Positions 1 to 64,000 of a stretch of DNA of 64,000 nt are shown piece by piece. The translations under genes were made by a program, and so were the position numbers. Below the pieces are notes generated by a model, which searched no databases, had not been told where the DNA came from, and saw only the letters and a list, made by a program, of their open reading frames with translations. This stretch comes from Ferrimonas lipolytica (GTDB lineage Bacteria; Pseudomonadota; Gammaproteobacteria; Enterobacterales; Shewanellaceae): assembly GCF_012295575.1 (NCBI RefSeq), contig NZ_CP051180.1, positions 2,666,001 to 2,730,000 of the forward strand. Reading direction: 5' to 3'. Position 1 is the first letter of the stretch. The number at the start of each line of letters is the position of its first letter.

Positions 1-843
1 CGGATCAAGCTGCCGCCAACCAGCGAGCGCATCGACGAAGTAAAGAACGCCATGCGCAAAAATGGCCTCCACAGTGTGTGTGAGGAAGCCAGCTGCCCTA
101 ACCTAAGCGAATGCTTTAACCATGGCACCGCCACCTTCATGATCCTTGGCGCCATCTGTACCCGTCGCTGTCCATTTTGCGATGTGGCCCACGGCCGGCC
201 GCTCAAACCCGACGCCGAAGAGCCAGCCAAACTGGCACGCACCATTCGCGATATGAAGTTAAAGTACGTGGTGCTAACCTCTGTTGATCGCGATGACTTA
301 CGTGACGGCGGCGCTCAGCACTTTGCCGACTGTGTTCGCGAGATCCGCGCCCTCAACCCACATATTAAGATTGAGATATTGGTGCCAGACTTCCGTGGTC
401 GCATCGATAAGGCACTGGATATTCTCAGCCAAAGCCCACCGGATGTGTTTAATCACAACCTGGAAACGGCGCCGCGCTTGTATCGCCAAGCACGCCCTGG
501 GGCAAGCTACCAGTGGAGCTTGGATCTACTGAAGAAATTTAAGCAACGTCACCCAGACGTACCGACTAAATCTGGCATCATGGTTGGCCTAGGAGAAGAG
601 AACGAAGAGATTGAACAGATCCTGCGTGATCTTCGTGCCCACGACGTCACCATGCTAACCCTTGGTCAATACCTGCAACCAAGCCGTCACCACCTGCCAG
701 TGAAACGCTACGTCTCTCCGGCGGAGTTCGATGAGTTTAAGCTGTACGCCGAGAGTATCGGTTTTGACCACGCCGCTTGTGGCCCATTGGTGCGCTCCAG
801 CTATCATGCTGATCTGCAGGCGCAGGGGAAAGAGGTGAAGTAA
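1..843 (+). CDS. lipA: Lipoyl synthase, 5'-truncated by window edge
   Basis: Radical-SAM enzyme that inserts two sulfurs into octanoyl groups on lipoyl domains (lipoate synthesis, cytoplasm). The frame is open from base 1, so the gene starts upstream; about 280 of the usual ~320 residues are present. Visible are the auxiliary-cluster cysteines around [13 protein letters not shown], the radical-SAM motif [10 protein letters not shown], and the typical C-terminal RSSYHAD segment with its conserved serine. The residues match E. coli LipA closely throughout. A strong intrinsic terminator follows 23 bp after the stop, so this is the end of its operon. lipB would be expected upstream, outside the window. 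Confidence 0.97.
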
Positions 844-865
844 CCATCTCCTTAGGTTTCGAGCT

Positions 866-901
866 AAACAACAAACCCGCCAATAGGCGGGTTTGTTGTT
901 T
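866..901 (+). terminator. Intrinsic terminator of lipA
   Basis: A perfect stem of 16 bp (arms 866-881 and 886-901) encloses the loop AATA. The arm ends are A-rich on one side and T-rich on the other (GGCGGGTTTGTTGTTT), so it could work in both directions. Confidence 0.9.
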
Positions 902-1099
902 CATAAACTTGAAACAGCTAGCGAACGTGAGCCTAAAATGTGCGGCTGAATTTGATGAGGCGGCGATAAATCGTTGCCATCAACAATTTAAGTTGATGGA
1001 AGCAATAGCACAGCAAATCTAGCCCAACTTAACACTCGATTAGCTAAGCAATACCGCTGACATTGTTCTGAGGTTATGCCCATTCCAGCAATAGGTATG

Positions 1100-1552
1100 C
1101 TAGCTAAAGCTGTAGGACATCAACAACGCGTCTTCGCGGTCGCCCTTAGCGATTGCTGGGTAATAGCCTTTGCGGACGCTGTCTTGGTTAAAGCCACTCT
1201 TGTTATACAGAGCAATTGCGGCGCTATTACCAGCGCGTACCTCAAGAAAACACACTGCGGCGTCGCGTTGTTCGGCTTGCGTAATGCCTCGCTGCAGCAG
1301 TTGTTGCCCCAACCCCTTGCCCTGCAGTGCAGGGCTAACGCAGATGTTGACCAAGGTCAGTTCATCCAATACCTGCTGGAATAGATAAAAGCCAGCGGGT
1401 TTGCCATCTACCCGCATCAACTCGCCCCAATAGTTGCCCATTAAGCAGCTGTAGAGGTTGGATTCGCTCCACGGTAAGGGATGGCATGCTTGCTCCAATA
1501 CCCAAAAATCGTCAAACCGCTGGGGGGAAGCTGCTTGAAAGGTTACAACCAT
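1100..1552 (-). CDS. rimI: Ribosomal protein S18 alanine N-acetyltransferase
   Basis: GNAT-fold enzyme that acetylates the N-terminal alanine of ribosomal protein bS18. At 150 aa it matches the family size (E. coli 148). The acetyl-CoA loop is visible as QGKGLGQQLL near the middle, preceded by the VNICVSP strand, with the ALYNKSGF segment of the GNAT C-terminal half following. Its start overlaps the end of holD by 10 bp on the same strand, reproducing the conserved holD-rimI order of gammaproteobacteria and indicating co-transcription and probable translational coupling. Confidence 0.95.
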   Translation of the reverse strand: MVVTFQAASPQRFDDFWVLEQACHPLPWSESNLYSCLMGNYWGELMRVDGKPAGFYLFQQVLDELTLVNICVSPALQGKGLGQQLLQRGITQAEQRDAAVCFLEVRAGNSAAIALYNKSGFNQDSVRKGYYPAIAKGDREDALLMSYSFS

Positions 1553-1890
1553 GATTGCAGTCTCTGCCAGAGGCGACGCTTAGCGGCTGGTTCGGCGAGC
1601 TCAGCTAAGGTGGCGGTGTTCAAATGGGTCGGTCGTGTTGGCATATCGTGTTTTAACTGCCAATAGCGTTTGGCTTTAACCGTTGCTTGCTCCGGCGCGA
1701 CCTTACATTGGCTTGGCTCAAGTTGCAGCAACGCTAACACATCTAGGATCAGCGGGTGCTGAAGGGCGCTGTCATCGACGTTAACCAAGCACAATTCTGC
1801 CGGCTTTTCTGGCACCACATAGGGGGTAATTCCCATCTGCTGCAGCACTGCTGTGTGCCGCAAAGAAAGTTTATTGGATAGTTTGCTCAT
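1543..1890 (-). CDS. holD: DNA polymerase III psi subunit
   Basis: Small clamp-loader-associated subunit that bridges the chi subunit to the gamma/tau complex. It is 115 aa, somewhat shorter than E. coli HolD (137 aa), which is normal for this fast-evolving family. The N-terminal segment RHTAVLQQMGITPYVV aligns with the E. coli chi-binding N terminus (LQQLGITQW), and the middle LILDVLALLQLEPSQ matches the psi core. Position immediately before and overlapping rimI supports the call. Confidence 0.9.
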   Translation of the reverse strand: MSKLSNKLSLRHTAVLQQMGITPYVVPEKPAELCLVNVDDSALQHPLILDVLALLQLEPSQCKVAPEQATVKAKRYWQLKHDMPTRPTHLNTATLAELAEPAAKRRLWQRLQSWL

Positions 1891-1980
1891 GGCGGCAAAG
1901 ATACCATGATTTAAGGACGATACGCAGTCTCCCCCGTTATTTCAGCGCAATTACCCCATTGTAATATCGTCTTAGCGAAA

Positions 1981-2211
1981 GGCCGTGTCGTAGTTAGCTG
2001 TTGAGTTTTTTCTCAAGCCTTCGGCTGTAGCGGTTGCGGTGCTTTTAGGTGGCTATGTCGCGATGGCGACGGCCCCAAAAGGGGCAGCTTCGCAACACAC
2101 TCCAATGCGGCAGTAAATCAACGGCGATAGGGCTGTACCCCTTGTTTCGAGGCTAACCTAGCTGGTGCCTTAACGGTATTGGCAAAAACAACACTGAGTT
2201 AGCACACAACC
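1981..2211 (-). mobile_element. MITE-like repeat, copy A
   Basis: 231-bp member of the dispersed family described in the findings, inverted relative to copies B-G. The ends read GGCCGTGTCGTAGTTAGCTG at 1981 and, on the minus strand, GGTTGTGTGCTAACTCAGTG from 2211. It is flanked by TAGCGAAA and TAACGAAA (7 of 8 identical), a probable 8-bp target duplication. The interior is more diverged than in other copies. It fills half of the 477-bp gap between holD and the next gene; I see no gene in the rest. Confidence 0.85.
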
Positions 2212-2367
2212 TAACGAAACACCTTCACTTGGTCTCTGCCGCGACTGCACATTTCCTGCAAGTTGTGTTGTTAACCTGCTAAGCAACGCTGCGGCATGAC
2301 GCTTCAGCGTGCTATTGACCAGCAATAGGTCGCCGGCCCCGCCTTAAAAAGTAAAGGAATCACAACT

Positions 2368-2835
2368 ATGATCAATTCAGTTAGTTCATCGACGTACAGC
2401 CAAATGCAGCCAACGCGCCAAACTGAAACCCCAATGAGCGACGAACAAAAGCAGCTTGTTACTGATACGCTGTCCAACTATGACTCAGATAACCTCAGCA
2501 GCTCAGACGCTATCGCCATCACCGAAGCCTTTGCCGAAGCGGGCATTAACCCAAGCCAAGAGCTGGCAACGATGATGACCGACACCGGCTTTGATGCCGC
2601 CAGCATTGGCGATCAGGCCAAGGCCGGTAATCCACCACCGCCACCACCATCAAGCAGCGAAACAGTTGCAAGCCTCGATATCTCCGATGAGATGGCAACC
2701 GAATTAAGTAGCTTACTCGACAGCTATGCCAGTGGTACTCTTTCCGATGAGGCAAAAGCGGAGACATTAACCTCAATTCAAGCCATTTTTGCCCAGACAG
2801 CTCCAGAAAACGGACTGGTCGACGTCACTGCTTAA
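2368..2835 (+). CDS. Uncharacterised Ser/Asp-rich protein before baeSR
   Basis: 155-aa acidic protein that I do not recognise by name. It has no signal peptide or membrane segment. A low-complexity Ser/Thr-rich start is followed by two similar helical blocks, around residues 25-75 and 100-150, with a run of six prolines (PPPPPP) between them. The two halves share a pattern of the type LLDSYASGTLSDEAKAETL, suggesting an internal duplication or degenerate EF-hand-like helical repeats (inference). AAAGGA lies nine bases before the ATG. The sensor kinase gene starts 31 bp downstream on the same strand, so it is probably part of that operon and may be a target or accessory of the system. Confidence 0.65.
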   Translation: MINSVSSSTYSQMQPTRQTETPMSDEQKQLVTDTLSNYDSDNLSSSDAIAITEAFAEAGINPSQELATMMTDTGFDAASIGDQAKAGNPPPPPPSSSETVASLDISDEMATELSSLLDSYASGTLSDEAKAETLTSIQAIFAQTAPENGLVDVTA

Positions 2836-2866
2836 CCACGTTCAGCTCCCAATTACAGGTTCATTA

Positions 2867-4300
2867 ATGACGATATCGCATCGACTGCTAACCGCTTTTA
2901 TCGGCATCACTTTGATGGTGCTTAGCGCCACCTTACTGTTGGCTCGATGGAGCTTTGAATACGGCTTTCTCGACTACGTTAACGCGTTAGAGCAAAACCG
3001 CTTACAGCAGTTATCTGAAATCTTAGTTGAGGAGTATCGCAGCGCTGATAACAGCTGGCAGAATGTCGACTTTCACCGCCTCCGCCAGCTACTTCGGCAA
3101 GCCAACTTACCCCAACGCATTCCGTTGCCAACTCCGCCGCCGCGAGAGCAGGCGCGTGAGCAGGCGCGAGAGCAGGCGCGGCCGCGCCCACCTTTACCAA
3201 TGCCACCGCAAACCGTGCTGCTGGATAACGATGGTAATGTGATTGCCGGAGCCATAACCACGCCAGATAAACAGAATCCAATCGTGGTAGCTATCATGGT
3301 CGATGGCGTCCGGGTTGGTGAGTTGCATACCGCACCCAAACGCCATTTTGCTACGGCTCAAGAAACTGCGTTTTCACGACAGCAGCTGTCAACCAGTATG
3401 GTTATCGCTCTATTCTCTATCGTATTGGCGTTTATCGTTTCCATGTTGGTCACCCGCAAATTTTTAGCCCCTATTAATCGCATCGCCACCGGCGTGGCGA
3501 AGCTATCCAATGGCGATTACGACAGTCGCATCCACCAACCCCGTAAAGATGAGTTGGGACAACTTATGGCCGATGTTGACCATCTTGCAGTGGCTCTCAA
3601 TGAAGCCCAAAATGCCCGCAGAGCATGGTTTGCTAACATATCTCATGAGCTACGAACGCCCACTACGGTATTAGTAGGCGAACTTGAAGCACTGAAAGAT
3701 GGCGTGCGTCAATTGGATATGAATCAGATTGAATCGTTGTCGCAAGAGGCGCTGCGACTGCAACGCTTGATTGACGATCTCTATCAGTTATCGCTGTCTG
3801 AACTGGGAGCCCTTAACTACCACTTTGAATCGCTGGATTTCAGTTATTTGGTTAAGCAACAAGTGGCCAGTCTCAATCGTCAAGCGACACCATTAGGGAT
3901 AACCATCACCTGTCAGGTTGAGCCACATATTGTAATCAACGGCGACAATCAACGGATCCAACAACTGCTTAGCAACGTGATTCAAAATTCACTGGCCTAC
4001 ACCGATAAACCGGGGCTGATCTCTATCAAACTGGCAGTGCAAAAACAGCGCGTGGTCTTAGTGATAGAAGATACGCCGCCGGGTGTGACTCAAGCCGAGT
4101 GCGACAAACTATTTGAACCACTATATAGGCAAGAACAGTCCCGCAGTCGTCGTACCGCCGGCGGTGGGCTAGGGCTCGCTATCTGCACCAACATCGCTAA
4201 GGCACACCGAGGCAGCCTAGACGCCAGTCCGTCAAGCTTTGGTGGACTGCAAATGACCTTAACTCTACCAACTCAAAACGAGCAATTTAATGAGCAGTAA
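2867..4300 (+). CDS. baeS: BaeS-type envelope-stress sensor histidine kinase
   Basis: Inner-membrane sensor kinase, 477 aa from the chosen ATG at 2867 (AGG eight bases upstream; an in-frame start at 2789 would overlap the preceding gene). Order: TM1 (about residues 10-28), periplasmic sensor, TM2 (about 178-196), HAMP, dimerisation helix with the phospho-acceptor in ISHELRTP (His260), then an ATPase domain with the N box around QLLSNVIQNSLAYTD and a GGGLGLAI glycine motif. The FEYGFLDYVNALEQNRLQ region and the whole kinase core resemble E. coli BaeS. The periplasmic domain carries an unusual REQA tandem repeat. The stop overlaps baeR by 11 bp. Confidence 0.9.
   Translation: MTISHRLLTAFIGITLMVLSATLLLARWSFEYGFLDYVNALEQNRLQQLSEILVEEYRSADNSWQNVDFHRLRQLLRQANLPQRIPLPTPPPREQAREQAREQARPRPPLPMPPQTVLLDNDGNVIAGAITTPDKQNPIVVAIMVDGVRVGELHTAPKRHFATAQETAFSRQQLSTSMVIALFSIVLAFIVSMLVTRKFLAPINRIATGVAKLSNGDYDSRIHQPRKDELGQLMADVDHLAVALNEAQNARRAWFANISHELRTPTTVLVGELEALKDGVRQLDMNQIESLSQEALRLQRLIDDLYQLSLSELGALNYHFESLDFSYLVKQQVASLNRQATPLGITITCQVEPHIVINGDNQRIQQLLSNVIQNSLAYTDKPGLISIKLAVQKQRVVLVIEDTPPGVTQAECDKLFEPLYRQEQSRSRRTAGGGLGLAICTNIAKAHRGSLDASPSSFGGLQMTLTLPTQNEQFNEQ
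3146..3181 (+). repeat. Three 12-bp tandem repeats inside baeS
   Basis: GAGCAGGCGCGN occurs three times in tandem and in frame, encoding a repeated Arg-Glu-Gln-Ala unit in the periplasmic sensor domain, between a PTPPP stretch and another proline-rich stretch. The 12-bp period keeps the frame, so copy-number change would only lengthen or shorten the linker. Confidence 0.9.
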
Positions 4301-4979
4301 ACGTCTACTCATCATCGAAGATGAGGCCAAAATCGCCCAACTATTGAAAGACTACTTTGTGTTGGATGGCTATGATGTCTCGCTGTTGTTCGACGGCGCA
4401 GATGCCGTTGAAATCATAAGAGCCATGCAGCCAGATTGCGTTATTTTGGATCTGATGTTGCCGGTAAAAGACGGTTTAACCATCTGTAAGGAAGTTCGGC
4501 AGTTTTCGGAGGTGCCTATCATTATGGTTACCGCCAGAGTAGACGAAATTGACCGGCTGTTGGGGCTAGAGCTTGGAGCCGACGATTATGTCTGCAAGCC
4601 GTTTCTGCCGCGTGAAGTGGTCGCGCGAGTGAAAACCATCTTACGCCGAGTCAATCGGGCGGTCACTCAGGTTAACGATCACAACCAACTCAGTTACCGC
4701 GATCTCACGCTGCAGCTCGACCAATATTTGTGCCGCGTTGATGGACAAGCTATCGATCTCACTCCGGTCGAATTTAGGTTACTGCAGACGTTAGTAAAGC
4801 AACCTGGGCGAGTATTTTCTCGCGATGCGTTAATGTCGAGCTGCTATCAGGATGACCGTGTCGTCAGTGATCGCACCATCGACAGCCACATCAAAAATTT
4901 GCGTAAAAAGATGGTGGCGGTTAAATCGGGCTGTGACTACATCCACTCCATCTACGGCGTTGGTTACAAACTCGACTAG
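4290..4979 (+). CDS. baeR: BaeR-type response regulator
   Basis: OmpR/PhoB-class regulator, 229 aa: receiver domain (phospho-acceptor Asp54 in VILDLMLP, with acidic pocket residues in IIEDEAK and Lys in CKPF), a linker, and a C-terminal winged helix containing LTPVEFRLL, SDRTIDSHIKNLRKK and YGVGYKL. It matches E. coli BaeR strongly, including EIDRLLGLELGADDY. The start overlaps baeS by 11 bp, so the two are translationally coupled. By family knowledge it activates envelope-stress and efflux genes; no efflux pump is next to it here. Confidence 0.92.
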   Translation: MSSKRLLIIEDEAKIAQLLKDYFVLDGYDVSLLFDGADAVEIIRAMQPDCVILDLMLPVKDGLTICKEVRQFSEVPIIMVTARVDEIDRLLGLELGADDYVCKPFLPREVVARVKTILRRVNRAVTQVNDHNQLSYRDLTLQLDQYLCRVDGQAIDLTPVEFRLLQTLVKQPGRVFSRDALMSSCYQDDRVVSDRTIDSHIKNLRKKMVAVKSGCDYIHSIYGVGYKLD

Positions 4980-5073
4980 GTGCAACTCCACCATTTCTGC
5001 ACAATCTCTCCATGTTGACTCTGAGTTGTCTCGATACGCTAACAACTCCTTGAGTCACCATCGGAGCTATTCC

Positions 5074-5340
5074 ATGCCTACTGTTATTCAACTCTGTAAA
5101 TACACCGCCCTAATTGGGCTGATGCTCTCAACTATCAACGTGGCAACGGCCCGCGATGGCGGTCCTCGTAATGGGCCACCAGAAGAAGCGTTGCAAGCTT
5201 GCGTGGAGTTGTCCGAAGGTGACAGTTGTAGCTTTGAAGGTCGCCGTGGCGAGGCCATTGAAGGGCAATGCATCGTGATTAAACAAGAGGACAACGATGG
5301 GCTCGCGTGCAAACCAGACTCCGCCCCAGAGCGGCGTTAA
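5074..5340 (+). CDS. Small secreted cysteine-containing protein
   Basis: 88-aa protein with a clear Sec signal (hydrophobic core about residues 10-24, likely cleavage after ATA near residue 26). The mature part of about 60 residues has four cysteines in the pattern ACVELSEGDSCSF...GQC...LAC, a short motif recurring in small exported proteobacterial proteins of unknown function; two disulfides are likely. The start is fixed by GGAG seven bases upstream. It lies 94 bp after baeR on the same strand and may belong to the BaeR regulon or operon (inference). I do not know its function. Confidence 0.75.
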   Translation: MPTVIQLCKYTALIGLMLSTINVATARDGGPRNGPPEEALQACVELSEGDSCSFEGRRGEAIEGQCIVIKQEDNDGLACKPDSAPERR

Positions 5341-5551
5341 TCCTAGGCTGAAATCGCCCCTGCAAAATCGGTTTCAGGTTAGCCATGAGCACGGTTTATT
5401 AACCTAGGCCGTGTTCGACTTGCTCATTCATTAGCCCAGATGGTGCCAAGCTTCATTATTTTCCCCACTGCAGCAAAAGATCAAACCCCTAAAGCAGCCT
5501 TTTCCGTCAACATTTGTTACTTTGTCCACAGTAAAAATTAAGGACTCTGCA

Positions 5552-6157
5552 ATGAAAATCACTAAGTGGATACCGTTACTCGGTGTTATCGCCCTATTCC
5601 AAGCCAGCGCCGACCAAACCATTGAGTTAGTCGATGGTCGCCACATCCTGCTGAAAGACAACTTTACTTGGGAATATGTGCCCAAAGCACAACCTGAAGC
5701 GTCGGTTAATCCAACAGCAGTGGCTGCTACCAATTTGGCTGCACCCGCTCCCGCACCCGTTGTCGTGCCAGTGGTAACAACGGTCATTCCAGCCAAGAAA
5801 ACCATAGCCTTTAGCCCTGGTCAATCAAGCAGCATCTTACAAACCGAGCAGTCTGATTACACCGTGGTATTGGCACCACCAAAGTGGGACGGTGATGAGC
5901 TTGTTATTCCAACCGAGATTTACAACAACGCGATTCAGCCGTTGATTGAACTGGATCTAAAAGTGGAAATTTACGGTGAAAACGGCCAGCTACTGCATAG
6001 CGATGAGTTCCCGGTATGGCGCTCGATCAAGCGTATGGCCAATACCTATCTTCGCCCGGGCCAGAACGAAATCGGCACGGCTATTAAGATAGAATTACCA
6101 AAGCAGGGTAAATACAGCATCACGGCCTCGATTAGCGATATAACTACTCGCGGTTAA
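5552..6157 (+). CDS. Periplasmic protein, DUF3157-like
   Basis: 201 aa from the ATG at 5552 (AAGGA upstream). A Sec signal covers residues 1-19 (core WIPLLGVIALF, cleavage near ASA). The mature N terminus QTIELVDGRHILLKDNFTWE is the small DGR..L.DNFTW module seen in DUF3157-type proteins of Vibrio and Shewanella. A Pro/Ala/Val-rich linker (about residues 45-85) then leads to a C-terminal beta-rich domain (about 95-200). Function is unknown. It has its own upstream gap of over 200 bp, so it is probably an independent transcript. Confidence 0.7.
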   Translation: MKITKWIPLLGVIALFQASADQTIELVDGRHILLKDNFTWEYVPKAQPEASVNPTAVAATNLAAPAPAPVVVPVVTTVIPAKKTIAFSPGQSSSILQTEQSDYTVVLAPPKWDGDELVIPTEIYNNAIQPLIELDLKVEIYGENGQLLHSDEFPVWRSIKRMANTYLRPGQNEIGTAIKIELPKQGKYSITASISDITTRG

Positions 6158-6168
6158 TCTAGGCGTTA

Positions 6169-6205
6169 ACGGTTGAGTACGGCGCAAAGAGCGCGGCTCA
6201 ACCGT
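6169..6205 (+). terminator. Hairpin after the DUF3157-like gene
   Basis: Perfect 9-bp stem ACGGTTGAG/CTCAACCGT lies 12 bp after the stop codon. There is no T-tract, so it may be a weak terminator or an mRNA 3'-end stabiliser. Confidence 0.45.
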
Positions 6206-6362
6206 CATGGCCCTACTCTGCACTTCAATCAATTCAGAGCCTATTAGAAAGCCACTACACCATTATTTTTGGTTGTATAATGCAGGCTTAGGCCAACACA
6301 TTTACATCAGCATGATTACCATAGGCTGATCGTTTCCTCACTTAAAACAGAGCTATTCCCAT

Positions 6363-6680
6363 ATGAAGTCTTATTCTGACATTGCTGAATTAATTGAATC
6401 GTTAGAGTCTCAAGTTCGTGCCCTCAATGACGAAATTAACACCCTTAAGCAAGAGCCAAAAAGCTTCAACGAGCAGGTGATTTTTAAGTACATCGATACC
6501 GGTAGCACCGGCAAAACCAAAGACTTCGTTCGCTCGTTAGAGGTCAAGTCGGATCGCGGAACCCTATATTCATCAGGGGATGTTAGTAAGCTAATTAAGA
6601 ACGGTGCAGACGATATCTCGCCAGAGCTGCTGGCCATCGCCCGAAAGGTGGTTCATATGAAGAAGAAACAGGGCAAGTAA
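6363..6680 (+). CDS. Uncharacterised 105-aa protein with N-terminal coiled coil
   Basis: I do not recognise this protein. Residues 5-32 (IAELIESLESQVRALNDEI) form a heptad-like coiled coil; the rest is a compact basic domain ending in a lysine-rich tail. There is no signal peptide or membrane segment, so it is probably cytoplasmic. The ribosome-binding site is weak. A TATAAT hexamer at 6276-6281 could be its promoter -10, but no convincing -35 accompanies it. It stands alone between the DUF3157-like gene and the IS remnant. Confidence 0.6.
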   Translation: MKSYSDIAELIESLESQVRALNDEINTLKQEPKSFNEQVIFKYIDTGSTGKTKDFVRSLEVKSDRGTLYSSGDVSKLIKNGADDISPELLAIARKVVHMKKKQGK

Positions 6681-6801
6681 GCCCGTTACATCGACATATG
6701 CCCAGGTGTGGTAGCAATCAACACCGGTAGGTCCCCTCCCCGGCAACTAACTGGTGTCAAAAGTAGAATTTCCTCGCAAATTAAACGCATGAGATTCGAA
6801 A

Positions 6802-7071
6802 GTGAAAAAATCGCGTTATACGGACAGTCTGGTCATTGTCAAGCAAACGGAAGCTGGAACGCCAGTTCCTGAGCTTTGCCGCGAGCATGACATGAACAGC
6901 GCCACCTTTTATAAGTGCCGATAGAAATGTGGTGGCATGGATGCTTCCCTAATGGCTCGGATGAAAGAGCTTGAAGAGGAAAAACGACGCCTCAAAAAGA
7001 TGTATGCCGATGAACACCTCAAGGCCGAGAGCATTCAGGAATCCATGGCCAAGAGTGTTGAAGCCCTTTGA
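6802..7071 (+). pseudogene. IS3-family transposase OrfA remnant
   Basis: The frame from the GTG at 6802 begins VKKSRYTDSLVIVKQ and continues with a helix-turn-helix like PELCREHDMNSATFYK and a leucine-zipper-like segment (MKELEEEKRRLKKMYAD), the signature of IS3-family OrfA proteins (about 88 aa). An in-frame TAG at 6922-6924 replaces the residue just before KCGGM, so the gene is dead. The sequence TGGTGTCAAAAGTAGAATTT about 50 bp upstream may be the remains of the left inverted repeat (inference). Confidence 0.8.
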
Positions 7072-7183
7072 GTGTCGAACGTTTGCTCAGCAGTTAGTAG
7101 CTCGCCATGACGTCATTATCAACTATGCCTGTCAGGCATTTTCAGTCAATAAAACTTGTGTAGAAGGCATGAGACCTACCTGA
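7056..7183 (+). pseudogene. IS3-family OrfB N-terminal fragment
   Basis: In a different frame, directly after OrfA, the peptide KPFECRTFAQQLVARH followed by ACQAFSVNKTCVEGMR resembles the N terminus of IS3-family OrfB (typically ...RACRAFGVSETCYRY). It stops at 7183. The DDE catalytic domain is absent, so the element is a truncated remnant of about 400 bp. Confidence 0.65.
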
Positions 7184-7642
7184 AATGACCTTAAGGTTGC
7201 GCCTTCAAAACTACTTTATAGTAAGGTTTAATCGGCATCACCAACGACAACTTATCTATGTGACCAAGCGCTTTCCTGCGATGCTGAGTAACTCTGCAGC
7301 TGCTTTTCCGAATTCAAATTTGGTGGTTCGAATTAAGTGAGGTCAAATGTGAGCAATCACCTGCATTAACTCAGAACTGGCATGCCTGTCGCGCCATAGG
7401 CAAAACCTATGCGTAAATGACTGCTAGATGTGAGTACTAAGACAAGTGTTCTTTTCACTTGGAACTCTACATTCAGGTGATGTTGAGAGTTTTTGGCAAC
7501 AAAGTTAAATCATTTACTGTTAGCAATACCCAGCTGTGAGCTGCTCCTAGTTCTGACACGCCAAGTTTCATTTAACCAATATAATCAGCTAGTTGTAAGT
7601 ATGATGTAGGGAACTAGGAAATTGGAATAAACTTGTGTCTCT
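7184..7642. other. Non-coding gap upstream of the sigma-54 activator
   Basis: About 460 bp with no gene I can support. It is A+T-rich near the activator start. A small hairpin CAAGTG/CACTTG lies at 7443-7461. No further transposase sequence is readable after 7183. Confidence 0.5.
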
Positions 7643-9145
7643 ATGGAACCGTTAAAGTCTTCAATCCATGATTTAGTGATGGGATTGCCTAGCTTGGATG
7701 TCACTGCATCTCTCAGTACTTGCTTCAATCAATTGAAGGCCGTAATGCCCCTTGATGGCATCTACATCAATTACTTTGATAAACAGCAACGCTGTATTTG
7801 GCCCATAGCCCAAGTTAATGCGTTGGGAACGGAAAGTCAGTCAGGAAAGATTTCTCTGAATACTTTCATGTGTCAACGTCTGACGTCCAGCCACCGTCCT
7901 AGAATGATGGTATTAGCTGATGTTCAGGATGATCCCGTTACCCGTTGGGTTCTAAGCAATTACTTGCCCCAAGCACGCTCCGTAATTCTGGTGCGGTTAC
8001 TCATTGACGGCGTGCACTGCGGTATTATCGGTTTTTACTCCAACCTAGCCAATCAATACAACGACACGCAAGCTAAGTTACTTCAGCAGTTGCATCGTCA
8101 TTTTGCGCTTATCGCGGCATTGGAAATCCAACAGCGTCGCCAAGCTGGATCCAATATGTCCTTCCAACGTCGTGGTGTGGATCAGGTCATGGATACTGTG
8201 CCTGAGACAGTCATTGGCGAACATAATGGACTTGCGGAAGTGATGCTGAAAGTCAGGAGTGTGGCTCCCACCCGGTGTACGGTACTGATCCAAGGTGAGT
8301 CCGGTGTTGGCAAAGAAGTTATCGCTAATGCTATCCATCAACACAGCAACTCTGGGGCGAATTTTGTCCGTGTCAATTGTGGAGCCATTCCTGAGCACCT
8401 GATCGATTCCATCTTGTTTGGTCATGAAAAGGGGGCCTTCACCGGGGCGGATCGCCAACACAAAGGATACTTTGAACAGGCCTGCGGCGGAACGCTGTTC
8501 TTGGATGAAATTGGCGAGTTGCCGCTAACTGCGCAGGTGAAGTTACTTCGGGTATTGCAAACCAGACGGACCACTCGGGTGGGCGGTACAGGAGAGATCT
8601 CAGTCGACTTTCGCCTAATAACGGCGACGCACCGGAACTTGCCGCAGATGATAGCAACGGGCGAATTTCGTCAAGACCTGTGGTACCGAATTAATCTGTT
8701 TCCACTAGATGTTCCACCGCTGAGAGAGCGCAAAGAGGATATCCCGCTACTGGCCGAGTATTTTCTGGAATCAGCGATACGGCGTCTGACGGATGACGAC
8801 CATTCGGGTGTGACCGAATATGATACCGAGCAGCTTATGGAATATTCCTGGCCAGGCAACGTGAGGGAACTACAAAACGTGATTGACCGTGCGGTTATTT
8901 CTTCTAGAAATGGCAAGTTAGAATTTGATTTGCGAGGTGAAGTAGCTAGTGTATCTGCGATTACTTCGAGTGCCCCTGTCGACGATATCGAGATCATACC
9001 TCTCGATACCATGTTGAGTCAGTACCTGCACCGGGTGTTATTGCTTTGCCATGGCAAAATCCACGGCCCTGGCGGTGCAGCCGAAAGATTGGACGTCAAT
9101 CCCAACACCTTACGCAGTAAGTTAAAAAAATTTGAGATTATTTGA
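7643..9145 (+). CDS. Sigma-54-dependent activator with GAF-like sensor domain
   Basis: 500-aa enhancer-binding protein. Residues 1-160 form a GAF-like ligand-sensing region, not a receiver (no phospho-Asp). The AAA+ domain contains Walker A GESGVGKE (218-225), the sigma-54 contact loop GAFTGA (264-269) and Walker B GGTLFLDEIGELP (from 282). The C terminus (about 460-500) is a Fis-type HTH with GGAAERLDVNPNTLRSKLKK. It converges on an outer-membrane protein/cytochrome/flavoprotein operon whose promoter has a canonical sigma-54 site plus an upstream palindrome, so that operon is its probable target. The ligand is unknown; by analogy with NorR/PrpR-type proteins it is probably a small molecule related to the reductase substrate. 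Confidence 0.9.
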   Translation: MEPLKSSIHDLVMGLPSLDVTASLSTCFNQLKAVMPLDGIYINYFDKQQRCIWPIAQVNALGTESQSGKISLNTFMCQRLTSSHRPRMMVLADVQDDPVTRWVLSNYLPQARSVILVRLLIDGVHCGIIGFYSNLANQYNDTQAKLLQQLHRHFALIAALEIQQRRQAGSNMSFQRRGVDQVMDTVPETVIGEHNGLAEVMLKVRSVAPTRCTVLIQGESGVGKEVIANAIHQHSNSGANFVRVNCGAIPEHLIDSILFGHEKGAFTGADRQHKGYFEQACGGTLFLDEIGELPLTAQVKLLRVLQTRRTTRVGGTGEISVDFRLITATHRNLPQMIATGEFRQDLWYRINLFPLDVPPLRERKEDIPLLAEYFLESAIRRLTDDDHSGVTEYDTEQLMEYSWPGNVRELQNVIDRAVISSRNGKLEFDLRGEVASVSAITSSAPVDDIEIIPLDTMLSQYLHRVLLLCHGKIHGPGGAAERLDVNPNTLRSKLKKFEII

Positions 9146-9147
9146 AT

Positions 9148-9180
9148 TACTCCCCTAGCATCAATGATGTTAGGGGAGTA
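9148..9180. terminator. Bidirectional hairpin between convergent genes
   Basis: Perfect 10-bp arms TACTCCCCTA/TAGGGGAGTA sit between the activator stop and the convergent outer-membrane protein gene, with a further partly paired interior. No long T-tract follows on either strand. Confidence 0.6.
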
Positions 9181-9191
9181 CCTATCTGGAT

Positions 9192-9947
9192 TTAGAAGAC
9201 GTAACCAATACTGAAACCGTACTCGACACCATCATTGGGAGTGCATCCCCAGCTTTTATAATGCTTTAGGTTAGCTTTGATAAAAACGTCATCAGACAAG
9301 TTAGTTGCCATACTCGCGATTATCTGGTGACCGTAGTCTTCGTCGTAATTGAACACAGCCGCATGCTCTTCATCCCGTGCGAACTGCGTGGTGTAATCTA
9401 GGCTGAATAACGTGGGCCAATCTAAGAGGGTGTCACGGAAACTCATATTGATGTTACCCACGCCCCCGGAGAAACCGGTGTAGTCCAAATTTTTAAAATC
9501 AGATGAACTGTGGGTGTAATGGATACCTACACCGTACTTCAGCTTGACCCCCCCAAAAGCGGCTTTATGTTTCGCGCCTAGGTAAATGTTATCTTCAACT
9601 ATGTCCTTGTGAGCCACTAGGAAGTTTTGACCCCAGAACTGGAAGGCGCTATTGCCCAAATCATGGTGAAAAATCGTCAAGGCTTTGGTTGCCATCCGCT
9701 TGTCACCGGCAATATTGTCCGGATTTTCGAGCTTAATCATCTGGAACAGACTCTGCTCGGCTTTCACCGCGATGTGATTAAACGACATAAAAGGCTGGTC
9801 AAGGGCACCAGGGTTATCGTCTTTGGTAGTGTCGCTAAAGCCCATGTAACCAATTTCGAAGGAAGTCTTAGTGAACTCAGCGGCCGTGGTGTACGGGGTG
9901 GTTGTCGCTACAATTGCGGCGATCAACAGTGGGGCATTAATTTTCAT
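9192..9947 (-). CDS. Tsx/OmpK-like outer-membrane channel protein
   Basis: 251 aa from the ATG at 9947: signal peptide (core PLLIAAIVATTTPYTTAA, residues 5-24), then a beta-barrel with alternating hydrophobic/polar strands, aromatic girdles and a C-terminal aromatic residue in EYGFSIGYVF, as required for BAM recognition. The mature start SFEIGYMGFSDT and strands such as KLKYGVGIHYTH resemble the nucleoside-channel (Tsx/OmpK) family. A GTG 33 bp further upstream is in frame but has no properly spaced ribosome-binding site. It is last in the flavoprotein-cytochrome operon, so it may bring the reductase substrate across the outer membrane (inference). Confidence 0.75.
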   Translation of the reverse strand: MKINAPLLIAAIVATTTPYTTAAEFTKTSFEIGYMGFSDTTKDDNPGALDQPFMSFNHIAVKAEQSLFQMIKLENPDNIAGDKRMATKALTIFHHDLGNSAFQFWGQNFLVAHKDIVEDNIYLGAKHKAAFGGVKLKYGVGIHYTHSSSDFKNLDYTGFSGGVGNINMSFRDTLLDWPTLFSLDYTTQFARDEEHAAVFNYDEDYGHQIIASMATNLSDDVFIKANLKHYKSWGCTPNDGVEYGFSIGYVF

Positions 9948-9977
9948 CAATTTAGATCTTTTATTGTTGCCCTTCCG

Positions 9978-9993
9978 CACTCCTAATGGAGTG
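9978..9993. promoter_or_regulatory. Inverted repeat between cytochrome and porin genes
   Basis: CACTCC-TAAT-GGAGTG is a perfect 6-bp inverted repeat in the 99-bp gap before the porin start, just upstream of GGAAGGG on the minus strand. It could be an intercistronic processing or attenuation hairpin. Confidence 0.4.
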
Positions 9994-10046
9994 TAGGAAG
10001 AGGAGTAGTTATTTAATTAATGGCAGTTCGTCATCAGCCTTAGCCT

Positions 10047-10421
10047 TTAACGGATCATGGCCGGGTACTCGAACTCATGGCAGTGGTTACAGTAAATCTC
10101 GGATTTCTGGTGCTCTGCGTGGCAATAACTGCAGGCAAGGTCCTGACCGTAGTGCAAAGAATCGTGCGGGTTTGGCTCGACGGTATGGTCGTGACTGTCA
10201 CGGGCGGTTGCTTCCGCCAAATCGGCCTTGGAGCCGTGACAGGCAATGCAGGCGTCTTCAGACGGCACATTAAAATCCTTCTGGCTGTCGTGGCAAATGG
10301 TGCAATCAACTTTACCGTTTTCGGACATAATCTCTTGGTGATGAGATTTAATTGGGTTGGCCACTACCACTGGGGTTGCGAACACAGTGATAAGTACCAG
10401 AGATACTAATGTCTTTTTCAT
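10047..10421 (-). CDS. Periplasmic tetraheme cytochrome c (flavocytochrome heme subunit)
   Basis: 124 aa with a Sec signal (residues 1-21, ending VVVAN). Four heme-attachment motifs are visible: CTICH, CIACH, CSYCH and CNHCH. Size, motif spacing and context match the N-terminal tetraheme domain of FccA-type fumarate reductases, here as a separate subunit. AAGGA lies seven bases before the ATG, and the gene starts 10 bp after the flavoprotein stop. Expected role: pass electrons from the quinol pool via CymA-like donors to the Tat-exported flavoprotein. Confidence 0.92.
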   Translation of the reverse strand: MKKTLVSLVLITVFATPVVVANPIKSHHQEIMSENGKVDCTICHDSQKDFNVPSEDACIACHGSKADLAEATARDSHDHTVEPNPHDSLHYGQDLACSYCHAEHQKSEIYCNHCHEFEYPAMIR

Positions 10422-10431
10422 GATGGAATCC

Positions 10432-11991
10432 TTAAGCCTGTTTCAGGGTGACAGAGTTCTTATTAGCAATATTTCGCGCAGCGTTGCGTCCCGTCACTAC
10501 TCCCTCTGCGATAGCGCACCCCCCCAAGCGGGAGGCTCCATGGATTCCACCAGTTGCCTCGCCAGCGGCGTATAGACCTTCAATGTGCTGATCGGTCAAC
10601 AATGCCAACACTTCACTCTTAGCATTAACCCGTACCCCCCCCATGCAATAATGCACTTTTGGCCACATGCGAACGGCGTACCAAGGACCGAGATTTAGTT
10701 CGATTGCAGAGGCTAGAGGACGGCCAAACTGTTCATCTTTGCCTTGACGAACGTACTTATTCCAGTCGGCAACCTGCTGTTTCAATGCTTCGGCTGGCAT
10801 ATCGTACAGGCTGGCCAAATCGTCTAGGTTTTCTGCTTTTTTAATTACGTCGTACTTGAGGCCCCACTCTAGGGTTTGGGCGCGGCTCGCTCCTTCGGCA
10901 TTGGTGAAACCGATGGGGTACACCGGCTGACCCTTTTCATCTCGGTTTTGCATAATCTTGGTAGCGCGCTCACGACGGTCTGCCAGCTCGTTGAAGTAAC
11001 GCTGGCCACTACGAGGATCAACCACTATGCCCTTGGGGAAGGTGCCGATGGTGTTGAACTGAGAAGCAGTACCGAAGCCTTTTTCATCTGGAGAGGTCCA
11101 GGGACCAAGCTGGATTTGATCCAGATGCACTGGGTTGGCTCCCAGTAGCATCATTTGTTTCAAAGCATCGGCGTTGGCACCTGGATGGTTGGTGGAGGTC
11201 AGCTCATCGGTCATCTTAGGCTGGTGGATTTGGCGGAAGGCGATGTCCTGACCGAAGCCGCCGGTGGCCATAATCACACCTTTGCGGGCACCGAAGCGTT
11301 TTGCTTCACCACTGCTGGGACGTTCATAACGGTGGTTCACCAAAGCGTTAAAACCAATCACACGACCAGAGTCGTCAGTAATGAAGCTTTCCAGCTTGGT
11401 TTGTTTTTTCATCTCAACCCCTTTGGCCTCAGCGGCTTTAATCAGAGGGCGAATGATTCCTGCGCCGGAGCTTTGCTTGGCTTGCAAAATCCGAGGAACG
11501 GAGTGACCACCAAAGTGCTGAACAAAAGGCTTCCATTCAACACCGAAACCTTCTAACCAGATGGCTGAGGAAGCTGTGTCCTGACAGACCAATTTCAGCA
11601 TTTCGACGTCGTTCATACCACGTCCAGACTCCAACATGTCCTGAACCATCAACTCAACGCTATCGCTGATGCCTTTTTCCTTCTGAGTTGCGGAACCAGC
11701 GATGGCCATAGCACCACCGTTTATAGTGGAGTTACCGCCAAATACCGGCATTTTGTCGACCACAAGGACGCTCTGCCCTTCTTCGGCAGCTTGGACTGCA
11801 GCGGACATTCCGGCAAATCCAGAGCCTACGACAATGACGTCGTAGACATGGTCGAAGGCTTGGTCCCCTTTGTTAGCACAAGGGGTTGCGAGCGTAGTTC
11901 CAGTTGCAGCAGTGGCACCCACTCCAGCGGCGAGAGTAATGCTCTTTTTTAGCATCGAACGACGAGCGTGGTTACATTCAGACTTGCTCAT
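10432..11991 (-). CDS. Tat-exported FAD reductase of the fumarate/urocanate reductase family
   Basis: 519 aa from the ATG at 11991 (AGGAGA ten bases upstream). A Tat signal is visible: HARRSMLKKS then a small-residue hydrophobic core to about residue 36. The FAD-binding strand is DVIVVGSGFAGMSAA, followed by GGNSTINGGAMAIAG; the C-terminal FAD contacts are in GLYAAGEATGG and SRLGGCAIAEG. It aligns with the flavin domain of FccA, and the catalytic arginine region is kept (NELADRRERAT). Where FccA has the substrate-binding AHPT, this protein has LGPWTSPDEKGFG, so the substrate is probably not fumarate; that change is reminiscent of urocanate-reductase-type enzymes. It has no heme or FMN-binding domain of its own. 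First gene of a sigma-54-controlled operon. Confidence 0.88.
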   Translation of the reverse strand: MSKSECNHARRSMLKKSITLAAGVGATAATGTTLATPCANKGDQAFDHVYDVIVVGSGFAGMSAAVQAAEEGQSVLVVDKMPVFGGNSTINGGAMAIAGSATQKEKGISDSVELMVQDMLESGRGMNDVEMLKLVCQDTASSAIWLEGFGVEWKPFVQHFGGHSVPRILQAKQSSGAGIIRPLIKAAEAKGVEMKKQTKLESFITDDSGRVIGFNALVNHRYERPSSGEAKRFGARKGVIMATGGFGQDIAFRQIHQPKMTDELTSTNHPGANADALKQMMLLGANPVHLDQIQLGPWTSPDEKGFGTASQFNTIGTFPKGIVVDPRSGQRYFNELADRRERATKIMQNRDEKGQPVYPIGFTNAEGASRAQTLEWGLKYDVIKKAENLDDLASLYDMPAEALKQQVADWNKYVRQGKDEQFGRPLASAIELNLGPWYAVRMWPKVHYCMGGVRVNAKSEVLALLTDQHIEGLYAAGEATGGIHGASRLGGCAIAEGVVTGRNAARNIANKNSVTLKQA

Positions 11992-12037
11992 TACAATGGT
12001 TCTCCTGATAGGCAAGTAAAACAATCAGAAGTAGAAG

Positions 12038-12053
12038 AGCGAGAACTGTGCCA
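12038..12053 (-). promoter_or_regulatory. Sigma-54 promoter of the flavoprotein operon
   Basis: On the minus strand: TGGCACAGTTCTCGCT. The -24 GG and -12 GC dinucleotides are separated by exactly 10 bases, and TGGCAC matches consensus perfectly. Transcription would start near 12027, giving a leader of about 36 nt ahead of the ATG at 11991. Confidence 0.85.
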
Positions 12054-12106
12054 ATCTTTAAAATGGGCTTTTTGCCACTTTTGTTGTGATCTGGTTATCG
12101 CAATAA

Positions 12107-12142
12107 ACGATATTTCGTTAATTTGAAATTGTGAAATATCGT
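12107..12142 (-). promoter_or_regulatory. Candidate enhancer (UAS) for the sigma-54 activator
   Basis: Perfect 10-bp inverted repeat ACGATATTTC...GAAATATCGT with a 16-bp spacer, about 80-115 bp upstream of the predicted start, where enhancer-binding proteins usually bind. An 11-bp direct repeat AATTGTGAAAT (12127-12137 and 12143-12153) overlaps it. Confidence 0.65.
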
Positions 12143-12529
12143 AATTGTGAAATGGCGTGATTACTGAGAGCTGGATGATGTAGGGTGAAAATACTCACAA
12201 CTAGACTACGGCAATGGATATTGCCGTTATCACTGCAACTATTGCATTCAGCACCCTGTTGGGGGCCACAAGCAAAGTTCTAGATAGAGTCATCGACAGT
12301 ACTTCTCTACTGTCATTACTCAAGCTTGGAGATTTTAAATAAAACTCGTCAGGCGGTGTTTTAGCTCGCTAAAAATACGACATCTAAAATCTTAGCTGTG
12401 GTTTACCCTAGCCGGATATGAACCTCAATGGCATTTGGAAGATCATATCGCGGTAGTCCGACCGGAAGGTGGCGGCAGTTGCTCCAAATACCGCTTCAAA
12501 TCAACGAGGTTTTCACAAATCGCAGACAC

Positions 12530-12555
12530 AAAAAAGCCCGCACACTGTGCGGGCT
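12530..12555 (-). terminator. Terminator of tRNA-Trp copy 1
   Basis: On the minus strand AGCCCGCACA/TGTGCGGGCT is a near-perfect hairpin followed by TTTTT, 14 bp downstream of the tRNA. An identical copy follows the second tRNA-Trp. Confidence 0.9.
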
Positions 12556-12568
12556 CTTTCGTAAAATA

Positions 12569-12645
12569 TGGCAGGGGTAGAGAGATTCGAACTCCCAACA
12601 CCCGGATTTGGAATCCGGTGCTCTACCAATTGGAGCTATACCCCT
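12569..12645 (-). tRNA. trpT: tRNA-Trp (CCA), copy 1
   Basis: 77 nt folding as a full cloverleaf with encoded 3' CCA. The acceptor 5' strand is AGGGGTA, the anticodon loop TTCCAAA (anticodon CCA) sits in a CCGGA/TCCGG stem, and the T-arm is GGGAG TTCGAAT CTCTC. It matches E. coli tRNA-Trp closely. Confidence 0.97.
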
Positions 12646-12659
12646 AAACAACGAAGCCA

Positions 12660-12687
12660 ATTCTAAAGATGACGGAGAAAAGGTAAA
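12660..12687 (-). promoter_or_regulatory. Promoter of tRNA-Trp copy 1
   Basis: On the minus strand -35 TTTACC and -10 TAGAAT are separated by 16 bp, placing the start a few bases before the tRNA. The remainder of the 448-bp gap up to psrC (12688-13021) shows no supportable gene. Confidence 0.7.
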
Positions 12688-13021
12688 GCACTTTTTAACA
12701 AATGCCTCATCAACCGCTCACTATCACAGCACTCTGTGCTATTTACCAGCACGAAAACGAAAAATGAGCCGCATAACCTGTATTGCCAATGCCGTGATAA
12801 CTAGGCACCTGAATCAATACCGACTGCATCTATTCCTTTTTCGCTGTTGTTAGCCTTAGCTAACATGGCGACACGCTAGCTACATCTGCTCTATCTCGCA
12901 GCAACCTATCCTCATCGCCATTATGACCCTAGCGATTCTGCGCCTGCTGATAACAGACAAATTAACGTAGCGGTGGCCACCGATTTCATTACCCGAAGCT
13001 GCATCAGCGCGACCAAACAAC

Positions 13022-13051
13022 AAAAAGCCAGCGGCTTATGCGGCTGGCTTT
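13022..13051 (-). terminator. Terminator of the phs/psr operon
   Basis: On the minus strand AAAGCCAGC/GCTGGCTTT hairpin followed by TTGTTG, 43 bp after the psrC stop. Confidence 0.8.
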
Positions 13052-13093
13052 AACTGTTGCTGCTGGCTCGCTTACGCTACCAGCCAATTACTA

Positions 13094-14041
13094 TTAACTA
13101 ATGTACATCTGTCCGGCGTATACCACGAAGTGGCGCAGGGCTAATACCCCTAAAATGGTGCAGCTTGATACGCCAATCAAAAAGGCTTTACTGTGACGCC
13201 AAGCTACCGGCGCTAAAGTACTGGCTAGTACCGGCACCGCAAGGCCCAAACCAACCACCCCAAACCAGAATACCTGTGCCCAAACACCGCTGCTGATGGC
13301 AGCCGTTGCCGCCTGTGCCGCTGGCCCAGAGAAGTTCAAACCAACAAACAGCAGCACCAAACAAAGCGCTTCATTAAAGGCCACTGGGTACTCAATGCGG
13401 TGTACCTGCTCAATGCAGTCTGAGTCAGATTTATTGAAAGCCAGCGTTGCCAGCAGAATATTACTGGCTGAACCCATAGATAGTGCTGACGCCAAGAACA
13501 ATGCAGGCAACACCGCTGTATTGAGGATCGGGTAGCTGATCATCGCCGACAATAGGAAGCCGGTGTAAATTGCCACGCCAATGGCTAACACAAACATCAG
13601 CTTTAATAGCGGTTGCTCTATCACCCTTAGTACGTTGATCAGGCCCGTAAGTGCCGGCACACGTTCAAGCAGAACTTGCTGAAACACCAGTGCAAAATAG
13701 ACAAACATCAACGGGATGTAGAGCAACAGTACCAATACCCCCCACGCCATCACTGAAGTTAGGTTGTAGTTAAGTAAAATAAGATAAAAATCAAAAGGTT
13801 TCGTTAGATCGAAAACCAATAATGCCATGCCAGCACAGATTGCCGCTGGGCCGATAATCGCCGACGCCTTAATTACCGGCAGGCCTTCAACCGGTAGGCC
13901 TCGACTGCGCTTATACCAGCGTAAGCCGATGGCCACCATTACTGAGCCAGCAGACAAACCAGCCATAAATAGATAGACCGCGATCATCCAGTTCCAAACA
14001 ACTGGATCATATTGTTCCATTGAGCCCCAGATATTGTTCAT
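13094..14041 (-). CDS. psrC: NrfD/PsrC-type membrane anchor of polysulfide/thiosulfate reductase
   Basis: 315-aa polytopic inner-membrane protein with eight or nine hydrophobic segments, starting MNNIWGSMEQYDPVVWNWMI, typical of the NrfD/PsrC family. It would bind menaquinol and pass electrons to the ferredoxin-like subunit encoded just upstream. The ATG overlaps the psrB stop by four bases (ATGA), indicating translational coupling. It is last in the phsA-psrB-psrC operon. Confidence 0.9.
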   Translation of the reverse strand: MNNIWGSMEQYDPVVWNWMIAVYLFMAGLSAGSVMVAIGLRWYKRSRGLPVEGLPVIKASAIIGPAAICAGMALLVFDLTKPFDFYLILLNYNLTSVMAWGVLVLLLYIPLMFVYFALVFQQVLLERVPALTGLINVLRVIEQPLLKLMFVLAIGVAIYTGFLLSAMISYPILNTAVLPALFLASALSMGSASNILLATLAFNKSDSDCIEQVHRIEYPVAFNEALCLVLLFVGLNFSGPAAQAATAAISSGVWAQVFWFGVVGLGLAVPVLASTLAPVAWRHSKAFLIGVSSCTILGVLALRHFVVYAGQMYIS

Positions 14042-14610
14042 TGGTTGATCCCTCCGCGTTTTCCTGGAATACGGTACACCCGTGGCTTGGTACCTAGGTG
14101 TGCTTTGTCTTGGAAGTGGATACGAGTATCAAGCAGCTGGGCGACATCACTACTTGGATCGTTAGCATCACCAAAGGTCAACGCATCGGTTGGGCATACA
14201 CTTACGCACGCCGGTTGTTTGCCTTCGGCCAAGCGACTGTGTTTACAGAAATCGCATTTATCAGGCACCCGAGTTTCTGGGTTGATAAAGCGTACCTTGT
14301 ACGGGCATGCCGCGATGCAGTATTGGCAGCCAACGCATTTGTCCTTGTTAATGCTGATAATGCCGTCATCGCCAACGTATGCGGCGCCGGTAGGACAGAC
14401 CTCAACACAAGGGGCATTCTCACACTGCTGGCACGATACTCGGTGGTACTTAAAGTGGAGATCTGGGTAGTGACCATGAGGGCCTTCAATCCGAACCTGA
14501 ATTCGAGTTACCGCATCAGGGGTGCTGTTCTCACTTCGGCAGGCGACATTACAGGCCTGACAACCGATGCACTTGTTCTCGTCGTGCACCATTACATAAC
14601 GTTTAGTCAT
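14038..14610 (-). CDS. psrB: Four-cluster ferredoxin-like subunit (PsrB/PhsB)
   Basis: 190 aa with four [4Fe-4S] cysteine groups: CIGCQACNVAC near the start, CQQCENAPCVEVCP, CVGCQYCIAACP, and CDFCKHSRLAEGKQPAC with a final CP. Standard layout for DMSO-reductase-family electron-transfer subunits linking the quinol-oxidising anchor to the molybdenum subunit. No signal peptide of its own; it would be co-exported with the Tat-bearing catalytic subunit. Starts 10 bp after the phsA stop. Confidence 0.95.
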   Translation of the reverse strand: MTKRYVMVHDENKCIGCQACNVACRSENSTPDAVTRIQVRIEGPHGHYPDLHFKYHRVSCQQCENAPCVEVCPTGAAYVGDDGIISINKDKCVGCQYCIAACPYKVRFINPETRVPDKCDFCKHSRLAEGKQPACVSVCPTDALTFGDANDPSSDVAQLLDTRIHFQDKAHLGTKPRVYRIPGKRGGINQ

Positions 14611-14620
14611 TGGTTACTCC

Positions 14621-16900
14621 TCAGGCCTTAGCCACGCTGACACCGGCGGTGTGTAGGCTCATGCCAGTTACCGGTGAGATAACGTGAGGCAGTAGGTTGC
14701 CGCAATGCACGCCACGACCGTATGCACGAGCCAGTTCTTTGTTCTTTGAGCCAAATCCCATGTAAGCAAACACGGTGTCTGGGCGGATGCCTGGCGTCAC
14801 CAGTGCAACCCCATGCTCTTCGCCAGTATCGTTGTAGAGGCGGATCTTATCGCCAGACTTAATGCCCATATGACCTGCGGTAATCGGGTTAATCCACACC
14901 GCGTTGTCGTTCATTAGGTTGGCTAAGTACGGCACATTGTGGGTTGCGCCATTGGTGTGAACGGCCACCTTACCTTGAATGAAAAACAGTTGATTCGGCT
15001 GCTTTAGCGTTACCTCGCGATAACGAATCACACCGCGTCCCGGCGCCATCGTTTCAATCTTGGTTGAACTAAGCTCTATCTTGCCGCTTGGGGTTTTAAA
15101 CTTAAGGGCGCTGGCGTAGCTGCCATCCTCATCCGCCACCCGAGCTTTGCTATGGGTCGCTTGGAACTTGGCTACGTAGCTTGGTTCGCGCAGCAACAGC
15201 GGCACGCCGTAGCTGATATAACCTTGCCGTTTAATCTCTTGCAGCAACTTAGCGTCTTTCTTGGTCTGTACCAGCTGCAGGCTTTCCATGGTTTCCCATG
15301 GGAAGAACTTGCCTAAGCCAAGCGCGTGGCCAATCTGCTGCCAGATCTGCCACGACGGGCGCGTATCACCGATGGTTTCAACCACCCGTTGACGCACGTA
15401 GTAGGCTGGCGATTTGCTGGATTTATCAAAGATCTCTTCGTCACGCTCGAGATAGGTTGATTCCGGCAGAATCACGTCGGCATAGGCGGCGCTTTCACTC
15501 ACGTATAGATCACAGCAAACGACAAACTCCATCTGCTTCATCGCTTCCACAACGCGGGCGCGATCGGTCATGGTTTGCATTGGATTGGAGCGGCTAATCA
15601 CCCAACCTTTTAGTTGATATGGTTTGCTCTCCAACGCTGCATCCAATATCGACTGATAGACTCCACCTTTTGACCAAGTCATAGCGAACTGCTGATCGAC
15701 TTGATCGATGCGTTTCGCGGTAATGGTTGGCATGCCGTCAACTCCAGGTTTACCTAAGGTTGGGGCGGCGTCATCACCGGCAAATTGATTGTAGGTTTTG
15801 GCTTTCTTTGCGAAGAACAGGCCACCTTTCCGTTCAAGGTTGCCAATCAATACATTGGCTGCATACAGCGCACGCCGAAGTTCAAACTCTTCTGGGGTAA
15901 AGGTGGTTCGGTGGCCGTAGTCCACCAGTGCATGGGGTGCTGCTGCCGCTAACTCGTGAGCAATACGGCGAATGTCAGCTGCAGGAACTTCACAGATCCG
16001 TTCGGCCCACTCTGGGGTGTACTGCTTAACTTCGTCGGCAAACTCATCAAAGCCAGCAACGTACTTCTCAACAAAATCATGGTCATATAAATTATCGTTA
16101 ATCAGCACATGGCACAGTGATAATGCCACCGCGATATCGGTTCCCGGCTTGATGGGATACCACTTGTCGGCCTTGTCAGCAACGATAGAGAAACGTGGCT
16201 CAAACACCACCAGTTTGGCTTTACCCTTGGTCTGCGCTTTCATCAAACCGCGGGTTTCCGACATGTTGATACCTTCGTACAGGTTATGACCAAAGTTAAT
16301 AATATACTTGGCCCCACCTAAATCACGCTTTACACCTCCGCCGTACATCGCCGATGCAGCGTATTTGTATGCTCCTGGGCAAGTACTTGCATGAGTAAAG
16401 GTATTTGGGCTACCAAACGCATGAGCAAGGTGGAATAGATACTTATGTTGGGAACCAGATTTAGATGAAAAGGCAACGCTTTCAGCGCCATACTTCTGCT
16501 TGATGCCATTCAATTTTTCGGCAATCAGTTGATAGGCTTCGTGCCATTCAATCTCTTGCCATTGGCCTTCACCACGCTCGCCAACCCGCTTAAGCGGCTT
16601 GACCAATCGTTGCGGATCATACAAAAGGCTGTGACCAGCACCGCCGCGAGCGCAGACGGCACCGCCAAATGATTTGGCAGCGGCATTACCAAGAATGGAA
16701 ACGTTTTTACCATTAATGACACGTGCCGAGATCGGGCAACGCGTTGAACACATCTCGCAGATACTGTTTACTTCGCTGCCAACCGGTTTAAGGCTTTGTT
16801 GTTCAAAGGCTGCAAGGGTTCCCGGTAGGGTTGCAACTAATGCACATCCAGCAGTACTGGCACCGGCTCCCTTGAGGAAGCTACGTCTATCCAGTTTCAT
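14621..16900 (-). CDS. phsA: Thiosulfate/polysulfide reductase molybdopterin subunit
   Basis: 759 aa from the ATG at 16900 (GGGAGA upstream). A textbook Tat signal DRRSFLKGAG precedes a [4Fe-4S] motif (Cys48, 51, 55, 83) and the molybdopterin domains. The Mo ligand is predicted as Cys174 in HASTCPGAYKY, the arrangement of PhsA/PsrA. At about 760 aa it is the size of PhsA/PsrA and much smaller than tetrathionate reductase TtrA (over 1,000 aa). Context (psrBC downstream, ThsSR-like sensor genes upstream) supports thiosulfate respiration. Whether polysulfide or thiosulfate is the preferred substrate cannot be read from sequence. Confidence 0.9.
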   Translation of the reverse strand: MKLDRRSFLKGAGASTAGCALVATLPGTLAAFEQQSLKPVGSEVNSICEMCSTRCPISARVINGKNVSILGNAAAKSFGGAVCARGGAGHSLLYDPQRLVKPLKRVGERGEGQWQEIEWHEAYQLIAEKLNGIKQKYGAESVAFSSKSGSQHKYLFHLAHAFGSPNTFTHASTCPGAYKYAASAMYGGGVKRDLGGAKYIINFGHNLYEGINMSETRGLMKAQTKGKAKLVVFEPRFSIVADKADKWYPIKPGTDIAVALSLCHVLINDNLYDHDFVEKYVAGFDEFADEVKQYTPEWAERICEVPAADIRRIAHELAAAAPHALVDYGHRTTFTPEEFELRRALYAANVLIGNLERKGGLFFAKKAKTYNQFAGDDAAPTLGKPGVDGMPTITAKRIDQVDQQFAMTWSKGGVYQSILDAALESKPYQLKGWVISRSNPMQTMTDRARVVEAMKQMEFVVCCDLYVSESAAYADVILPESTYLERDEEIFDKSSKSPAYYVRQRVVETIGDTRPSWQIWQQIGHALGLGKFFPWETMESLQLVQTKKDAKLLQEIKRQGYISYGVPLLLREPSYVAKFQATHSKARVADEDGSYASALKFKTPSGKIELSSTKIETMAPGRGVIRYREVTLKQPNQLFFIQGKVAVHTNGATHNVPYLANLMNDNAVWINPITAGHMGIKSGDKIRLYNDTGEEHGVALVTPGIRPDTVFAYMGFGSKNKELARAYGRGVHCGNLLPHVISPVTGMSLHTAGVSVAKA

Positions 16901-16980
16901 CTTAATCTCCCAAGCCGGCCACGCCAGCGTGATTTTCATTGTCGAGATTAAGTGTCTAAAACTAACCGGTGGTTAACTAT

Positions 16981-16994
16981 TGTGGTCGACCACA
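16981..16994. promoter_or_regulatory. 14-bp perfect palindrome upstream of phsA
   Basis: TGTGGTCGACCACA lies about 80 bp before the phsA ATG, in the promoter region between phsA and copy B. It is a plausible operator for the adjacent ThsR-like regulator (inference); no copy is seen in the thsS-thsR gap. Confidence 0.5.
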
Positions 16995-17065
16995 TGATTG
17001 CGATGATAAAAGCTAAAGTGTGACTCAGCTCAATAATTGACCGCCATGTTAGAGCGTATTTTTAT

Positions 17066-17356
17066 GGCTGTGTACCAACTAAGTGTTGTTCTTCCATTAC
17101 TGTTAAAGCATCGACTAGGCGAGTTTTGATACAAGGGCAAAGCACTACCGCCGTTGACCTTCTGCCGCATTGGAGCACTCCAGCGAAGTGTTTGGGATTG
17201 CGACCTAAGGCAAAGGAGGATTCCAAAGGGGCGGAGCTCCCCCCCTTAATACATACAAGAATGCGCCGTCGCCACCGCCACATATTCCCCTAAACGCACC
17301 GAAATCGGTGCAGCCGAAAGCTTAAGAAAACTGCAACTGCTGACTACAACACAGCC
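17066..17356 (+). mobile_element. MITE-like repeat, copy B
   Basis: 291 bp, from GGCTGTGTACC to the matching ACAACACAGCC end. Flanked by a perfect 8-bp direct repeat ATTTTTAT (17058-17065 and 17357-17364). It separates thsS from the phsA promoter. The right-hand duplication overlaps the thsS stop codon, so insertion occurred exactly at the 3' end of thsS. Confidence 0.93.
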
Positions 17357-17360
17357 ATTT

Positions 17361-19151
17361 TTATTGTGCTGACACTGCTGCTCGGAGCAAGGTAATGGCG
17401 ACCTCACAACCACGATGCGATTCCACCGTATCGTCGTCAAGATTAACTACAGTAAACGTACCTTGCTGTTGGGAAATCAGCTCACGGCAGATAGCTAAAC
17501 CAAGTCCGAGTCCATCCTCTTTGGTGGTGATGAACGAATCCATCATTTTGTCAGGGTCATCGCTAAAGCCTGGCCCGGTATCGGCAATAGTGATCCGAAG
17601 TTGCGACTCTTCAAAATGTTGAACTATGGTGATGGTGCCTTGCGCGTCGGGCCGCATCGCATCTACAGCATTTTTTAGCACGTTAACCAGCACCTGTTGC
17701 ATCGCAACCTTATCGGCCATAACAAAAAAGGGTTCGCCGATATAACGTTGCTCAATCTCGATCTGGTTACGCTGAAACTCCACCTCAAGTAACGCTAAAC
17801 TGTCCTCGAGTACGGTTAGCATATTGGTACGTTCTATCACCGTTTTATGGCGCTTTAATAACCCCCGAATTCGGTTAACAACGGCGCTCGCTCGTTGCGT
17901 TTGCGTGGCTATTTTGTCTAACAGATCAAGCTGCTGTGGATCCGGATTATCAACCAGCTGTAATCGGATCTGACCACCCTCGCAATAATTGCTGATTGCC
18001 GCTAACGGCTGGTTCAGCTCATGTGCAAGGCCAGAGCCAATCTCACCCAATACCGCAGTGCTATGCAGTTTTTCTAGTTGTATGGTTTGTTGTTGTAGTT
18101 GGCGTTCGCTGTTGATCAACTCTTCGCTTTGACGCCGTACCTTATATTCGATCCAAAAGTGATACAGGGTGGCAATCAACCACAGCAGCAACGCCCCAAT
18201 AGCCCAATGCTGATTTTCATCTAACCAACGCATTAACGACGACGGCGCAGAGGTTTGCCGATGCTCAAATTCCAAGTCAGAAAAGAGCTTAATAACCGCC
18301 AATTGGCTGATAGGCGACGTCCAGCCAGCATTCCCAGAGCTGATGGAAACCGGGTCGTCTGGGGTTAATGCCAGCAATGCCTGAGTAAGTTGCTCACGAA
18401 TAGGGGTAGCGACACTATCTATCGCTGCAAACGACCAATTAGGGTAAAGCTCTGTGCTGGTTTGGCAGTCGTACCCCGGCGGCTGACTGCGGTTAATAAC
18501 GCGATAGTCATCCAGCCGCACCTTACCGGCAGCAACCATATCTTCAAGAGTGCAAAAGGCTGTAATGGCAGCGTCTGCTGTGCCATCGCGAACATTGTAG
18601 ATAAGTGGGTCAAGAGGGAAACCAAGGAAGCGGACGTTATCAAAGAACTTTTGCGGTTCCTCAATACCTCGTTGTTTAATCAACCCAAGCGCGGCTTGAT
18701 AGCCTCCAAGCGCATGAAAGCCGCTGGCAACCACCGACTTACCTTGCAGATCATACAAGGTGCGGTAAGGGCTGTCGGCTCGAACCAAGATAGCGGCACC
18801 AATGGCATTAGTCGTATGGTTATGGCGCTGTGACCGCATAGTCGCTAACCACGACAACGGGAAACGCTTAGATAGGTACAGGTATTGCCCCGGATTGGTA
18901 ATAATAAAGCTGATTTGATCATTCGCAAGGGCGTGTTGCAGCTCATCAAAAGTCCCTGATTGGATCTCAAAATGAACCCCTTCAACCCGTTCAGATAGGT
19001 GCTCCATTAATGGTTGCCAACGTTGGTTAACATACTGATGTCCCCAGTTTGCTAATACCCCAACACGCAACAGTTGGCTTGGTTCAGCCTGTACCGTATT
19101 AACCCAGCTTAACCATAACCAAAGTAACGCCAATATCGCTCGTTTACCCAC
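17361..19151 (-). CDS. thsS: ThsS/TtrS-like sensor histidine kinase with periplasmic binding domain
   Basis: 596 aa: signal sequence (1-22), a PhnD-type periplasmic binding domain (about 25-300; SGTFDELQHALANDQI, ITNPGQYLYLSKRFPL), one membrane segment (about 314-332), a dimerisation helix with phospho-acceptor His377 in LAHELNQPLAAI, and an ATPase domain (NVLKNAVDAM, DTGPGF, GLGLGLAI). This is the layout of the thiosulfate sensor ThsS and tetrathionate sensor TtrS. Because the neighbour is phsA, not ttrA, thiosulfate sensing is more likely, matching the ThsSR-phs linkage known from Shewanella. Divergent from thsR. Confidence 0.8.
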   Translation of the reverse strand: MGKRAILALLWLWLSWVNTVQAEPSQLLRVGVLANWGHQYVNQRWQPLMEHLSERVEGVHFEIQSGTFDELQHALANDQISFIITNPGQYLYLSKRFPLSWLATMRSQRHNHTTNAIGAAILVRADSPYRTLYDLQGKSVVASGFHALGGYQAALGLIKQRGIEEPQKFFDNVRFLGFPLDPLIYNVRDGTADAAITAFCTLEDMVAAGKVRLDDYRVINRSQPPGYDCQTSTELYPNWSFAAIDSVATPIREQLTQALLALTPDDPVSISSGNAGWTSPISQLAVIKLFSDLEFEHRQTSAPSSLMRWLDENQHWAIGALLLWLIATLYHFWIEYKVRRQSEELINSERQLQQQTIQLEKLHSTAVLGEIGSGLAHELNQPLAAISNYCEGGQIRLQLVDNPDPQQLDLLDKIATQTQRASAVVNRIRGLLKRHKTVIERTNMLTVLEDSLALLEVEFQRNQIEIEQRYIGEPFFVMADKVAMQQVLVNVLKNAVDAMRPDAQGTITIVQHFEESQLRITIADTGPGFSDDPDKMMDSFITTKEDGLGLGLAICRELISQQQGTFTVVNLDDDTVESHRGCEVAITLLRAAVSAQ

Positions 19152-19316
19152 AGTGCTACCTGTTATCTATCGAAATGTATGCGGTTGTTCCGTTTGCCGC
19201 TGTTATTCGTTCAGCGCGCTATAACCAATGACATTGCCACATCTTGTGATTTTATTCATGGAACTTCCGATTTATAACCCCTTAAACTGGTACAACGGTA
19301 TTTTTAAGGATTCGTT

Positions 19317-19904
19317 ATGACTGAGCCACTACAGGTTATTTTGGTTGACGACGACCCAGCGGTTTTAAACTCGCTGGAGTTCATGCTAACGAGTTATCAA
19401 CTCGCGGTAACACCATACCTAAGTGGGGCCGACTTTTTAGCCCAAACTGATCTATCCCAACCTGGCTGTGTGGTTCTTGATAGCCGCATGCCGGGGATGA
19501 CAGGGCAGCAATTGCATCAGCAAATGATTGAGGTCAACAGCCCCCTAAGTGTGGTTTTCCTAACCGGCCACGGCGATGTGCCGATGGCCGTGGAGGCTTT
19601 TAAACAGGGAGCTTGTGACTTTTTCCAGAAACCGGTTGCTGGCAAAGTATTATACGACGCCGTTGTCACAGCCCACGCTGCCAGCGTAACCCGCCACCAA
19701 AGCCAATGCGACCAACGCAAGTTAGCGGCGTTAACCGAGCGTGAACAACAGATATTAGCGCGGGTGCTACAAAACCAAACCAATAAGCAGATGGCGGCCG
19801 AGCTATTTGTCTCCGTGCGGACTATTGAAGTACAGCGCGCTACCATGATGCGTAAATTAGAAGCCGAGAATCTACTGGATCTGTATCGCCTCAGTAAATG
19901 CTAA
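19317..19904 (+). CDS. thsR: ThsR/TtrR-like response regulator (FixJ/LuxR class)
   Basis: 195 aa: receiver with acidic pocket VDDDP, phospho-acceptor Asp55 in VVLDSRMPG, Thr in FLTGHGDVPMAV and Lys in FFQKPV; then a LuxR-type HTH with LTEREQQILARVL and NKQMAAELFVSVRTIEVQR. AAGGA lies six bases before the ATG. It faces away from the kinase gene across 165 bp, a shared regulatory region. Expected to activate the phsA operon in response to the sensor's ligand. Confidence 0.82.
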   Translation: MTEPLQVILVDDDPAVLNSLEFMLTSYQLAVTPYLSGADFLAQTDLSQPGCVVLDSRMPGMTGQQLHQQMIEVNSPLSVVFLTGHGDVPMAVEAFKQGACDFFQKPVAGKVLYDAVVTAHAASVTRHQSQCDQRKLAALTEREQQILARVLQNQTNKQMAAELFVSVRTIEVQRATMMRKLEAENLLDLYRLSKC

Positions 19905-20516
19905 ACGCAAGCACAACAGCGATTAAGCCTTAACCCTCTATTTACTCGGTGTCCTTACCATTGCAACTGTTGCTGGTTTAACTGAATGTGAGTAACTCAG
20001 ACTAACAGGGGCGGCATTGCCCAGCTGGGTATAATGTCATCGTCACTGCTGTGGCTCGAATTAGCTTGTCATAGCCTAAAAGTGTTTACCTTTTCCCTGA
20101 GCGGATTACCGATATGGTAGTCTCATTCGGCATCATCATTAACTCTTATCTCGCCGCGATAAATTAACTTATGTGGAACGCCACTGCAGCTCAAAAATCA
20201 TTATCTAACGTTATCAAAATTATAATTACGACCCAGCAATCATTTATTTTCAAAGATTAATTTTATAAACCAGCGCACCTACTCAAAATAAACCAAACTA
20301 AAATCGAAAAACTTTCACTTTAACTTCATTTAAGCTTAGCTGGATGTACTTTCTTAGCATTAAATTAGACCTATTCCACACCCTAGCCAATGCTGTGACC
20401 ATGGGTTTAAAAAGGACCACCCTTGTCATGCGCGCAAACCAGCCTTGCGGCAGTTGCATTGATGCCCTTCAGACGGAGTGATGAAATAACTGCGACTTCA
20501 AAAAAGAGAAAGTTCA
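19905..20516. other. Gap upstream of the cytochrome c3/OYE pair
   Basis: 612 bp with no supportable protein gene. It becomes very A+T-rich from about 20160 to 20360. A 17-codon frame (20428-20481) with AAGGA before it and a CGSC motif is too short to judge. Promoter and regulatory sites for the cytochrome/OYE operon must lie here, but I see no unambiguous one. Confidence 0.5.
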
Positions 20517-20927
20517 ATGAAACTTAAATTAATTATCGCCTCGATAATGGTGACGACGTTATCGGTGCCAGCCTTAGCCGACCCATATGATCGTCAATAC
20601 CCGAAGATTATTATGTCAATGCATCAAACCGACAAAGCCGTCGACTTTGATCATCAAGCTCACCTTAATGTCGACTGTAGCCAATGCCATCATCCGCAAA
20701 TAAATGAGGTCGAAAGTTTTACCCCATATAAATGTTCCAGCTGTCACTCAACTAAGGGTGAAGATAAAGCTAAATCAAACGCTTATTTCAAGATCATTCA
20801 CAGTAAAAAAGCCAAAGATAATGATCCGGCCCAGCGTTGTTTAGCCTGCCACCAGCAAGAACAACAACAGCGTGATGATAATGAAGTAAGTCTAACCAAC
20901 TGCACGAACAGCAGCTGCCACAAGTAA
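20517..20927 (+). CDS. Small periplasmic cytochrome c3-like tetraheme protein
   Basis: 136 aa with a Sec signal (1-21, ending ALA). Heme sites: CSQCHH, CSSCH, CLACH and CTNSSCH. The last is C-x4-CH, a spacing known from class III cytochromes c3. The upstream FDHQAHLNVDC segment supplies distal histidines, also cytochrome c3-like. The following flavoprotein gene starts 20 bp later with its own ribosome-binding site, so the two are very probably co-transcribed and functional partners: the cytochrome would deliver electrons to the exported flavoprotein. Confidence 0.9.
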   Translation: MKLKLIIASIMVTTLSVPALADPYDRQYPKIIMSMHQTDKAVDFDHQAHLNVDCSQCHHPQINEVESFTPYKCSSCHSTKGEDKAKSNAYFKIIHSKKAKDNDPAQRCLACHQQEQQQRDDNEVSLTNCTNSSCHK

Positions 20928-20947
20928 TACTTAATTCAGAGGTAATG

Positions 20948-22174
20948 ATGAGTATCGATCGCCGCACAATGATGAAAATTATGGGCTTGGCAGCAACTAC
21001 GCCAAGTGCAGTATCCTTTAATGCAGCAGCGTCTTCTGACTCTGGGCGCAAGCTGTTTGAACCAGTAAAGATTGGCAGCCTTGAGTTAAAGAACCGGATT
21101 ATCCGTTCTGCACAATCACAGTACCGCGCCACCGCTGATGGTAACCCAACCGAAGACCTTAAACGCGTTCACCGTGAATTAGCTGAGGGTGGGGTTGGCC
21201 TGATCATCACCGGTCTCACTTACATCCTAAAGGAGGACCAATATGGTCATACTGGTACCGGCCTGTATGACGATAGCCAAATTGAGATGTACCGAGAGCT
21301 GGTGAAAAACACCCATGATCACGGCAGCAAAATCGCAGTTCAGCTAGCGATGGTGGGCCCGCAAAGTGACTACCGTACCGATCACCGGAGCGTCTACGGT
21401 GTATCCGAGGTACCGCACCCGATCTACGGTACCGTAGCCAACAAAGTGATGACCAAACAGGACATCCAATACGCTATCGAGTCCTTTGCCGCTGCTGCGG
21501 TTCGCGCGCAAAAAGCCAACTTTGACGGTATCGAACTGCACTTTGCCCACAACTATCTGGTCAGCCAATTCCTATTCCCTTACTACAACACCCGTACCGA
21601 TGAATATGGCGGCCCTATCGAGAATCGCGCTCGGTTTGGCTTTGAGATCATCGAAGCCGTCCGCAAAGCTGTGGGACCAGAGTTCCCTATCTTGGCCAAA
21701 GTACACGGTCGTGATTACCTTGGCAGTCTCGCCGGCGGCAATACTAAAGAGGAAAACCTCTACTTTATTAAGGGCCTGAAAGAGCGGGGTATTACCGCTG
21801 TCGACATCAGTGGCGGCAATAAAGTGATGGGAATGGGCGAGTTCCACCCAGACATTCAGGACGAACAGGATCAGTCCTACTTTGCTAAAGACGCCAAATA
21901 CATCAGTGACAACCTCGACTTGCCATTGATTGTTACCGGCGGTAACCGCACCCCTAAGCTGCTGGAACAGCAATTAGCCGAGATTGATCAGCTGCAAGCC
22001 TTTGGTTTTGGCCGTACCTTACTGTCCGAACCTGATCTGGCCAACAAGTGGGCTAAGGATCCAACCCAGCGACCGCGCTGCTTAGCCTGCAACTGGTGTA
22101 TCGCTAATTACGGCAAGCAAAAGTCTCAGTGCGTGCTCAATGCTTCCCGCGCTTATGTGCCAGGAAAAGCATAG
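20948..22174 (+). CDS. Tat-exported old-yellow-enzyme-family flavoprotein with iron-sulfur motif
   Basis: 408 aa (ATG at 20948 favoured over 20945 by spacing to AGAGG). The N terminus IDRRTMMKIMG plus an Ala-rich segment is a Tat-type signal. Residues from about 35 form an OYE TIM barrel: LKNRIIRSA, QLAMVGPQSDYR, GIELHFAHNYLVSQFL, DEYGGPIENRARF, KVHGRDY and GFGRTLLSEPDLANKW are the FMN and active-site segments. After the barrel comes CLACNWCIANYGKQKSQC, spaced like the [4Fe-4S] motif of 2,4-dienoyl-CoA reductase and trimethylamine dehydrogenase, but the protein ends there with no FAD/NADPH domain. Partnered with the cytochrome c3 gene upstream, it is probably a respiratory ene-reductase fed by periplasmic electrons. 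Substrate unknown. Confidence 0.85.
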   Translation: MSIDRRTMMKIMGLAATTPSAVSFNAAASSDSGRKLFEPVKIGSLELKNRIIRSAQSQYRATADGNPTEDLKRVHRELAEGGVGLIITGLTYILKEDQYGHTGTGLYDDSQIEMYRELVKNTHDHGSKIAVQLAMVGPQSDYRTDHRSVYGVSEVPHPIYGTVANKVMTKQDIQYAIESFAAAAVRAQKANFDGIELHFAHNYLVSQFLFPYYNTRTDEYGGPIENRARFGFEIIEAVRKAVGPEFPILAKVHGRDYLGSLAGGNTKEENLYFIKGLKERGITAVDISGGNKVMGMGEFHPDIQDEQDQSYFAKDAKYISDNLDLPLIVTGGNRTPKLLEQQLAEIDQLQAFGFGRTLLSEPDLANKWAKDPTQRPRCLACNWCIANYGKQKSQCVLNASRAYVPGKA

Positions 22175-22285
22175 CTGCGCCCGTTTTGAAGCGAAACGGC
22201 TAACCACCAGACATGCAGAGCTCTATAATGGATAGGGTACAAGGCTCCACATCAACTTAGGTTACTTCTTCTAACCTTCCGCAAC

Positions 22286-22318
22286 ACGGCAGGCCACATC
22301 AGCCTGACCTGCCGTTTG
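22286..22318 (+). terminator. Terminator after the OYE gene
   Basis: Hairpin ACGGCAGG/CCTGCCGT followed by TTTGATTT, 23 bp before the LysR start codon. It uncouples the OYE operon from the LysR gene or attenuates read-through. Confidence 0.75.
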
Positions 22319-22340
22319 ATTTCACTCAGAAGGTAACGAG

Positions 22341-23240
22341 TTGAAAGACAACATTACGCTCGATGAACTAAAAACTCTGATCCACTTACATGAGTCGGGC
22401 TCTATCAGCAAGGCCTCCGAATCCATTGGTGTTATGCCCTCGACCATCAGTCGCAGCCTGTCGCGCCTGGAAGAGAAGCTCAATGCGTCATTACTGGTCA
22501 GAACATCAAGGCGGATTGAGTTTACTGCCGAAGGGTGCAAGCTACTCACGCACGCCAAAACTATCGTCGCTTCAGTTAACAATATCGAAACGGAGTTTAA
22601 TACCGAGTCCTCAGATCCAATTGGCACTCTGCGTATCAATGGCGCTTCACCGGTACTTATCCATCTGATCAGCCCCATTTTGAAGTTGTACCAACAACGC
22701 TACCCAGAGGTGCGGATTGAACTCTACAACAACGAAGAGATCGTCGACCTAATTGAGCATAGGGCAGACATTGCGATTCGAGTCGGCCCAGTCACCGCTC
22801 CAACTTTTACGGTAGAACGCCTCGGTACCAGCCGGCGACGGATCCTAGCTAGTCCCGCCTACCTGCAAAGCAACGGCTTCCCGCAATCTACGGAGCAGTT
22901 GAGTCAACACACACTAATCGGGCTGGAGGGGCCGCCAGCACTAAATACTTGGCCACTCAGAGCAGCGAACGGCAAGCTAGTTAAAATCGAACCGAAGATC
23001 ACCGCTTCCAGCGGTGAAGTGTTGCGTCAATTGACGCTCTCCGGCACCGGTATCGCCTGCCTGAGCGATTTTATCAGTAAGTCAGATCGCGGCAGCGGCA
23101 AGCTGGTGGAACTGTTTAGCCAACAACTTGAGCTCGACCAAAGAGAGATCACTGCAGTGTATTACCAAGGCAAGAATGTACCTGCAAAGATCACCACGTT
23201 TATTGAGTTTCTAAAAAACGAACTGCCCAAACAGCTGTAA
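22341..23240 (+). CDS. LysR-family regulator next to the OYE pair
   Basis: 299 aa, starting at TTG (AGAAGGT seven bases upstream). N-terminal winged HTH: LDELKTLIHLHESGSISKASES and PSTISRSLSRLEEKLNASLLVRTSRR, then the effector-binding domain with ASPAYL and GIACLSDF segments characteristic of the LysR subgroup that often controls oxidoreductase genes. It lies 166 bp after the OYE gene on the same strand, with a terminator between. It probably regulates the cytochrome/OYE operon (inference). Confidence 0.88.
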   Translation: MKDNITLDELKTLIHLHESGSISKASESIGVMPSTISRSLSRLEEKLNASLLVRTSRRIEFTAEGCKLLTHAKTIVASVNNIETEFNTESSDPIGTLRINGASPVLIHLISPILKLYQQRYPEVRIELYNNEEIVDLIEHRADIAIRVGPVTAPTFTVERLGTSRRRILASPAYLQSNGFPQSTEQLSQHTLIGLEGPPALNTWPLRAANGKLVKIEPKITASSGEVLRQLTLSGTGIACLSDFISKSDRGSGKLVELFSQQLELDQREITAVYYQGKNVPAKITTFIEFLKNELPKQL

Positions 23241-23397
23241 CCGTGTTGGGCGGCAGCACACTAGCGCCGCGCACCTGCACCAAGGCTTATTCTTCTAACT
23301 ACGATTGCAGCTTAAAACCATAAAGGGTCCGCTAGGCTCCTTGGTTAGGCTGCGTTGTGGTTCGAGCGATAAGCCGCTACCGAATACGGTACTTTAA

Positions 23398-23608
23398 GGC
23401 TGTGTACCAACTAAGTGTTGCTCTTCCAATACTGTTAAAGCACCGGCTAGGCGTGTTGCAATACAAGGGCAAAGCACTACCGCCGTTGTGCTTCTGCCGC
23501 ATTGGAGCAGTTCAGCAAAGCGTGTGGGACTGCGACCTAAGGCAAGGGGGATTCCAAAGGCGGCGAAGCTCCCCCCTAATGCATACAAGAATGTGCTGTC
23601 GCCACCGC
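23398..23608 (+). mobile_element. MITE-like repeat, copy C (right end missing)
   Basis: The left end GGCTGTGTACCAACTAAG and the interior are intact to GTGCTGTCGCCACCGC, then family similarity stops and the duplicated tRNA-Trp segment begins, sharing CCGC at the joint. The last ~80 bp, including the right inverted repeat, are absent. The 156 bp between the LysR stop and this copy hold nothing I can name. Confidence 0.88.
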
Positions 23609-23643
23609 TTCAAATCGGCTAGGTTTTCATAAATTGCAGACAC

Positions 23644-23669
23644 AAAAAAGCCCGCACACTGTGCGGGCT
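23644..23669 (-). terminator. Terminator of tRNA-Trp copy 2
   Basis: Same hairpin and T-tract as after copy 1 (minus strand AGCCCGCACA/TGTGCGGGCT then TTTTT). Confidence 0.9.
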
Positions 23670-23682
23670 CTTTCGTAAAATA

Positions 23683-23759
23683 TGGCAGGGGTAGAGAGAT
23701 TCGAACTCCCAACACCCGGATTTGGAATCCGGTGCTCTACCAATTGGAGCTATACCCCT
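23683..23759 (-). tRNA. trpT: tRNA-Trp (CCA), copy 2
   Basis: 77 nt, identical to copy 1, with encoded CCA end and anticodon CCA. It has its own promoter, so it is probably expressed. Confidence 0.97.
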
Positions 23760-23773
23760 TCGAACGCTAGAAG

Positions 23774-23801
23774 ATTATAAGGATACCCCTTCAAAGGTAA
23801 A
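23774..23801 (-). promoter_or_regulatory. Promoter of tRNA-Trp copy 2
   Basis: On the minus strand -35 TTTACC and a perfect -10 TATAAT, spaced 16 bp. The upstream GCGCTTTACC resembles GTGCTTTACC at copy 1, though the spacer sequences differ. Confidence 0.8.
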
Positions 23802-23860
23802 GCGCTTTCTTGTCTAGCGCGAACCAAGTGGGCACATTAGCAGCAATTCGCACTAAATAA

Positions 23861-24139
23861 GGCTGTGTAGCAACTAACTGTTGTGCTTCCAATACTGTTA
23901 AAGCACCGGCTAGGGCAGCTCCGATACAAGGGGTAAAGCACTGCCGTCGTTGGTCTTCTGCCACATTGGGGCAGTCCAGCGAAGCGTTTTGGGCTGCGAC
24001 CTAAGGCAAAGGGGGCCTAGCGCCCCCCCTAATGCATACAAGAATGTGCCATCGCCACCGCGACACCCTCCCCTAAAGCAGCGCAATCGCTACAGCCGAA
24101 GGCCTGATATAAATCTCAACAGTTAACTGTGACACAGCC
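23861..24139 (+). mobile_element. MITE-like repeat, copy D
   Basis: 279 bp, both ends present (GGCTGTGTAGCAACTAACTG ... GTGACACAGCC). The flanks CTAAATAA and CGGAATAA agree at 6 of 8 positions, a decayed target duplication. It lies between tRNA-Trp copy 2 and yjjP; about 160 bp of unassigned sequence follow before yjjP. Confidence 0.88.
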
Positions 24140-24298
24140 CGGAATAAACGCCATTCCAATCGTCGTGCTGTTAACCAATGCGCGTATTTGAAGTTAACCG
24201 AGCTATCAACAATAACCATTATTTATCAGTTTGATGGTTAATCGTGTACCGCCACAAGATAGCTGATACAGTTTGGTTGACGTTAAAGAGGCCCCACC

Positions 24299-25081
24299 GT
24301 GACCAGCAAACTAACCGAGTCTGATCAACGCGCCCTATCTCGCCTTTGTATTCAATCAGGGCAGATGCTGCTACAGCATGGCGCAGAAAGCACCCTAGTG
24401 GTGGATTTAACCCGACGCTTGGGCTTGGCCCTCGGTATCGAGGAGATCGAGGTGTCCCTCTCTCCCAACAGCATATCAGTCACTACCATCACCGATCGCC
24501 ACTGCATTACTACCGTACGCCAATGCCCTGATCACGGCATCAATATGCATGTCATTACCAAGATCCAACACCTTGTGGTTATGACAGAGCATCAGGTGTT
24601 GGACACATATGCAGCCGCAGCACGATTACAGAAGATCACCGCCAAACGCTACAACCGGTGGTTGGTGTTAGTAATGGTAGGCCTTTCTTGTGCAGCATTT
24701 AGCCGCTTAGCCGGTGGTGACTTCGCCGTCTTTGCGATGACATTTATCGCTACCTGCTGCGGTATGCTGGTACGGCAAGAACTGGCCCATCGTCACTTCA
24801 ACCCATTGCTAAACTTCGGCGCGACCGCCTTTGTAACCACTTCAGCATCGGTGCCAGGGTTTTATTTTGAGATTGGCAACAACCCTTCGTTAATCATGGC
24901 TTCAGCGGTATTGATGTTAGTGCCCGGCTTCCCGCTGATTAATGCGGCGTCCGATATGGTCAAAGGCCACATCAACATCGGTGTTTCCCGCTGGGTAATG
25001 GCATCGCTGTTAACGTTGGCGACCTGTATGGGCATAGTTCTCGCCATTAACTTATTTCAATTGTGGCCTTGGATGCGATGA
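24299..25081 (+). CDS. yjjP: YjjP-type membrane protein (ThrE/DUF1212 family)
   Basis: 260 aa with a GTG start (AAAGAGG upstream). The cytoplasmic N-terminal half carries the hallmark LLQHGAES motif and IEVSLSPNSISVT; the C-terminal half has about five membrane segments from residue 120. This is the N-terminal half of ThrE-like exporters. E. coli YjjP and YjjB together form a succinate exporter. The gene overlaps yjjB by four bases (ATGA). Succinate export would suit a fumarate-respiring organism, but the link is inference. Confidence 0.9.
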   Translation: MTSKLTESDQRALSRLCIQSGQMLLQHGAESTLVVDLTRRLGLALGIEEIEVSLSPNSISVTTITDRHCITTVRQCPDHGINMHVITKIQHLVVMTEHQVLDTYAAAARLQKITAKRYNRWLVLVMVGLSCAAFSRLAGGDFAVFAMTFIATCCGMLVRQELAHRHFNPLLNFGATAFVTTSASVPGFYFEIGNNPSLIMASAVLMLVPGFPLINAASDMVKGHINIGVSRWVMASLLTLATCMGIVLAINLFQLWPWMR

Positions 25082-25542
25082 ATCTCCTACTCACCATTAT
25101 TCACCATGCCTTCTTCGCTATGATCCCCGCAGTGGGCTTTGGCTTACTGTTCAATGTTCCGCTAAAGGCATTGAAATATTGTGCTGCCGGTGGCGCTATC
25201 GGTGTGGTTTGTCGTTACTTATTGCTAGAGCAAGGGGTTTCAATCGAACTAGCGACACTGCTTGCCACCAGTGTGGTTGGTTTTCTCGGCGTCTATTGGT
25301 CACAACGCTTTTTAGCTCACCCAAAGGTATTCACGGTCGCCGCAGTGATCCCAATGCTACCTGGAGTCTTTGCCTTTAGATCGATGATTGCGCTGGTGCA
25401 GATGAATCAACTCGGCTATAGCCCTGAGTTACTAGCTAATCTAGTGGATAACCTATTAAAGGCGGTGTTCATTGTTGGTGGCTTAGCAATTGGCCTCGCC
25501 CTGCCCGGCTTGCTGTTCTATCGACGCCGCAGCGTTATCTAA
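25078..25542 (+). CDS. yjjB: YjjB-type membrane protein (ThrE C-terminal half)
   Basis: 154 aa with four to five hydrophobic segments and VIPMLPGVFAFRSMIALV, the conserved core of the YjjB/DUF3815 family. The start at 25078 overlaps the yjjP stop. It should form the other half of the YjjPB exporter. Confidence 0.9.
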   Translation: MNLLLTIIHHAFFAMIPAVGFGLLFNVPLKALKYCAAGGAIGVVCRYLLLEQGVSIELATLLATSVVGFLGVYWSQRFLAHPKVFTVAAVIPMLPGVFAFRSMIALVQMNQLGYSPELLANLVDNLLKAVFIVGGLAIGLALPGLLFYRRRSVI

Positions 25543-25582
25543 TCAAGCCAGCCTAGTTGGGCACTTCTTTGCTATCAGGAGA

Positions 25583-25617
25583 TAAAAAATCGGCGCAACC
25601 TTATGGGCTGCGCCGAT
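25583..25617 (-). terminator. Terminator of tyrS
   Basis: Stem ATCGGCGCA/TGCGCCGAT with a TTTTTT tract on the minus strand, between the convergent yjjB and tyrS. It may also serve yjjPB weakly. Confidence 0.88.
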
Positions 25618-25669
25618 CTCTATTTCAGCTGCACGTCACTCCTTCTCGGGTGCCGTTGCTACAACGTAA

Positions 25670-26857
25670 TTAGCCGATGGTAATGCGAGCAAACTTACGC
25701 TTACCGATTTGGTAAACCGCGGTACCAGCAGCAGGTACCAGCTTAGCGTCTTCAACTTTTTCGCCGTCGATCTTAACTGCACCTTGCTTAATCATTCGCA
25801 TCGCTTCTGAGGTGGTTTTCACCAGCTCAGCTTCTTTCAACAAATTAGCGATAGGCAAGCCAGCATCAAAGCTCAGCTCTGGCATCTCATCAGGGATCTG
25901 GTTTTTGGAAAAGCGTTGCGTGAACTCGTTATGAGCGCCTTCAGCAGCGGCTTCATCATGGAAACGAGCGATGATCTCTTTAGCCAAATCGATCTTGGCA
26001 TCGCGCGGGTTCGCACCGGCTTCAATCTTGGCTTTCAGTGCTTCGATATGCTCCAGTGGCTTGAACGACAGCAACTCGTAGTAGTCCCACATCTGCTCAT
26101 CAGAGATAGACATGATCTTGCCGAACATCTCGCTTGGTGCATCTGCCACACCGATGTAGTTGTTAGCAGACTTAGACATCTTCTTAACGCCATCCAGACC
26201 AACCAGCAGCGGCATGGTAATCACCACTTGACGCTCTTGGCCTGCAGCTTTTTGCAGTTCACGGCCCATCAGTAAGTTGAACTTCTGATCAGTACCACCG
26301 AGCTCGATGTCCGCTTCAAGTGCTACTGAATCGTGGCCCTGCAGCAGTGGGTACATAAACTCGTGAATCGCAATAGCACGGCCATCAGCGTAACGCTTCT
26401 TAAAGTCGTCACGTTCCAGCATACGAGCCACGGTTTGTTGTGATGCCAACCGCAGCATGCCCTCAGCGCCAAGATCACCCAACCAGCTCGAGTTAAACTC
26501 GATGCGAGTTTTTGTTGGATCCAAGATTTTGTATACCTGAGTTTTGTAGGTTTCAGCGTTAGCCAGCACCTGCTCTTTGGTTAGCGGCGGGCGAGTGGTG
26601 TTCTTGCCACTTGGATCGCCAACCATACCGGTGAAATCACCAATCAAGAAGATCACTTCGTGCCCCAGTTCCTGAAACTGGCGCAACTTATTCAGGATAA
26701 CCGTGTGGCCCAGATGGATATCAGGGGCGGTCGGATCGGCACCCAGTTTTACTTTCAGTGGGCGACCCAATTTCAGCTTGGCCACCAACTCCTCTTCCAC
26801 TAAAATTTCATCGGTTCCACGACGAATTTCAGCTAAGGCCTTATCCAAATCAGTCAT
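25670..26857 (-). CDS. tyrS: Tyrosyl-tRNA synthetase
   Basis: 395-aa class I aminoacyl-tRNA synthetase. HLGH (residues 48-51) is the HIGH motif; KKMSKSANN is the KMSKS loop; the C terminus (about 335-395) is an S4 RNA-binding domain ([16 protein letters not shown]). Length and the IHLGHTV/QLELGGTDQ-like patterns place it in the TyrZ-like subgroup rather than E. coli-like TyrRS (inference). Divergent from the M23 peptidase gene, a neighbourhood common in Shewanella-like genomes. Confidence 0.96.
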
Positions 26858-27023
26858 TCACTGTCTCCACACGGTTTGATTCTGTCTGCAAAAGCGATAA
26901 TGTTACTGATTAGCCCTGATAAAGCAAAGAGCGGCATGGCAACAAGCGGCAATTACAGCGGTAAAAAGACCCAGTTTGCTGTTTTTGTGACGCCACACTC
27001 GCCCAACACCATTAAAAAGATTT

Positions 27024-28331
27024 ATGACCGAAGCCGTTACCCGAATTAAATCTGCAATTGTGCAGCTACCAACGCGCCACAAAGCGGCAATTGCTGCATT
27101 AACTGCCCTGATGGCGGTTATTGGTTTGCTGCCGAGCCCGGCGTCATTGGCGCAGAGCCAAACCGAGTCGATCCCAAGCGCACAAAGGCTGCCGTTAACC
27201 ATAGCGCCTATGGCGGTTTCTGCCGCTCCCCAAGCACCGATTCAATGGCGCGACTTTACCGTAAAAAATGGTGACAGCATGGCGTTGCTGTTTAACCGCG
27301 CGGGGCTGTCAGCCAAAACCCTGCATCAAATTACTCAACTGCCGCAGGCGAGCAAACAACTGACCCGGATTAAACCGGGGCAAACCATCTCCATCGCCTT
27401 TGAGGGCGAACAGCTCGCCCAGCTTCGCTACCAGCTTGCCGCTAATAGCACCTTGCTGGTTACCGCCAGCGACCAAGGCTTTACTGAGCAGCTGGAACAA
27501 CTAGAGGTTGAACAACGGGAGCAGTATGCCGCTGCCGAGATTAAATCCAACTTCTGGAACGCAGCCGTGGAAGCGGGGCTGACCCCCAACACCATTATGC
27601 AATTGGCCGGCTTGTTTGGTTGGGACATCGATTTCGCCCTCGACATTCGTCAAGGCGATAGTTTCTCAGTGTTATGGGAAAATAATTACATCGATGGCCA
27701 ATACGTCAATGAAGGTAAGATCTTAGTGGCTGAGTTTGTCAACCAAGGGGAAACCTTCCGCGCCATTCGTCATAGTGACGGCAACTACTACAGCGACAAT
27801 GGCAGCGCTATGAAGAAGGCGTTCTTGCGGGCACCGGTGCAGTTTAATTATGTCTCGAGCAACTTTAACCCGCGACGCCTGCACCCTGTTACCGGCCGAG
27901 TCAGAGCCCACAACGGCACCGATTACGTAGCACCACGCGGCACCCCCATTATGGCCGCCGGTGATGGCGTGGTTACACATTCCACTTATAACAACCTTAA
28001 TGGCAACTATGTGTTCATTAAGCACTCTAATACCTATGTCACTAAGTACCTGCACCTATCGAAGCGCTTAGTGAAAAAGGGCCAGCGAGTGAAGCAGGGG
28101 CAGTCGATCGGCAAGTTAGGCAGCACCGGGCGGGTTACCGGCGCGCACCTGCACTATGAGTTTTTGGTCAATGGTGTGCATCGCAACCCACGCACGGTCA
28201 AGCTGCCACAGTCGAAATCACTATCGGGCAAAGAGAAACAAACCTTTTTGGCCAACGCCAGTAATCTGCTTGAGCAACTTAACCACCGGCAATCATTTTT
28301 ACTGGCAAGTCGCGGGAACCAACAATTATGA
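27024..28331 (+). CDS. M23-family murein endopeptidase, MepM/ShyA-like
   Basis: 435 aa: one N-terminal membrane anchor or signal (about residues 20-42), a LysM/OapA-like region (WRDFTVKNGDSMALLFNRAG, 75-115), a second connecting domain, and a C-terminal lysostaphin-type peptidase. Zinc ligands are visible in HNGTDYVAPRGTP, in KYLHLS and in GAHLHYEF. It probably cleaves D-Ala-mDAP crosslinks for wall expansion. anmK overlaps its stop by four bases, coupling wall turnover with recycling of anhydro-sugars. Confidence 0.92.
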   Translation: MTEAVTRIKSAIVQLPTRHKAAIAALTALMAVIGLLPSPASLAQSQTESIPSAQRLPLTIAPMAVSAAPQAPIQWRDFTVKNGDSMALLFNRAGLSAKTLHQITQLPQASKQLTRIKPGQTISIAFEGEQLAQLRYQLAANSTLLVTASDQGFTEQLEQLEVEQREQYAAAEIKSNFWNAAVEAGLTPNTIMQLAGLFGWDIDFALDIRQGDSFSVLWENNYIDGQYVNEGKILVAEFVNQGETFRAIRHSDGNYYSDNGSAMKKAFLRAPVQFNYVSSNFNPRRLHPVTGRVRAHNGTDYVAPRGTPIMAAGDGVVTHSTYNNLNGNYVFIKHSNTYVTKYLHLSKRLVKKGQRVKQGQSIGKLGSTGRVTGAHLHYEFLVNGVHRNPRTVKLPQSKSLSGKEKQTFLANASNLLEQLNHRQSFLLASRGNQQL

Positions 28332-29431
28332 CTTACCTAATTGGCTTGATGTCCGGTACCTCGATGGATGGAGTTGATGCAGCCTTGGTGCAGTTTGATG
28401 ATCACGGCCAGCCAACTCTTCTTGAGCAACATACGCTGGAGTTACCGGCACCGCTGTTGATCGAACTACACAGGCTGTGTCGTCCCGGCAATGACGAAAT
28501 TGATCGGCTGGGCCGCGCCGATCGCGCTTTAGCGCAAGTGTTTGCCGAAGCCTGCCACAACCTACTGGCCAAAACCAAACTTAACGCCAGCGACATCAGC
28601 GCCATTGGCAGCCACGGCCAAACCGTGCGCCATATGCCTGACGGCCACCACGCATTTACCTTACAACTGGGCTGCCCGAACACGCTAGCGGCGCTGACCG
28701 GCATTGATGTCATCGCGGACTTCCGCCGTAAAGACATCGCCTTAGGCGGCCAAGGTGCACCGTTGGTGCCAGCGTTCCACCAAGCGTTATTTCGAAGTAA
28801 TGCCGACCGCGCTATCGTTAATATCGGCGGAATCAGCAACATTACTTGGCTTCCCAGTGATGGCAGTGAGGTATTGGGTTACGACACCGGCCCCGGCAAT
28901 ACCTTAATGGACGCTTGGTGTCGCGATCATCTCAACTGCAGCTACGATAAGGACGGCGCTCTGGCTGCCAGCGGTCTAGTTAACGATGCGCTGTTAGAGC
29001 GACTACTGAGCCACCCTTACTTCAGTCAACCAGCACCGAAAAGCACAGGCCGTGAGTTGTTTAACTCAGTGTGGCTGCAGGGCCACCTACACAGCCTACC
29101 GGCAATGGCAGATAACGATATTCTCGCTACGCTATTGGCGACCACTGTTATCAGCATTTGCGATTGCATCAGCCATCACAGTAATCACACTGAGGTTTAC
29201 CTATGTGGTGGTGGCGCATTTAATGCCGAGTTGGTACGGCAGATGCGTCAGCGCTTACCCCACAGCAATGTGCGCAGCACCGAGGCGTTGGGCCTTGACC
29301 CGCAATGGGTCGAATCCACGGCGTTTGCATGGCTGGCGTACCGCCATATTAATGGTCTCAGTGGTAATCTGCCTGCGGTGACTGGTGCCAGCCGCGAGGC
29401 TATCCTTGGCGGCTTTTACCCCTCGGGCTAG
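28328..29431 (+). CDS. anmK: Anhydro-N-acetylmuramic acid kinase
   Basis: 367 aa. The phosphate-binding loop GLMSGTSMDGVDAAL opens the protein; GSHGQTVRH, DFRRKDIALGGQGAPLVPAF and NIGGISNIT are the family's substrate and ATP contacts, followed by GYDTGPGNTLMD. It converts 1,6-anhydroMurNAc to MurNAc-6-P in peptidoglycan recycling. ATGA overlap with the upstream endopeptidase gene. Confidence 0.97.
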   Translation: MTYLIGLMSGTSMDGVDAALVQFDDHGQPTLLEQHTLELPAPLLIELHRLCRPGNDEIDRLGRADRALAQVFAEACHNLLAKTKLNASDISAIGSHGQTVRHMPDGHHAFTLQLGCPNTLAALTGIDVIADFRRKDIALGGQGAPLVPAFHQALFRSNADRAIVNIGGISNITWLPSDGSEVLGYDTGPGNTLMDAWCRDHLNCSYDKDGALAASGLVNDALLERLLSHPYFSQPAPKSTGRELFNSVWLQGHLHSLPAMADNDILATLLATTVISICDCISHHSNHTEVYLCGGGAFNAELVRQMRQRLPHSNVRSTEALGLDPQWVESTAFAWLAYRHINGLSGNLPAVTGASREAILGGFYPSG

Positions 29432-29683
29432 AGCCAGCGAAGATTCCATATTTAGGGGGAAGTTTCTCTCCCCCCTTCACCCTCCGCAACCGAACTGGCA
29501 ACACCACGTCCCGTTAGCGCCGGACAGAAATGCCACGCTTTAACCGCCATCACCGCAACAATCATTACCCTAATGAAATTTCAATTGTCACTGCCTTTAG
29601 TGACAAAAGCGGTGTTTTCATTCTGGTTACATTACGGCGGGTAGCGCTACAATAGAAACATAGCCATCAGAAAGGAATTAATC

Positions 29684-32593
29684 GTGTTAAAACAGTGGTG
29701 GGAAAAGGCGTGGGTACGCCGCGTTAGTTACGCCTTGATCGCTTTGGCGCTCTATTGCTTAACCTTGGGTTGGGGATTGCCATCATTGGCAGAACGCCAG
29801 TTGCCCAAATGGATAGCCCAGAACACCAACGGCTCCTTAAGTATTGCAAATATCAGCTTCAACCCGCTAACGTGGGAGTTAAAGGTCGACCAGGTCGCCC
29901 TTAATGATGAGGCCAGCATTCAAGTCGTTGCTCTGGAGCAAGGCGTCGTTAATATCGAACCATGGCGATCGCTATTTACACTGTCTGGCACTTTTAGCGA
30001 GATCACCCTATACGAACCGGCACTGGATTTAGTTAACCGTGACGCCAGCCTTAACATTAGCGATATTTTCGCTCCGCTAAGCAGCGATACTCCGGCGCTA
30101 GAACCGGAAGCTGAACCACAACAAGAAGCACAGCCAATACCGCTAACCATCGACCGTTTTGCACTCCAGCGAGGTGCGGTTAGTTACCAAGTCGATGACC
30201 ATAAGCCGCTTAAGTTCGAACAACTTAGCCTAGCTGGAGAACAACTCGATTTCGCCCACGATGGCAACAAGATTGCATTGGCACTGGTTGGCCCAGGCGG
30301 CGGTGAATTGGACCTTAAGCTCGACAGCCAACTTACCCCGCTAAACGTGCAAGCCGAGCTAGCACTGCGTAAGGTACAGCTGCAGCCATTTTGGCAATTC
30401 CTGCAATTGCCGTTGGCGTTTGATCTTGACCAAGGGGCGTTAGCGCTTACCACCCAGATCAGTGTGACCGAACAAGGCAACGGGATCTCCGCGCACATCA
30501 GCAATAGCAATGTTGATATCACCCAAGTGGCCTTAAGTCACCAACAACAACCACTGCTCAGCATTGATAGCCTCAATGTCAGTGAGCTCGAGCTGCGCTG
30601 GCCGGAACAACAGTTGGCAATTGCTGGGGTTACCTTACAAGGTGGCCATGGCCACGCCCAACTGGATCAAGACGGTCTCAATTGGGCAACCCTATTCCAA
30701 CCCATCGACAACGGCGATGACAATGCTGCCCCCGCGACAACAGATGAGCCTACTGAACCGAGCGAACCATGGGTTGTTACCCTTGATAAAGCCGCCATCG
30801 AGCAGTGGCAGTTTAACCTGACAGACACCACCCCTGAGACCGCCGTACAGTGGCAAGTATTGCTTAACAGCTTTAGCGCTGCGCCGCTTGGTAGCGATCT
30901 GAGCAAGCCCATCGCCTTGGCACTGGCAACCACCATCAATGAGCAAGGTCGCTTCGATTTTTCCGGCAATTTACAACCTGATGCACTGACCCTTGATGCC
31001 CAGCTAGCATTGCAACAGTTCAACTTGCTCGACACCATTCCCTATTGGCAACAGCAGGTGGCGATTAAACTACTCTCTGGCCAAGCGGGTTTCGACGGGA
31101 CATTACAGCTCAAGGGGACGGAACCGTTAGACGTTAGTTTTGATGGTCGCACTGAGATCAGCAACTTTGTTACTCAAGACCCAAATGGCCAACGAGATCT
31201 CCTCAAGTGGAAATCCTTTGCGTTGGAACAGCTAAGTGTCGCCACCGCCCCGATGGCAATCTCAATTGATACCGTTAAAGCGGTCGCGCCTTATGCTCGT
31301 ATCATCATTGATGAGGACGGCAGCACCAACCTCAGCCAGCTATCGAGCAACGATAGTGCCGCCCAAACCGATGACGCTGTCGTTGAAACTGCGCAAACTG
31401 ATGTGGCTACTAATGAACCAGCCGCTGAGTCAACGGCACTGCCGCTGCAATTGGAGATCGGTCAGGTGGTGATTACCCAAGGCAGTGCCTTCTTCGCTGA
31501 CAACTCCTTAACACCGAAATTTGCCACCGGTATCGAACAGATTGAGGGGCGCATTGGCACCCTAAGTACCGACTTTGACAAACCAGCTGAGGTCGACATT
31601 GCCGGTAAAGTCGACCGTTATGCACCGATGAGCTTGCAAGGCGAACTGCAACCGTTTGGTGCTGACCGTGAGCTCGACTTAGCCCTCAATTTCGACAACA
31701 TCGAACTAACCTCGCTTAACCCGTACTCGGGCACCTACGCCGGCTACTTCATTGATCAAGGCCAACTCAATTTAGCCCTCAATTATCAAATGGAAGGCAA
31801 TAAGCTGAACGGCAACAACAAGGTAGTTCTTAATCAGCTCAAGCTTGGCCAGCGCAGTGAATCTGAACAAGCCACTAGCCTGCCGGTTTCTTTAGCGCTC
31901 GCGTTAATGCAAGACAGCAACGGCGTCATCGATCTTGAGCTCGATATCAGCGGCGAGGTTGATGATCCCTCATTCGCCGTTGGTCCTTTAGTGATGAAGG
32001 CATTAACCAATGTCATCACTAAAGCGGTTACCGCGCCATTTTCACTGTTAGGTAGTTTGCTGGAAGGCGATCCACCGGCGCAGTTTGTGCAGTTTGCCGC
32101 AGGTGAGATTGAGGTAACAGAACAGGCCCAAGCGGATCTAAAACGCCTTAGCAAAGCGCTCGAACAGCGGCCAGGGTTGAACCTAGCGCTGCTTGGTTCT
32201 ATCTCGCCCAATGCCGATAAACGGGCGTTGGCGGAACGCCGCCTTAGTGAGCAACTTGGTTTCGAGGTTAGTGACTTAAGCAGCGACAGCGATTGGCAAC
32301 GCCTAGTTCGGTTGGCACAGACTCAATTAGGAAAAGAGACGGTGACAGTGCTGCAACAACAGCAACCGGAACCGGCGCAATGGCAACCACTGCTATTGGA
32401 GAAAATGGTTGAGGCACAAGCGGTATCCGATGAGGCGTTATCAAAACTGGCACTGAATCGTGCCGCCAACACCAAACAGGTGCTGGTTGAAGTGGTTGGC
32501 TTGCCTCCTGAACGGGTGTTTGTCCGAGAAAGCCGAGTTAACCTCGATACCCGTGGCAGCCGCGTTAATCTGGAACTGAGTGCCGGTAGCTAA
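29684..32593 (+). CDS. AsmA-like DUF748 membrane-anchored protein
   Basis: 969 aa with a GTG start (AAAGGAA seven bases upstream). A single membrane segment (about residues 14-34) is followed by a very long periplasmic beta-rich body in the AsmA/DUF748 style (EITLYEPALDLVNRD, SLQGELQPFGADRELDLAL, LNPYSGTYAGYFIDQGQLNLALN). The Glu/Pro/Ala-rich stretches near 125-145, 345-360 and 570-600 look like flexible linkers. The C-terminal region (about 800-969) is helical, then a VFVRESRVN segment. AsmA-like proteins are implicated in lipid transport between membranes; the specific role here is unknown. Monocistronic with its own terminator. Confidence 0.88.
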   Translation: MLKQWWEKAWVRRVSYALIALALYCLTLGWGLPSLAERQLPKWIAQNTNGSLSIANISFNPLTWELKVDQVALNDEASIQVVALEQGVVNIEPWRSLFTLSGTFSEITLYEPALDLVNRDASLNISDIFAPLSSDTPALEPEAEPQQEAQPIPLTIDRFALQRGAVSYQVDDHKPLKFEQLSLAGEQLDFAHDGNKIALALVGPGGGELDLKLDSQLTPLNVQAELALRKVQLQPFWQFLQLPLAFDLDQGALALTTQISVTEQGNGISAHISNSNVDITQVALSHQQQPLLSIDSLNVSELELRWPEQQLAIAGVTLQGGHGHAQLDQDGLNWATLFQPIDNGDDNAAPATTDEPTEPSEPWVVTLDKAAIEQWQFNLTDTTPETAVQWQVLLNSFSAAPLGSDLSKPIALALATTINEQGRFDFSGNLQPDALTLDAQLALQQFNLLDTIPYWQQQVAIKLLSGQAGFDGTLQLKGTEPLDVSFDGRTEISNFVTQDPNGQRDLLKWKSFALEQLSVATAPMAISIDTVKAVAPYARIIIDEDGSTNLSQLSSNDSAAQTDDAVVETAQTDVATNEPAAESTALPLQLEIGQVVITQGSAFFADNSLTPKFATGIEQIEGRIGTLSTDFDKPAEVDIAGKVDRYAPMSLQGELQPFGADRELDLALNFDNIELTSLNPYSGTYAGYFIDQGQLNLALNYQMEGNKLNGNNKVVLNQLKLGQRSESEQATSLPVSLALALMQDSNGVIDLELDISGEVDDPSFAVGPLVMKALTNVITKAVTAPFSLLGSLLEGDPPAQFVQFAAGEIEVTEQAQADLKRLSKALEQRPGLNLALLGSISPNADKRALAERRLSEQLGFEVSDLSSDSDWQRLVRLAQTQLGKETVTVLQQQQPEPAQWQPLLLEKMVEAQAVSDEALSKLALNRAANTKQVLVEVVGLPPERVFVRESRVNLDTRGSRVNLELSAGS

Positions 32594-32624
32594 ATCGAGC
32601 GGCAATACACTGCCATCAAAAAAA

Positions 32625-32648
32625 AGCCGCTCAATGAGCGGCTTTTTT
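32625..32648 (+). terminator. Terminator of the DUF748 gene
   Basis: AGCCGCTC-AAT-GAGCGGCT followed by TTTTT. Repeat copy E begins two bases later. Confidence 0.93.
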
Positions 32649-32649
32649 A

Positions 32650-32860
32650 GGCTGTGTAGCAACTAAGTGTTGTTCTTCCCAATGCTGTTAAAGCACCGAC
32701 TAGGCGAGTTTTGATACAAGGGGGATTCCAAAGGGGGCAGAACTCCCCCTAATGCATACAAGAATGTGCCGTCGCCACCGCGACATAGCCCCTTAAGAAT
32801 ACTGCCATCGGTACAGCCGAAGGCTTAAGATAAACTTCAACAGCTAACTACGACACAGCC
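32650..32860 (+). mobile_element. MITE-like repeat, copy E (internally deleted)
   Basis: 211 bp with both ends (GGCTGTGTAGCAACTAAGTG ... CTACGACACAGCC) but lacking about 80 bp of interior present in copies B, D and G: it jumps from TTTTGATACAAG straight to GGGGATTCC. Inserted at the T-tract of the DUF748 terminator. No clean 8-bp duplication (TTTTA on both sides, offset). Confidence 0.88.
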
Positions 32861-32885
32861 TTTTAGCGCGACACAGGCAACGCCC

Positions 32886-33263
32886 TTATTCAGCGTAGCT
32901 GCCATCCCAGTCACCGTAGTTGGCATCGCCAGCTAAGATGGTGGTGGCTACTTCACCCAATTGCGCCTTGATAACGCCTTGGATCTTAGCAATCACTTCG
33001 TCCTGAGACTCCTGCGCAGTGTAGAAGCTTACTGCTACGTGGTACTTCTTGCTGAAGAAAGCGATAAACAGATCCCAACCTTCAGTGCCTTGCAGTTCAG
33101 TTAAGGCGTCGTCCAGATCATCGAACTTCTCAATGTCTGCTTCGAAGCGAAACTCAACACAGGTTTCAGCGTAAGCGCCAATACCGTATTTTTTCTGATG
33201 GCGGGCTTTATGGTGAGACTTAAGCTCAGGTTTTGCCAATAGCGGCACTGCGGTCACAGACAT
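32886..33263 (-). CDS. Uncharacterised 125-aa protein
   Basis: I do not recognise it. The ATG at 33263 has AAAGGTA upstream and is preferred to an in-frame start 39 bp earlier. A basic N-terminal segment (KSHHKARHQKKYG) is followed by an alpha/beta domain, YAETCVEFRFEADIEKFDDLDDAL and GWDLFIAFFSKKYHVAVSFY, ending with an acidic, Trp-containing tail. There is no signal or membrane segment. The shape suggests a small cytoplasmic alpha/beta protein. It is monocistronic, between repeat copy E and a divergent transporter. Confidence 0.7.
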   Translation of the reverse strand: MSVTAVPLLAKPELKSHHKARHQKKYGIGAYAETCVEFRFEADIEKFDDLDDALTELQGTEGWDLFIAFFSKKYHVAVSFYTAQESQDEVIAKIQGVIKAQLGEVATTILAGDANYGDWDGSYAE

Positions 33264-33482
33264 GTTGGTACCTTTTGAGTTCACGCTCCAACAGAGCGTC
33301 AATGGTAAGCGTTTGCCAATAGCAAACAGATGGATGGAGGGTAAGACAGCACTCCCAAAGACGCAACTAAATCAGCGTATTTTCCCCAGCTCTGCGAGCG
33401 ATAAGTCACCCCATACAATATGTTGTCATGGCTTTAGGTGGATTTGAGATGAATTGTGACCCGCTACCAACTTTAGTACCAA

Positions 33483-33494
33483 GTTAGCGCTAAC
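33483..33494. promoter_or_regulatory. 12-bp palindrome upstream of the transporter
   Basis: GTTAGCGCTAAC, a perfect palindrome about 70 bp before the transporter ATG; possible operator. The rest of the 301-bp gap is unassigned. Confidence 0.35.
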
Positions 33495-33564
33495 GGGCTT
33501 GTCGGTCATTTTTGACTGGAATCAATTTGGTACACTATTTCCATCATATCTTGTCGGGTTATTT

Positions 33565-34857
33565 ATGCGCCATTGGTTGTTGTTCTTGCTGTTATTACTC
33601 CCATGCAGCTTATGGTTTCCGTCGCTGGCATTACCGCAGCAGGGCCTAGCGCTGTTTGGTCTAGCTGGTGTGCTTTGGACTACCCATATTCTACCGGAAC
33701 AACACAGTGCATTACTCATCCCCGTTATCGCCCTCACGCAGGGGTTGTTACCTACTGAAGCATTACTTGAAATCGCTTTAGCCCCTATTATGGCGGTGTT
33801 TGTATTTGGGTTTGCCTTTGCAGCGCTAAGCCGCCACCAAGGCTTAGACCGAGTGATTCTGGCCACCATTGCTCAGCGTTCTAACGGCAGCGAGCGTCGC
33901 GCCTGCTTCATTCTATTTTGTTGCACTTTTGCGATATCGATGTGGACCAGCAACGTCGTAACCGCGGCATTAATACTGCCGCTGGCGCTGATGATGACCG
34001 AGAATAAATCACTGAATTATCGTTATTTTATCTGTATTTGCATCGCCTACAGTGCCACCATCGGCGGCATGGCTACTCAAGTAGGAAGCTCAACCAGCTT
34101 TATCGCCAGCAACCTCATAGGAATCGATTTTATCGGTTGGATGCAATGGGCAATGCCAATTTCATTGTTGTTGTGGCTGTTGAGCATCGGCCTAACTAGC
34201 CAGTACTTTAAGCCGGAGTTTGGCAACGATTTATCGCTACCTAAATTGGCGATCGAACCGCAACAAAAGTTATCGTTATTGATCGTCTGCACCACCTTAA
34301 CCACCTTCGTCTTCACCGCCATTTTCTGGCGCGAAGGCAAAGCTTATTGGGGGCTGATCCCATTAGTGGGCGTACTGTTGATGATGGCCTTTAAACTGCT
34401 GTCACTAAAGTTGTTTTTTCAGTCGGTCAAATATCGAGTACTGCTTATATTTGTCAGTGCGATTACCCTCGGTACCGTGCTGCATAACAGCGGTGGTGGC
34501 CAATTAATGGTGGATGCCATTATGCCAACGTTGACGCAGCTACCGCTGCCATTGCAGCTTGGCTTGGTGTTGTTGTTTGCCGCCATTGTTACCGAGCTAA
34601 TGAGCAATGTCGCCTGCGCGTCTTTAATGGCGCCGTTACTGTCACTACTACTGTTGCCCCAAGGGGCAACCGAAGAGCAGTTGGCGTTATTGGTCGGAAT
34701 GGGGTGTTCGTTCGCGTTTGTACTATCGACCGGAACGCCATCCAATAGCCTAGTTGTTAATATGGCATCGATCCCAACCAAGGTACTGGCCAACATTGGC
34801 TGGAAGGTAAAGTTAAGCTTGGTTACGCTGTTGTGGGCAATCTTACTGCTGCATTAA
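33565..34857 (+). CDS. SLC13/DASS-family anion (dicarboxylate or sulfate) symporter
   Basis: About 430 aa from the ATG at 33565; a TTG at 33499 would add 22 residues. Ten or more membrane segments. Family-typical segments are SMWTSNVVTAALILPLAL in the first half, GSSTSFIASNL, and TELMSNVACASLMAPLL plus STGTPSNSLVV in the second half (the paired sodium/substrate-binding SNT-like motifs). Convergent with a LysR gene 17 bp away and close to fccA, so C4-dicarboxylate uptake is a reasonable guess; substrate is not readable from sequence. Confidence 0.85.
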   Translation: MRHWLLFLLLLLPCSLWFPSLALPQQGLALFGLAGVLWTTHILPEQHSALLIPVIALTQGLLPTEALLEIALAPIMAVFVFGFAFAALSRHQGLDRVILATIAQRSNGSERRACFILFCCTFAISMWTSNVVTAALILPLALMMTENKSLNYRYFICICIAYSATIGGMATQVGSSTSFIASNLIGIDFIGWMQWAMPISLLLWLLSIGLTSQYFKPEFGNDLSLPKLAIEPQQKLSLLIVCTTLTTFVFTAIFWREGKAYWGLIPLVGVLLMMAFKLLSLKLFFQSVKYRVLLIFVSAITLGTVLHNSGGGQLMVDAIMPTLTQLPLPLQLGLVLLFAAIVTELMSNVACASLMAPLLSLLLLPQGATEEQLALLVGMGCSFAFVLSTGTPSNSLVVNMASIPTKVLANIGWKVKLSLVTLLWAILLLH

Positions 34858-34874
34858 CGTCACCACAGATAAGG

Positions 34875-35765
34875 CTATTTAGCTAACTCAATGCCACAGT
34901 GTTCAATAAAGCGTTGCGCTAGCGGAGTAAGCCGTTCCGATTTATAGATGAGGTAAATTGAGCGCTTTTCAGAGCCTGCTCCCGGAGCGATAACTTCACG
35001 AAGATCACCACGTTCCAGCTCAGCATCAACCGCCAGTAACGGCAGTACGCTCAAACCAAGACCAGTTCCTACTGCACGCTTTATGGCGCCCATGGTGTTC
35101 ATCACCATCTCGTCCTGTACGGTCACGCCCAACTCTTTTAACAGATGCAGTGCTTCAATACGACTGGCGGCTTCCTCTTCATCCAGAACCCAAGTTGCCG
35201 CAGAGAGATCTTCAATCGAAGCGGTACGCTTAGCTAACTTATGCTCTGGGCTAGCGACCACGCAGAGGCGATCGCTCAGCCACGGTTGTGACTCAATGCC
35301 AATAGAAGTTGGCCGCGCACTGATGAAGGCGAGATCTAACTCATTATCTACTACCATCTGTTCAATCGTACTGGAAGTACCGATCTTAAGACGAGTGTTG
35401 ATTGCCGGATTATAACGTTTGAAATAGGGAAGCTGCTTGGAGATAACATAGTTGCCGCAGGTCTTATTGGCGCCAATATTTAAGGTACCACCCTCGCCTG
35501 TTGCTTGGTCCTGGAAGCGCTGTTTAAGCTCTGAAACCTGCCCTAAAATTGTGTTGGCGTAGGTTAATGCAACCTGCCCAGACTCATTCAACACTACTCC
35601 GGAGGCACTACGTACAAATAACTTGGCCTCTAATGAGGACTCAAGCTCCTTTAAGCTCATGCTTACCGCAGGCACGGACTGATGTAAATGTTTCGCTGCT
35701 TTCGAGATCTGTCCATGCTCACAAATCGCTTTTAGCACCGCTAACTGTTTTAGGGTAATTCGCAT
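34875..35765 (-). CDS. LysR-family regulator (CysB-like)
   Basis: 296 aa: HTH (LKQLAVLKAICEHGQISKAAKH, SVPAVSMSLKELESSLEAKLFVR) and an effector domain (GGTLNIGANKTCGNYV, ELDLAFISARP, GLGLSVLPLLAVD). GGAG lies six bases before the ATG. It ends 17 bp from the convergent transporter and is followed upstream by fccA on the same strand beyond repeat copy F. It may control the transporter or fccA (inference). Confidence 0.9.
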   Translation of the reverse strand: MRITLKQLAVLKAICEHGQISKAAKHLHQSVPAVSMSLKELESSLEAKLFVRSASGVVLNESGQVALTYANTILGQVSELKQRFQDQATGEGGTLNIGANKTCGNYVISKQLPYFKRYNPAINTRLKIGTSSTIEQMVVDNELDLAFISARPTSIGIESQPWLSDRLCVVASPEHKLAKRTASIEDLSAATWVLDEEEAASRIEALHLLKELGVTVQDEMVMNTMGAIKRAVGTGLGLSVLPLLAVDAELERGDLREVIAPGAGSEKRSIYLIYKSERLTPLAQRFIEHCGIELAK

Positions 35766-35836
35766 TACTACTCCTCACTGCTGGAGTCGACAGTGTAATG
35801 AAAGAGCAGATGAGTTAACAATTTAAAGTAAAAAAA

Positions 35837-36083
35837 GGCTGTGTACCAACTAACTGTTGTTCTTTCCAAGGCTGTTAAAGCACTGGCTAGGCGAGTCGCG
35901 ATACACAGGATAAAGCACTACCGCTATTGATCTTCTGCCGCATTGGAGCAGTTCAGCGAAGCGTTTTGGACTGCGACCTAAGGCAAGGGGGATTCCAAAG
36001 GGGGCGAAGCTCCCCCCTAAAGCACCGAAATCGATGAAGCCGAAGGCTTAAGATAAACTTCAACAGCTAACTAAGGCAGCGCC
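35837..36083 (+). mobile_element. MITE-like repeat, copy F
   Basis: 247 bp between GGCTGTGTACC and the diverged right end CTAAGGCAGCGCC. The flanks TAAAAAAA and AAAAAAAA agree at 7 of 8 positions. Inserted in the A-tract (T-tract on the minus strand) of the fccA terminator. It lacks the TGCATACAAGAATGTGCCG block of other copies. Confidence 0.88.
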
Positions 36084-36112
36084 AAAAAAAACGGAGCCTT
36101 AACAGGCTCCGT
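36084..36112 (-). terminator. Terminator of fccA
   Basis: ACGGAGCC/GGCTCCGT stem with a run of eight T on the minus strand, 27 bp after the fccA stop; the T run abuts repeat copy F. Confidence 0.9.
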
Positions 36113-36139
36113 TTTACAGAGTGATGAAATAGTTAGCCG

Positions 36140-37930
36140 TTATTTTTTCTCTTTAGCGAACTTAGCTGCGTTCTCACCAGCGATGCGGCCGAATACCACA
36201 GTATCAGCGATAGCGTTGCCGCCCAGACGGTTGTAACCGTGAACACCACCAGTTACTTCACCGGCTGCGTACAGGCCATCCATCTTCCAGCTTTGCAGGT
36301 TCAATACGTTGGCATCAGTATCTACTGCTACGCCGCCCATTACGTGGTGGATACCAGGCTGAACTCGTACCGCGTAGTATGGCGGTTTGCTCAGGTTAAG
36401 AGGCATGTCTTCACGACCGAAGGCATCATCTTTGCCATTAGCTTGGTACTGGTTGTAGTCAGTGGCAGTTTTAACAAGGTCTTTCATGCCGGTGATTTCG
36501 GCCAGACCTTTGATGGTATCGGACTTGCTCAGCATGCCCAGGTGGTCGTAACCACGTACCATTTTCTTCTTCTCAACCAACTGCTCGTCGAATACCAACC
36601 AAGCCCATTGAGCTTCAGTTTTCAAAATTGCATCGGAAGCACGGTCGCGAGTAGTTAACTCGTTAATGAAGCGCTGACCGTCGGTGTTCACCATGATGGC
36701 ACCAACACCACGAACGGTTTCAGAAACCAAGATACGGCTATCTTTACCAATGGTAGGGTGTGCTTGTACCCAATCGATGTCGGTCATGGACGCGCCAATC
36801 TCTTTCGCTAGGGTGATACCATCGCCCGTCGCAGTAACGTTGTTAGAGCTTGTCATGTCAGCAAAGGTTGGACGATAGTAAGCAATCATCTCTTTGTTCA
36901 TGCCGTAACCACCGGTAGCCAAAACGACAGAGTCAGCGGCGATCATGTTGTAACCACTGTGACGGCCGTGAACGACTACGCCTGCAATAGACTTGTCATC
37001 ATTCAGCACAATCTTCTCAACCCGAGAGTTTACGCGAACTGGAATGTCACGCTGTTCAGCAGCTTTACGCAGCGTATCGATGATGTGTGGACCAACAGAG
37101 TGGCCGCCCGAAGGACGGTGGGTACGCTCTACCCGAGCACCACCAGAACGCTTTAAGTCATCCATGTTAGCGCCGAGATCTTCCAGCCACTTGACTGCGT
37201 CGGCAGAACGTTCAGACAGGATCTGCACCAGCTTAGGATCGTTCTGGTAGCGACCGCCTTTCATGGCGTCTTCTGCGTACCATTCAACAGAGTCTTCGAT
37301 ACCTTTGGCTTTCTGCTGTGGTGTACCAACGGCGTTGATACCGCCAGCAGCCAACATCGAGTTACCACCGGTGTATTCGTTCTTTTCGAACAACACAACG
37401 TTGGCGCCAGCTTCTTTAGCGGAGATGGCAGCATTAAAACCAGCAGAACCACCACCAACAACGATTACGTCCACAGTTTCAACTGGGCCTTTATCGATAG
37501 CTTTTTGAATCTTTTTCTGGTTCCAATCACCGTTCCATGCTTTCTTCTCTTTGCTGTCAGCAAACGGCATTTCCATGTCATCGAAAGAGTGACAACGGTT
37601 ACAAGTCAGCTCTGGCTTAGAGTGGCCAACGTGACAAGAAGTACAGTTGATTTCACCCAGGTGAGAAGTGTGTGGGTCGAACTCCAACTCATCGTTGGCT
37701 AGCTCTTGGTAACTGCCATGACAATCTTGACACTGAGCGTTCTCATGGGTCTGACTATCAGTCAGGTTAGCCTTGATATCCTTGATTTTTTCACCAACGT
37801 GACAGGAATCACAGCCACCCATTTCAGCATGGAATTTTGCCAGTGCTTGACCAGATTCTGCTTGTACTGGAGCCGTTAGGGACAGGCCTAATACTACCGC
37901 TGCAGAAAGCGTTGCTAATTTCAGTTTCAT
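36140..37930 (-). CDS. fccA: Flavocytochrome c3 fumarate reductase
   Basis: 596 aa from the ATG at 37930 (AAGGTGAG upstream). Sec signal (1-24, ending VQA), then a tetraheme domain with CDSCH, CQDCH, CTSCH and CNRCH, then the FAD domain: DVIVVGGGSAGFNAA, GGNSMLAAGGINAVG, AHPTIGKDSR (substrate-binding His), LTTRDRASDA (catalytic Arg), HHVMGGV, GYNRLGGNAIADTV. All fumarate-reductase active-site residues known from Shewanella FccA appear present. It is a soluble periplasmic reductase that also acts as an electron shuttle. A porin gene diverges from it. Confidence 0.96.
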   Translation of the reverse strand: MKLKLATLSAAVVLGLSLTAPVQAESGQALAKFHAEMGGCDSCHVGEKIKDIKANLTDSQTHENAQCQDCHGSYQELANDELEFDPHTSHLGEINCTSCHVGHSKPELTCNRCHSFDDMEMPFADSKEKKAWNGDWNQKKIQKAIDKGPVETVDVIVVGGGSAGFNAAISAKEAGANVVLFEKNEYTGGNSMLAAGGINAVGTPQQKAKGIEDSVEWYAEDAMKGGRYQNDPKLVQILSERSADAVKWLEDLGANMDDLKRSGGARVERTHRPSGGHSVGPHIIDTLRKAAEQRDIPVRVNSRVEKIVLNDDKSIAGVVVHGRHSGYNMIAADSVVLATGGYGMNKEMIAYYRPTFADMTSSNNVTATGDGITLAKEIGASMTDIDWVQAHPTIGKDSRILVSETVRGVGAIMVNTDGQRFINELTTRDRASDAILKTEAQWAWLVFDEQLVEKKKMVRGYDHLGMLSKSDTIKGLAEITGMKDLVKTATDYNQYQANGKDDAFGREDMPLNLSKPPYYAVRVQPGIHHVMGGVAVDTDANVLNLQSWKMDGLYAAGEVTGGVHGYNRLGGNAIADTVVFGRIAGENAAKFAKEKK

Positions 37931-38161
37931 CATCTCACCTTGGAGTATTTTCATTTTCTGACTACCACTTTAGCAGTAGATGGAGAATATACAATTTGAT
38001 CCGCGTCATATTAAAAATAGGGAGCAACATCAACATTCTTAAACCCCATTAAATGTTTCTTAACTACGTAAAGACGCAAAAAAGGAATCTCGAAAAATTA
38101 TCACCTTAGCTCTCTAAGTTTATGAGGTTTATTGTGGTTACTTTATTACAATCAAACCAAA

Positions 38162-38177
38162 GTTAACTATAGTTAAC
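38162..38177. promoter_or_regulatory. 16-bp perfect palindrome between fccA and porin
   Basis: GTTAACTATAGTTAAC sits in the 355-bp divergent region, about 110 bp before the porin start and 230 bp before fccA. AGTTAAC also recurs as a 10-bp-period direct repeat. It could be an operator; GTTAA repeats recall ArcA sites, but the 10-bp period does not fit the usual one. TTGATCCGCGTCA at about 37995 is at best a half FNR site. Confidence 0.5.
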
Positions 38178-38285
38178 CCTGATTAAAAAAAGCTTAAGCT
38201 GGTAATTTAAAGTTGTGACCAATATCTACATAGCACAAAATCGCTCGCCTATATTTAGTAATGAAGAATAAAACAATATGGATAT

Positions 38286-39578
38286 ATGATGATGTTAAAT
38301 AGCACTTTTAAGCTGTCTCCGATATTGCTGGCTGTTGCAGCTCAATTGGCAATGTCCGCTAATGCCACTGCGATTGAGGGCATAACCGCGGCCGATAAGC
38401 TTGCTCTAAAATCTCGCACGGTTTACTTCGATCGAGACTATGAAAAGCGTAGCTCGAACGACAGTACCTTGGCTCAGGGCCTCGAACTAAATTACCAATC
38501 TGGTGAAATTTCTGACTTTTTCACCGTTGGTGCTTCCTTCTATGGCGTGGCCAACATCAAGTCTAGCGGCAGCGCTGGTGGTAACATTCTTCCTAGTGGC
38601 AGTCACGCTGGCGATGTTCGTGGTGGCTTTGGTAAAGTTGGTCAAGCCTACATTGGTTTGTCCCTAGTTGAAGACAGCAACATCACTTTGGGCTACCAAA
38701 AAACCAAAACCATGTTATTGGCAAGCTCTGGCAGCCGTGCTATTCCCAGCACTTTCCGCGGCATAACCGGCAATTATCAGTGGCAGTCATTTAAGGTTTA
38801 CGGTTATGTATTTGATGAATGGAGTCGCCGTGGTGATGACGAATGGGAATCATTCGAAACGGTTAATGGTGATGACATTGATTATGTCTGGGGATTTGGA
38901 ACTACCTTTAAACAAGGTAAATGGCAAGCCGATGCTGAATATTTAAACTCCGACAATTATTTAGCTAAATACGGCATTCGCGGGAGTTATTCGGACAAGT
39001 TAGCAGGCGGTAAAATAAAGTTATCCGCAGGTATCTTTTTCTCTGAAGATGATGGCAGTGCATTTAAAGCGGGAAGTGATAAAAACCTAGATAATATAGA
39101 CAGTAATGATGGTCAGGTTTACTACCTTGATGCCAACTGGAATTATCAAATGTTAACTTTTGGTGTTGCTTTTGCCCAAGTTGACGAAATTTGGATTGAA
39201 GACAATTTCGCTGGCGATCATGGTACTAACCCACTGCCAACCCGTGCCCCAATCGGCCCAGATTTAACCAATGCCGAAGAAACCATTTGGCAAGGCCGTG
39301 TTGGTTTTGACTTCGCTGGGATTGTCGATGGCCTAACCATCAATATGACCTACACCGAAGGTAAAGACGCAGAGAATGCCAAGTTAGGCGCCGCCGGTGG
39401 CACTGCTGATGAAGACTACTGGGCCATCGATACTCGCTATAACGTTGCGGCAGTGAAGGGCTTAAAGCTACGTTGGTTATACGCCGACTACAACTCTGAC
39501 GAGACTGGCTCTGTTGGTGGCGTTAAAGACGACGAGAAAGACCACCGCGTATACGTTGACTACAGCTACAAGTTTTAA
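38286..39578 (+). CDS. OprD-family-like outer-membrane porin
   Basis: 430 aa with a signal peptide (about 1-28, ending ANA). Mature N terminus IEGITAADKLALKSRTVYFDRDYE, long amphipathic strands, large extracellular loops rich in Asp/Gly/Ser, and terminal Phe in RVYVDYSYKF. The FDRDYEKRSSNDSTLAQGLEL start resembles OprD-type specific channels for small carboxylates and amino acids. Three consecutive ATG codons make the exact start uncertain. Divergent from fccA, so substrate (fumarate or other acid) entry for periplasmic reduction is plausible (inference). Confidence 0.85.
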   Translation: MMMLNSTFKLSPILLAVAAQLAMSANATAIEGITAADKLALKSRTVYFDRDYEKRSSNDSTLAQGLELNYQSGEISDFFTVGASFYGVANIKSSGSAGGNILPSGSHAGDVRGGFGKVGQAYIGLSLVEDSNITLGYQKTKTMLLASSGSRAIPSTFRGITGNYQWQSFKVYGYVFDEWSRRGDDEWESFETVNGDDIDYVWGFGTTFKQGKWQADAEYLNSDNYLAKYGIRGSYSDKLAGGKIKLSAGIFFSEDDGSAFKAGSDKNLDNIDSNDGQVYYLDANWNYQMLTFGVAFAQVDEIWIEDNFAGDHGTNPLPTRAPIGPDLTNAEETIWQGRVGFDFAGIVDGLTINMTYTEGKDAENAKLGAAGGTADEDYWAIDTRYNVAAVKGLKLRWLYADYNSDETGSVGGVKDDEKDHRVYVDYSYKF

Positions 39579-39596
39579 CCAAACCACGGAAACAAC

Positions 39597-39627
39597 AACG
39601 GCGTACTAAAGAGTACGCCGTTTTTTA
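39597..39627. terminator. Terminator between porin and yqhD
   Basis: AACGGCGTACT-AAAG-AGTACGCCGTT followed by TTTTA; the symmetric A/T ends suit both convergent genes. Confidence 0.92.
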
Positions 39628-39676
39628 TTACGCTCGCGCTGGCTCGTATCGCTGCCGCGCCATTGGCTAACGTGGT

Positions 39677-40822
39677 TTAACGCGCTAACTCAAGCATCTG
39701 CGCCAACTCAGTAGGCCCAACGTCACCATGCTCACTCATGCCTTCACGACCGTGCTCAGCTAGGCTGGCTAACACTTTAACGATGGCATCATCACCCAAC
39801 TCAACGTCAGCCAATGTGGTTGGCACTTCCATCTGCTTAAAGAATGCTACAACGGCCTCAATGGTGGCATCAATGCGCTCATCACGGCTACCGCTGTTGA
39901 TATCGAATACTCGCTCCCCCAACTGTACGATCTTGTCGCCCTTTTGGTCACGGCGTTGCTTCATAACAGCTGGCAACATAATGGTTAGGCTGCGGCCGTG
40001 ATCGACGCCGTAATGACCAGTTAGCTCATGACCTATCATGTGAGTAGTCCAATCTTGCGGTACACCAGCGCCAATCAAACCGTTTAAGGCCATGGTGGCC
40101 GCCCACATAACGTTACTGCGTACTTCCATGTCATCTGGATTGGTTAGGGCTTTAGGCCCCTCTTCCACCAACGTTAGCAGTAAACCTTCACTAAATCGGT
40201 CTTGCACCTTGGCGTTGTGATTCACCGTCAGGTATTGCTCAATCACGTGGACAAAGGCATCGACCACACCATTACTCACTTGGCGCGGGGATAAACTCAG
40301 GGTGGTTTGGGGATCAAGTACCGCGAACGCAGGTCGCACCCGTGGGTCAAAAAATGCCAGCTTGCTGTTACCACGAGAAACGACTGAGGCCGGGTTGGAC
40401 TCCGAGCCAGTGGCAGGCAAGGTCAATACACAGCCGATCGGCATTACCGTTGGTGTTGAGGCACCTTTGGCGAGGATATCCCACGGATCACCTTGGAACG
40501 CTACCGCAGCGGAGACGAACTTACTGCCATCTACTACCGAGCCACCGCCAACAGCGAGAAGGTAGTCGTAACCCTCAGCGCGAATAAGCTCTACCGCTTT
40601 CATTAGCGTATCGTACTGAGGATTGGCTTCGATTCCACCAAACTCACCCCACTGATGATCAGCCAGCGCTGCGGTTACCTGATCGTATACGCCGTTGTTT
40701 TTAATCGACCCACCACCAAACAGCACCAAGACTTTCTTGTCTTTCGGGATATCGTTACCGACTTGCTTGATCTGACCTTCGCCAAAATGGACGCGAGTGC
40801 TGTTTTCAAAAGTGAACTTCAT
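39677..40822 (-). CDS. yqhD: YqhD-like iron-containing NADPH alcohol dehydrogenase
   Basis: 381 aa from the ATG at 40822 (AAGGA upstream). Close to E. coli YqhD throughout. Nucleotide-binding GGGS segments are LVLFGGGSIKNNG and LAVGGGSVVDGSKF; CVLTLPATGSESN is shared; metal ligands are in NGVVDAFVHVIEQY and HMIGHELTGHYGVDHG. It reduces short-chain aldehydes, a detoxification role. Confidence 0.95.
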   Translation of the reverse strand: MKFTFENSTRVHFGEGQIKQVGNDIPKDKKVLVLFGGGSIKNNGVYDQVTAALADHQWGEFGGIEANPQYDTLMKAVELIRAEGYDYLLAVGGGSVVDGSKFVSAAVAFQGDPWDILAKGASTPTVMPIGCVLTLPATGSESNPASVVSRGNSKLAFFDPRVRPAFAVLDPQTTLSLSPRQVSNGVVDAFVHVIEQYLTVNHNAKVQDRFSEGLLLTLVEEGPKALTNPDDMEVRSNVMWAATMALNGLIGAGVPQDWTTHMIGHELTGHYGVDHGRSLTIMLPAVMKQRRDQKGDKIVQLGERVFDINSGSRDERIDATIEAVVAFFKQMEVPTTLADVELGDDAIVKVLASLAEHGREGMSEHGDVGPTELAQMLELAR

Positions 40823-41024
40823 CTTAATGATCCTTGCTTCGATATATTGGTATACCCAACGATGACGACAGCTTACGCTGGCACGAGCCACAACGCCATG
40901 TTGTGCCCGTATCGAGTTATCCGCGCAGGCAGGTTGCCACCACTGCTAAAATAACCGCAACAGAGGCTTTAGGATCGCAGGTTAATTCCAAGCAATACCG
41001 TGGATGCGAGATAGCATTTCAAAA

Positions 41025-41329
41025 GGCTGTGTACCAATTAACTGTTGTTCTTTCCAATGCTGTTAAAGCACCGGCTAGGTGAGTCCCAATACTAGGGGCA
41101 AAGCACTACCGCCGTTGTTCTTCTGCTGCATTGGAGCAGTCCAGCGAAGTGCTGTGGACTGCGACCTAAGGCAAAGGACGATTGTAAGGGACGATTCCAA
41201 AGGGGGCGAAGCTCCCCCCTAATGCATACAAGAATGTGCCGTCGTCACCGCAACACCCTCGCCTAAAGCACCGCCATCAGTGAAGCCGAAGGCTTAAGAT
41301 AAACCTCAATAGCTAACTACAACACAGCC
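41025..41329 (+). mobile_element. MITE-like repeat, copy G (longest)
   Basis: 305 bp with both ends (GGCTGTGTACCAATTAACTG ... CTACAACACAGCC) and a perfect 8-bp flanking duplication TTTCAAAA (41017-41024 and 41330-41337). A short duplication of GGACGATT inside it adds about 15 bp. The remaining gap sequence on either side (40823-41024, 41330-41480) shows no supportable gene. Confidence 0.93.
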
Positions 41330-41482
41330 TTTCAAAACGCTTAGTTAAAGGGCGTAGCAATGCAGCGATAGTTCAAGGATATTAGTGCCTTATGTACTTA
41401 TCTCTGGACACCAATCCACTGGTGCTTTAACCGTATAGAAAAGCTCAATAATTACTTGGCACGGCGCCCTTAAAAAGACAAA

Positions 41483-41503
41483 AAGCGCTGCAGCGCAGCG
41501 CTT
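41483..41503 (-). terminator. Terminator of the 79-aa gene
   Basis: AAGCGCTGC-GCT-GCAGCGCTT on the minus strand followed by TTTGTC, 27 bp after the stop. Confidence 0.85.
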
Positions 41504-41529
41504 AAGTCTACCGGTTCGACCACCCAAAT

Positions 41530-41769
41530 CTATTTTAGGTTTTCGTCGAATACGCGCACTGCGGCGTCGGTCAAATCAAAGTTATCGCGAATATAATTAA
41601 GGGTCGCCATTTCAACACCAGTGATCCCTTGGCCGTCATTAGCACTGTTAATCAGATCGACAGCCTCATCACGAGACAGCCGCCCTTCACCACGACCGGT
41701 GGTATGTGCTTTAGCCATATCAATCAGTTCTTTTTCAAGCCGTACACCGTCAATTTGAACGTATGCCAT
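41530..41769 (-). CDS. Uncharacterised 79-aa protein
   Basis: Small soluble protein with pattern GEGRLSRDEAVDLINSANDG followed by LNYIRDNFDLTDAAVRVF, a helix-loop-helix arrangement repeated twice and resembling a degenerate EF-hand or TerB-like fold. GGAG precedes the ATG, and a good terminator follows, which supports a real gene. Function unknown. Confidence 0.7.
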   Translation of the reverse strand: MAYVQIDGVRLEKELIDMAKAHTTGRGEGRLSRDEAVDLINSANDGQGITGVEMATLNYIRDNFDLTDAAVRVFDENLK

Positions 41770-41933
41770 GCTAACTCTCCTCAGGTTTTCAGCGTAATAA
41801 CTTACATAGCCAATGGTAGGCGAGATAAGCAGCTTTGCCTAAAATACAACCAAATTTAAGAAACGATTAATCGCTTGTGATTGCTCAACGCCGATGGGAT
41901 GTTAATAAGCCTCTGTTTTGGTAAGTAGTCCCC

Positions 41934-42944
41934 ATGAATGAAAAGCTGATAGATGATGCAGGTAAGGTACGGTTTGGTCTGCTTGGCAATAGCGTTTCAA
42001 AAATCAATATTGATGACTTTTGGCTGCGTAAACCCCGAGGCGGGCAAGCTTCAGCCTGGAATAATTGGGTCGGTTTCAAGCAGTTTCAATACTTTGGCGC
42101 TGTCTCTGAACAACTGCTATTTGGCTGTGCCATCGCCCACCTCCGTCATACCGCCATCGCTTTCATTTACCTATATCATCCCCAGCATGGAATGTTGCTG
42201 GAGATCAGCCGGCGAATACCATTGGGAATTGGAGTAACGCTGAGCAACGACACCACAAATGGCTGCAGCCGTTTTCACGCAGGTAATCTCGCTATCGAAC
42301 TTAACCACCAAGGTGAACGCAAAAGCCTTTCTGTTACCCTTGGTAAACGCCTCCATATAGATGCATGGTTTACCGAAGTCGATTACCAACCACTGGGCAT
42401 TGCCAGTCGCATTGGACGTAATGGCTGGGCCTATGCCCGCAAAGTGGCAGGTGTAAGCTGCCATGGCAGCATCCAGTTAGATTCCCAAAAATTTGATTTG
42501 ACGGCGCTTAATTCCTTCGCCCACCATGACTTTTCTGCCGGCTTTCTGCGCCGGGAAACCTTTTGGAACTGGGCCTGCCTTAGTGGTCGAAACCAACACG
42601 GTGACCGTATTGGCTTAAACCTCAGCTGCGGCGTCAACGAAACCAGTTTTAGTGAAAATGCCGTTTGGTTAAACGGTCAACTGCACCACCTTGGTTTGTG
42701 TTACTTCGATTACGATTGGGACAGACCAGAACAACCATGGCAAATAACCAGTGAAGATGGCAGCGTGTCATTGTGTTTTACCCCCCATGGTTCGCACCAA
42801 CAGCGGCTCAATCTGCTGCTGTTCGCCAGTGACTTTAAGCAGCTGTTTGGTCAGTTCAACGGTCAGATCCGCCTGTCTAATGGCACCAACGTACCCGTCG
42901 ATGGCTTATGGGGTTTTGTCGAAGACCAATACGCTAAGTGGTAG
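41934..42944 (+). CDS. DUF2804 family protein
   Basis: 336 aa. The segments DDFWLRKPRG, FAHHDFSAGFLRRETFWNWAC and VDGLWGFVEDQYAKW at the C terminus are typical of DUF2804 proteins, which resemble lipocalin/hydroxyneurosporene-synthase-like beta folds. There is no signal peptide. Function unknown. Monocistronic, ending in a hairpin that overlaps the stop codon. Confidence 0.85.
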   Translation: MNEKLIDDAGKVRFGLLGNSVSKINIDDFWLRKPRGGQASAWNNWVGFKQFQYFGAVSEQLLFGCAIAHLRHTAIAFIYLYHPQHGMLLEISRRIPLGIGVTLSNDTTNGCSRFHAGNLAIELNHQGERKSLSVTLGKRLHIDAWFTEVDYQPLGIASRIGRNGWAYARKVAGVSCHGSIQLDSQKFDLTALNSFAHHDFSAGFLRRETFWNWACLSGRNQHGDRIGLNLSCGVNETSFSENAVWLNGQLHHLGLCYFDYDWDRPEQPWQITSEDGSVSLCFTPHGSHQQRLNLLLFASDFKQLFGQFNGQIRLSNGTNVPVDGLWGFVEDQYAKW

Positions 42945-42968
42945 GTGGGTCAACTTCAGCCACCTACC
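42940..42968 (+). terminator. Hairpin overlapping the DUF2804 stop codon
   Basis: GGTAGGTGG/CCACCTACC, a 9-bp perfect stem containing the TAG stop; no T-tract follows. Confidence 0.5.
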
Positions 42969-43225
42969 ACCTACCACCTGTGCTTGGATTCCTTGGCCCC
43001 ATTCCGCGTTCGCGAAAAACAGCAGTTCCCTCCACTACTGAAGCCGCGACTTGGCTCAAATCTCGCTGTGACCAATGCCACTAGGCTGCAACTTACATCG
43101 CAACTGAACACCAACGTGTGACATTACTGTCGTCACCGAACATAACAATAACCGATCAATTACTTGTTATTTATGATTTAATTAGCTCCTCATCGAAGTC
43201 ATGAATCCAGCAGTAGGAGTGTTTC

Positions 43226-43732
43226 ATGGATAAAAAATCATTTGGTCGGCAAGCCGGATTTACCCTAATTGAACTGGTTGTCGTGATTGTCATACTGGGG
43301 ATCTTAGCCGCCACCGCTGCACCGAAATTCATCGACCTGTCGAGCGATGCAATGGATGCTAAGCTAAAAGCAATGGAAGGATCGCTTAAAAGCGCCAATA
43401 CCCTCGTGTATTCAAAAGCATTACTGTCTGGTGAACACACAAAAGCCATCGGCGAAGTAGATATTGCAGGTGTAAAAGTCGCCACTATTTATGGCTATCT
43501 AGCGCCATCAACTACCGCAGTGAAAGCCGCTATCGATGCTGACTTTGCCGACATTGGTGGTCCCACCGATAGCTTTGATGCCGATTATGGCATTTATGGG
43601 GAAGCAACAACTAAACCAACGTCGGTCTTAGGTATTGCCGCAGATTCGAGTGGTTCAGGCTTTCAATGCCTGTTGTTATACAGCATTGCTACTGACAATA
43701 AGCCCGCTTATAACAGTGTAGATTGCGAATAG
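43226..43732 (+). CDS. MSHA-like type IV pilin, orphan 1
   Basis: 168 aa. Short positively charged leader (MDKKSFGRQAG) with the prepilin peptidase site G|FTLIELVVVIVILG; Glu at mature position 5. Mature domain about 150 aa with two cysteines near the C terminus (FQCLLLY...DCE). It resembles MSHA major pilin. GGAG seven bases before ATG. No pilus assembly genes are nearby, so it must use machinery encoded elsewhere. Confidence 0.9.
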   Translation: MDKKSFGRQAGFTLIELVVVIVILGILAATAAPKFIDLSSDAMDAKLKAMEGSLKSANTLVYSKALLSGEHTKAIGEVDIAGVKVATIYGYLAPSTTAVKAAIDADFADIGGPTDSFDADYGIYGEATTKPTSVLGIAADSSGSGFQCLLLYSIATDNKPAYNSVDCE

Positions 43733-43854
43733 TTTATTGAAACTTTCCCATGGATGCCGTTGCCACCACGAGATAACTCAGTTAAGCACAATAGTCGTTA
43801 TCATCTTAGACTTAAGGCCAGCCTCAAAAGCTAACAACGCCACAGTTAATTAAT

Positions 43855-44146
43855 GGCTGTGTCACAGTTAAATGTTGAGGTTTATATCAAGCCTTCGGCT
43901 CTATCGATTGCAGCACTCTTAAGGGGTTATGTCGCGGTGGCGACAGCACATTCTTGTATGCATTAGGGGGGGAGCTTCGCCCCCTTTGGAATCCCCCTTG
44001 CCTTAGGTCGCACTCCAAAACGCTTCGCTGAACTGCTCCAATGCGGCAGAAGATCAATAGCGGTAGTGTTTTACCCTTGTATCGTGACTCGCCTAGCCAG
44101 TGCTTTAACTGCCTTGGAAAGAACAACACTTAGTTGGTACACAGCC
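43855..44146 (-). mobile_element. MITE-like repeat, copy H
   Basis: 292 bp in inverted orientation, both ends present. Perfect 8-bp flanking duplication TAATTAAT (43847-43854 and 44147-44154). It lies about 120 bp after orphan pilin 1. The gap 44155-44247 holds nothing I can name. Confidence 0.93.
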
Positions 44147-44247
44147 TAATTAATGCCACTGCCGTCGCTCTAATAGCTAACAAGCCGCGTTATTGCTAGG
44201 TCAGTAGCAAGTTACCGTTCGATTTAGTGCTACAGCAAAACGATAAC

Positions 44248-44275
44248 AAACAGGGACGCCTAAGCGTCCCTGTTT
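44248..44275 (-). terminator. Terminator of the MDR oxidoreductase gene
   Basis: AAACAGGGACGC/GCGTCCCTGTTT, a 12-bp perfect stem, 40 bp after the stop; TTTGTT follows on the minus strand. Confidence 0.88.
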
Positions 44276-44314
44276 CATTGCTGCCACTAGTGCTAACTAG
44301 CCACAATAATCAGA

Positions 44315-45319
44315 TTAAAACCCTTCCAGCACGATCTTTCCAATCGCCTTCTGCGATTCGAGTAAGCGGTGTGCTTTAAGCAAGTTTGCAGCATTAATGG
44401 TACCGAAGTGCTCACCAACAGTGGTTTTCAGATCACCAGCATCAACCAAGTCAGCAACCTTATTCAGTAGCTGCTGCTGAGCAATCATATCGTCAGTAGT
44501 AAACATCGAACGAGTGTACATAAACTCCCAATGCAGCGAGATGCTCTTTTGCTTCAGAGCACGAATATCAAACACCTGTGGATCATCAATCAAACCAAAC
44601 TGACCTTGTGGTTTCAGTGATTTAACGATCTCCTGCAGGTGATCATCGCTGTTGGTTAGGCCGGCAACGTAATCGACCTCATCGATACCAATGGCTTTGA
44701 GCTCTTCACTCAGCGGGTTGCGGTGGTTGATAACATGGTCAACACCCAACTGCTTGAGCCAATCTGAGCTTTCGGTGCGAGAGGCGGTACCAATCACTTC
44801 CAAATTAGTCAGTTTTTTCGCCAACTGCACCAAGATAGAGCCGACACCACCTGCAGCTCCTACTACTAACAGTTTCTTGGGTTCTGTAGTGGCGACCTGC
44901 AAGCGATCGAACAGCAACTCGTAGGCTGTAATTGCCGTTAATGGCATTGCTGCAGCTTCAGCGAAGCTAAGGCTCGCAGGCTTGCGGCCAACAATGCGTT
45001 CATCAACCAACTGGAATTCAGCGTTACTGCCAGAGCGAGTCAGGTCGCCGGCGTAGAACACCTCATCACCCACTTTAAAGTCAGTAACACCGTCGCCAAC
45101 GGCGGTAACAATGCCAGCGGCATCCCAACCGATCACTTTCCAATCACCCGCTGCTGGGGCCACATTGGTGCGGATTTTGGTGTCGACCGGATTTACTGAT
45201 ATCGCTTTGACTTCAACCAACAGATCCCGGCCTGCAGCTTGAGGCTGATCTAAGGTAATGTCTGTTAAGGCATTTTCGTTGTCTGCACTCAAGCATTGTT
45301 GGTAACCGATGGCTTTCAT
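44315..45319 (-). CDS. Zinc-independent MDR-family quinone oxidoreductase-like protein
   Basis: 334 aa with the medium-chain dehydrogenase fold: GroES-like N domain (VEVKAISVNPVDTKIR, GWDAAGIVTAVGDGV), Rossmann motif VVGAAGGVGSILVQLAK, then GVDHVINHRNPL. Catalytic zinc cysteines are absent, placing it with quinone oxidoreductase/YogA-type NADPH enzymes. Divergent from a LysR gene with an inverted repeat between them, a classic regulator-target pair. Confidence 0.88.
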   Translation of the reverse strand: MKAIGYQQCLSADNENALTDITLDQPQAAGRDLLVEVKAISVNPVDTKIRTNVAPAAGDWKVIGWDAAGIVTAVGDGVTDFKVGDEVFYAGDLTRSGSNAEFQLVDERIVGRKPASLSFAEAAAMPLTAITAYELLFDRLQVATTEPKKLLVVGAAGGVGSILVQLAKKLTNLEVIGTASRTESSDWLKQLGVDHVINHRNPLSEELKAIGIDEVDYVAGLTNSDDHLQEIVKSLKPQGQFGLIDDPQVFDIRALKQKSISLHWEFMYTRSMFTTDDMIAQQQLLNKVADLVDAGDLKTTVGEHFGTINAANLLKAHRLLESQKAIGKIVLEGF

Positions 45320-45344
45320 TGGGTAGTTCCTATTGTGAGATCCG

Positions 45345-45360
45345 CGGTCTACATAGACCG
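45345..45360. promoter_or_regulatory. Inverted repeat between MDR and LysR genes
   Basis: CGGTCTA-CA-TAGACCG, 7-bp perfect arms, 25 bp upstream of the MDR start; probable operator of the adjacent LysR protein. Confidence 0.5.
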
Positions 45361-45447
45361 ATATCGTGACGTTGTGATTACTTTAGTTGATCACTTGAAT
45401 TTGAAAAAGTAGGCTTTTATAGAATTACTATTAAAAAAATATTGAAA

Positions 45448-46347
45448 ATGAAATCGATGCAAGCGCTGCGAATTTTTGTCGAAACCGCACGATTGGGTAG
45501 TTTATCTGCAGCGGCTCGGCTACTAGAACTGAGCCCTGCGGTTAGCAGCGCAGCAGTTAAACGGCTAGAGCAAGAGCTAGGGCACGAGCTGTTTGTCCGG
45601 TCGACTCGTCAATTACGCTTAACCCAACAGGGAGAACGCTTTCTAATTAGCGCCCAGCAAGCCCTAGATCTGATTGAAGATGGGGTAGCTGCTGTGCGTG
45701 ATAACGCCGTTGACCTGTCAGGCCAGATCAGCATTTCTGCTCCCTCAGACTTTGGCCGTAACCTGTTAAGTCCCTGGCTGGCTGAATTTATGCAACTGCA
45801 CCCACACTTAACGATTCGGTTACACCTAAACGACAGCCTGACCGATCTTTACCGTCAACCGGTCGACTTAATGCTGCGCTATGGACAACCCAACGATTCC
45901 TCGTTGGTAGCGCTACCATTAACCAACGATAACGTCCGAATACTGTGTGCCTCCCCTGCTTATATTACTGCCTATGGTGAGCCCCAATCCCCCCACCAAT
46001 TAACACAGCATAACTGTCTTTGCTTTGCCCTAGACAGTACCACCTTTAATAAATGGCAACTGCACGATAATCAGCAAGCACTCAGTATCAAGGTTAGTGG
46101 TGACCGCATTGCTAACGACGGTGAGTTAGTGCATCGCTGGGCGCTTGCTGGCTACGGCGTTGCATTCAAATCAATCGTCGATATTTATGACGACTTACAA
46201 TCAGGAAAACTAATCCGTTTATGCCACTCTTGGCAAAGTAGAACTGTCCCTCTTAACCTTCTGTGTGCCAGCCGCAGTCAATTAAACCCAACCATCAGAG
46301 CCCTACAGCAGTTTTTATCAATGAAGATAAAACAGCGAATCGATTGA
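45448..46347 (+). CDS. LysR-family regulator divergent from MDR gene
   Basis: About 299 aa. HTH: MQALRIFVETARLGSLSAAARLLELSPAVSSAAVKRLEQELGHE region; effector domain with GQISISAPSDFGRNLLSPWL and GYGVAFKSIVDIYDDL, typical of the CrgA/AaeR-like subgroup. The start is uncertain among TTG 45442, ATG 45448 and ATG 45457, and the ribosome-binding site is weak. Probably regulates the divergent MDR oxidoreductase gene. Confidence 0.88.
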   Translation: MKSMQALRIFVETARLGSLSAAARLLELSPAVSSAAVKRLEQELGHELFVRSTRQLRLTQQGERFLISAQQALDLIEDGVAAVRDNAVDLSGQISISAPSDFGRNLLSPWLAEFMQLHPHLTIRLHLNDSLTDLYRQPVDLMLRYGQPNDSSLVALPLTNDNVRILCASPAYITAYGEPQSPHQLTQHNCLCFALDSTTFNKWQLHDNQQALSIKVSGDRIANDGELVHRWALAGYGVAFKSIVDIYDDLQSGKLIRLCHSWQSRTVPLNLLCASRSQLNPTIRALQQFLSMKIKQRID

Positions 46348-46533
46348 GCGAAAACTACAGAAAATAGCGGTTGCTGAATCACATTAATAACAGTAAACCG
46401 CTCACTACTTCGATTAAAAATAAAACGTAAGATACTGATGCTTAACCCTTTAACTTCAATAACCCCAAGGGGAAATGTATCCTTGCACGCCTTAGCGTTT
46501 GCTCGACCAAAGCGTCAATAAAATGGAGTTAAC

Positions 46534-48447
46534 ATGGCCTACGAACACGGCTCACTGGATCTCGGATTACGCAATCCGTTTCGATTTGAAGGGACTATCC
46601 GCGCTATGCGCGGCATCTTAACCACCGCACTTGGGGTATTAGTTCTCTTAGCCGTAACCAGCGCGGTACAGCAGCACCAAGTGTTTGGCTGGATCACTGC
46701 AATAACCGGCTTCTTGCTCCTCAGTAGCGGGCTGTGGACATTAGGCAGCGGCTTGATGCAAACCCTGCGCTTTTTTGTCGGTCGTTCCGTGCCGACCTCA
46801 TTAGCCTACAACAACGCCAAATCAGAAGCCGATAGCGCTAAAGCTGAAGAAGCCGATGTTGCTTACGATGGTGCTCAGCTTGAGCAGATGTTGGTGGGGC
46901 GCAAAAACCTTACCTTTACCGAGCCACAAGGGTTGATCGCACGTCTCATCCATACCTTGTTTCCAAAGCTTACCTTTGTGCCATACCCAATTCGCAACAT
47001 GGCCCAACAACTGACCGACACCTTAGCGCAAACACTGGTGGCAATTGTAGTGTTTGGCTTAGCCAGTTTTGTACTCAGCAGTGGTTTAGTGGGGGGCAAC
47101 CATGCATCGATATTAACGCCTATCATCTCAACCCTATTTCTCGGTTACTTGATGATCATTTGGTTCAAGGCCGGTAAACCTATCTCCCGCAACGTCGCGA
47201 ACGGGGCACAATCTCGTGGAGCCTCTGGTCTTGCTCGTACCCTAGTGCTAGCGGTGACTCTGCCTACGGCAGCTGCCATGGGATTAAGCCATATGCTGGA
47301 ACAGCGTTGGGCACGCAACATCGGCAACCTATTCCAACCGATGGAACAGCTAGATAATGGTGAGCTATTTGTCGCTGGTACCGTATCAACCATCTACCAT
47401 AACGTCAGTAACTCCCAGTGGATTATGGCCATCACAGTGTTGGCCCTACTGACCTGTGCTTTAATCACGGTATTGATTGCCCACCGTTGCCGCCATGCCG
47501 ATCCCATAACTCAGGTTTCTGAACTGCGGGAGAATTGGCAGGAGTCCGTGCACCCGCGGGAGATCTTCATCAACCTCGACTCAATGGTAATGGCTAACCG
47601 TCGTTACAAAGAGGTGCCAAACCGAATTTACCGTAGCCTCAAACCGATGCTGAAGGAGCAATCTAACGGCAAAGGCGCATTCTATGGCGAGACTATTCAA
47701 GAGACTCAACCTCGCGCAAAACCTATTGTTATCGACGGGTTACCTAAGGCAATGCGAATTACCGGCACGGTAGTTGGCCAACTGCTAATGCTGGCAGCCG
47801 CAGTTGTCTTGTTCAGCAACTACGAGACACTGATTAATCTGACTCAGTGGGTGTTTGAAGCCAATAACCTGCGAGACAAAGATCCTTATGCCGAAGCCGT
47901 AAGCTTGGGCACCCAAATTGCGACAATGATTAACGCCTTAATTGCCATGGCGATATTGGCAATGTTTGGCCGTATGTTAACTAACCTAACGCACGTATTT
48001 TGGAGTGAATTCCAATTCGAATCGCAGCTTATCTACTTCAAGTGCGAAGGCACTTATACCGAAAGCACCATCTCAACCGGTAAAGGGATCTACGATTCAA
48101 CCCAATCTGAAAACGTTATCTGTCGCTCATCGATGACCCCATGGGTGGTTACTGCCACCGCCATTAGCTCAACCTTTGCCGGTGTAGGTAGCAAAAACTT
48201 AGAGCAACCGCGTCACCTTATGGCACTGCACAGCAATGACAATGATATGAGTGAAATCGTTAACGATCTGCGTGGTTACCTCAAATCTCGCCAAACCATC
48301 GCCAACCTAAACACTGAAGCCGACATCGAAGCTGCAGCGCAGATCCATAGCATCAATGAACAAAGCCGCGCTATGCCAACGCAAGGCCTAGCACAAACTC
48401 AGGCGGCCTTAGGTGCAAACCAGCAACAACTAGAACACCAAGAATAA
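46534..48447 (+). CDS. Uncharacterised polytopic membrane protein (unknown system, gene 1)
   Basis: 637 aa; I do not recognise the family. The N terminus MAYEHGSLDLGLRNPFRFEG precedes TM1 (about 27-45) and TM2 (51-73), then an acidic Ala-rich stretch (about 95-115), TM pairs near 165-185 and 195-215, further segments near 245, 300-320 and 415-435, and one near 470-490. The last 140 residues are soluble, with FKCEGTYTESTISTGKGIYD and a Gln/Ala-rich tail. ATGGAGTTAAC precedes the ATG. An intercistronic palindrome and 47 bp separate it from a second membrane protein gene on the same strand, so the pair probably acts together. Confidence 0.8.
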   Translation: MAYEHGSLDLGLRNPFRFEGTIRAMRGILTTALGVLVLLAVTSAVQQHQVFGWITAITGFLLLSSGLWTLGSGLMQTLRFFVGRSVPTSLAYNNAKSEADSAKAEEADVAYDGAQLEQMLVGRKNLTFTEPQGLIARLIHTLFPKLTFVPYPIRNMAQQLTDTLAQTLVAIVVFGLASFVLSSGLVGGNHASILTPIISTLFLGYLMIIWFKAGKPISRNVANGAQSRGASGLARTLVLAVTLPTAAAMGLSHMLEQRWARNIGNLFQPMEQLDNGELFVAGTVSTIYHNVSNSQWIMAITVLALLTCALITVLIAHRCRHADPITQVSELRENWQESVHPREIFINLDSMVMANRRYKEVPNRIYRSLKPMLKEQSNGKGAFYGETIQETQPRAKPIVIDGLPKAMRITGTVVGQLLMLAAAVVLFSNYETLINLTQWVFEANNLRDKDPYAEAVSLGTQIATMINALIAMAILAMFGRMLTNLTHVFWSEFQFESQLIYFKCEGTYTESTISTGKGIYDSTQSENVICRSSMTPWVVTATAISSTFAGVGSKNLEQPRHLMALHSNDNDMSEIVNDLRGYLKSRQTIANLNTEADIEAAAQIHSINEQSRAMPTQGLAQTQAALGANQQQLEHQE

Positions 48448-48458
48448 TGTAACAACTG

Positions 48459-48474
48459 CGGCGCTTAAGCGCCG
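48459..48474 (+). terminator. Palindromic hairpin between the two membrane-protein genes
   Basis: CGGCGCTTAAGCGCCG, a perfect 16-bp palindrome followed by TATTTTG; attenuator or processing site within the pair. Confidence 0.55.
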
Positions 48475-48494
48475 TATTTTGATAGGAATTCCCG

Positions 48495-49259
48495 ATGGAT
48501 TCATTTGCAATAAAAGAGACTGTGGCCGGCAAAACCGTTGACTGCAATTGGTTCTACCGTAGTGGTACTTACGCTGGTGGTAAGGTTGAGACGCGAACCC
48601 GCACCACCGAAACGAATGGCCGTACCAAAGTCACCACGACTGAGTATGAAACCGTTAATATCCGTGGTACTGATGGTAAGATTTTTAGTGTGGTCAAAGA
48701 CGGCACAGCCAATATCCCCCAGGACACCTTAATTACCGTTTTCTATTACGAAACCAAAGATAAATACTGTCCAATGGCATTTTATGTCCATGACACCGAA
48801 CGACTAAACTATTTGGGTCAAACGGAGTGGAAGAAAGCCAAAAGCGCCGCGCTCAAGCGCGGATTGGCCGCTTCACTGTGGGGCAGTTTAATGAATGGGG
48901 CGAACTACATCAGTTCATTAGGCGCAGCAATCGCCACACCATTTTTAATTAAACTGCACCTGTTCGACCTCAACGATTATGTAATGTGGGGCGTCGGCAT
49001 CGCAATGCTGTTTGTTTATGTGCCCCTATTCTCGTTGGTTACCGATCGTTTAGGCGGCACTATTCGAGCAGATCAACCGCTAGAGGCGCTGCTCAAGCAG
49101 CAGATGTTTGCTCAGGCAGAAAAAATTGAAAAGGGCATGACCCGGCATCAGCAAAACAGTAACGAGCTTGCCTTTGCCGGTGCCGGACTTGCTGAAGGTG
49201 GGATAATAGATGGCGCTGTCGGTAACACCGATAATGATGGCTTTAAACCCATGATGTAA
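48495..49259 (+). CDS. Uncharacterised membrane protein (unknown system, gene 2)
   Basis: 254 aa, family not recognised. The N-terminal 110 residues are beta-rich and soluble, with NWFYRSGTYAGGKVETRTRT and IRGTDGKIFSVVKDGTANIP; two hydrophobic segments follow at about 133-153 and 163-185, then a charged helix and a Gly/Ala-rich tail (AFAGAGLAEGGIIDGAVG). A layout of soluble domain, membrane hairpin and low-complexity tail. AGGAATTCCCG precedes the ATG. Followed by a strong bidirectional terminator. Confidence 0.78.
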   Translation: MDSFAIKETVAGKTVDCNWFYRSGTYAGGKVETRTRTTETNGRTKVTTTEYETVNIRGTDGKIFSVVKDGTANIPQDTLITVFYYETKDKYCPMAFYVHDTERLNYLGQTEWKKAKSAALKRGLAASLWGSLMNGANYISSLGAAIATPFLIKLHLFDLNDYVMWGVGIAMLFVYVPLFSLVTDRLGGTIRADQPLEALLKQQMFAQAEKIEKGMTRHQQNSNELAFAGAGLAEGGIIDGAVGNTDNDGFKPMM

Positions 49260-49282
49260 ATCGTTGCCTAAAGCTCGAGGTG

Positions 49283-49318
49283 ACACCAACCTAACTGTGT
49301 ATACACTTAGGTTGGTGT
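49283..49318. terminator. Bidirectional terminator between convergent genes
   Basis: ACACCAACCTAA/TTAGGTTGGTGT, a 12-bp stem with an inner GTGTATACAC palindrome. Confidence 0.8.
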
Positions 49319-49326
49319 TCTCCTCA

Positions 49327-50121
49327 TTACAGCTTATTAGGGTGCTTTACTCGCTCTTGGTATAACTTCTCTAACGCTTCCGGCACTGTCATCAACTCAT
49401 TTTTATCGAGATAGCGTTCGACCGAATTAGTCACATAACGCACTGACTGATTATGCTGCTTGGCAAACGCTCGGCACTGGCTCCGCAGCTGACGCTGATA
49501 CAACGCTTGCTCCTGCTCTCGCTGAACCGCCATCACCACTGCTTCGAGGTTATTGTCGTGTTTTGCCAGTCCATCCACCAGTTTGGTTTGGCTAATGCCA
49601 TAGCGTTTACTCACCGCCACTAAGGCTTCTTTAATGCTATTAAATCGCTGTTCGAATACATGAATAGGAACCGGTGTCGGCGCGCTAGCCGCAACGATGG
49701 CACCATCCAACTCATAGGCAAAGCCTTGATAATTGCTACGTCGATGCGATTCTTCACCCAGCTTCATACCAGCACCCAAACTGTGGCTGAAACCATAATC
49801 CATCTGGGCCAGCTCATCTTGGTTCCAACGCAGATAAACCCCTATCGATTTAGCGTATTTTGCAGCGATCTTGGTGTGGACTAACTCGCGCCGCTGTTGC
49901 ACCAATCCCATACTGCACTTTTTCAAAAAAGTCGCACACTCCTTACAGGCGGGAACCTGTAAATTGTCGGCACTCGCTTGGCGATAATGGAAGGATTGCC
50001 AATGCGCTTGAGGAGGGGCAAAGTCAAATTCCGTCGCTAAACAGCCACAATAAAAACAGGTATGAAAATCACCGCCATTAGCGGCTCTAAGCTGGCGATA
50101 GCGTTGGTCTGATGGAGTCAT
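49327..50121 (-). CDS. Zinc-finger (degenerate HNH-like) protein of unknown function
   Basis: 264 aa. The N-terminal 70 residues contain CFYCGC and, about 35 residues later, CKECATFLKKC, two zinc-binding knuckles placed as in HNH/treble-clef nucleases. The intervening FDFAPPQAHW occupies the position of the HNH catalytic segment but lacks a clear H-N pair, so nuclease activity is doubtful. The rest is a basic helical region (KYGISQTKLVDGL, KQHNQSVRYVTNSVERYLDK) suggestive of nucleic-acid binding. No partner gene is adjacent on the same strand. Confidence 0.7.
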   Translation of the reverse strand: MTPSDQRYRQLRAANGGDFHTCFYCGCLATEFDFAPPQAHWQSFHYRQASADNLQVPACKECATFLKKCSMGLVQQRRELVHTKIAAKYAKSIGVYLRWNQDELAQMDYGFSHSLGAGMKLGEESHRRSNYQGFAYELDGAIVAASAPTPVPIHVFEQRFNSIKEALVAVSKRYGISQTKLVDGLAKHDNNLEAVVMAVQREQEQALYQRQLRSQCRAFAKQHNQSVRYVTNSVERYLDKNELMTVPEALEKLYQERVKHPNKL

Positions 50122-50168
50122 AGGGAGTAAAGAACTTTCAATTGCTAAAGGTTAATAACCTAACGGTG

Positions 50169-50465
50169 TTAGACCAGCTTGCCCAACTGATGCACAACGG
50201 TGGGTTTGGCGATCGCAGCGGCCATGGCCTGACGGTAAGCGTCCATATGCGGAGCCACTTTATGGCTTTCCCAGTGGCTCCGACTTTGCCAGTTTTCAAA
50301 CAACAGGAATACCGAAGGATCATTATGGTCTTGGTGTAAGTCGTATTGCAGGCAGCCCTCCTCCGCCCGAGTAGCTGCAACAACGATCAACAGTTGCGCT
50401 TTAACAAACTCCAACTGTTGTGGCTTAGCGACAATGGTTGCCACGATCGTTAATGGTACCGACAT
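50169..50465 (-). CDS. Antibiotic-biosynthesis-monooxygenase (ABM) domain protein
   Basis: 98-aa dimeric ferredoxin-like ABM protein: TIVATIVAKPQQLEFVKAQL, then EEGCLQYDLHQDHNDPSVFLLFENW and HMDAY, matching YgiN-type putative quinol monooxygenases. Cytoplasmic. A second, tandem-domain ABM protein is encoded at 56442-57065. Confidence 0.9.
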   Translation of the reverse strand: MSVPLTIVATIVAKPQQLEFVKAQLLIVVAATRAEEGCLQYDLHQDHNDPSVFLLFENWQSRSHWESHKVAPHMDAYRQAMAAAIAKPTVVHQLGKLV

Positions 50466-50601
50466 CTGTTCTTTCCTTTGGATGAATACTGACTAACGTC
50501 GCCATTTTACCCTAATGAGGCCACTAGGGTGGCAAAACCAAACTGCAAATATTACTCACCTAGCTTGGCACTAGGTCAGCTAAAGCACTTTTAAGTCGAT
50601 A

Positions 50602-51111
50602 TTACTCCGCATCAACCAGCGCTAATGCTCGTTGATAGGTATGTTCATCAAGTGGGTCGAGATGCTCACTTACGCTAGCCATAATGGCTGAAATGGCTGT
50701 GCTTTTAGCATGGATATCGGTACCGCTACTGAGCACAGCACCGTATTGATGTTCTATCGATTTATAGACCTTACCAAGGTGTTGATAATGGCCAGCCTTG
50801 TGCTGACAGCCATCAAGGCATTGCGTTTTATCCACCGCCACCGTTGCAATTGCGATCAGAAACACCACAATCTCGATCATGCCTATAGTGCCGATAGTAA
50901 GCTCTTCACCAAAGGTACCAATCAATAACAACAACATCCCTAATCCCAAGGCGATGGCTAATAAATTAGACAGGATCCACCATCGTTCTGATTTAATGTG
51001 AAACTCTTTAGCCAACATGAAGTAAGCGGTTTTATGCACCCTAGCTCGGTGAACTTGTTCCAGTAAGTACGTCTTTTCAGTATTGGTAAACACCGTTGTA
51101 TCTTTCGTCAT
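50602..51111 (-). CDS. Small two-TM protein, SLATT-like
   Basis: 169 aa from the ATG at 51111 (AGGGG upstream). A helical N terminus (TYLLEQVHRARVHKTAYFML) leads into two adjacent membrane segments (about 48-66 and 75-93) and a C-terminal helical domain (HYQHLGKVYKSIEHQYG). This resembles SLATT-domain proteins, the two-TM effectors often found with nucleotide-second-messenger defence genes. No CD-NTase or SLOG partner is adjacent, so the assignment and any defence role are tentative. Confidence 0.6.
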   Translation of the reverse strand: MTKDTTVFTNTEKTYLLEQVHRARVHKTAYFMLAKEFHIKSERWWILSNLLAIALGLGMLLLLIGTFGEELTIGTIGMIEIVVFLIAIATVAVDKTQCLDGCQHKAGHYQHLGKVYKSIEHQYGAVLSSGTDIHAKSTAISAIMASVSEHLDPLDEHTYQRALALVDAE

Positions 51112-51243
51112 TAGCAACCCCTACCTTAGCCTTCAATATCAAGTTCGACACCAATGAGTAAGCAAAGCGGAAATTAACAACGACTCCGACAGCACGACAT
51201 GCTAACTACCTTAGTTATTTGGGTAAGTATAGAGTTTGACTTA

Positions 51244-51279
51244 AAAACAGTGGTGCCACTTAGGTGTCATCACTGTTTT
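51244..51279 (-). terminator. Terminator after the GNAT remnant
   Basis: On the minus strand AAAACAGTG/CACTGTTTT with further pairing inside, then a T. Confidence 0.65.
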
Positions 51280-51284
51280 CAAAC

Positions 51285-51494
51285 TCAAATTTTTGGCTCG
51301 AATAAGGTCAAACACTTCAACATCGCTACCTGTTTTACTTCGCTGCCAAACAACATTGGCTCCATTAGATAGCCACCTTCAATGTAACCTTGCTCTCGAT
51401 AAAGCAACGAACGCTGCGGTATATTGCCAACACTACCTTCATTGCTCTTCCCTGCTTCGCTGGTACCAGTGCTGCAGCACCAATAACATTTCTT
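51285..51494 (-). pseudogene. Possible GNAT acetyltransferase C-terminal remnant
   Basis: An open minus-strand frame of about 69 codons without a plausible start ends in RSLLYREQGYIEGGYLME, PMLFGSEVKQVAML and a stop, followed by a terminator. It reads like the C terminus of a GNAT acetyltransferase whose 5' part has been lost. The remaining 51495-51879 gap has no supportable gene except the catalase leader. Confidence 0.4.
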
Positions 51495-51879
51495 TTAGAC
51501 AGTTGTTACCCAACTGAGTTGACTAACAGCGAACAGCACCTCAAGTCACAATCAATTCACAACTCACACAAATTACCACCACCAATCAAAAACAATATGC
51601 AGTCCGGTTGGTTAAGTTGTAATCGAAGTTGCCGCTAAATTGGGCTCGCCGCCATCAACCCCCAATTGAAATGGCATCGTGGTCGCGAAAAGATGTAACC
51701 CACTCGTTAAGTTCATTAACTCCCTGCATCAACCAACCACCGAAGTGCAACCACATTTACAGATTAATACAATCTATTCCAATCTATTTTAAGTTGATCA
51801 AGATCAACTACATTAGTCTGCAGTTGCCAAATACTTGCTCTCGCCTCCAAAAAATTTGGCTCTTATCAGGAAGGTTATT

Positions 51880-53331
51880 ATGACCAAAAAACTAACAACG
51901 GCCAGTGGCTGCCCAGTAGCTCACAACCAGAACGTGCAAACTGCAGGTAAACGCGGCCCTCAGCTGCTACAAGATGTTTGGTTCTTAGAGAAACTGGCTC
52001 ACTTTGATCGTGAAGTCATTCCAGAGCGACGCATGCATGCCAAAGGCTCAGCTGCGTATGGCCATTTCACCGTAACTAATGACATCAGCAAATACACCAA
52101 AGCGAAGATCTTCTCCGAAGTCGGAAAAACCACACCTTTGTTCACCCGCTTTAGCACCGTTGCTGGTGAACGCGGAGCCGCTGATGCCGAGCGCGATATC
52201 CGCGGCTTTGCGGTGAAGTTTTACACCGAAGAGGGCAATTGGGATCTAGTGGGAAATAACACCCCGGTATTCTTTCTGCGCGATCCACTCAAATTCCCAG
52301 ATCTAAACCACGCAGTAAAACGCGACCCACGCAGTAACCTGCGCAGTGCGACTAACAACTGGGATTTCTGGACTTCACTGCCTGAAGCGCTGCACCAAGT
52401 TACTATTGTAATGAGCGAGCGAGGCCTGCCTGCAACCTACCGCCATATGCATGGCTTCGGTAGCCACACCTTTAGCTTTATTAATGCTAGTAACGAACGA
52501 TTTTGGGTCAAATTCCACCTCAAATCGCAACAGGGCATTAAGAATTTAACCGATCAAGAAGCGGCACTATTATCAGGTCAGGATCGAGAAAGTCATCAGC
52601 GCGACCTACTCGATAGCATCGACAATGGCGACTTCCCTAAATGGAAAATGATGGTGCAGGTGATGCCTGAAGCGGACGCCAGCAAGGTGCCTTACAATCC
52701 ATTTGATCTAACCAAGGTATGGCCACACCAAGACTACCCATTGATTGAAGTGGGCATGTTGGAACTCAACCGTAATCCAGATAACTACTTTGCCGAAGTT
52801 GAACAGGCAGCATTTAATCCAGGTGCCATTGTTCCGGGCATCGGTTTCTCGCCAGACAAGATGCTGCAAGGACGTTTGTTCTCATACGGCGATGCTCAGC
52901 GCTATCGCTTAGGGGTTAACCACCATAGTATTCCGGTTAACGCACCACGCTGCCCAGTGCACAGCTACCACCGTGATGGTGCGATGCGAGTAGACGGCAA
53001 CCACGGCGGTACCATCGGTTACGAACCCAACCAACATGGTGAGTGGGCACAGCAACCTGATTTCGCGGAGCCGCCATTAACACTGGAAGGCGCTGCAGAT
53101 CACTGGGATGCTGCAGAAGATGAAGATAATTTCAGCCAGCCCGGTAATCTGTTCCGCTTGATGAACCCTGAGCAACAACAAGCGCTATTTAGCAACACAG
53201 CGAACAACATCGCAGGCGTACCGAAAGAGATCCAGTTGCGTCACTTACGCCACTGCTTCTTAGCCGATCCAGCCTATGCTGCCGGTATTGCAACCCTGCT
53301 CGAAATTGACCAGAGCGAATACGCTAGTTAG
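51880..53331 (+). CDS. katA: Monofunctional heme catalase (small-subunit clade)
   Basis: 483 aa from the ATG at 51880 (AGGAAGG upstream). Distal His53 in [11 protein letters not shown], distal Asn region [13 protein letters not shown], and proximal Tyr in [25 protein letters not shown] and [11 protein letters not shown] are clade-typical. Small-subunit, NADPH-binding type, about 480 aa. No signal peptide, so cytoplasmic. Own terminator follows. Confidence 0.96.
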
Positions 53332-53348
53332 ATCAGCAACTCCCTATT

Positions 53349-53375
53349 GCCGGTGCAGCATGCATCGGCTTTTTT
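53349..53375 (+). terminator. Terminator of the catalase gene
   Basis: GCCGGTGCA-GCA-TGCATCGGC stem with T6. Repeat copy I begins three bases later. Confidence 0.9.
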
Positions 53376-53377
53376 AT

Positions 53378-53575
53378 GGCTGTGTCACAGTTAAGTGTTG
53401 CGGGTTATATCAAGCCTTCGGCTTCTGCGATTTCGGTGCTTTTAGGGGACTATGTCGCGGTGGCGACGGCACATTGTTGTATGCATTAGGGGGGAGCTTT
53501 GCCCCCTTTGTATCAAAACTCGCCTAGCCAGTGCTTTAACTGTATTAGAAAGAACAACACTTAGTTGGTATTGCC
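53378..53575 (-). mobile_element. MITE-like repeat, copy I (internally deleted, one end decayed)
   Basis: 198 bp, inverted orientation. Starts GGCTGTGTCACAGTTAAGTG in the catalase terminator T-tract. Interior deletion of about 80 bp (from GCCCCCTTTG straight to TATCAAAACTCGCC), similar in place to copy E. The far end reads AACACTTAGTTGGTATTGCC, with the ACACAGCC tip altered, and no flanking duplication is visible. Confidence 0.85.
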
Positions 53576-53959
53576 CTGCCCCGCCCACAAATAGGTCTAT
53601 GCCCGCATTGCCATTGGCATTAAATCGACTAGTGCTTAAGCAACATAAATCTCTTTATCCATTAGGGTTTACCATCCTCAAAGACACTGTGATTACACTA
53701 ACCACACCGCGATCCCCACTAGGCTTGTTGCACAAATGCAAACCTGTTAAATTTTAACCACATTTGCTCTGATGGCTACATTTAGTCTGATAGATTCGCC
53801 AAAGCCGACATTGTTATCTATAGCTTCGCACTTATCGGCGAAAAATATCGATCGCTTGAGAAACTAATGGCCGGAATATTGCGATAAGGGGGGAGGGCTA
53901 ACTAAGCTTTGGTTGGTTCACTGCAGTCTTACAAAAATGAACAATAGCGTTAAGGTGAC
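53576..53959. other. Gap before orphan pilin 2
   Basis: 384 bp with no supportable gene. GGCTTGTTGCACAAATGC at 53722-53739 resembles the end of an IS5-type element, but no transposase reading frame or second end is present. A 30-codon plus-strand open stretch (about 53790-53885) has no start. Confidence 0.45.
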
Positions 53960-54466
53960 ATGTTGAAACAGAAAGGTTTTACTCTCATTGAGCTGGTGAT
54001 AGTTATCGTCGTTATCGCTATTCTCGCCGCCGTAGCAGCCCCAAAATTCATCGATATCTCCCGTGATGCTCGAATCGCTGTTATCGACAACCTCTACTCC
54101 TCGGTACAAACGGCTGCCGATCAAACCTACCTTAAGGCCATACTTGTAGGTGTTGAAGCTGATGAACGCTCGGACATAGAGATTAATGGCACCATTGTTC
54201 AAGCCAAATATGGATACCCAGAAGCCCACGCAGAAAGCGATGAGCATGATATTATCGATCTGCTCAATATTAGCGAAGATCTAATGGTCTGCAACGGCAA
54301 TAATTACCCAAGTAACTGCACCAGCGGCAGCTCTCAAGTTGTTATTGGCTACGACTTGGAAGATGGTGAAGGCTGCTACGTACACTACAGCGAACCCAAC
54401 GGCACTGGTGCACCGGCAGATGGCTCTAATAAGTACGGCTTAGTTAAGCAAACCAAAGGCTGTTAA
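53960..54466 (+). CDS. MSHA-like type IV pilin, orphan 2
   Basis: 168 aa. Very short leader MLKQKG, then FTLIELVIVIVVIAILAAVA with Glu5. Mature domain with cysteines in LMVCNG, PSNCTSG, GEGCYVHY and a C-terminal GC, suggesting two disulfides. Related to orphan pilin 1 at 43226 in the helix and KFIDIS/KFIDLS segment but divergent afterwards. No assembly genes nearby. Confidence 0.88.
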   Translation: MLKQKGFTLIELVIVIVVIAILAAVAAPKFIDISRDARIAVIDNLYSSVQTAADQTYLKAILVGVEADERSDIEINGTIVQAKYGYPEAHAESDEHDIIDLLNISEDLMVCNGNNYPSNCTSGSSQVVIGYDLEDGEGCYVHYSEPNGTGAPADGSNKYGLVKQTKGC

Positions 54467-54470
54467 TAGC

Positions 54471-54926
54471 TCAAAACAGGGTATCCGCCCAGTAGTCACC
54501 GCTAACCGCCATGCGCAGCAGTAAATAGAGCAGTAAGCCGGCGGGGCCGAACATCAGTGTTAGCAACAAGCACGGCACCAATATCCAATGGGCAATACCG
54601 TAGTGGTTACCATTAACCACAATAAAGAGCCCCAACATTAGATCAAACGCTAAATAGTGAACCCAACCCGCTAACACCGCTCGTGGTGATTTAAATAGGT
54701 TTATTACCCCAGTCAGTGACCAGAAGTGGCCGCGGTATTTTTGCTGCGGATCGTCCAAACGTTTTCCGAAAAATACCAGATAAGTATAGAGCGCAGACAA
54801 TAACATAACGACCACGCCAACAATGGCAGCTTGGGTATGCTCCCAGCTTGGCAACAGCAGCAACAAGAGCCAACCACTAAGAGCGACATAACTGGCTAGC
54901 TTAAACAGTCTCGAGAGTGTGTGCAT
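54471..54926 (-). CDS. ABA4-like (DUF4281) membrane protein
   Basis: 151 aa with four membrane segments. The segments VLAGWVHYLAFDLMLGLFI and VPCLLLTLMFGPAGLLLYLLLR are diagnostic of the ABA4/DUF4281 family, named after a plant neoxanthin-synthesis protein; the bacterial function is unknown. Convergent with orphan pilin 2, four bases apart. Confidence 0.85.
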   Translation of the reverse strand: MHTLSRLFKLASYVALSGWLLLLLLPSWEHTQAAIVGVVVMLLSALYTYLVFFGKRLDDPQQKYRGHFWSLTGVINLFKSPRAVLAGWVHYLAFDLMLGLFIVVNGNHYGIAHWILVPCLLLTLMFGPAGLLLYLLLRMAVSGDYWADTLF

Positions 54927-55166
54927 AACGATTTAAACCATCCTTGTTATAGTTGTGCCGCCTGAAGAATTAGTCATATTCGACCACTATCCAATCAGTG
55001 CTATGCGGCAAGCTAACAGCAAATAAACCTAAATCACATCAACATTAGATTTTGTTACTACGCTAACGAAAGCCTGATACCAAGCAAAGAATAGCAATAA
55101 CATTGATTGGCTTATCACGTATGCTAACGCTACAGACAGTTGTTAATGGGCTTAGGTTTAGAGTCG

Positions 55167-56276
55167 ATGTCATCGTTTCAGTGGGACAAACATTTCATTA
55201 CCGGGTTAGCTACGGTAGATAGTCAACACAAGCAATTGGTTAATATCATCAACGGCTATGCATTAGAGCTAAACCAACGAAATGTACAACCTCAAGCGCT
55301 CGCGCAGCTGTTCGAGCAGCTCATTGATTACAGTCAATACCACTTCGCCGAAGAAGAGCGAGAAATGCGCACGGCTGGGGTCGATCCTCGCCATCAACAG
55401 CTTCACGTTGACGCACACCAAGCGTTCTTAGCTGATGTACTGCAGCAACAAAGTGTCATCGCCTCCAATGATCTCGACGGCCAACATCAGTTGCTTGATT
55501 ACCTAGTTAACTGGCTCGCATTCCATATCCTCGGTATTGACCAAAATATGGCGCGCCAAATACAGGCCATCAATGCCGGTGTAACAGCGGAACAAGCATA
55601 TATTGAGGAAGAGCGAAACGCCGATCCTGCGGTTCAACCATTGGTCTCAACATTAGAGCGGTTATACAAGCAGGTATCGCTGCGTAATCAACAGCTGTTG
55701 ACCCTCAACCGCAGCCTAGAGAAACGCATTGCCGAACGTACCGAGGCACTGTCTCAGGCCAATAAGCAGCTAGAAGTTATCGCCTCAACCGATTCACTTA
55801 CTGGCCTTCCCAATCGACGCTACGCCATTAATCGACTAATGGAGTTATGGCAAGTCTCGCGCCAATCCAAGCGCTCGCTAGTGTGCATGGTGATCGACGC
55901 CGATGGCTTTAAGCAGGTCAACGATAACTACGGACACATCTTCGGCGACACCGTCTTAGCTGAGCTCGGTAAAGTGCTGCAATACGCCATCCGCACCGAC
56001 GACATTATCTGCCGCGTCGGTGGCGATGAGTTCTTCGCAATCTTCCCAGACACAGATCTTAATGGCGGCCTGCAATTAGCGCAGCAAATACTTACTGAGG
56101 TGCGTGCTGTGTCTGTGCCAACCCCAGACCAACCTTGGCAAGCCCGAGTCAGTATTGGCGTTGCCTGCTCAACCACCTCAATGAGAAGTTATCAGGAGTT
56201 GATTAAGTTGGCAGACAAAGGCGTCTATCTGGCGAAAGCAGCGGGGAAAAACTGCATCAGATGCATCAATAGCTGA
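55167..56276 (+). CDS. Bacteriohemerythrin-GGDEF diguanylate cyclase
   Basis: 369 aa from the ATG at 55167 (another at 55146 is possible). Residues 1-130 form a hemerythrin domain: FITGLATVDSQHKQLVNIIN, YHFAEEEREM, HVDAHQAFL and NWLAFHILGIDQNMA supply the His/Glu/Asp ligands of a di-iron centre. A coiled-coil linker (about 165-210) leads to the GGDEF domain with DSLTGLPNRR, IDADGFKQVND and an intact GGDEF. No membrane segment. It probably makes cyclic di-GMP in response to oxygen or redox state at the di-iron site, as in known hemerythrin-DGC fusions. Confidence 0.93.
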   Translation: MSSFQWDKHFITGLATVDSQHKQLVNIINGYALELNQRNVQPQALAQLFEQLIDYSQYHFAEEEREMRTAGVDPRHQQLHVDAHQAFLADVLQQQSVIASNDLDGQHQLLDYLVNWLAFHILGIDQNMARQIQAINAGVTAEQAYIEEERNADPAVQPLVSTLERLYKQVSLRNQQLLTLNRSLEKRIAERTEALSQANKQLEVIASTDSLTGLPNRRYAINRLMELWQVSRQSKRSLVCMVIDADGFKQVNDNYGHIFGDTVLAELGKVLQYAIRTDDIICRVGGDEFFAIFPDTDLNGGLQLAQQILTEVRAVSVPTPDQPWQARVSIGVACSTTSMRSYQELIKLADKGVYLAKAAGKNCIRCINS

Positions 56277-56394
56277 TGTTGTTAAGCCACGTCCCAAGCC
56301 ATTACGGAACAATTTGTCCATAACTATTGGAGCTTTTCACTCTCCCCTCCTACGTCCATATTCGGCACTATGCTTGGCAACAAGTAACGCTGAT

Positions 56395-56430
56395 TAATTG
56401 AGCCATGCCAATTGGCGCACGGCTCAATTA
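56395..56430 (+). promoter_or_regulatory. Nested hairpin in the leader of the tandem ABM gene
   Basis: TAATTGAGCC/GGCTCAATTA (10-bp perfect arms) encloses the 10-bp palindrome GCCAATTGGC. It ends directly before the GGGA ribosome-binding site of the gene at 56442, so it may be a terminator of upstream transcription or a leader regulator. Confidence 0.5.
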
Positions 56431-56441
56431 GGGACACTCTA

Positions 56442-57065
56442 ATGTTGAATAAGATCGCAAAATTTACGGTTAAACCAGAACAACGCCAACACGTTGAAAC
56501 GGCACTGCTGACCTATCAAAACGGTGCTAAGCAGCTGCGTGGTAACATTGCCGTGCGTATTTATGTAGACCGCGACAACCCCAACCTGTTTTTCACCTAC
56601 GAACGCTGGGACTGCGCCGCAGGGATAGCCTGTAATGCACTACAAGCCTATTCGATCGAGTTACAAGCAACGCTTGATACGGCGTTAATCGAGCCGGCTG
56701 AGCTATTCGAGTTAGGCGAAACCAATCCACTGCCACAGCCATTAAAAACAGCGGCGGTTGACGACGAAGAGTTTATTATCTTGTTCATATTTAAGATCAA
56801 GCCTGAACTCCGTCAGCGCTTGCTGCAACAGTTTGAGGATCACGTTAGCCAAACCCGCACTGAGGCGGCAAATCTACTATTTGAGCTCTATACCATCAAT
56901 GGTAGCAACGATACTCTGGCAGTCTATGAACACTGGCGTAACGAAGCTGCGGTATGGGATATCCACTTCAACCAACCCTACTCCAAGATTACCGGTACAC
57001 TGATGGAAGCCGCGCTGATTGGCGATATGAAGCAATACATGAATTTCGTCACCCAGCTGGCATAA
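56442..57065 (+). CDS. Tandem ABM-domain protein
   Basis: 207 aa from the ATG at 56442 (GGGA eight bases upstream). Two ABM-type ferredoxin-like domains: residues 1-90 (LNKIAKFTVKPEQRQHVETA, NLFFTYERWDCAAGI) and 105-207 (IILFIFKIKPELRQRLLQQF, DTLAVYEHWRNEAAV). The fusion replaces the usual homodimer by an intramolecular pair. Substrate unknown; ABM proteins act on quinols or reactive metabolites. Confidence 0.85.
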   Translation: MLNKIAKFTVKPEQRQHVETALLTYQNGAKQLRGNIAVRIYVDRDNPNLFFTYERWDCAAGIACNALQAYSIELQATLDTALIEPAELFELGETNPLPQPLKTAAVDDEEFIILFIFKIKPELRQRLLQQFEDHVSQTRTEAANLLFELYTINGSNDTLAVYEHWRNEAAVWDIHFNQPYSKITGTLMEAALIGDMKQYMNFVTQLA

Positions 57066-57225
57066 CCTCAGACAGCATTACCACCAGATATTTTTAGCAA
57101 CCACGACGATATGATGACAATGGTCAACAGCATTGCCGAGATATCAGCCCCCCAACTGGCGACGGTGCCATAGTAGAGCTTTGCCCGCTCTATCTGTAGT
57201 TGAGGCAACACCAAACATCGCGCCG

Positions 57226-58179
57226 CTATTGGCGCGGGTTGCCGTTATAGAGTTCATGGTAGTTGGGAATGTACTGCTCCCAATAGGGCGGGTTACCAAC
57301 GTAGCTCTTCATCGCTTCGAGAAACTCCGCCACCAACGCTGATTTTTTTCGGTGAGGATAGACTGCGTAGATCCCAGTCCCTTGATTCGATAATTGATGA
57401 TCGGTCAAAAGAGGCACCAACCCCAACTCACTGATCGGTCGGTCAAGGTTGGACAGATCAAGAACGGTATAACCAACCCCACTCTTGACCGCATTAATTA
57501 TTGCGCGAACGTCGTTTACCTTACAGTTCCCCTGCATCCGGTAGCGACCTAGTGGTTCTGAGGTGCCGATATCGATCTGATCGAGAGTTACATCACCGTT
57601 GCTGTATATCACCGCAGGTAATGCTATTAGCTCCTGAGGTGTCTTTGGCTCACCGTAGCTATCAATAAACTGCTGCGCAGCGACAATGGCAAAGTTGGTA
57701 TTGGCGATCTTGGTGGCAATAAGGTTGGACTCGACCATCTTGCCAAGACGAAAGGCTAGATCGAAGTGATCAGCAATAATGTCGGTTTTTTTATCATCCA
57801 AAAACAGCGTCACCTTAATATCAGGGTAACGTGTGATAAAACGGTTGATCACCGGCTGTACTACCTCTTGTCCCAACGACACCGAGGTCGTTATCCGCAG
57901 CGCCCCCTTTGGTTGGGCATGGTATGCCGCTGCCGTGTCTTGGATCTGATCTAAGGTGTTCACTACCGTCTGCGCCTGAGCCAATATCTCCTCACCGGCA
58001 GAGGTTAGCGAGAAGGAGCGAGTTGACCGATTCAACAACTGCACCCCAAGATCCGCCTCGAGCTTCTTTATTTGCTTCGACAGTGACGAATTGTCCATAT
58101 CGTGCAATGCAGCCGCTTTAGTGAATGAACCCTGCTGCACTATATCCAGAAACAGTGCTAACTGATTCGCAATAGACAT
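57226..58179 (-). CDS. LysR-family regulator of the threonate operon
   Basis: 317 aa: HTH (ALFLDIVQQGSFTKAAALHD, NSSLSKQIKKLEADLGVQLL) plus effector domain (GALRITTSVSLGQEVVQPVI, HFDLAFRLGKM, GVGYTVLDLSNL). GGGAA upstream of the ATG. It is divergent from ltnD across 323 bp, so it is the probable activator of the operon. It carries a slightly long C-terminal tail (PPYWEQYIPNYHELYNGN). Confidence 0.9.
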   Translation of the reverse strand: MSIANQLALFLDIVQQGSFTKAAALHDMDNSSLSKQIKKLEADLGVQLLNRSTRSFSLTSAGEEILAQAQTVVNTLDQIQDTAAAYHAQPKGALRITTSVSLGQEVVQPVINRFITRYPDIKVTLFLDDKKTDIIADHFDLAFRLGKMVESNLIATKIANTNFAIVAAQQFIDSYGEPKTPQELIALPAVIYSNGDVTLDQIDIGTSEPLGRYRMQGNCKVNDVRAIINAVKSGVGYTVLDLSNLDRPISELGLVPLLTDHQLSNQGTGIYAVYPHRKKSALVAEFLEAMKSYVGNPPYWEQYIPNYHELYNGNPRQ

Positions 58180-58410
58180 CTAATTCCCAACCCCCCTGAT
58201 ACTCCTCCGCTAAGCCTACCTTATTGAGCTTAGCGGCAATAGCAAACAGACAAACAAACCGTTCTCCGTTGCGAACAATTAAAAACCAAACCAGAAGATT
58301 GTGTCATTAATGTGGCGAATGTTGTTCTGTTTTGTAATTTGATTCACTGGTTTCTAGTCACCGCTCACAAAAAAGTAATCGCGCACGGATGTTAACCATT
58401 GCGTTAGTGA

Positions 58411-58498
58411 AATCCTGTGATACTCCCGTGCAATTATGAGAACCAAGCCTCACCAATACGCTGTGACAGCTTAGTTATTCACACTAATTCACAGGATT
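58411..58498 (+). promoter_or_regulatory. Inverted repeat in the ltnD upstream region
   Basis: AATCCTGTG (58411-58419) is repeated inverted as CACAGGATT (58490-58498). The downstream arm contains the AGGA ribosome-binding site of ltnD. It could be paired operator half-sites or a long-range leader hairpin masking the start. The rest of the 323-bp gap is A+T-rich promoter sequence with no gene. Confidence 0.45.
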
Positions 58499-58502
58499 CA
58501 CA

Positions 58503-59402
58503 ATGACTCAATCATACTCTGTTGCTGTTATCGGCCTTGGCTCTATGGGCATGGGCGCAGCTCTGTCTTGCATCAATGCGGGCCTTACCACCTACGGTGT
58601 GGATCTTAATCCTGTCGCGTTAGAGCAACTTAACAAAGCCGGCGCTGCTGCCACTGGTACCGATGCTAAGGCTTATGCTGCCGACGTCGATGCGGTGATG
58701 CTACTGGTTGTTAACGCCAAACAAGTAAACACCATTTTATTTGATTTAGGCCTTGCTGCAGCATTGAAGCCAGGCACCGCAGTGATGGTGTCTGCCACTA
58801 TTTCTGCCGACGACGCCAAAGCGATTGAAACCAAACTTAATGAGCACCAACTACTGATGTTGGACGCCCCAGTATCTGGCGGTGCCGCTAAAGCCGCAGC
58901 CGGAGAGATGACCATTATGGCTTCCGGCAGTGAGCAGGCTTTTGCTAAACTGCAACCGGTACTGGATGCCACCTCTGCCAAAACCTACAACATCGGCACT
59001 GAAATTGGCCTTGGCGCCACTGTTAAGATCATCCACCAGTTGCTGGCTGGCGTACACATTGCTGCAGGTGCTGAAGCGATGGCGATGGCGGCTAAAGCAG
59101 GGATTCCGCTGGATACTATGTACGACGTGGTTACCAATGCCGCCGGTAATAGCTGGATGTTTGAAAACCGTATGAAGCACGTCGTTAACGGCGACTATAC
59201 CCCAACCTCAATGGTCGATATCTTCGTAAAAGATATGGGCCTGGTGGCAGATACAGCCAAGAGCCTCAACTTCCCATCGCCACTGGCGAGCACCGCCTAC
59301 AACATGTACCTCAACGCGTCTAACGCTGGCTATGGCCACCAAGCCGATGCGGCCGTCATCAAAACCTTCTCCGGCATCACCTTGCCAGGAGATGAAGCAT
59401 GA
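58503..59402 (+). CDS. ltnD: L-threonate dehydrogenase
   Basis: 299-aa member of the beta-hydroxyacid dehydrogenase family: Rossmann motif VAVIGLGSMGMGAALSC, substrate loop DAPVSGGAAKAAAGEM, catalytic Lys in GATVKIIHQLLAG, and DIFVKDMGL. By operon context and similarity to YgbJ/LtnD it oxidises threonate at C2 to 2-oxo-tetronate with NAD. The stop overlaps otnK by four bases (ATGA). Confidence 0.93.
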   Translation: MTQSYSVAVIGLGSMGMGAALSCINAGLTTYGVDLNPVALEQLNKAGAAATGTDAKAYAADVDAVMLLVVNAKQVNTILFDLGLAAALKPGTAVMVSATISADDAKAIETKLNEHQLLMLDAPVSGGAAKAAAGEMTIMASGSEQAFAKLQPVLDATSAKTYNIGTEIGLGATVKIIHQLLAGVHIAAGAEAMAMAAKAGIPLDTMYDVVTNAAGNSWMFENRMKHVVNGDYTPTSMVDIFVKDMGLVADTAKSLNFPSPLASTAYNMYLNASNAGYGHQADAAVIKTFSGITLPGDEA

Positions 59403-60655
59403 TCAAGATAGGAGTTATCGCCGACGATTTCACCGGCGCTACCGACATCGCGAGCTTCTTAGTTGAAAACGGCTTAAGCACAGTACAGCTGTCTGGTGTG
59501 CCGGCTGGCGACATCGAGCTGAATACCGACGCAGTCGTTATCAGCCTGAAATCGCGTTCTTGCCCAACTGACGAAGCAATCCGCGATTCCATTGCTGCAC
59601 TAGATTGGCTTAAATCCCGTGGCACTGAGCAGGTTTACTTTAAATACTGCTCTACGTTTGACTCCACCGCCGCGGGCAACATCGGTCCGGTAACCGATGC
59701 CCTGCTTGACGCGCTGGACCATGACTTCACCATCATCTGCCCTTCGCTACCGGTTAACGGTCGCAGCGTTTACATGGGCAACCTATTTGTTGGTGAGCAG
59801 CTGCTGTCTGAATCTGGCATGCGTAACCACCCGGTCACGCCAATGACCGACAGCAACCTAGTCCGTCTCATGGATGCACAAGCCCGCGGTACCACCGGCT
59901 TGGTTAATGCTGCCATCATCGACGCTGGCGTTGATGCGGTAAAAGCACGCCTTGAAGAGGTTAAAGCCGCCGGCCATCGTTACGCGGTATTGGACACCCT
60001 CAATGAAGCTCACCTCGAAACCCTAGGTGCCGCAGTTGCCGGTTTGCCACTGGTAACCGGTGGTTCAGGCCTCGCACTAGGCTTAGCGCGACACTTGGCA
60101 ACTAGCACAACCAAGCAGTCCGCTGCGGGTCAACCAACTCGTGGCAAAACCGTCATATTCTCCGGTTCATGCTCACAGATGACCAACGCCCAAGTTGCCG
60201 ATTACCGCCAGCATGCTTGCAGCTACCCGTTGGATGTAAAAGCCTGTATCGAACAGGACGACTACGCCCGTCAAATCATGGCGTGGTTGCTACCTAAGCT
60301 AGACAACCCTGCCGCGCCGTTGGTATTCGCCACTGCCGATGCCGAGACCCTAGCGCAGATCCAAGCAACCTATGGTGCAGAGCGCGCCTCTACTGCAGTA
60401 GAGGAGACCTTTGCCGAGTTGGCCTTACTGGCGAAGCAGCATCAGGTAACTAACTTCATCGTCGCTGGTGGCGAAACCTCCTCTATTGTTACCCAGCGCC
60501 TTGGGGTGGAAGCCTTCCACATCGGCCCGCAGATCGCCCCTGGTGTGCCTTGGGTAAAAGCGGTCGACCAAAACCTCAACCTGACGCTGAAATCCGGCAA
60601 CTTTGGTCAGGTGGATTTCTTCTCCCGCGCGCTTACCTTCATGGTGGAAAAATGA
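59399..60655 (+). CDS. otnK: 3-oxo-tetronate kinase (DUF1537 family)
   Basis: 418 aa. The N-terminal domain IGVIADDFTGATDIASFL and DSTAAGNIGPVTDAL and the C-terminal nucleotide domain GSCSQMTNAQV and FIVAGGETSSIVTQRLGV are DUF1537/OtnK signatures. It phosphorylates 3-oxo-tetronate at O4. Position between ltnD and otnC fixes the specificity class; D- versus L-substrate stereochemistry is not decided by sequence alone. Confidence 0.94.
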   Translation: MIKIGVIADDFTGATDIASFLVENGLSTVQLSGVPAGDIELNTDAVVISLKSRSCPTDEAIRDSIAALDWLKSRGTEQVYFKYCSTFDSTAAGNIGPVTDALLDALDHDFTIICPSLPVNGRSVYMGNLFVGEQLLSESGMRNHPVTPMTDSNLVRLMDAQARGTTGLVNAAIIDAGVDAVKARLEEVKAAGHRYAVLDTLNEAHLETLGAAVAGLPLVTGGSGLALGLARHLATSTTKQSAAGQPTRGKTVIFSGSCSQMTNAQVADYRQHACSYPLDVKACIEQDDYARQIMAWLLPKLDNPAAPLVFATADAETLAQIQATYGAERASTAVEETFAELALLAKQHQVTNFIVAGGETSSIVTQRLGVEAFHIGPQIAPGVPWVKAVDQNLNLTLKSGNFGQVDFFSRALTFMVEK

Positions 60656-61287
60656 TGACCGAACAACAACTGCGGCAACAGATGGTCGACTTAGGCCGCT
60701 CGCTGTTTGAACGGGGCTACGCTACTGGTGGCGCCGGCAACCTATCATTGCGCCTACCATGTGGCAATGTATTGGCAACTCCGACCGGTTCATGCATGGG
60801 CCGATTAGCTGCCGACCGCCTCAGCAAAGTCAGCATCGATGGCAACCCAATCAGTGGTGACAAAGCTTCGAAAGAGGTGCAGTTTCACTTGGCAATGTAC
60901 CGTGCCAACCCTAAGCATCGTGCCATTGTGCACCTGCATTGCACCTATCTAACGGCGCTGTCTTGCCAAGAGGGTTTAGACCCTACCAACGTAATTAAGC
61001 CATTCACTCCGTACTACGTAATGCGCATTGGCAAGATGCCACTGGTGCCGTACTTCACCCCCGGTGACAAAGCCATTGCCGATAAATTGGCTGCACTGGC
61101 TCCAGTACACCGCGCCATGTTGCTGGCCAACCACGGTCCAGTGTGTGCAGGCAAAGATTTAGAAGACGCAGTTAACAACATGGAAGAGCTGGAAGAGACC
61201 GCTAAGTTGTTAAACCTGATGAAAGACCAACCGATTCGTTACTTAAGCCAACAAGAAGTGGCTGAGCTGGAGGCCCGTTATGGCTAA
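60652..61287 (+). CDS. otnC: 3-oxo-tetronate 4-phosphate decarboxylase (class II aldolase family)
   Basis: 211 aa from the ATG at 60652, overlapping the otnK stop; the next ATG at 60655 is equally possible. ATGGAGNLSLRL, TPTGSCMGRL, HLHCTYLTALS and LLANHGPVCAGKD carry the metal-binding histidines and glutamates of the class II aldolase/AraD family. It releases dihydroxyacetone phosphate and CO2. Confidence 0.93.
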   Translation: MMTEQQLRQQMVDLGRSLFERGYATGGAGNLSLRLPCGNVLATPTGSCMGRLAADRLSKVSIDGNPISGDKASKEVQFHLAMYRANPKHRAIVHLHCTYLTALSCQEGLDPTNVIKPFTPYYVMRIGKMPLVPYFTPGDKAIADKLAALAPVHRAMLLANHGPVCAGKDLEDAVNNMEELEETAKLLNLMKDQPIRYLSQQEVAELEARYG

Positions 61288-62050
61288 ATTTGCTGCCAAC
61301 CTAACCACTCTATTCACCGAACTGCCGTTTATGGAACGCTTTGCGGCGGCCAAAGCCGCCGGTTTCGAGGCGGTTGAGTTTCTGTTTCCATACGACTATG
61401 CCAAGGAAGATCTGGCGGCGCAGCTGCAACAGCATGGCTTGACCCAAGCACTGTTCAACATGTTCCCAGGTGACTGGGCAGCAGGTGAACGCGGCATGGC
61501 CGCAATCCCAGGCCGTGAAGCTGAGTTTCGCAACAATGCCGAACAAGCACTGCAATACGCTATTGCGTTGGGCTGTAAAAAAGTGCACGCCATGGCCGGT
61601 ATTGTTGATATGAACCACAGCATCGACAGCCACCGTGACACCTTTATCAACAACCTTCGTTGGGCTGCTGACCTATATGCCGAGCACGGTATCGAGATCC
61701 AGATTGAACCGCTGAACGACCGTGATGCACCAGGCTACTTCCTTGCTCATCAACGTGATGCGCTAGAGCTAGCTAAGGCCACCGACCGTGACAACGTTAA
61801 GGTTCAGTTTGATCTGTACCACGCCCAAATTATGGATGGTGATCTGTCCAAACTGATTGCAGAGATTGGTAGCTACATAGGCCACGTCCAGATTGCTTCG
61901 GTACCTGAACGTCACGAACCAAGCGAAGGCGAGTTGAACTACCCACACCTATTTAAGGTATTGGATAAGCACTACGCCGGTTACATCGGTTGTGAATATC
62001 ACCCGCGTAACGACACTGTTTCTGGTTTGAGCTGGATGGCTCAAGCCTAA
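61280..62050 (+). CDS. otnI: 2-oxo-tetronate isomerase (hydroxypyruvate isomerase-like)
   Basis: 256-aa TIM-barrel protein: NLTTLFTELPFMERFAAAKA, FNMFPGDWAAGERGMAA, IEPLNDRDAPGYFL, VQFDLYHAQIMDGD and GYIGCEYHPR, the metal-binding pattern of Hyi/OtnI. Interconverts 2-oxo- and 3-oxo-tetronate, joining LtnD to OtnK. Overlaps otnC by eight bases. Confidence 0.93.
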   Translation: MAKFAANLTTLFTELPFMERFAAAKAAGFEAVEFLFPYDYAKEDLAAQLQQHGLTQALFNMFPGDWAAGERGMAAIPGREAEFRNNAEQALQYAIALGCKKVHAMAGIVDMNHSIDSHRDTFINNLRWAADLYAEHGIEIQIEPLNDRDAPGYFLAHQRDALELAKATDRDNVKVQFDLYHAQIMDGDLSKLIAEIGSYIGHVQIASVPERHEPSEGELNYPHLFKVLDKHYAGYIGCEYHPRNDTVSGLSWMAQA

Positions 62051-62058
62051 CTCAATGA

Positions 62059-62077
62059 GGCGACCGTACTGGTCGCC
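62059..62077 (+). terminator. Intercistronic hairpin before the permease gene
   Basis: GGCGACC-GTACT-GGTCGCC followed by GTTTCC in the 59-bp gap between otnI and the permease; probably an attenuator or RNA-processing site, not a full terminator. Confidence 0.5.
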
Positions 62078-62109
62078 GTTTCCTATATAACAACGGAACC
62101 CCAAAAATT

Positions 62110-63582
62110 ATGGAAACTACCATCATCGGCATTGTCGCAGGCCTTATTGCCCTGTTGGCCATGGTATTAAAGACCCGTATCCACATCTTCCCGGCCATGA
62201 TCATCACAGCGTTAATCATCGGTTTGTTTGGTGGCATGGATCCTAATGCACTAACCAAGGCATTAACCTCTGGCTTCGGTGGTACCTTGTCTTCAATTGG
62301 TCTGATCATCGGTTTCGGTGTGATGATGGGTTCCTGCTTTGAAGTCTCTGGTGCGGCTAAGCGAATGGCTCGTACCTTCATCAAGATCTTTGGTAAAGGT
62401 CGCGAAGACATCGCGTTGGGTTTCACCGGTGTGTTGGTTTCCATTCCAGTATTTTGTGACTCGGCTTACGTGCTGTTGCAATCGTTGGTTCGCGCAATCT
62501 CTGCCAACACCGGTAAGTCCGTTGTTGGTTTAGGTTCTACCTTGGCAATCGGTCTGCTGATCACCCACGCCATGGTGCCACCAACACCGGGCCCTGTTGG
62601 CGTTGCTGCGTTGCTGGGTGTCGATTTGGGCGCATACATGGTTTGGGGACTTATCGTTGCTATCCCAATGATGCTAGGTACCATTTTCTACACCCGCCGC
62701 ATGGGCCAAAAATACTACCGTGTTCCAGGTAAAGATGGCGAATGGATCTCTGAGCCAGCGATGTTCCGCGGCGTCAAAGAGATGTCTTCTGAAGAGGAAG
62801 CGAAACTGCCAAGCAACTTGCTGTCATTCGCGCCAATCCTAATGCCTATTGCGCTAATCTTAACCCGCACCTTAATGGGCAAACTGCCTGAGGGTGAAGA
62901 AGCCAGCTTCTTATACAACTTGATTCAACTGGTTGGCCACCCGGTAATCGCCGTTGGTCTCGGCCTGCTGGTAGCGCTGTATGGTTTGACTCGTCACATC
63001 CCACGTGAGCAGATCATCACCTCGATGGAGAGCGGCGTTTCCTCTACCGGTATCATCCTACTGGTAACTGGTGCCGGCGGTGCAATGGGTGCAGTACTGC
63101 GTGCTTCTGGCGCTGGCGACACCATTGCCGATGCCATCGCCTCTACCGGTTTACCACCAATCCTGATCCCGCTGGCAATCGCTTCACTGCTACGTTTAGC
63201 TCAGGGGTCTGCCACGGTTGCGATGATCACTGCAGCGACCATCACTGCACCTATGGTTCCGGGGCTGGGCTTAGAGCCAGTATTCGTTGCCTTGGCTTGT
63301 GCTGTTGGTGCTATCGGCTTTAGTCACTTTAATGATTCCTACTTCCACGTGGTAAACCGCACCTTGGGTGTAGATGAAACCAAAGCACAGATGGAGATCT
63401 GGTGTGTGACCGCTATGATCGCTTGGGCGATTGGTGCCACCATGGTGACGGCATTGAACTTGGCCTTCGGCTCAGCCGGTACCATCTTCGATCTGGTTAT
63501 CCCAATGCTGACCCTAGCAGGTCTGCTAGTGTGGATTAGCAAGCAGGATACCGAAGAGCTGCCTGCTACTGAAACGGCCTAA
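62110..63582 (+). CDS. GntP-family permease for threonate/tetronate
   Basis: 490 aa with 12 or more membrane segments; SFCEVSGAAKRMAR-like and HAMVPPTPGPVGVAALLGVDLG segments and GAGGAMGAVLRASGAGD with SATVAMITAA are GntP/gluconate-permease family features (YgbN-like). Last gene of the ltnD operon, so it should import the acid sugar. Terminated by the hairpin at 63604. Confidence 0.93.
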   Translation: METTIIGIVAGLIALLAMVLKTRIHIFPAMIITALIIGLFGGMDPNALTKALTSGFGGTLSSIGLIIGFGVMMGSCFEVSGAAKRMARTFIKIFGKGREDIALGFTGVLVSIPVFCDSAYVLLQSLVRAISANTGKSVVGLGSTLAIGLLITHAMVPPTPGPVGVAALLGVDLGAYMVWGLIVAIPMMLGTIFYTRRMGQKYYRVPGKDGEWISEPAMFRGVKEMSSEEEAKLPSNLLSFAPILMPIALILTRTLMGKLPEGEEASFLYNLIQLVGHPVIAVGLGLLVALYGLTRHIPREQIITSMESGVSSTGIILLVTGAGGAMGAVLRASGAGDTIADAIASTGLPPILIPLAIASLLRLAQGSATVAMITAATITAPMVPGLGLEPVFVALACAVGAIGFSHFNDSYFHVVNRTLGVDETKAQMEIWCVTAMIAWAIGATMVTALNLAFGSAGTIFDLVIPMLTLAGLLVWISKQDTEELPATETA

Positions 63583-63603
63583 TCCGCCAATAGCGCCAGT
63601 TTT

Positions 63604-63637
63604 AAAGGCCAGTCAGAGCAATCCGACTGGCCTTTTT
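63604..63637 (+). terminator. Terminator of the threonate operon
   Basis: AAAGGCCAGTC/GACTGGCCTTT stem followed by TTGTTT. Confidence 0.93.
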
Positions 63638-63644
63638 GTTTGGT

Positions 63645-64000
63645 CGTAGGGGCGCTCATGAGCGACCTCGACCGCAACCTCGACCGCAACAGCAGCCTCA
63701 AGCACAACCGCAATGGCACCGTTCTCAACCTCAGCGAAGGTCAATCACGATTGCCCCTACCGCACCATTGCCCCAACAACATTCACCTGCCCAGACGTAG
63801 GGGCGCTCATGAGCGACCGCAACCTCGGCTACAACCTCGACCGAAGCCTCGACCGCAACCTCGGCCGCAACAGCAGCCTTGAGCACAACCGCAATGGCAC
63901 AGTTTTCAACCTCAACGAAGGTCAATCACGATTGCCCCTACCGCAATCACCCTTGCCCCAACAACATTCACCTGCCCAGACGTAGGGGCGCTCATGAGCG
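63645..64000 (+). repeat. Tandem array with nested 12-bp minisatellite, runs off window
   Basis: A unit starting CGTAGGGGCGCTCATGAGCG recurs at 63645, 63796 and 63981 (periods 151 and 185 bp). Each unit opens with the 12-bp palindrome CGCTCATGAGCG, then has a variable run of the 12-mer CTCGACCGCAAC (two copies in unit 1, four and a half degenerate copies in unit 2), a conserved middle, and near its end GATTGCCCCTACC, inverted relative to the opening GTAGGGGC. The length difference is explained by 30 bp of extra 12-mers plus 4 bp near the end. The reading frames through it are low-complexity and not credible genes. Confidence 0.88.

Follow-up and report, generated by a model that had tools for sequence, protein, structure and literature searches.

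A Tat-type old yellow enzyme encoded with a cytochrome c3 in Ferrimonas lipolytica: a candidate periplasmic reductase

A cytochrome c3 and an old yellow enzyme (OYE) with a Tat-type signal are encoded side by side in Ferrimonas lipolytica. They probably form a two-component, quinol-fed periplasmic reductase built on the OYE fold, in which electrons would pass from the c3 through a [4Fe-4S] cluster to FMN and then to an organic acceptor. A wider reading is possible and falls just short of probable: the OYE fold may have been recruited for anaerobic respiration, independently of the flavocytochromes c, and serve as its terminal reductase in the periplasm, with the c3 and the [4Fe-4S] cluster replacing NADPH. 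The pair lies in a stretch of 64,000 nucleotides (contig NZ_CP051180.1, positions 2,666,001 to 2,730,000), which is called the window below. An initial annotation had pointed out the exported OYE and its c3 neighbour. That observation was confirmed and its interpretation is partly supported; the export of the OYE and its partnership with the c3 are well supported by sequence comparison.

Gene pair and encoded proteins

The two genes and the associated features are as follows (window positions).

20434..20461, + strand: 28-bp element conserved upstream of c3; probable operator for the LysR of the cluster
20517..20927, + strand: cytochrome c3 gene, class III tetraheme, N-terminus Sec-like; its product is predicted to supply the OYE with electrons
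20945..22174, + strand: OYE gene, Tat-type flavoprotein of the old-yellow-enzyme fold, 409 aa
20945..21046, + strand: OYE signal region of the twin-arginine type, with RR at residues 6-7
21539..21556, + strand: H199-x2-H202-x-Y204, ene-reductase active-site pattern
22079..22132, + strand: C379-x2-C382-x2-C385-x10-C396, predicted [4Fe-4S] ligands
22175..22340, + strand: 166-bp gap between OYE and LysR, where a predicted porin gene sits in relatives
22341..23240, + strand: LysR-family regulator gene (PF03466/PF00126)

Both reading frames and their motifs were recovered as first described. The c3 gene does lie directly upstream of the OYE gene; the gap, given initially as twenty bases, measures 17 bp. 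That description did not cover the LysR gene, the 28-bp element, the predicted porin of related clusters, or the gloA- and nemA-like neighbours.

The cytochrome has 136 aa and matches PF02085 (Pfam) at 1.2e-16, its 61.3 bits lying above the cut-off of 22.9. Its best relatives of solved structure are cytochromes c3. The N-terminus appears Sec-like, as judged by eye, in line with the Sec signal assigned at first. Three CxxCH motifs and one CX4CH motif were identified by eye. These heme motifs are invariant in 6/6 aligned sequences, together with His 46, 49, 59, and 95, which c3 structure alignments suggest to be the distal ligands. Four bis-His hemes are expected, since the distal histidines of solved c3 proteins have their counterparts at these positions. 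The PF02085 match and four heme sites with candidate distal His place the protein among the class III cytochromes c3.

The OYE matches PF00724 over residues 36-371 (4.2e-65; 220.7 bits against a cut-off of 27). Residues 33-409 were modelled from 15 sequences with a pLDDT of 82.5 and a pTM of 0.88; an earlier model from 7 sequences was poorer (pLDDT 64.4). Eight of 11 viral OYE loci were used to deepen the structural alignment. Comparison of the model with the Geobacillus kaustophilus OYE (3gr7) gave TM-scores of 0.80/0.89, and the last 85 residues had no match among solved structures. H199, H202, and Y204 align with the H-x2-H-x-Y of 3gr7 and are invariant in 7/7 orthologues; their catalytic roles are presumed from other OYE enzymes. 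The PF00724 barrel, the fold match, and the H/H-Y ene-reductase residues assign the protein to the old yellow enzyme family.

The N-terminus of the OYE carries DRRTMMKIMG, in which R6, R7, T8, K11, M13, and G14 are invariant in the 7/7 aligned orthologues. The best 12-residue mean of its hydrophobic stretch is 1.2-1.7 (Kyte-Doolittle), a range covered by that of eight Tat flavoproteins from the same genome (1.1-2.3). Hydrophobicity alone does not discriminate, because two FadH proteins without RR reach 1.2-1.4. The case for export is carried by the conserved RR motif. Neither the other OYEs examined in this genome (L002-L005) nor the sister proteins examined have such an N-terminal extension. 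Having both an RR motif and a hydrophobic stretch, the OYE is a predicted Tat substrate, and the Tat-type signal of the initial annotation holds up: the motif is kept in all seven orthologues and missing from the cytoplasmic relatives examined.

The C-x2-C-x2-C-x10-C motif was also found as reported, at Cys 379, 382, 385, and 396, and is invariant in 7/7 aligned orthologues. A likeness to dienoyl-CoA reductase had been proposed for these cysteines. All four align with those of the FadH homologues L002 and L004 (for L004 again by profile), the OYE being one residue shorter in two of the spacings. L004 itself matches the 2,4-dienoyl-CoA reductase 1ps9 at 1.8e-282. The aligned FadH cysteines presumably bind [4Fe-4S]. 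In the OYE model, the cysteine loop (residues 381-392) has a pLDDT below 50, too low to show the geometry of the predicted cluster. The OYE scores far below the cut-offs of the Fe-S OYE family models, a group covering FadH, BaiCD, mycofactocin OYE, and bilirubin reductase (204.4 bits vs 793 for TIGR03997; 201.4 vs 825 for BaiCD), and its matches to the long Fe-S models end at model position 344-367 of 641-645. The N-domain model of bilirubin reductase was matched end to end, at 172.5 bits against a cut-off of 425.

Distribution and phylogeny

Close OYE orthologues (E<1e-200; 75-79% identity to the window protein) were found in 7 of 152 family genomes, own genome included. A search with the c3 alone (E 1e-10) in the same 152 genomes returned these 7 and no others. 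The c3 gene lies directly upstream of the OYE gene in all 7 genomes holding a close orthologue of either. This adjacency, like the invariance of R6, R7, K11, the four cysteines, H199, H202, and Y204 in the OYE, exceeds what chance would give. The six other clusters are L036, L037, L038, L039/L109, L107, and L108. Two of them are further Ferrimonas loci, L036 in Ferrimonas futtsuensis and L039 in F. sediminum; L038 belongs to Shewanella atlantica. Divergence in the c3 exceeds that in the OYE (47-49% identity to the window c3 in relatives), yet the linkage is kept. Lack of the pair in every related genome had been named at the outset as grounds for rejecting the proposal; the two genes are adjacent in six other genomes, and their shared distribution suggests that the cytochrome is the dedicated partner of the OYE, as had been proposed.

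Outside the family, only the orthologues already counted and a signal-less sister family were retrieved from the order (394 genomes, E 1e-65), the class (369 genomes, 1e-70), and the phylum (398 genomes, 1e-70). The distribution of the pair is narrow in the samples and at the thresholds used. OYE matches occurred in 179 plasmid records, all below 60% identity. Neither a Tat motif nor a multiheme neighbour was seen at the 11 OYE loci on viral contigs.

A tree of 59 proteins was reconstructed, leaving out L050 and L064, which have no 300-aa frame across the match. All seven Tat-type OYEs group in a single clade (100/100); because its stem is long, we do not rely on its position within the sister family. 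The window OYE groups with the Shewanella copies and not with the other Ferrimonas copies, with support of only 94/86.

At E 1e-60 or better, OYE matches were found in 31 of the 152 family genomes; apart from the close orthologues, these matches belong to the sister family (38-41% identity). Signal-less short OYEs of this kind are widespread in Shewanella-family genomes and in other genomes of the order. The sister proteins at L013-L035 and L040-L065 share 38-42% identity with the window OYE and are about 370 aa long. They resemble it in having a cysteine cluster and no FAD domain, and differ in the missing Tat motif, in the last cysteine spacing, and in having no c3 neighbour where examined. 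Their spacing is C-x2-C-x2-C-x6-C at the order and family loci examined. RR within the first 40 residues was found in 0/25 usable order-locus frames (L040-L065; L050 was unusable, and the frame start is missing at L064). One family sister, at L014, has RR near its start without a hydrophobic stretch. No multiheme neighbour was present at the 10 of 23 family sister loci (L013-L035) examined, and a nearby diheme frame, not a c3, was seen at 2 of the 25 order loci (L062, L063). The window OYE does end at residue 409 without a FAD/NADPH domain, as first stated, but this is not a special trait. Since the short cytoplasmic sisters lack the domain too, its absence alone is no proof of a cytochrome partner.

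Other flavoprotein-cytochrome systems in the genome

The F. lipolytica genome has 27 matches to PF00890, of which 13 are strong (L072-L084). Two are fused flavocytochromes (L075, L076). Eight form split pairs (L077-L084), in which an RR-motif FAD_binding_2 flavoprotein stands beside a small multiheme cytochrome, in all eight cases of PF14537. Neither PF00890 nor PF14537 is among the Pfam matches of the c3-OYE pair, which does not qualify as a flavocytochrome c. The pair follows the same plan as the split pairs but differs in both flavin fold and cytochrome family, which suggests that it was assembled independently and did not arise by a domain swap. These eight pairs of the same layout in the same genome are in keeping with the initial proposal that a second fold performs the function of flavocytochromes c.

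One of the split pairs lies in the window itself (10047-12024, - strand) and consists of a Tat FAD_binding_2 flavoprotein and a PF14537 tetraheme cytochrome. Nearby, as judged by eye, are what looks like a molybdoenzyme operon of three genes (13094-16939) and a gene for a sensor kinase (17361-19151). The window also holds a fused flavocytochrome c (36140-37954, - strand), whose neighbours, by eye, are a LysR-like gene (34875-35765, - strand) on one side and a gene for an exported 430-aa protein (38286-39578, + strand) on the other.

Proposed electron-transfer route

We infer a route that starts at the quinol pool. A quinol dehydrogenase of the CymA kind (NapC/NirT type) would reduce the tetraheme c3. 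The genome has three strong NapC/NirT-type matches, two of which do not sit in any obvious nap operon (by eye). The c3 would hand electrons singly to the predicted [4Fe-4S] cluster, which lies close to the C-terminal end of the exported OYE and would in turn reduce FMN. The FMN would then give hydride to an organic acceptor with an activated C=C, nitro, or quinone-like group. This acceptor might be held by His199 and His202, with Tyr204 as the probable proton donor. Enoates, among them cinnamate and bile-acid intermediates, are known substrates of Fe-S OYEs and so are our first guess for the substrate here. For the relatives, uptake of the acceptor is predicted to occur through the porin encoded alongside the pair. 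Control of the operon is predicted to lie with the LysR regulator, acting at the 28-bp upstream element.

Neighbouring genes, regulation, and alternative functions

A predicted porin gene and then a LysR-type gene follow the OYE gene in 6/6 other genomes. The LysR of the window is 53-59% identical to those of the four clusters compared (L036-L039); LysR was scored by Pfam in these four clusters, and all four were confirmed. The predicted outer-membrane proteins of the relatives have 365-391 aa. The porin label is weak: one of four copies matches Porin_4, below the cut-off, and the assignment was otherwise made by eye from a signal and a barrel-like C-terminus. No porin gene is present in the 166 bp between OYE and LysR in the window cluster. 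One relative of the porin, 46-50% identical, was found elsewhere in the genome, with a gene for tandem NemA-type OYE domains some 1.1 kb away. This tandem gene (L099:9192-11417, - strand; G000:C1 3964191-3966416) encodes 741 aa with two NF007899 stretches. The Shewanella ifc layout consists of porin, flavocytochrome, and LysR; no paper on this layout was found among the literature searched.

A 28-bp element is common to the seven clusters and lies 55-96 bp ahead of the c3 gene. Because the pattern was derived from the seven upstream regions themselves, its presence in 7/7 is by construction; its single perfect match in the 4.1-Mb genome is not. With up to 3 mismatches, nine genome matches were found vs two for a reversed-pattern control, the eight imperfect ones carrying 2-3 mismatches. 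The element is probably the binding site of the LysR protein. No consistent site for CRP, FNR, ArcA, Fur, or NarP emerged from pattern searches across the seven upstream regions; a CRP-like site equalled by none of 200 shuffles was seen in the L108 region only. The promoter and terminator scan stayed near the shuffle means (3 vs 4.4 and 5 vs 3.9).

These surroundings bear on a second reading, which we consider rather unlikely. The same proteins and electron route might serve periplasmic detoxification, removing quinones, enones, and nitro compounds without supporting growth. A divergent gloA-like gene lies near the cluster in 5/6 relatives and a nemA-like OYE gene in 4/6, and such neighbours suggest electrophile handling. 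The L037 copies were scored: its GloA is above the TIGR00068 cut-off, and its nemA-like OYE reaches 372.4 bits vs a NemA cut-off of 403; the other gloA- and nemA-like calls were made by eye. Detoxification is also consistent with the location of the sole relative of the missing porin close to a NemA-type gene, and with the lack of a consistent anaerobic-regulator site among the upstream regions searched. However, a dedicated porin would import the compound rather than exclude it, and the layout matches that of the FAD_binding_2 pairs of the genome. By eye, neither gloA nor nemA was seen beside the window cluster or the F. futtsuensis locus.

Electron flow in the opposite direction is improbable. 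The OYE would then be a periplasmic dehydrogenase that oxidises its substrate, with the c3 carrying the electrons off. The C-x2-C-x2-C spacing also occurs in histamine dehydrogenase (6de6, by alignment), and trimethylamine dehydrogenase (TMADH) and histamine dehydrogenase (HADH) are known to send cluster electrons to an outside partner. Against this direction, H199 and H202 form the ene-reductase pair, whereas TMADH has Tyr at the first position. The potentials of c3 cytochromes are usually low and better suited to donating electrons. A cytoplasmic or NAD(P)H-dependent OYE with a functionally unrelated c3 neighbour is very improbable: classical OYEs do take NADPH at FMN without an extra domain, and short signal-less OYEs with a cysteine cluster and no FAD domain exist, but the Tat motif is kept in 7/7 orthologues and the pair is inherited together with a cytochrome whose c-type hemes are attached in the periplasm.

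Comparison with known systems

Several known enzyme families share parts of the predicted quinol-fed OYE reductase. FadH, BaiCD, and bilirubin reductase have the OYE barrel, with four cysteines that align in the case of FadH. They are intracellular, and the long forms have a FAD/NADPH domain; the protein described here has a Tat motif and lacks that domain. Trimethylamine and histamine dehydrogenases also combine an OYE barrel, C-x2-C-x2-C...C cysteines, and an external electron partner, but are oxidative, carry extra domains, and have another active-site pair. The YqjM/Thermus-type OYEs are among the closest solved folds and have the same H-x2-H-x-Y pattern; they are cytoplasmic, NAD(P)H-dependent, and free of Fe-S clusters.

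A like layout is found in the methacrylate system of Geobacter sulfurreducens AM-1 and in other split reductases of the flavocytochrome-c type. As described in PMC4427408, the methacrylate system is an operon of a Tat flavoprotein (Mrd) and a Sec multiheme cytochrome (Mcc), the same combination as in the c3-OYE pair. Mrd differs in being a FAD protein related to the flavocytochromes c, whereas the present pair has an OYE barrel, a predicted Fe-S cluster, and a class III c3.

An exported OYE with a c3 partner is possibly an unrecognised route by which organic molecules are used in place of oxygen. If so, a second protein fold would perform the job of flavocytochrome c, and the range of respiratory organic acceptors would widen to OYE substrates (enoates, enones, nitro, and quinone-like compounds). 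For biocatalysis, it would offer an ene-reductase that draws its electrons from quinol or an electrode, not from NADPH. The proposal makes a clear testable prediction for marine Shewanella and Ferrimonas.

No paper on a periplasmic or cytochrome-linked OYE was found among the matches listed, in a search whose coverage mostly excludes the subscription literature. The terms "old yellow" and "OYE" do not occur in the accessible portion of PMC10979944. In the portion of PMC2824531 available, OYEs were judged unlikely to contribute much to RDX metabolism. A table there gives an S. sediminis OYE (YP_001474442) and a cytochrome c3 (YP_001474443) under neighbouring accessions, without linking them. 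These two proteins may represent the S. sediminis copy of the c3-OYE pair.
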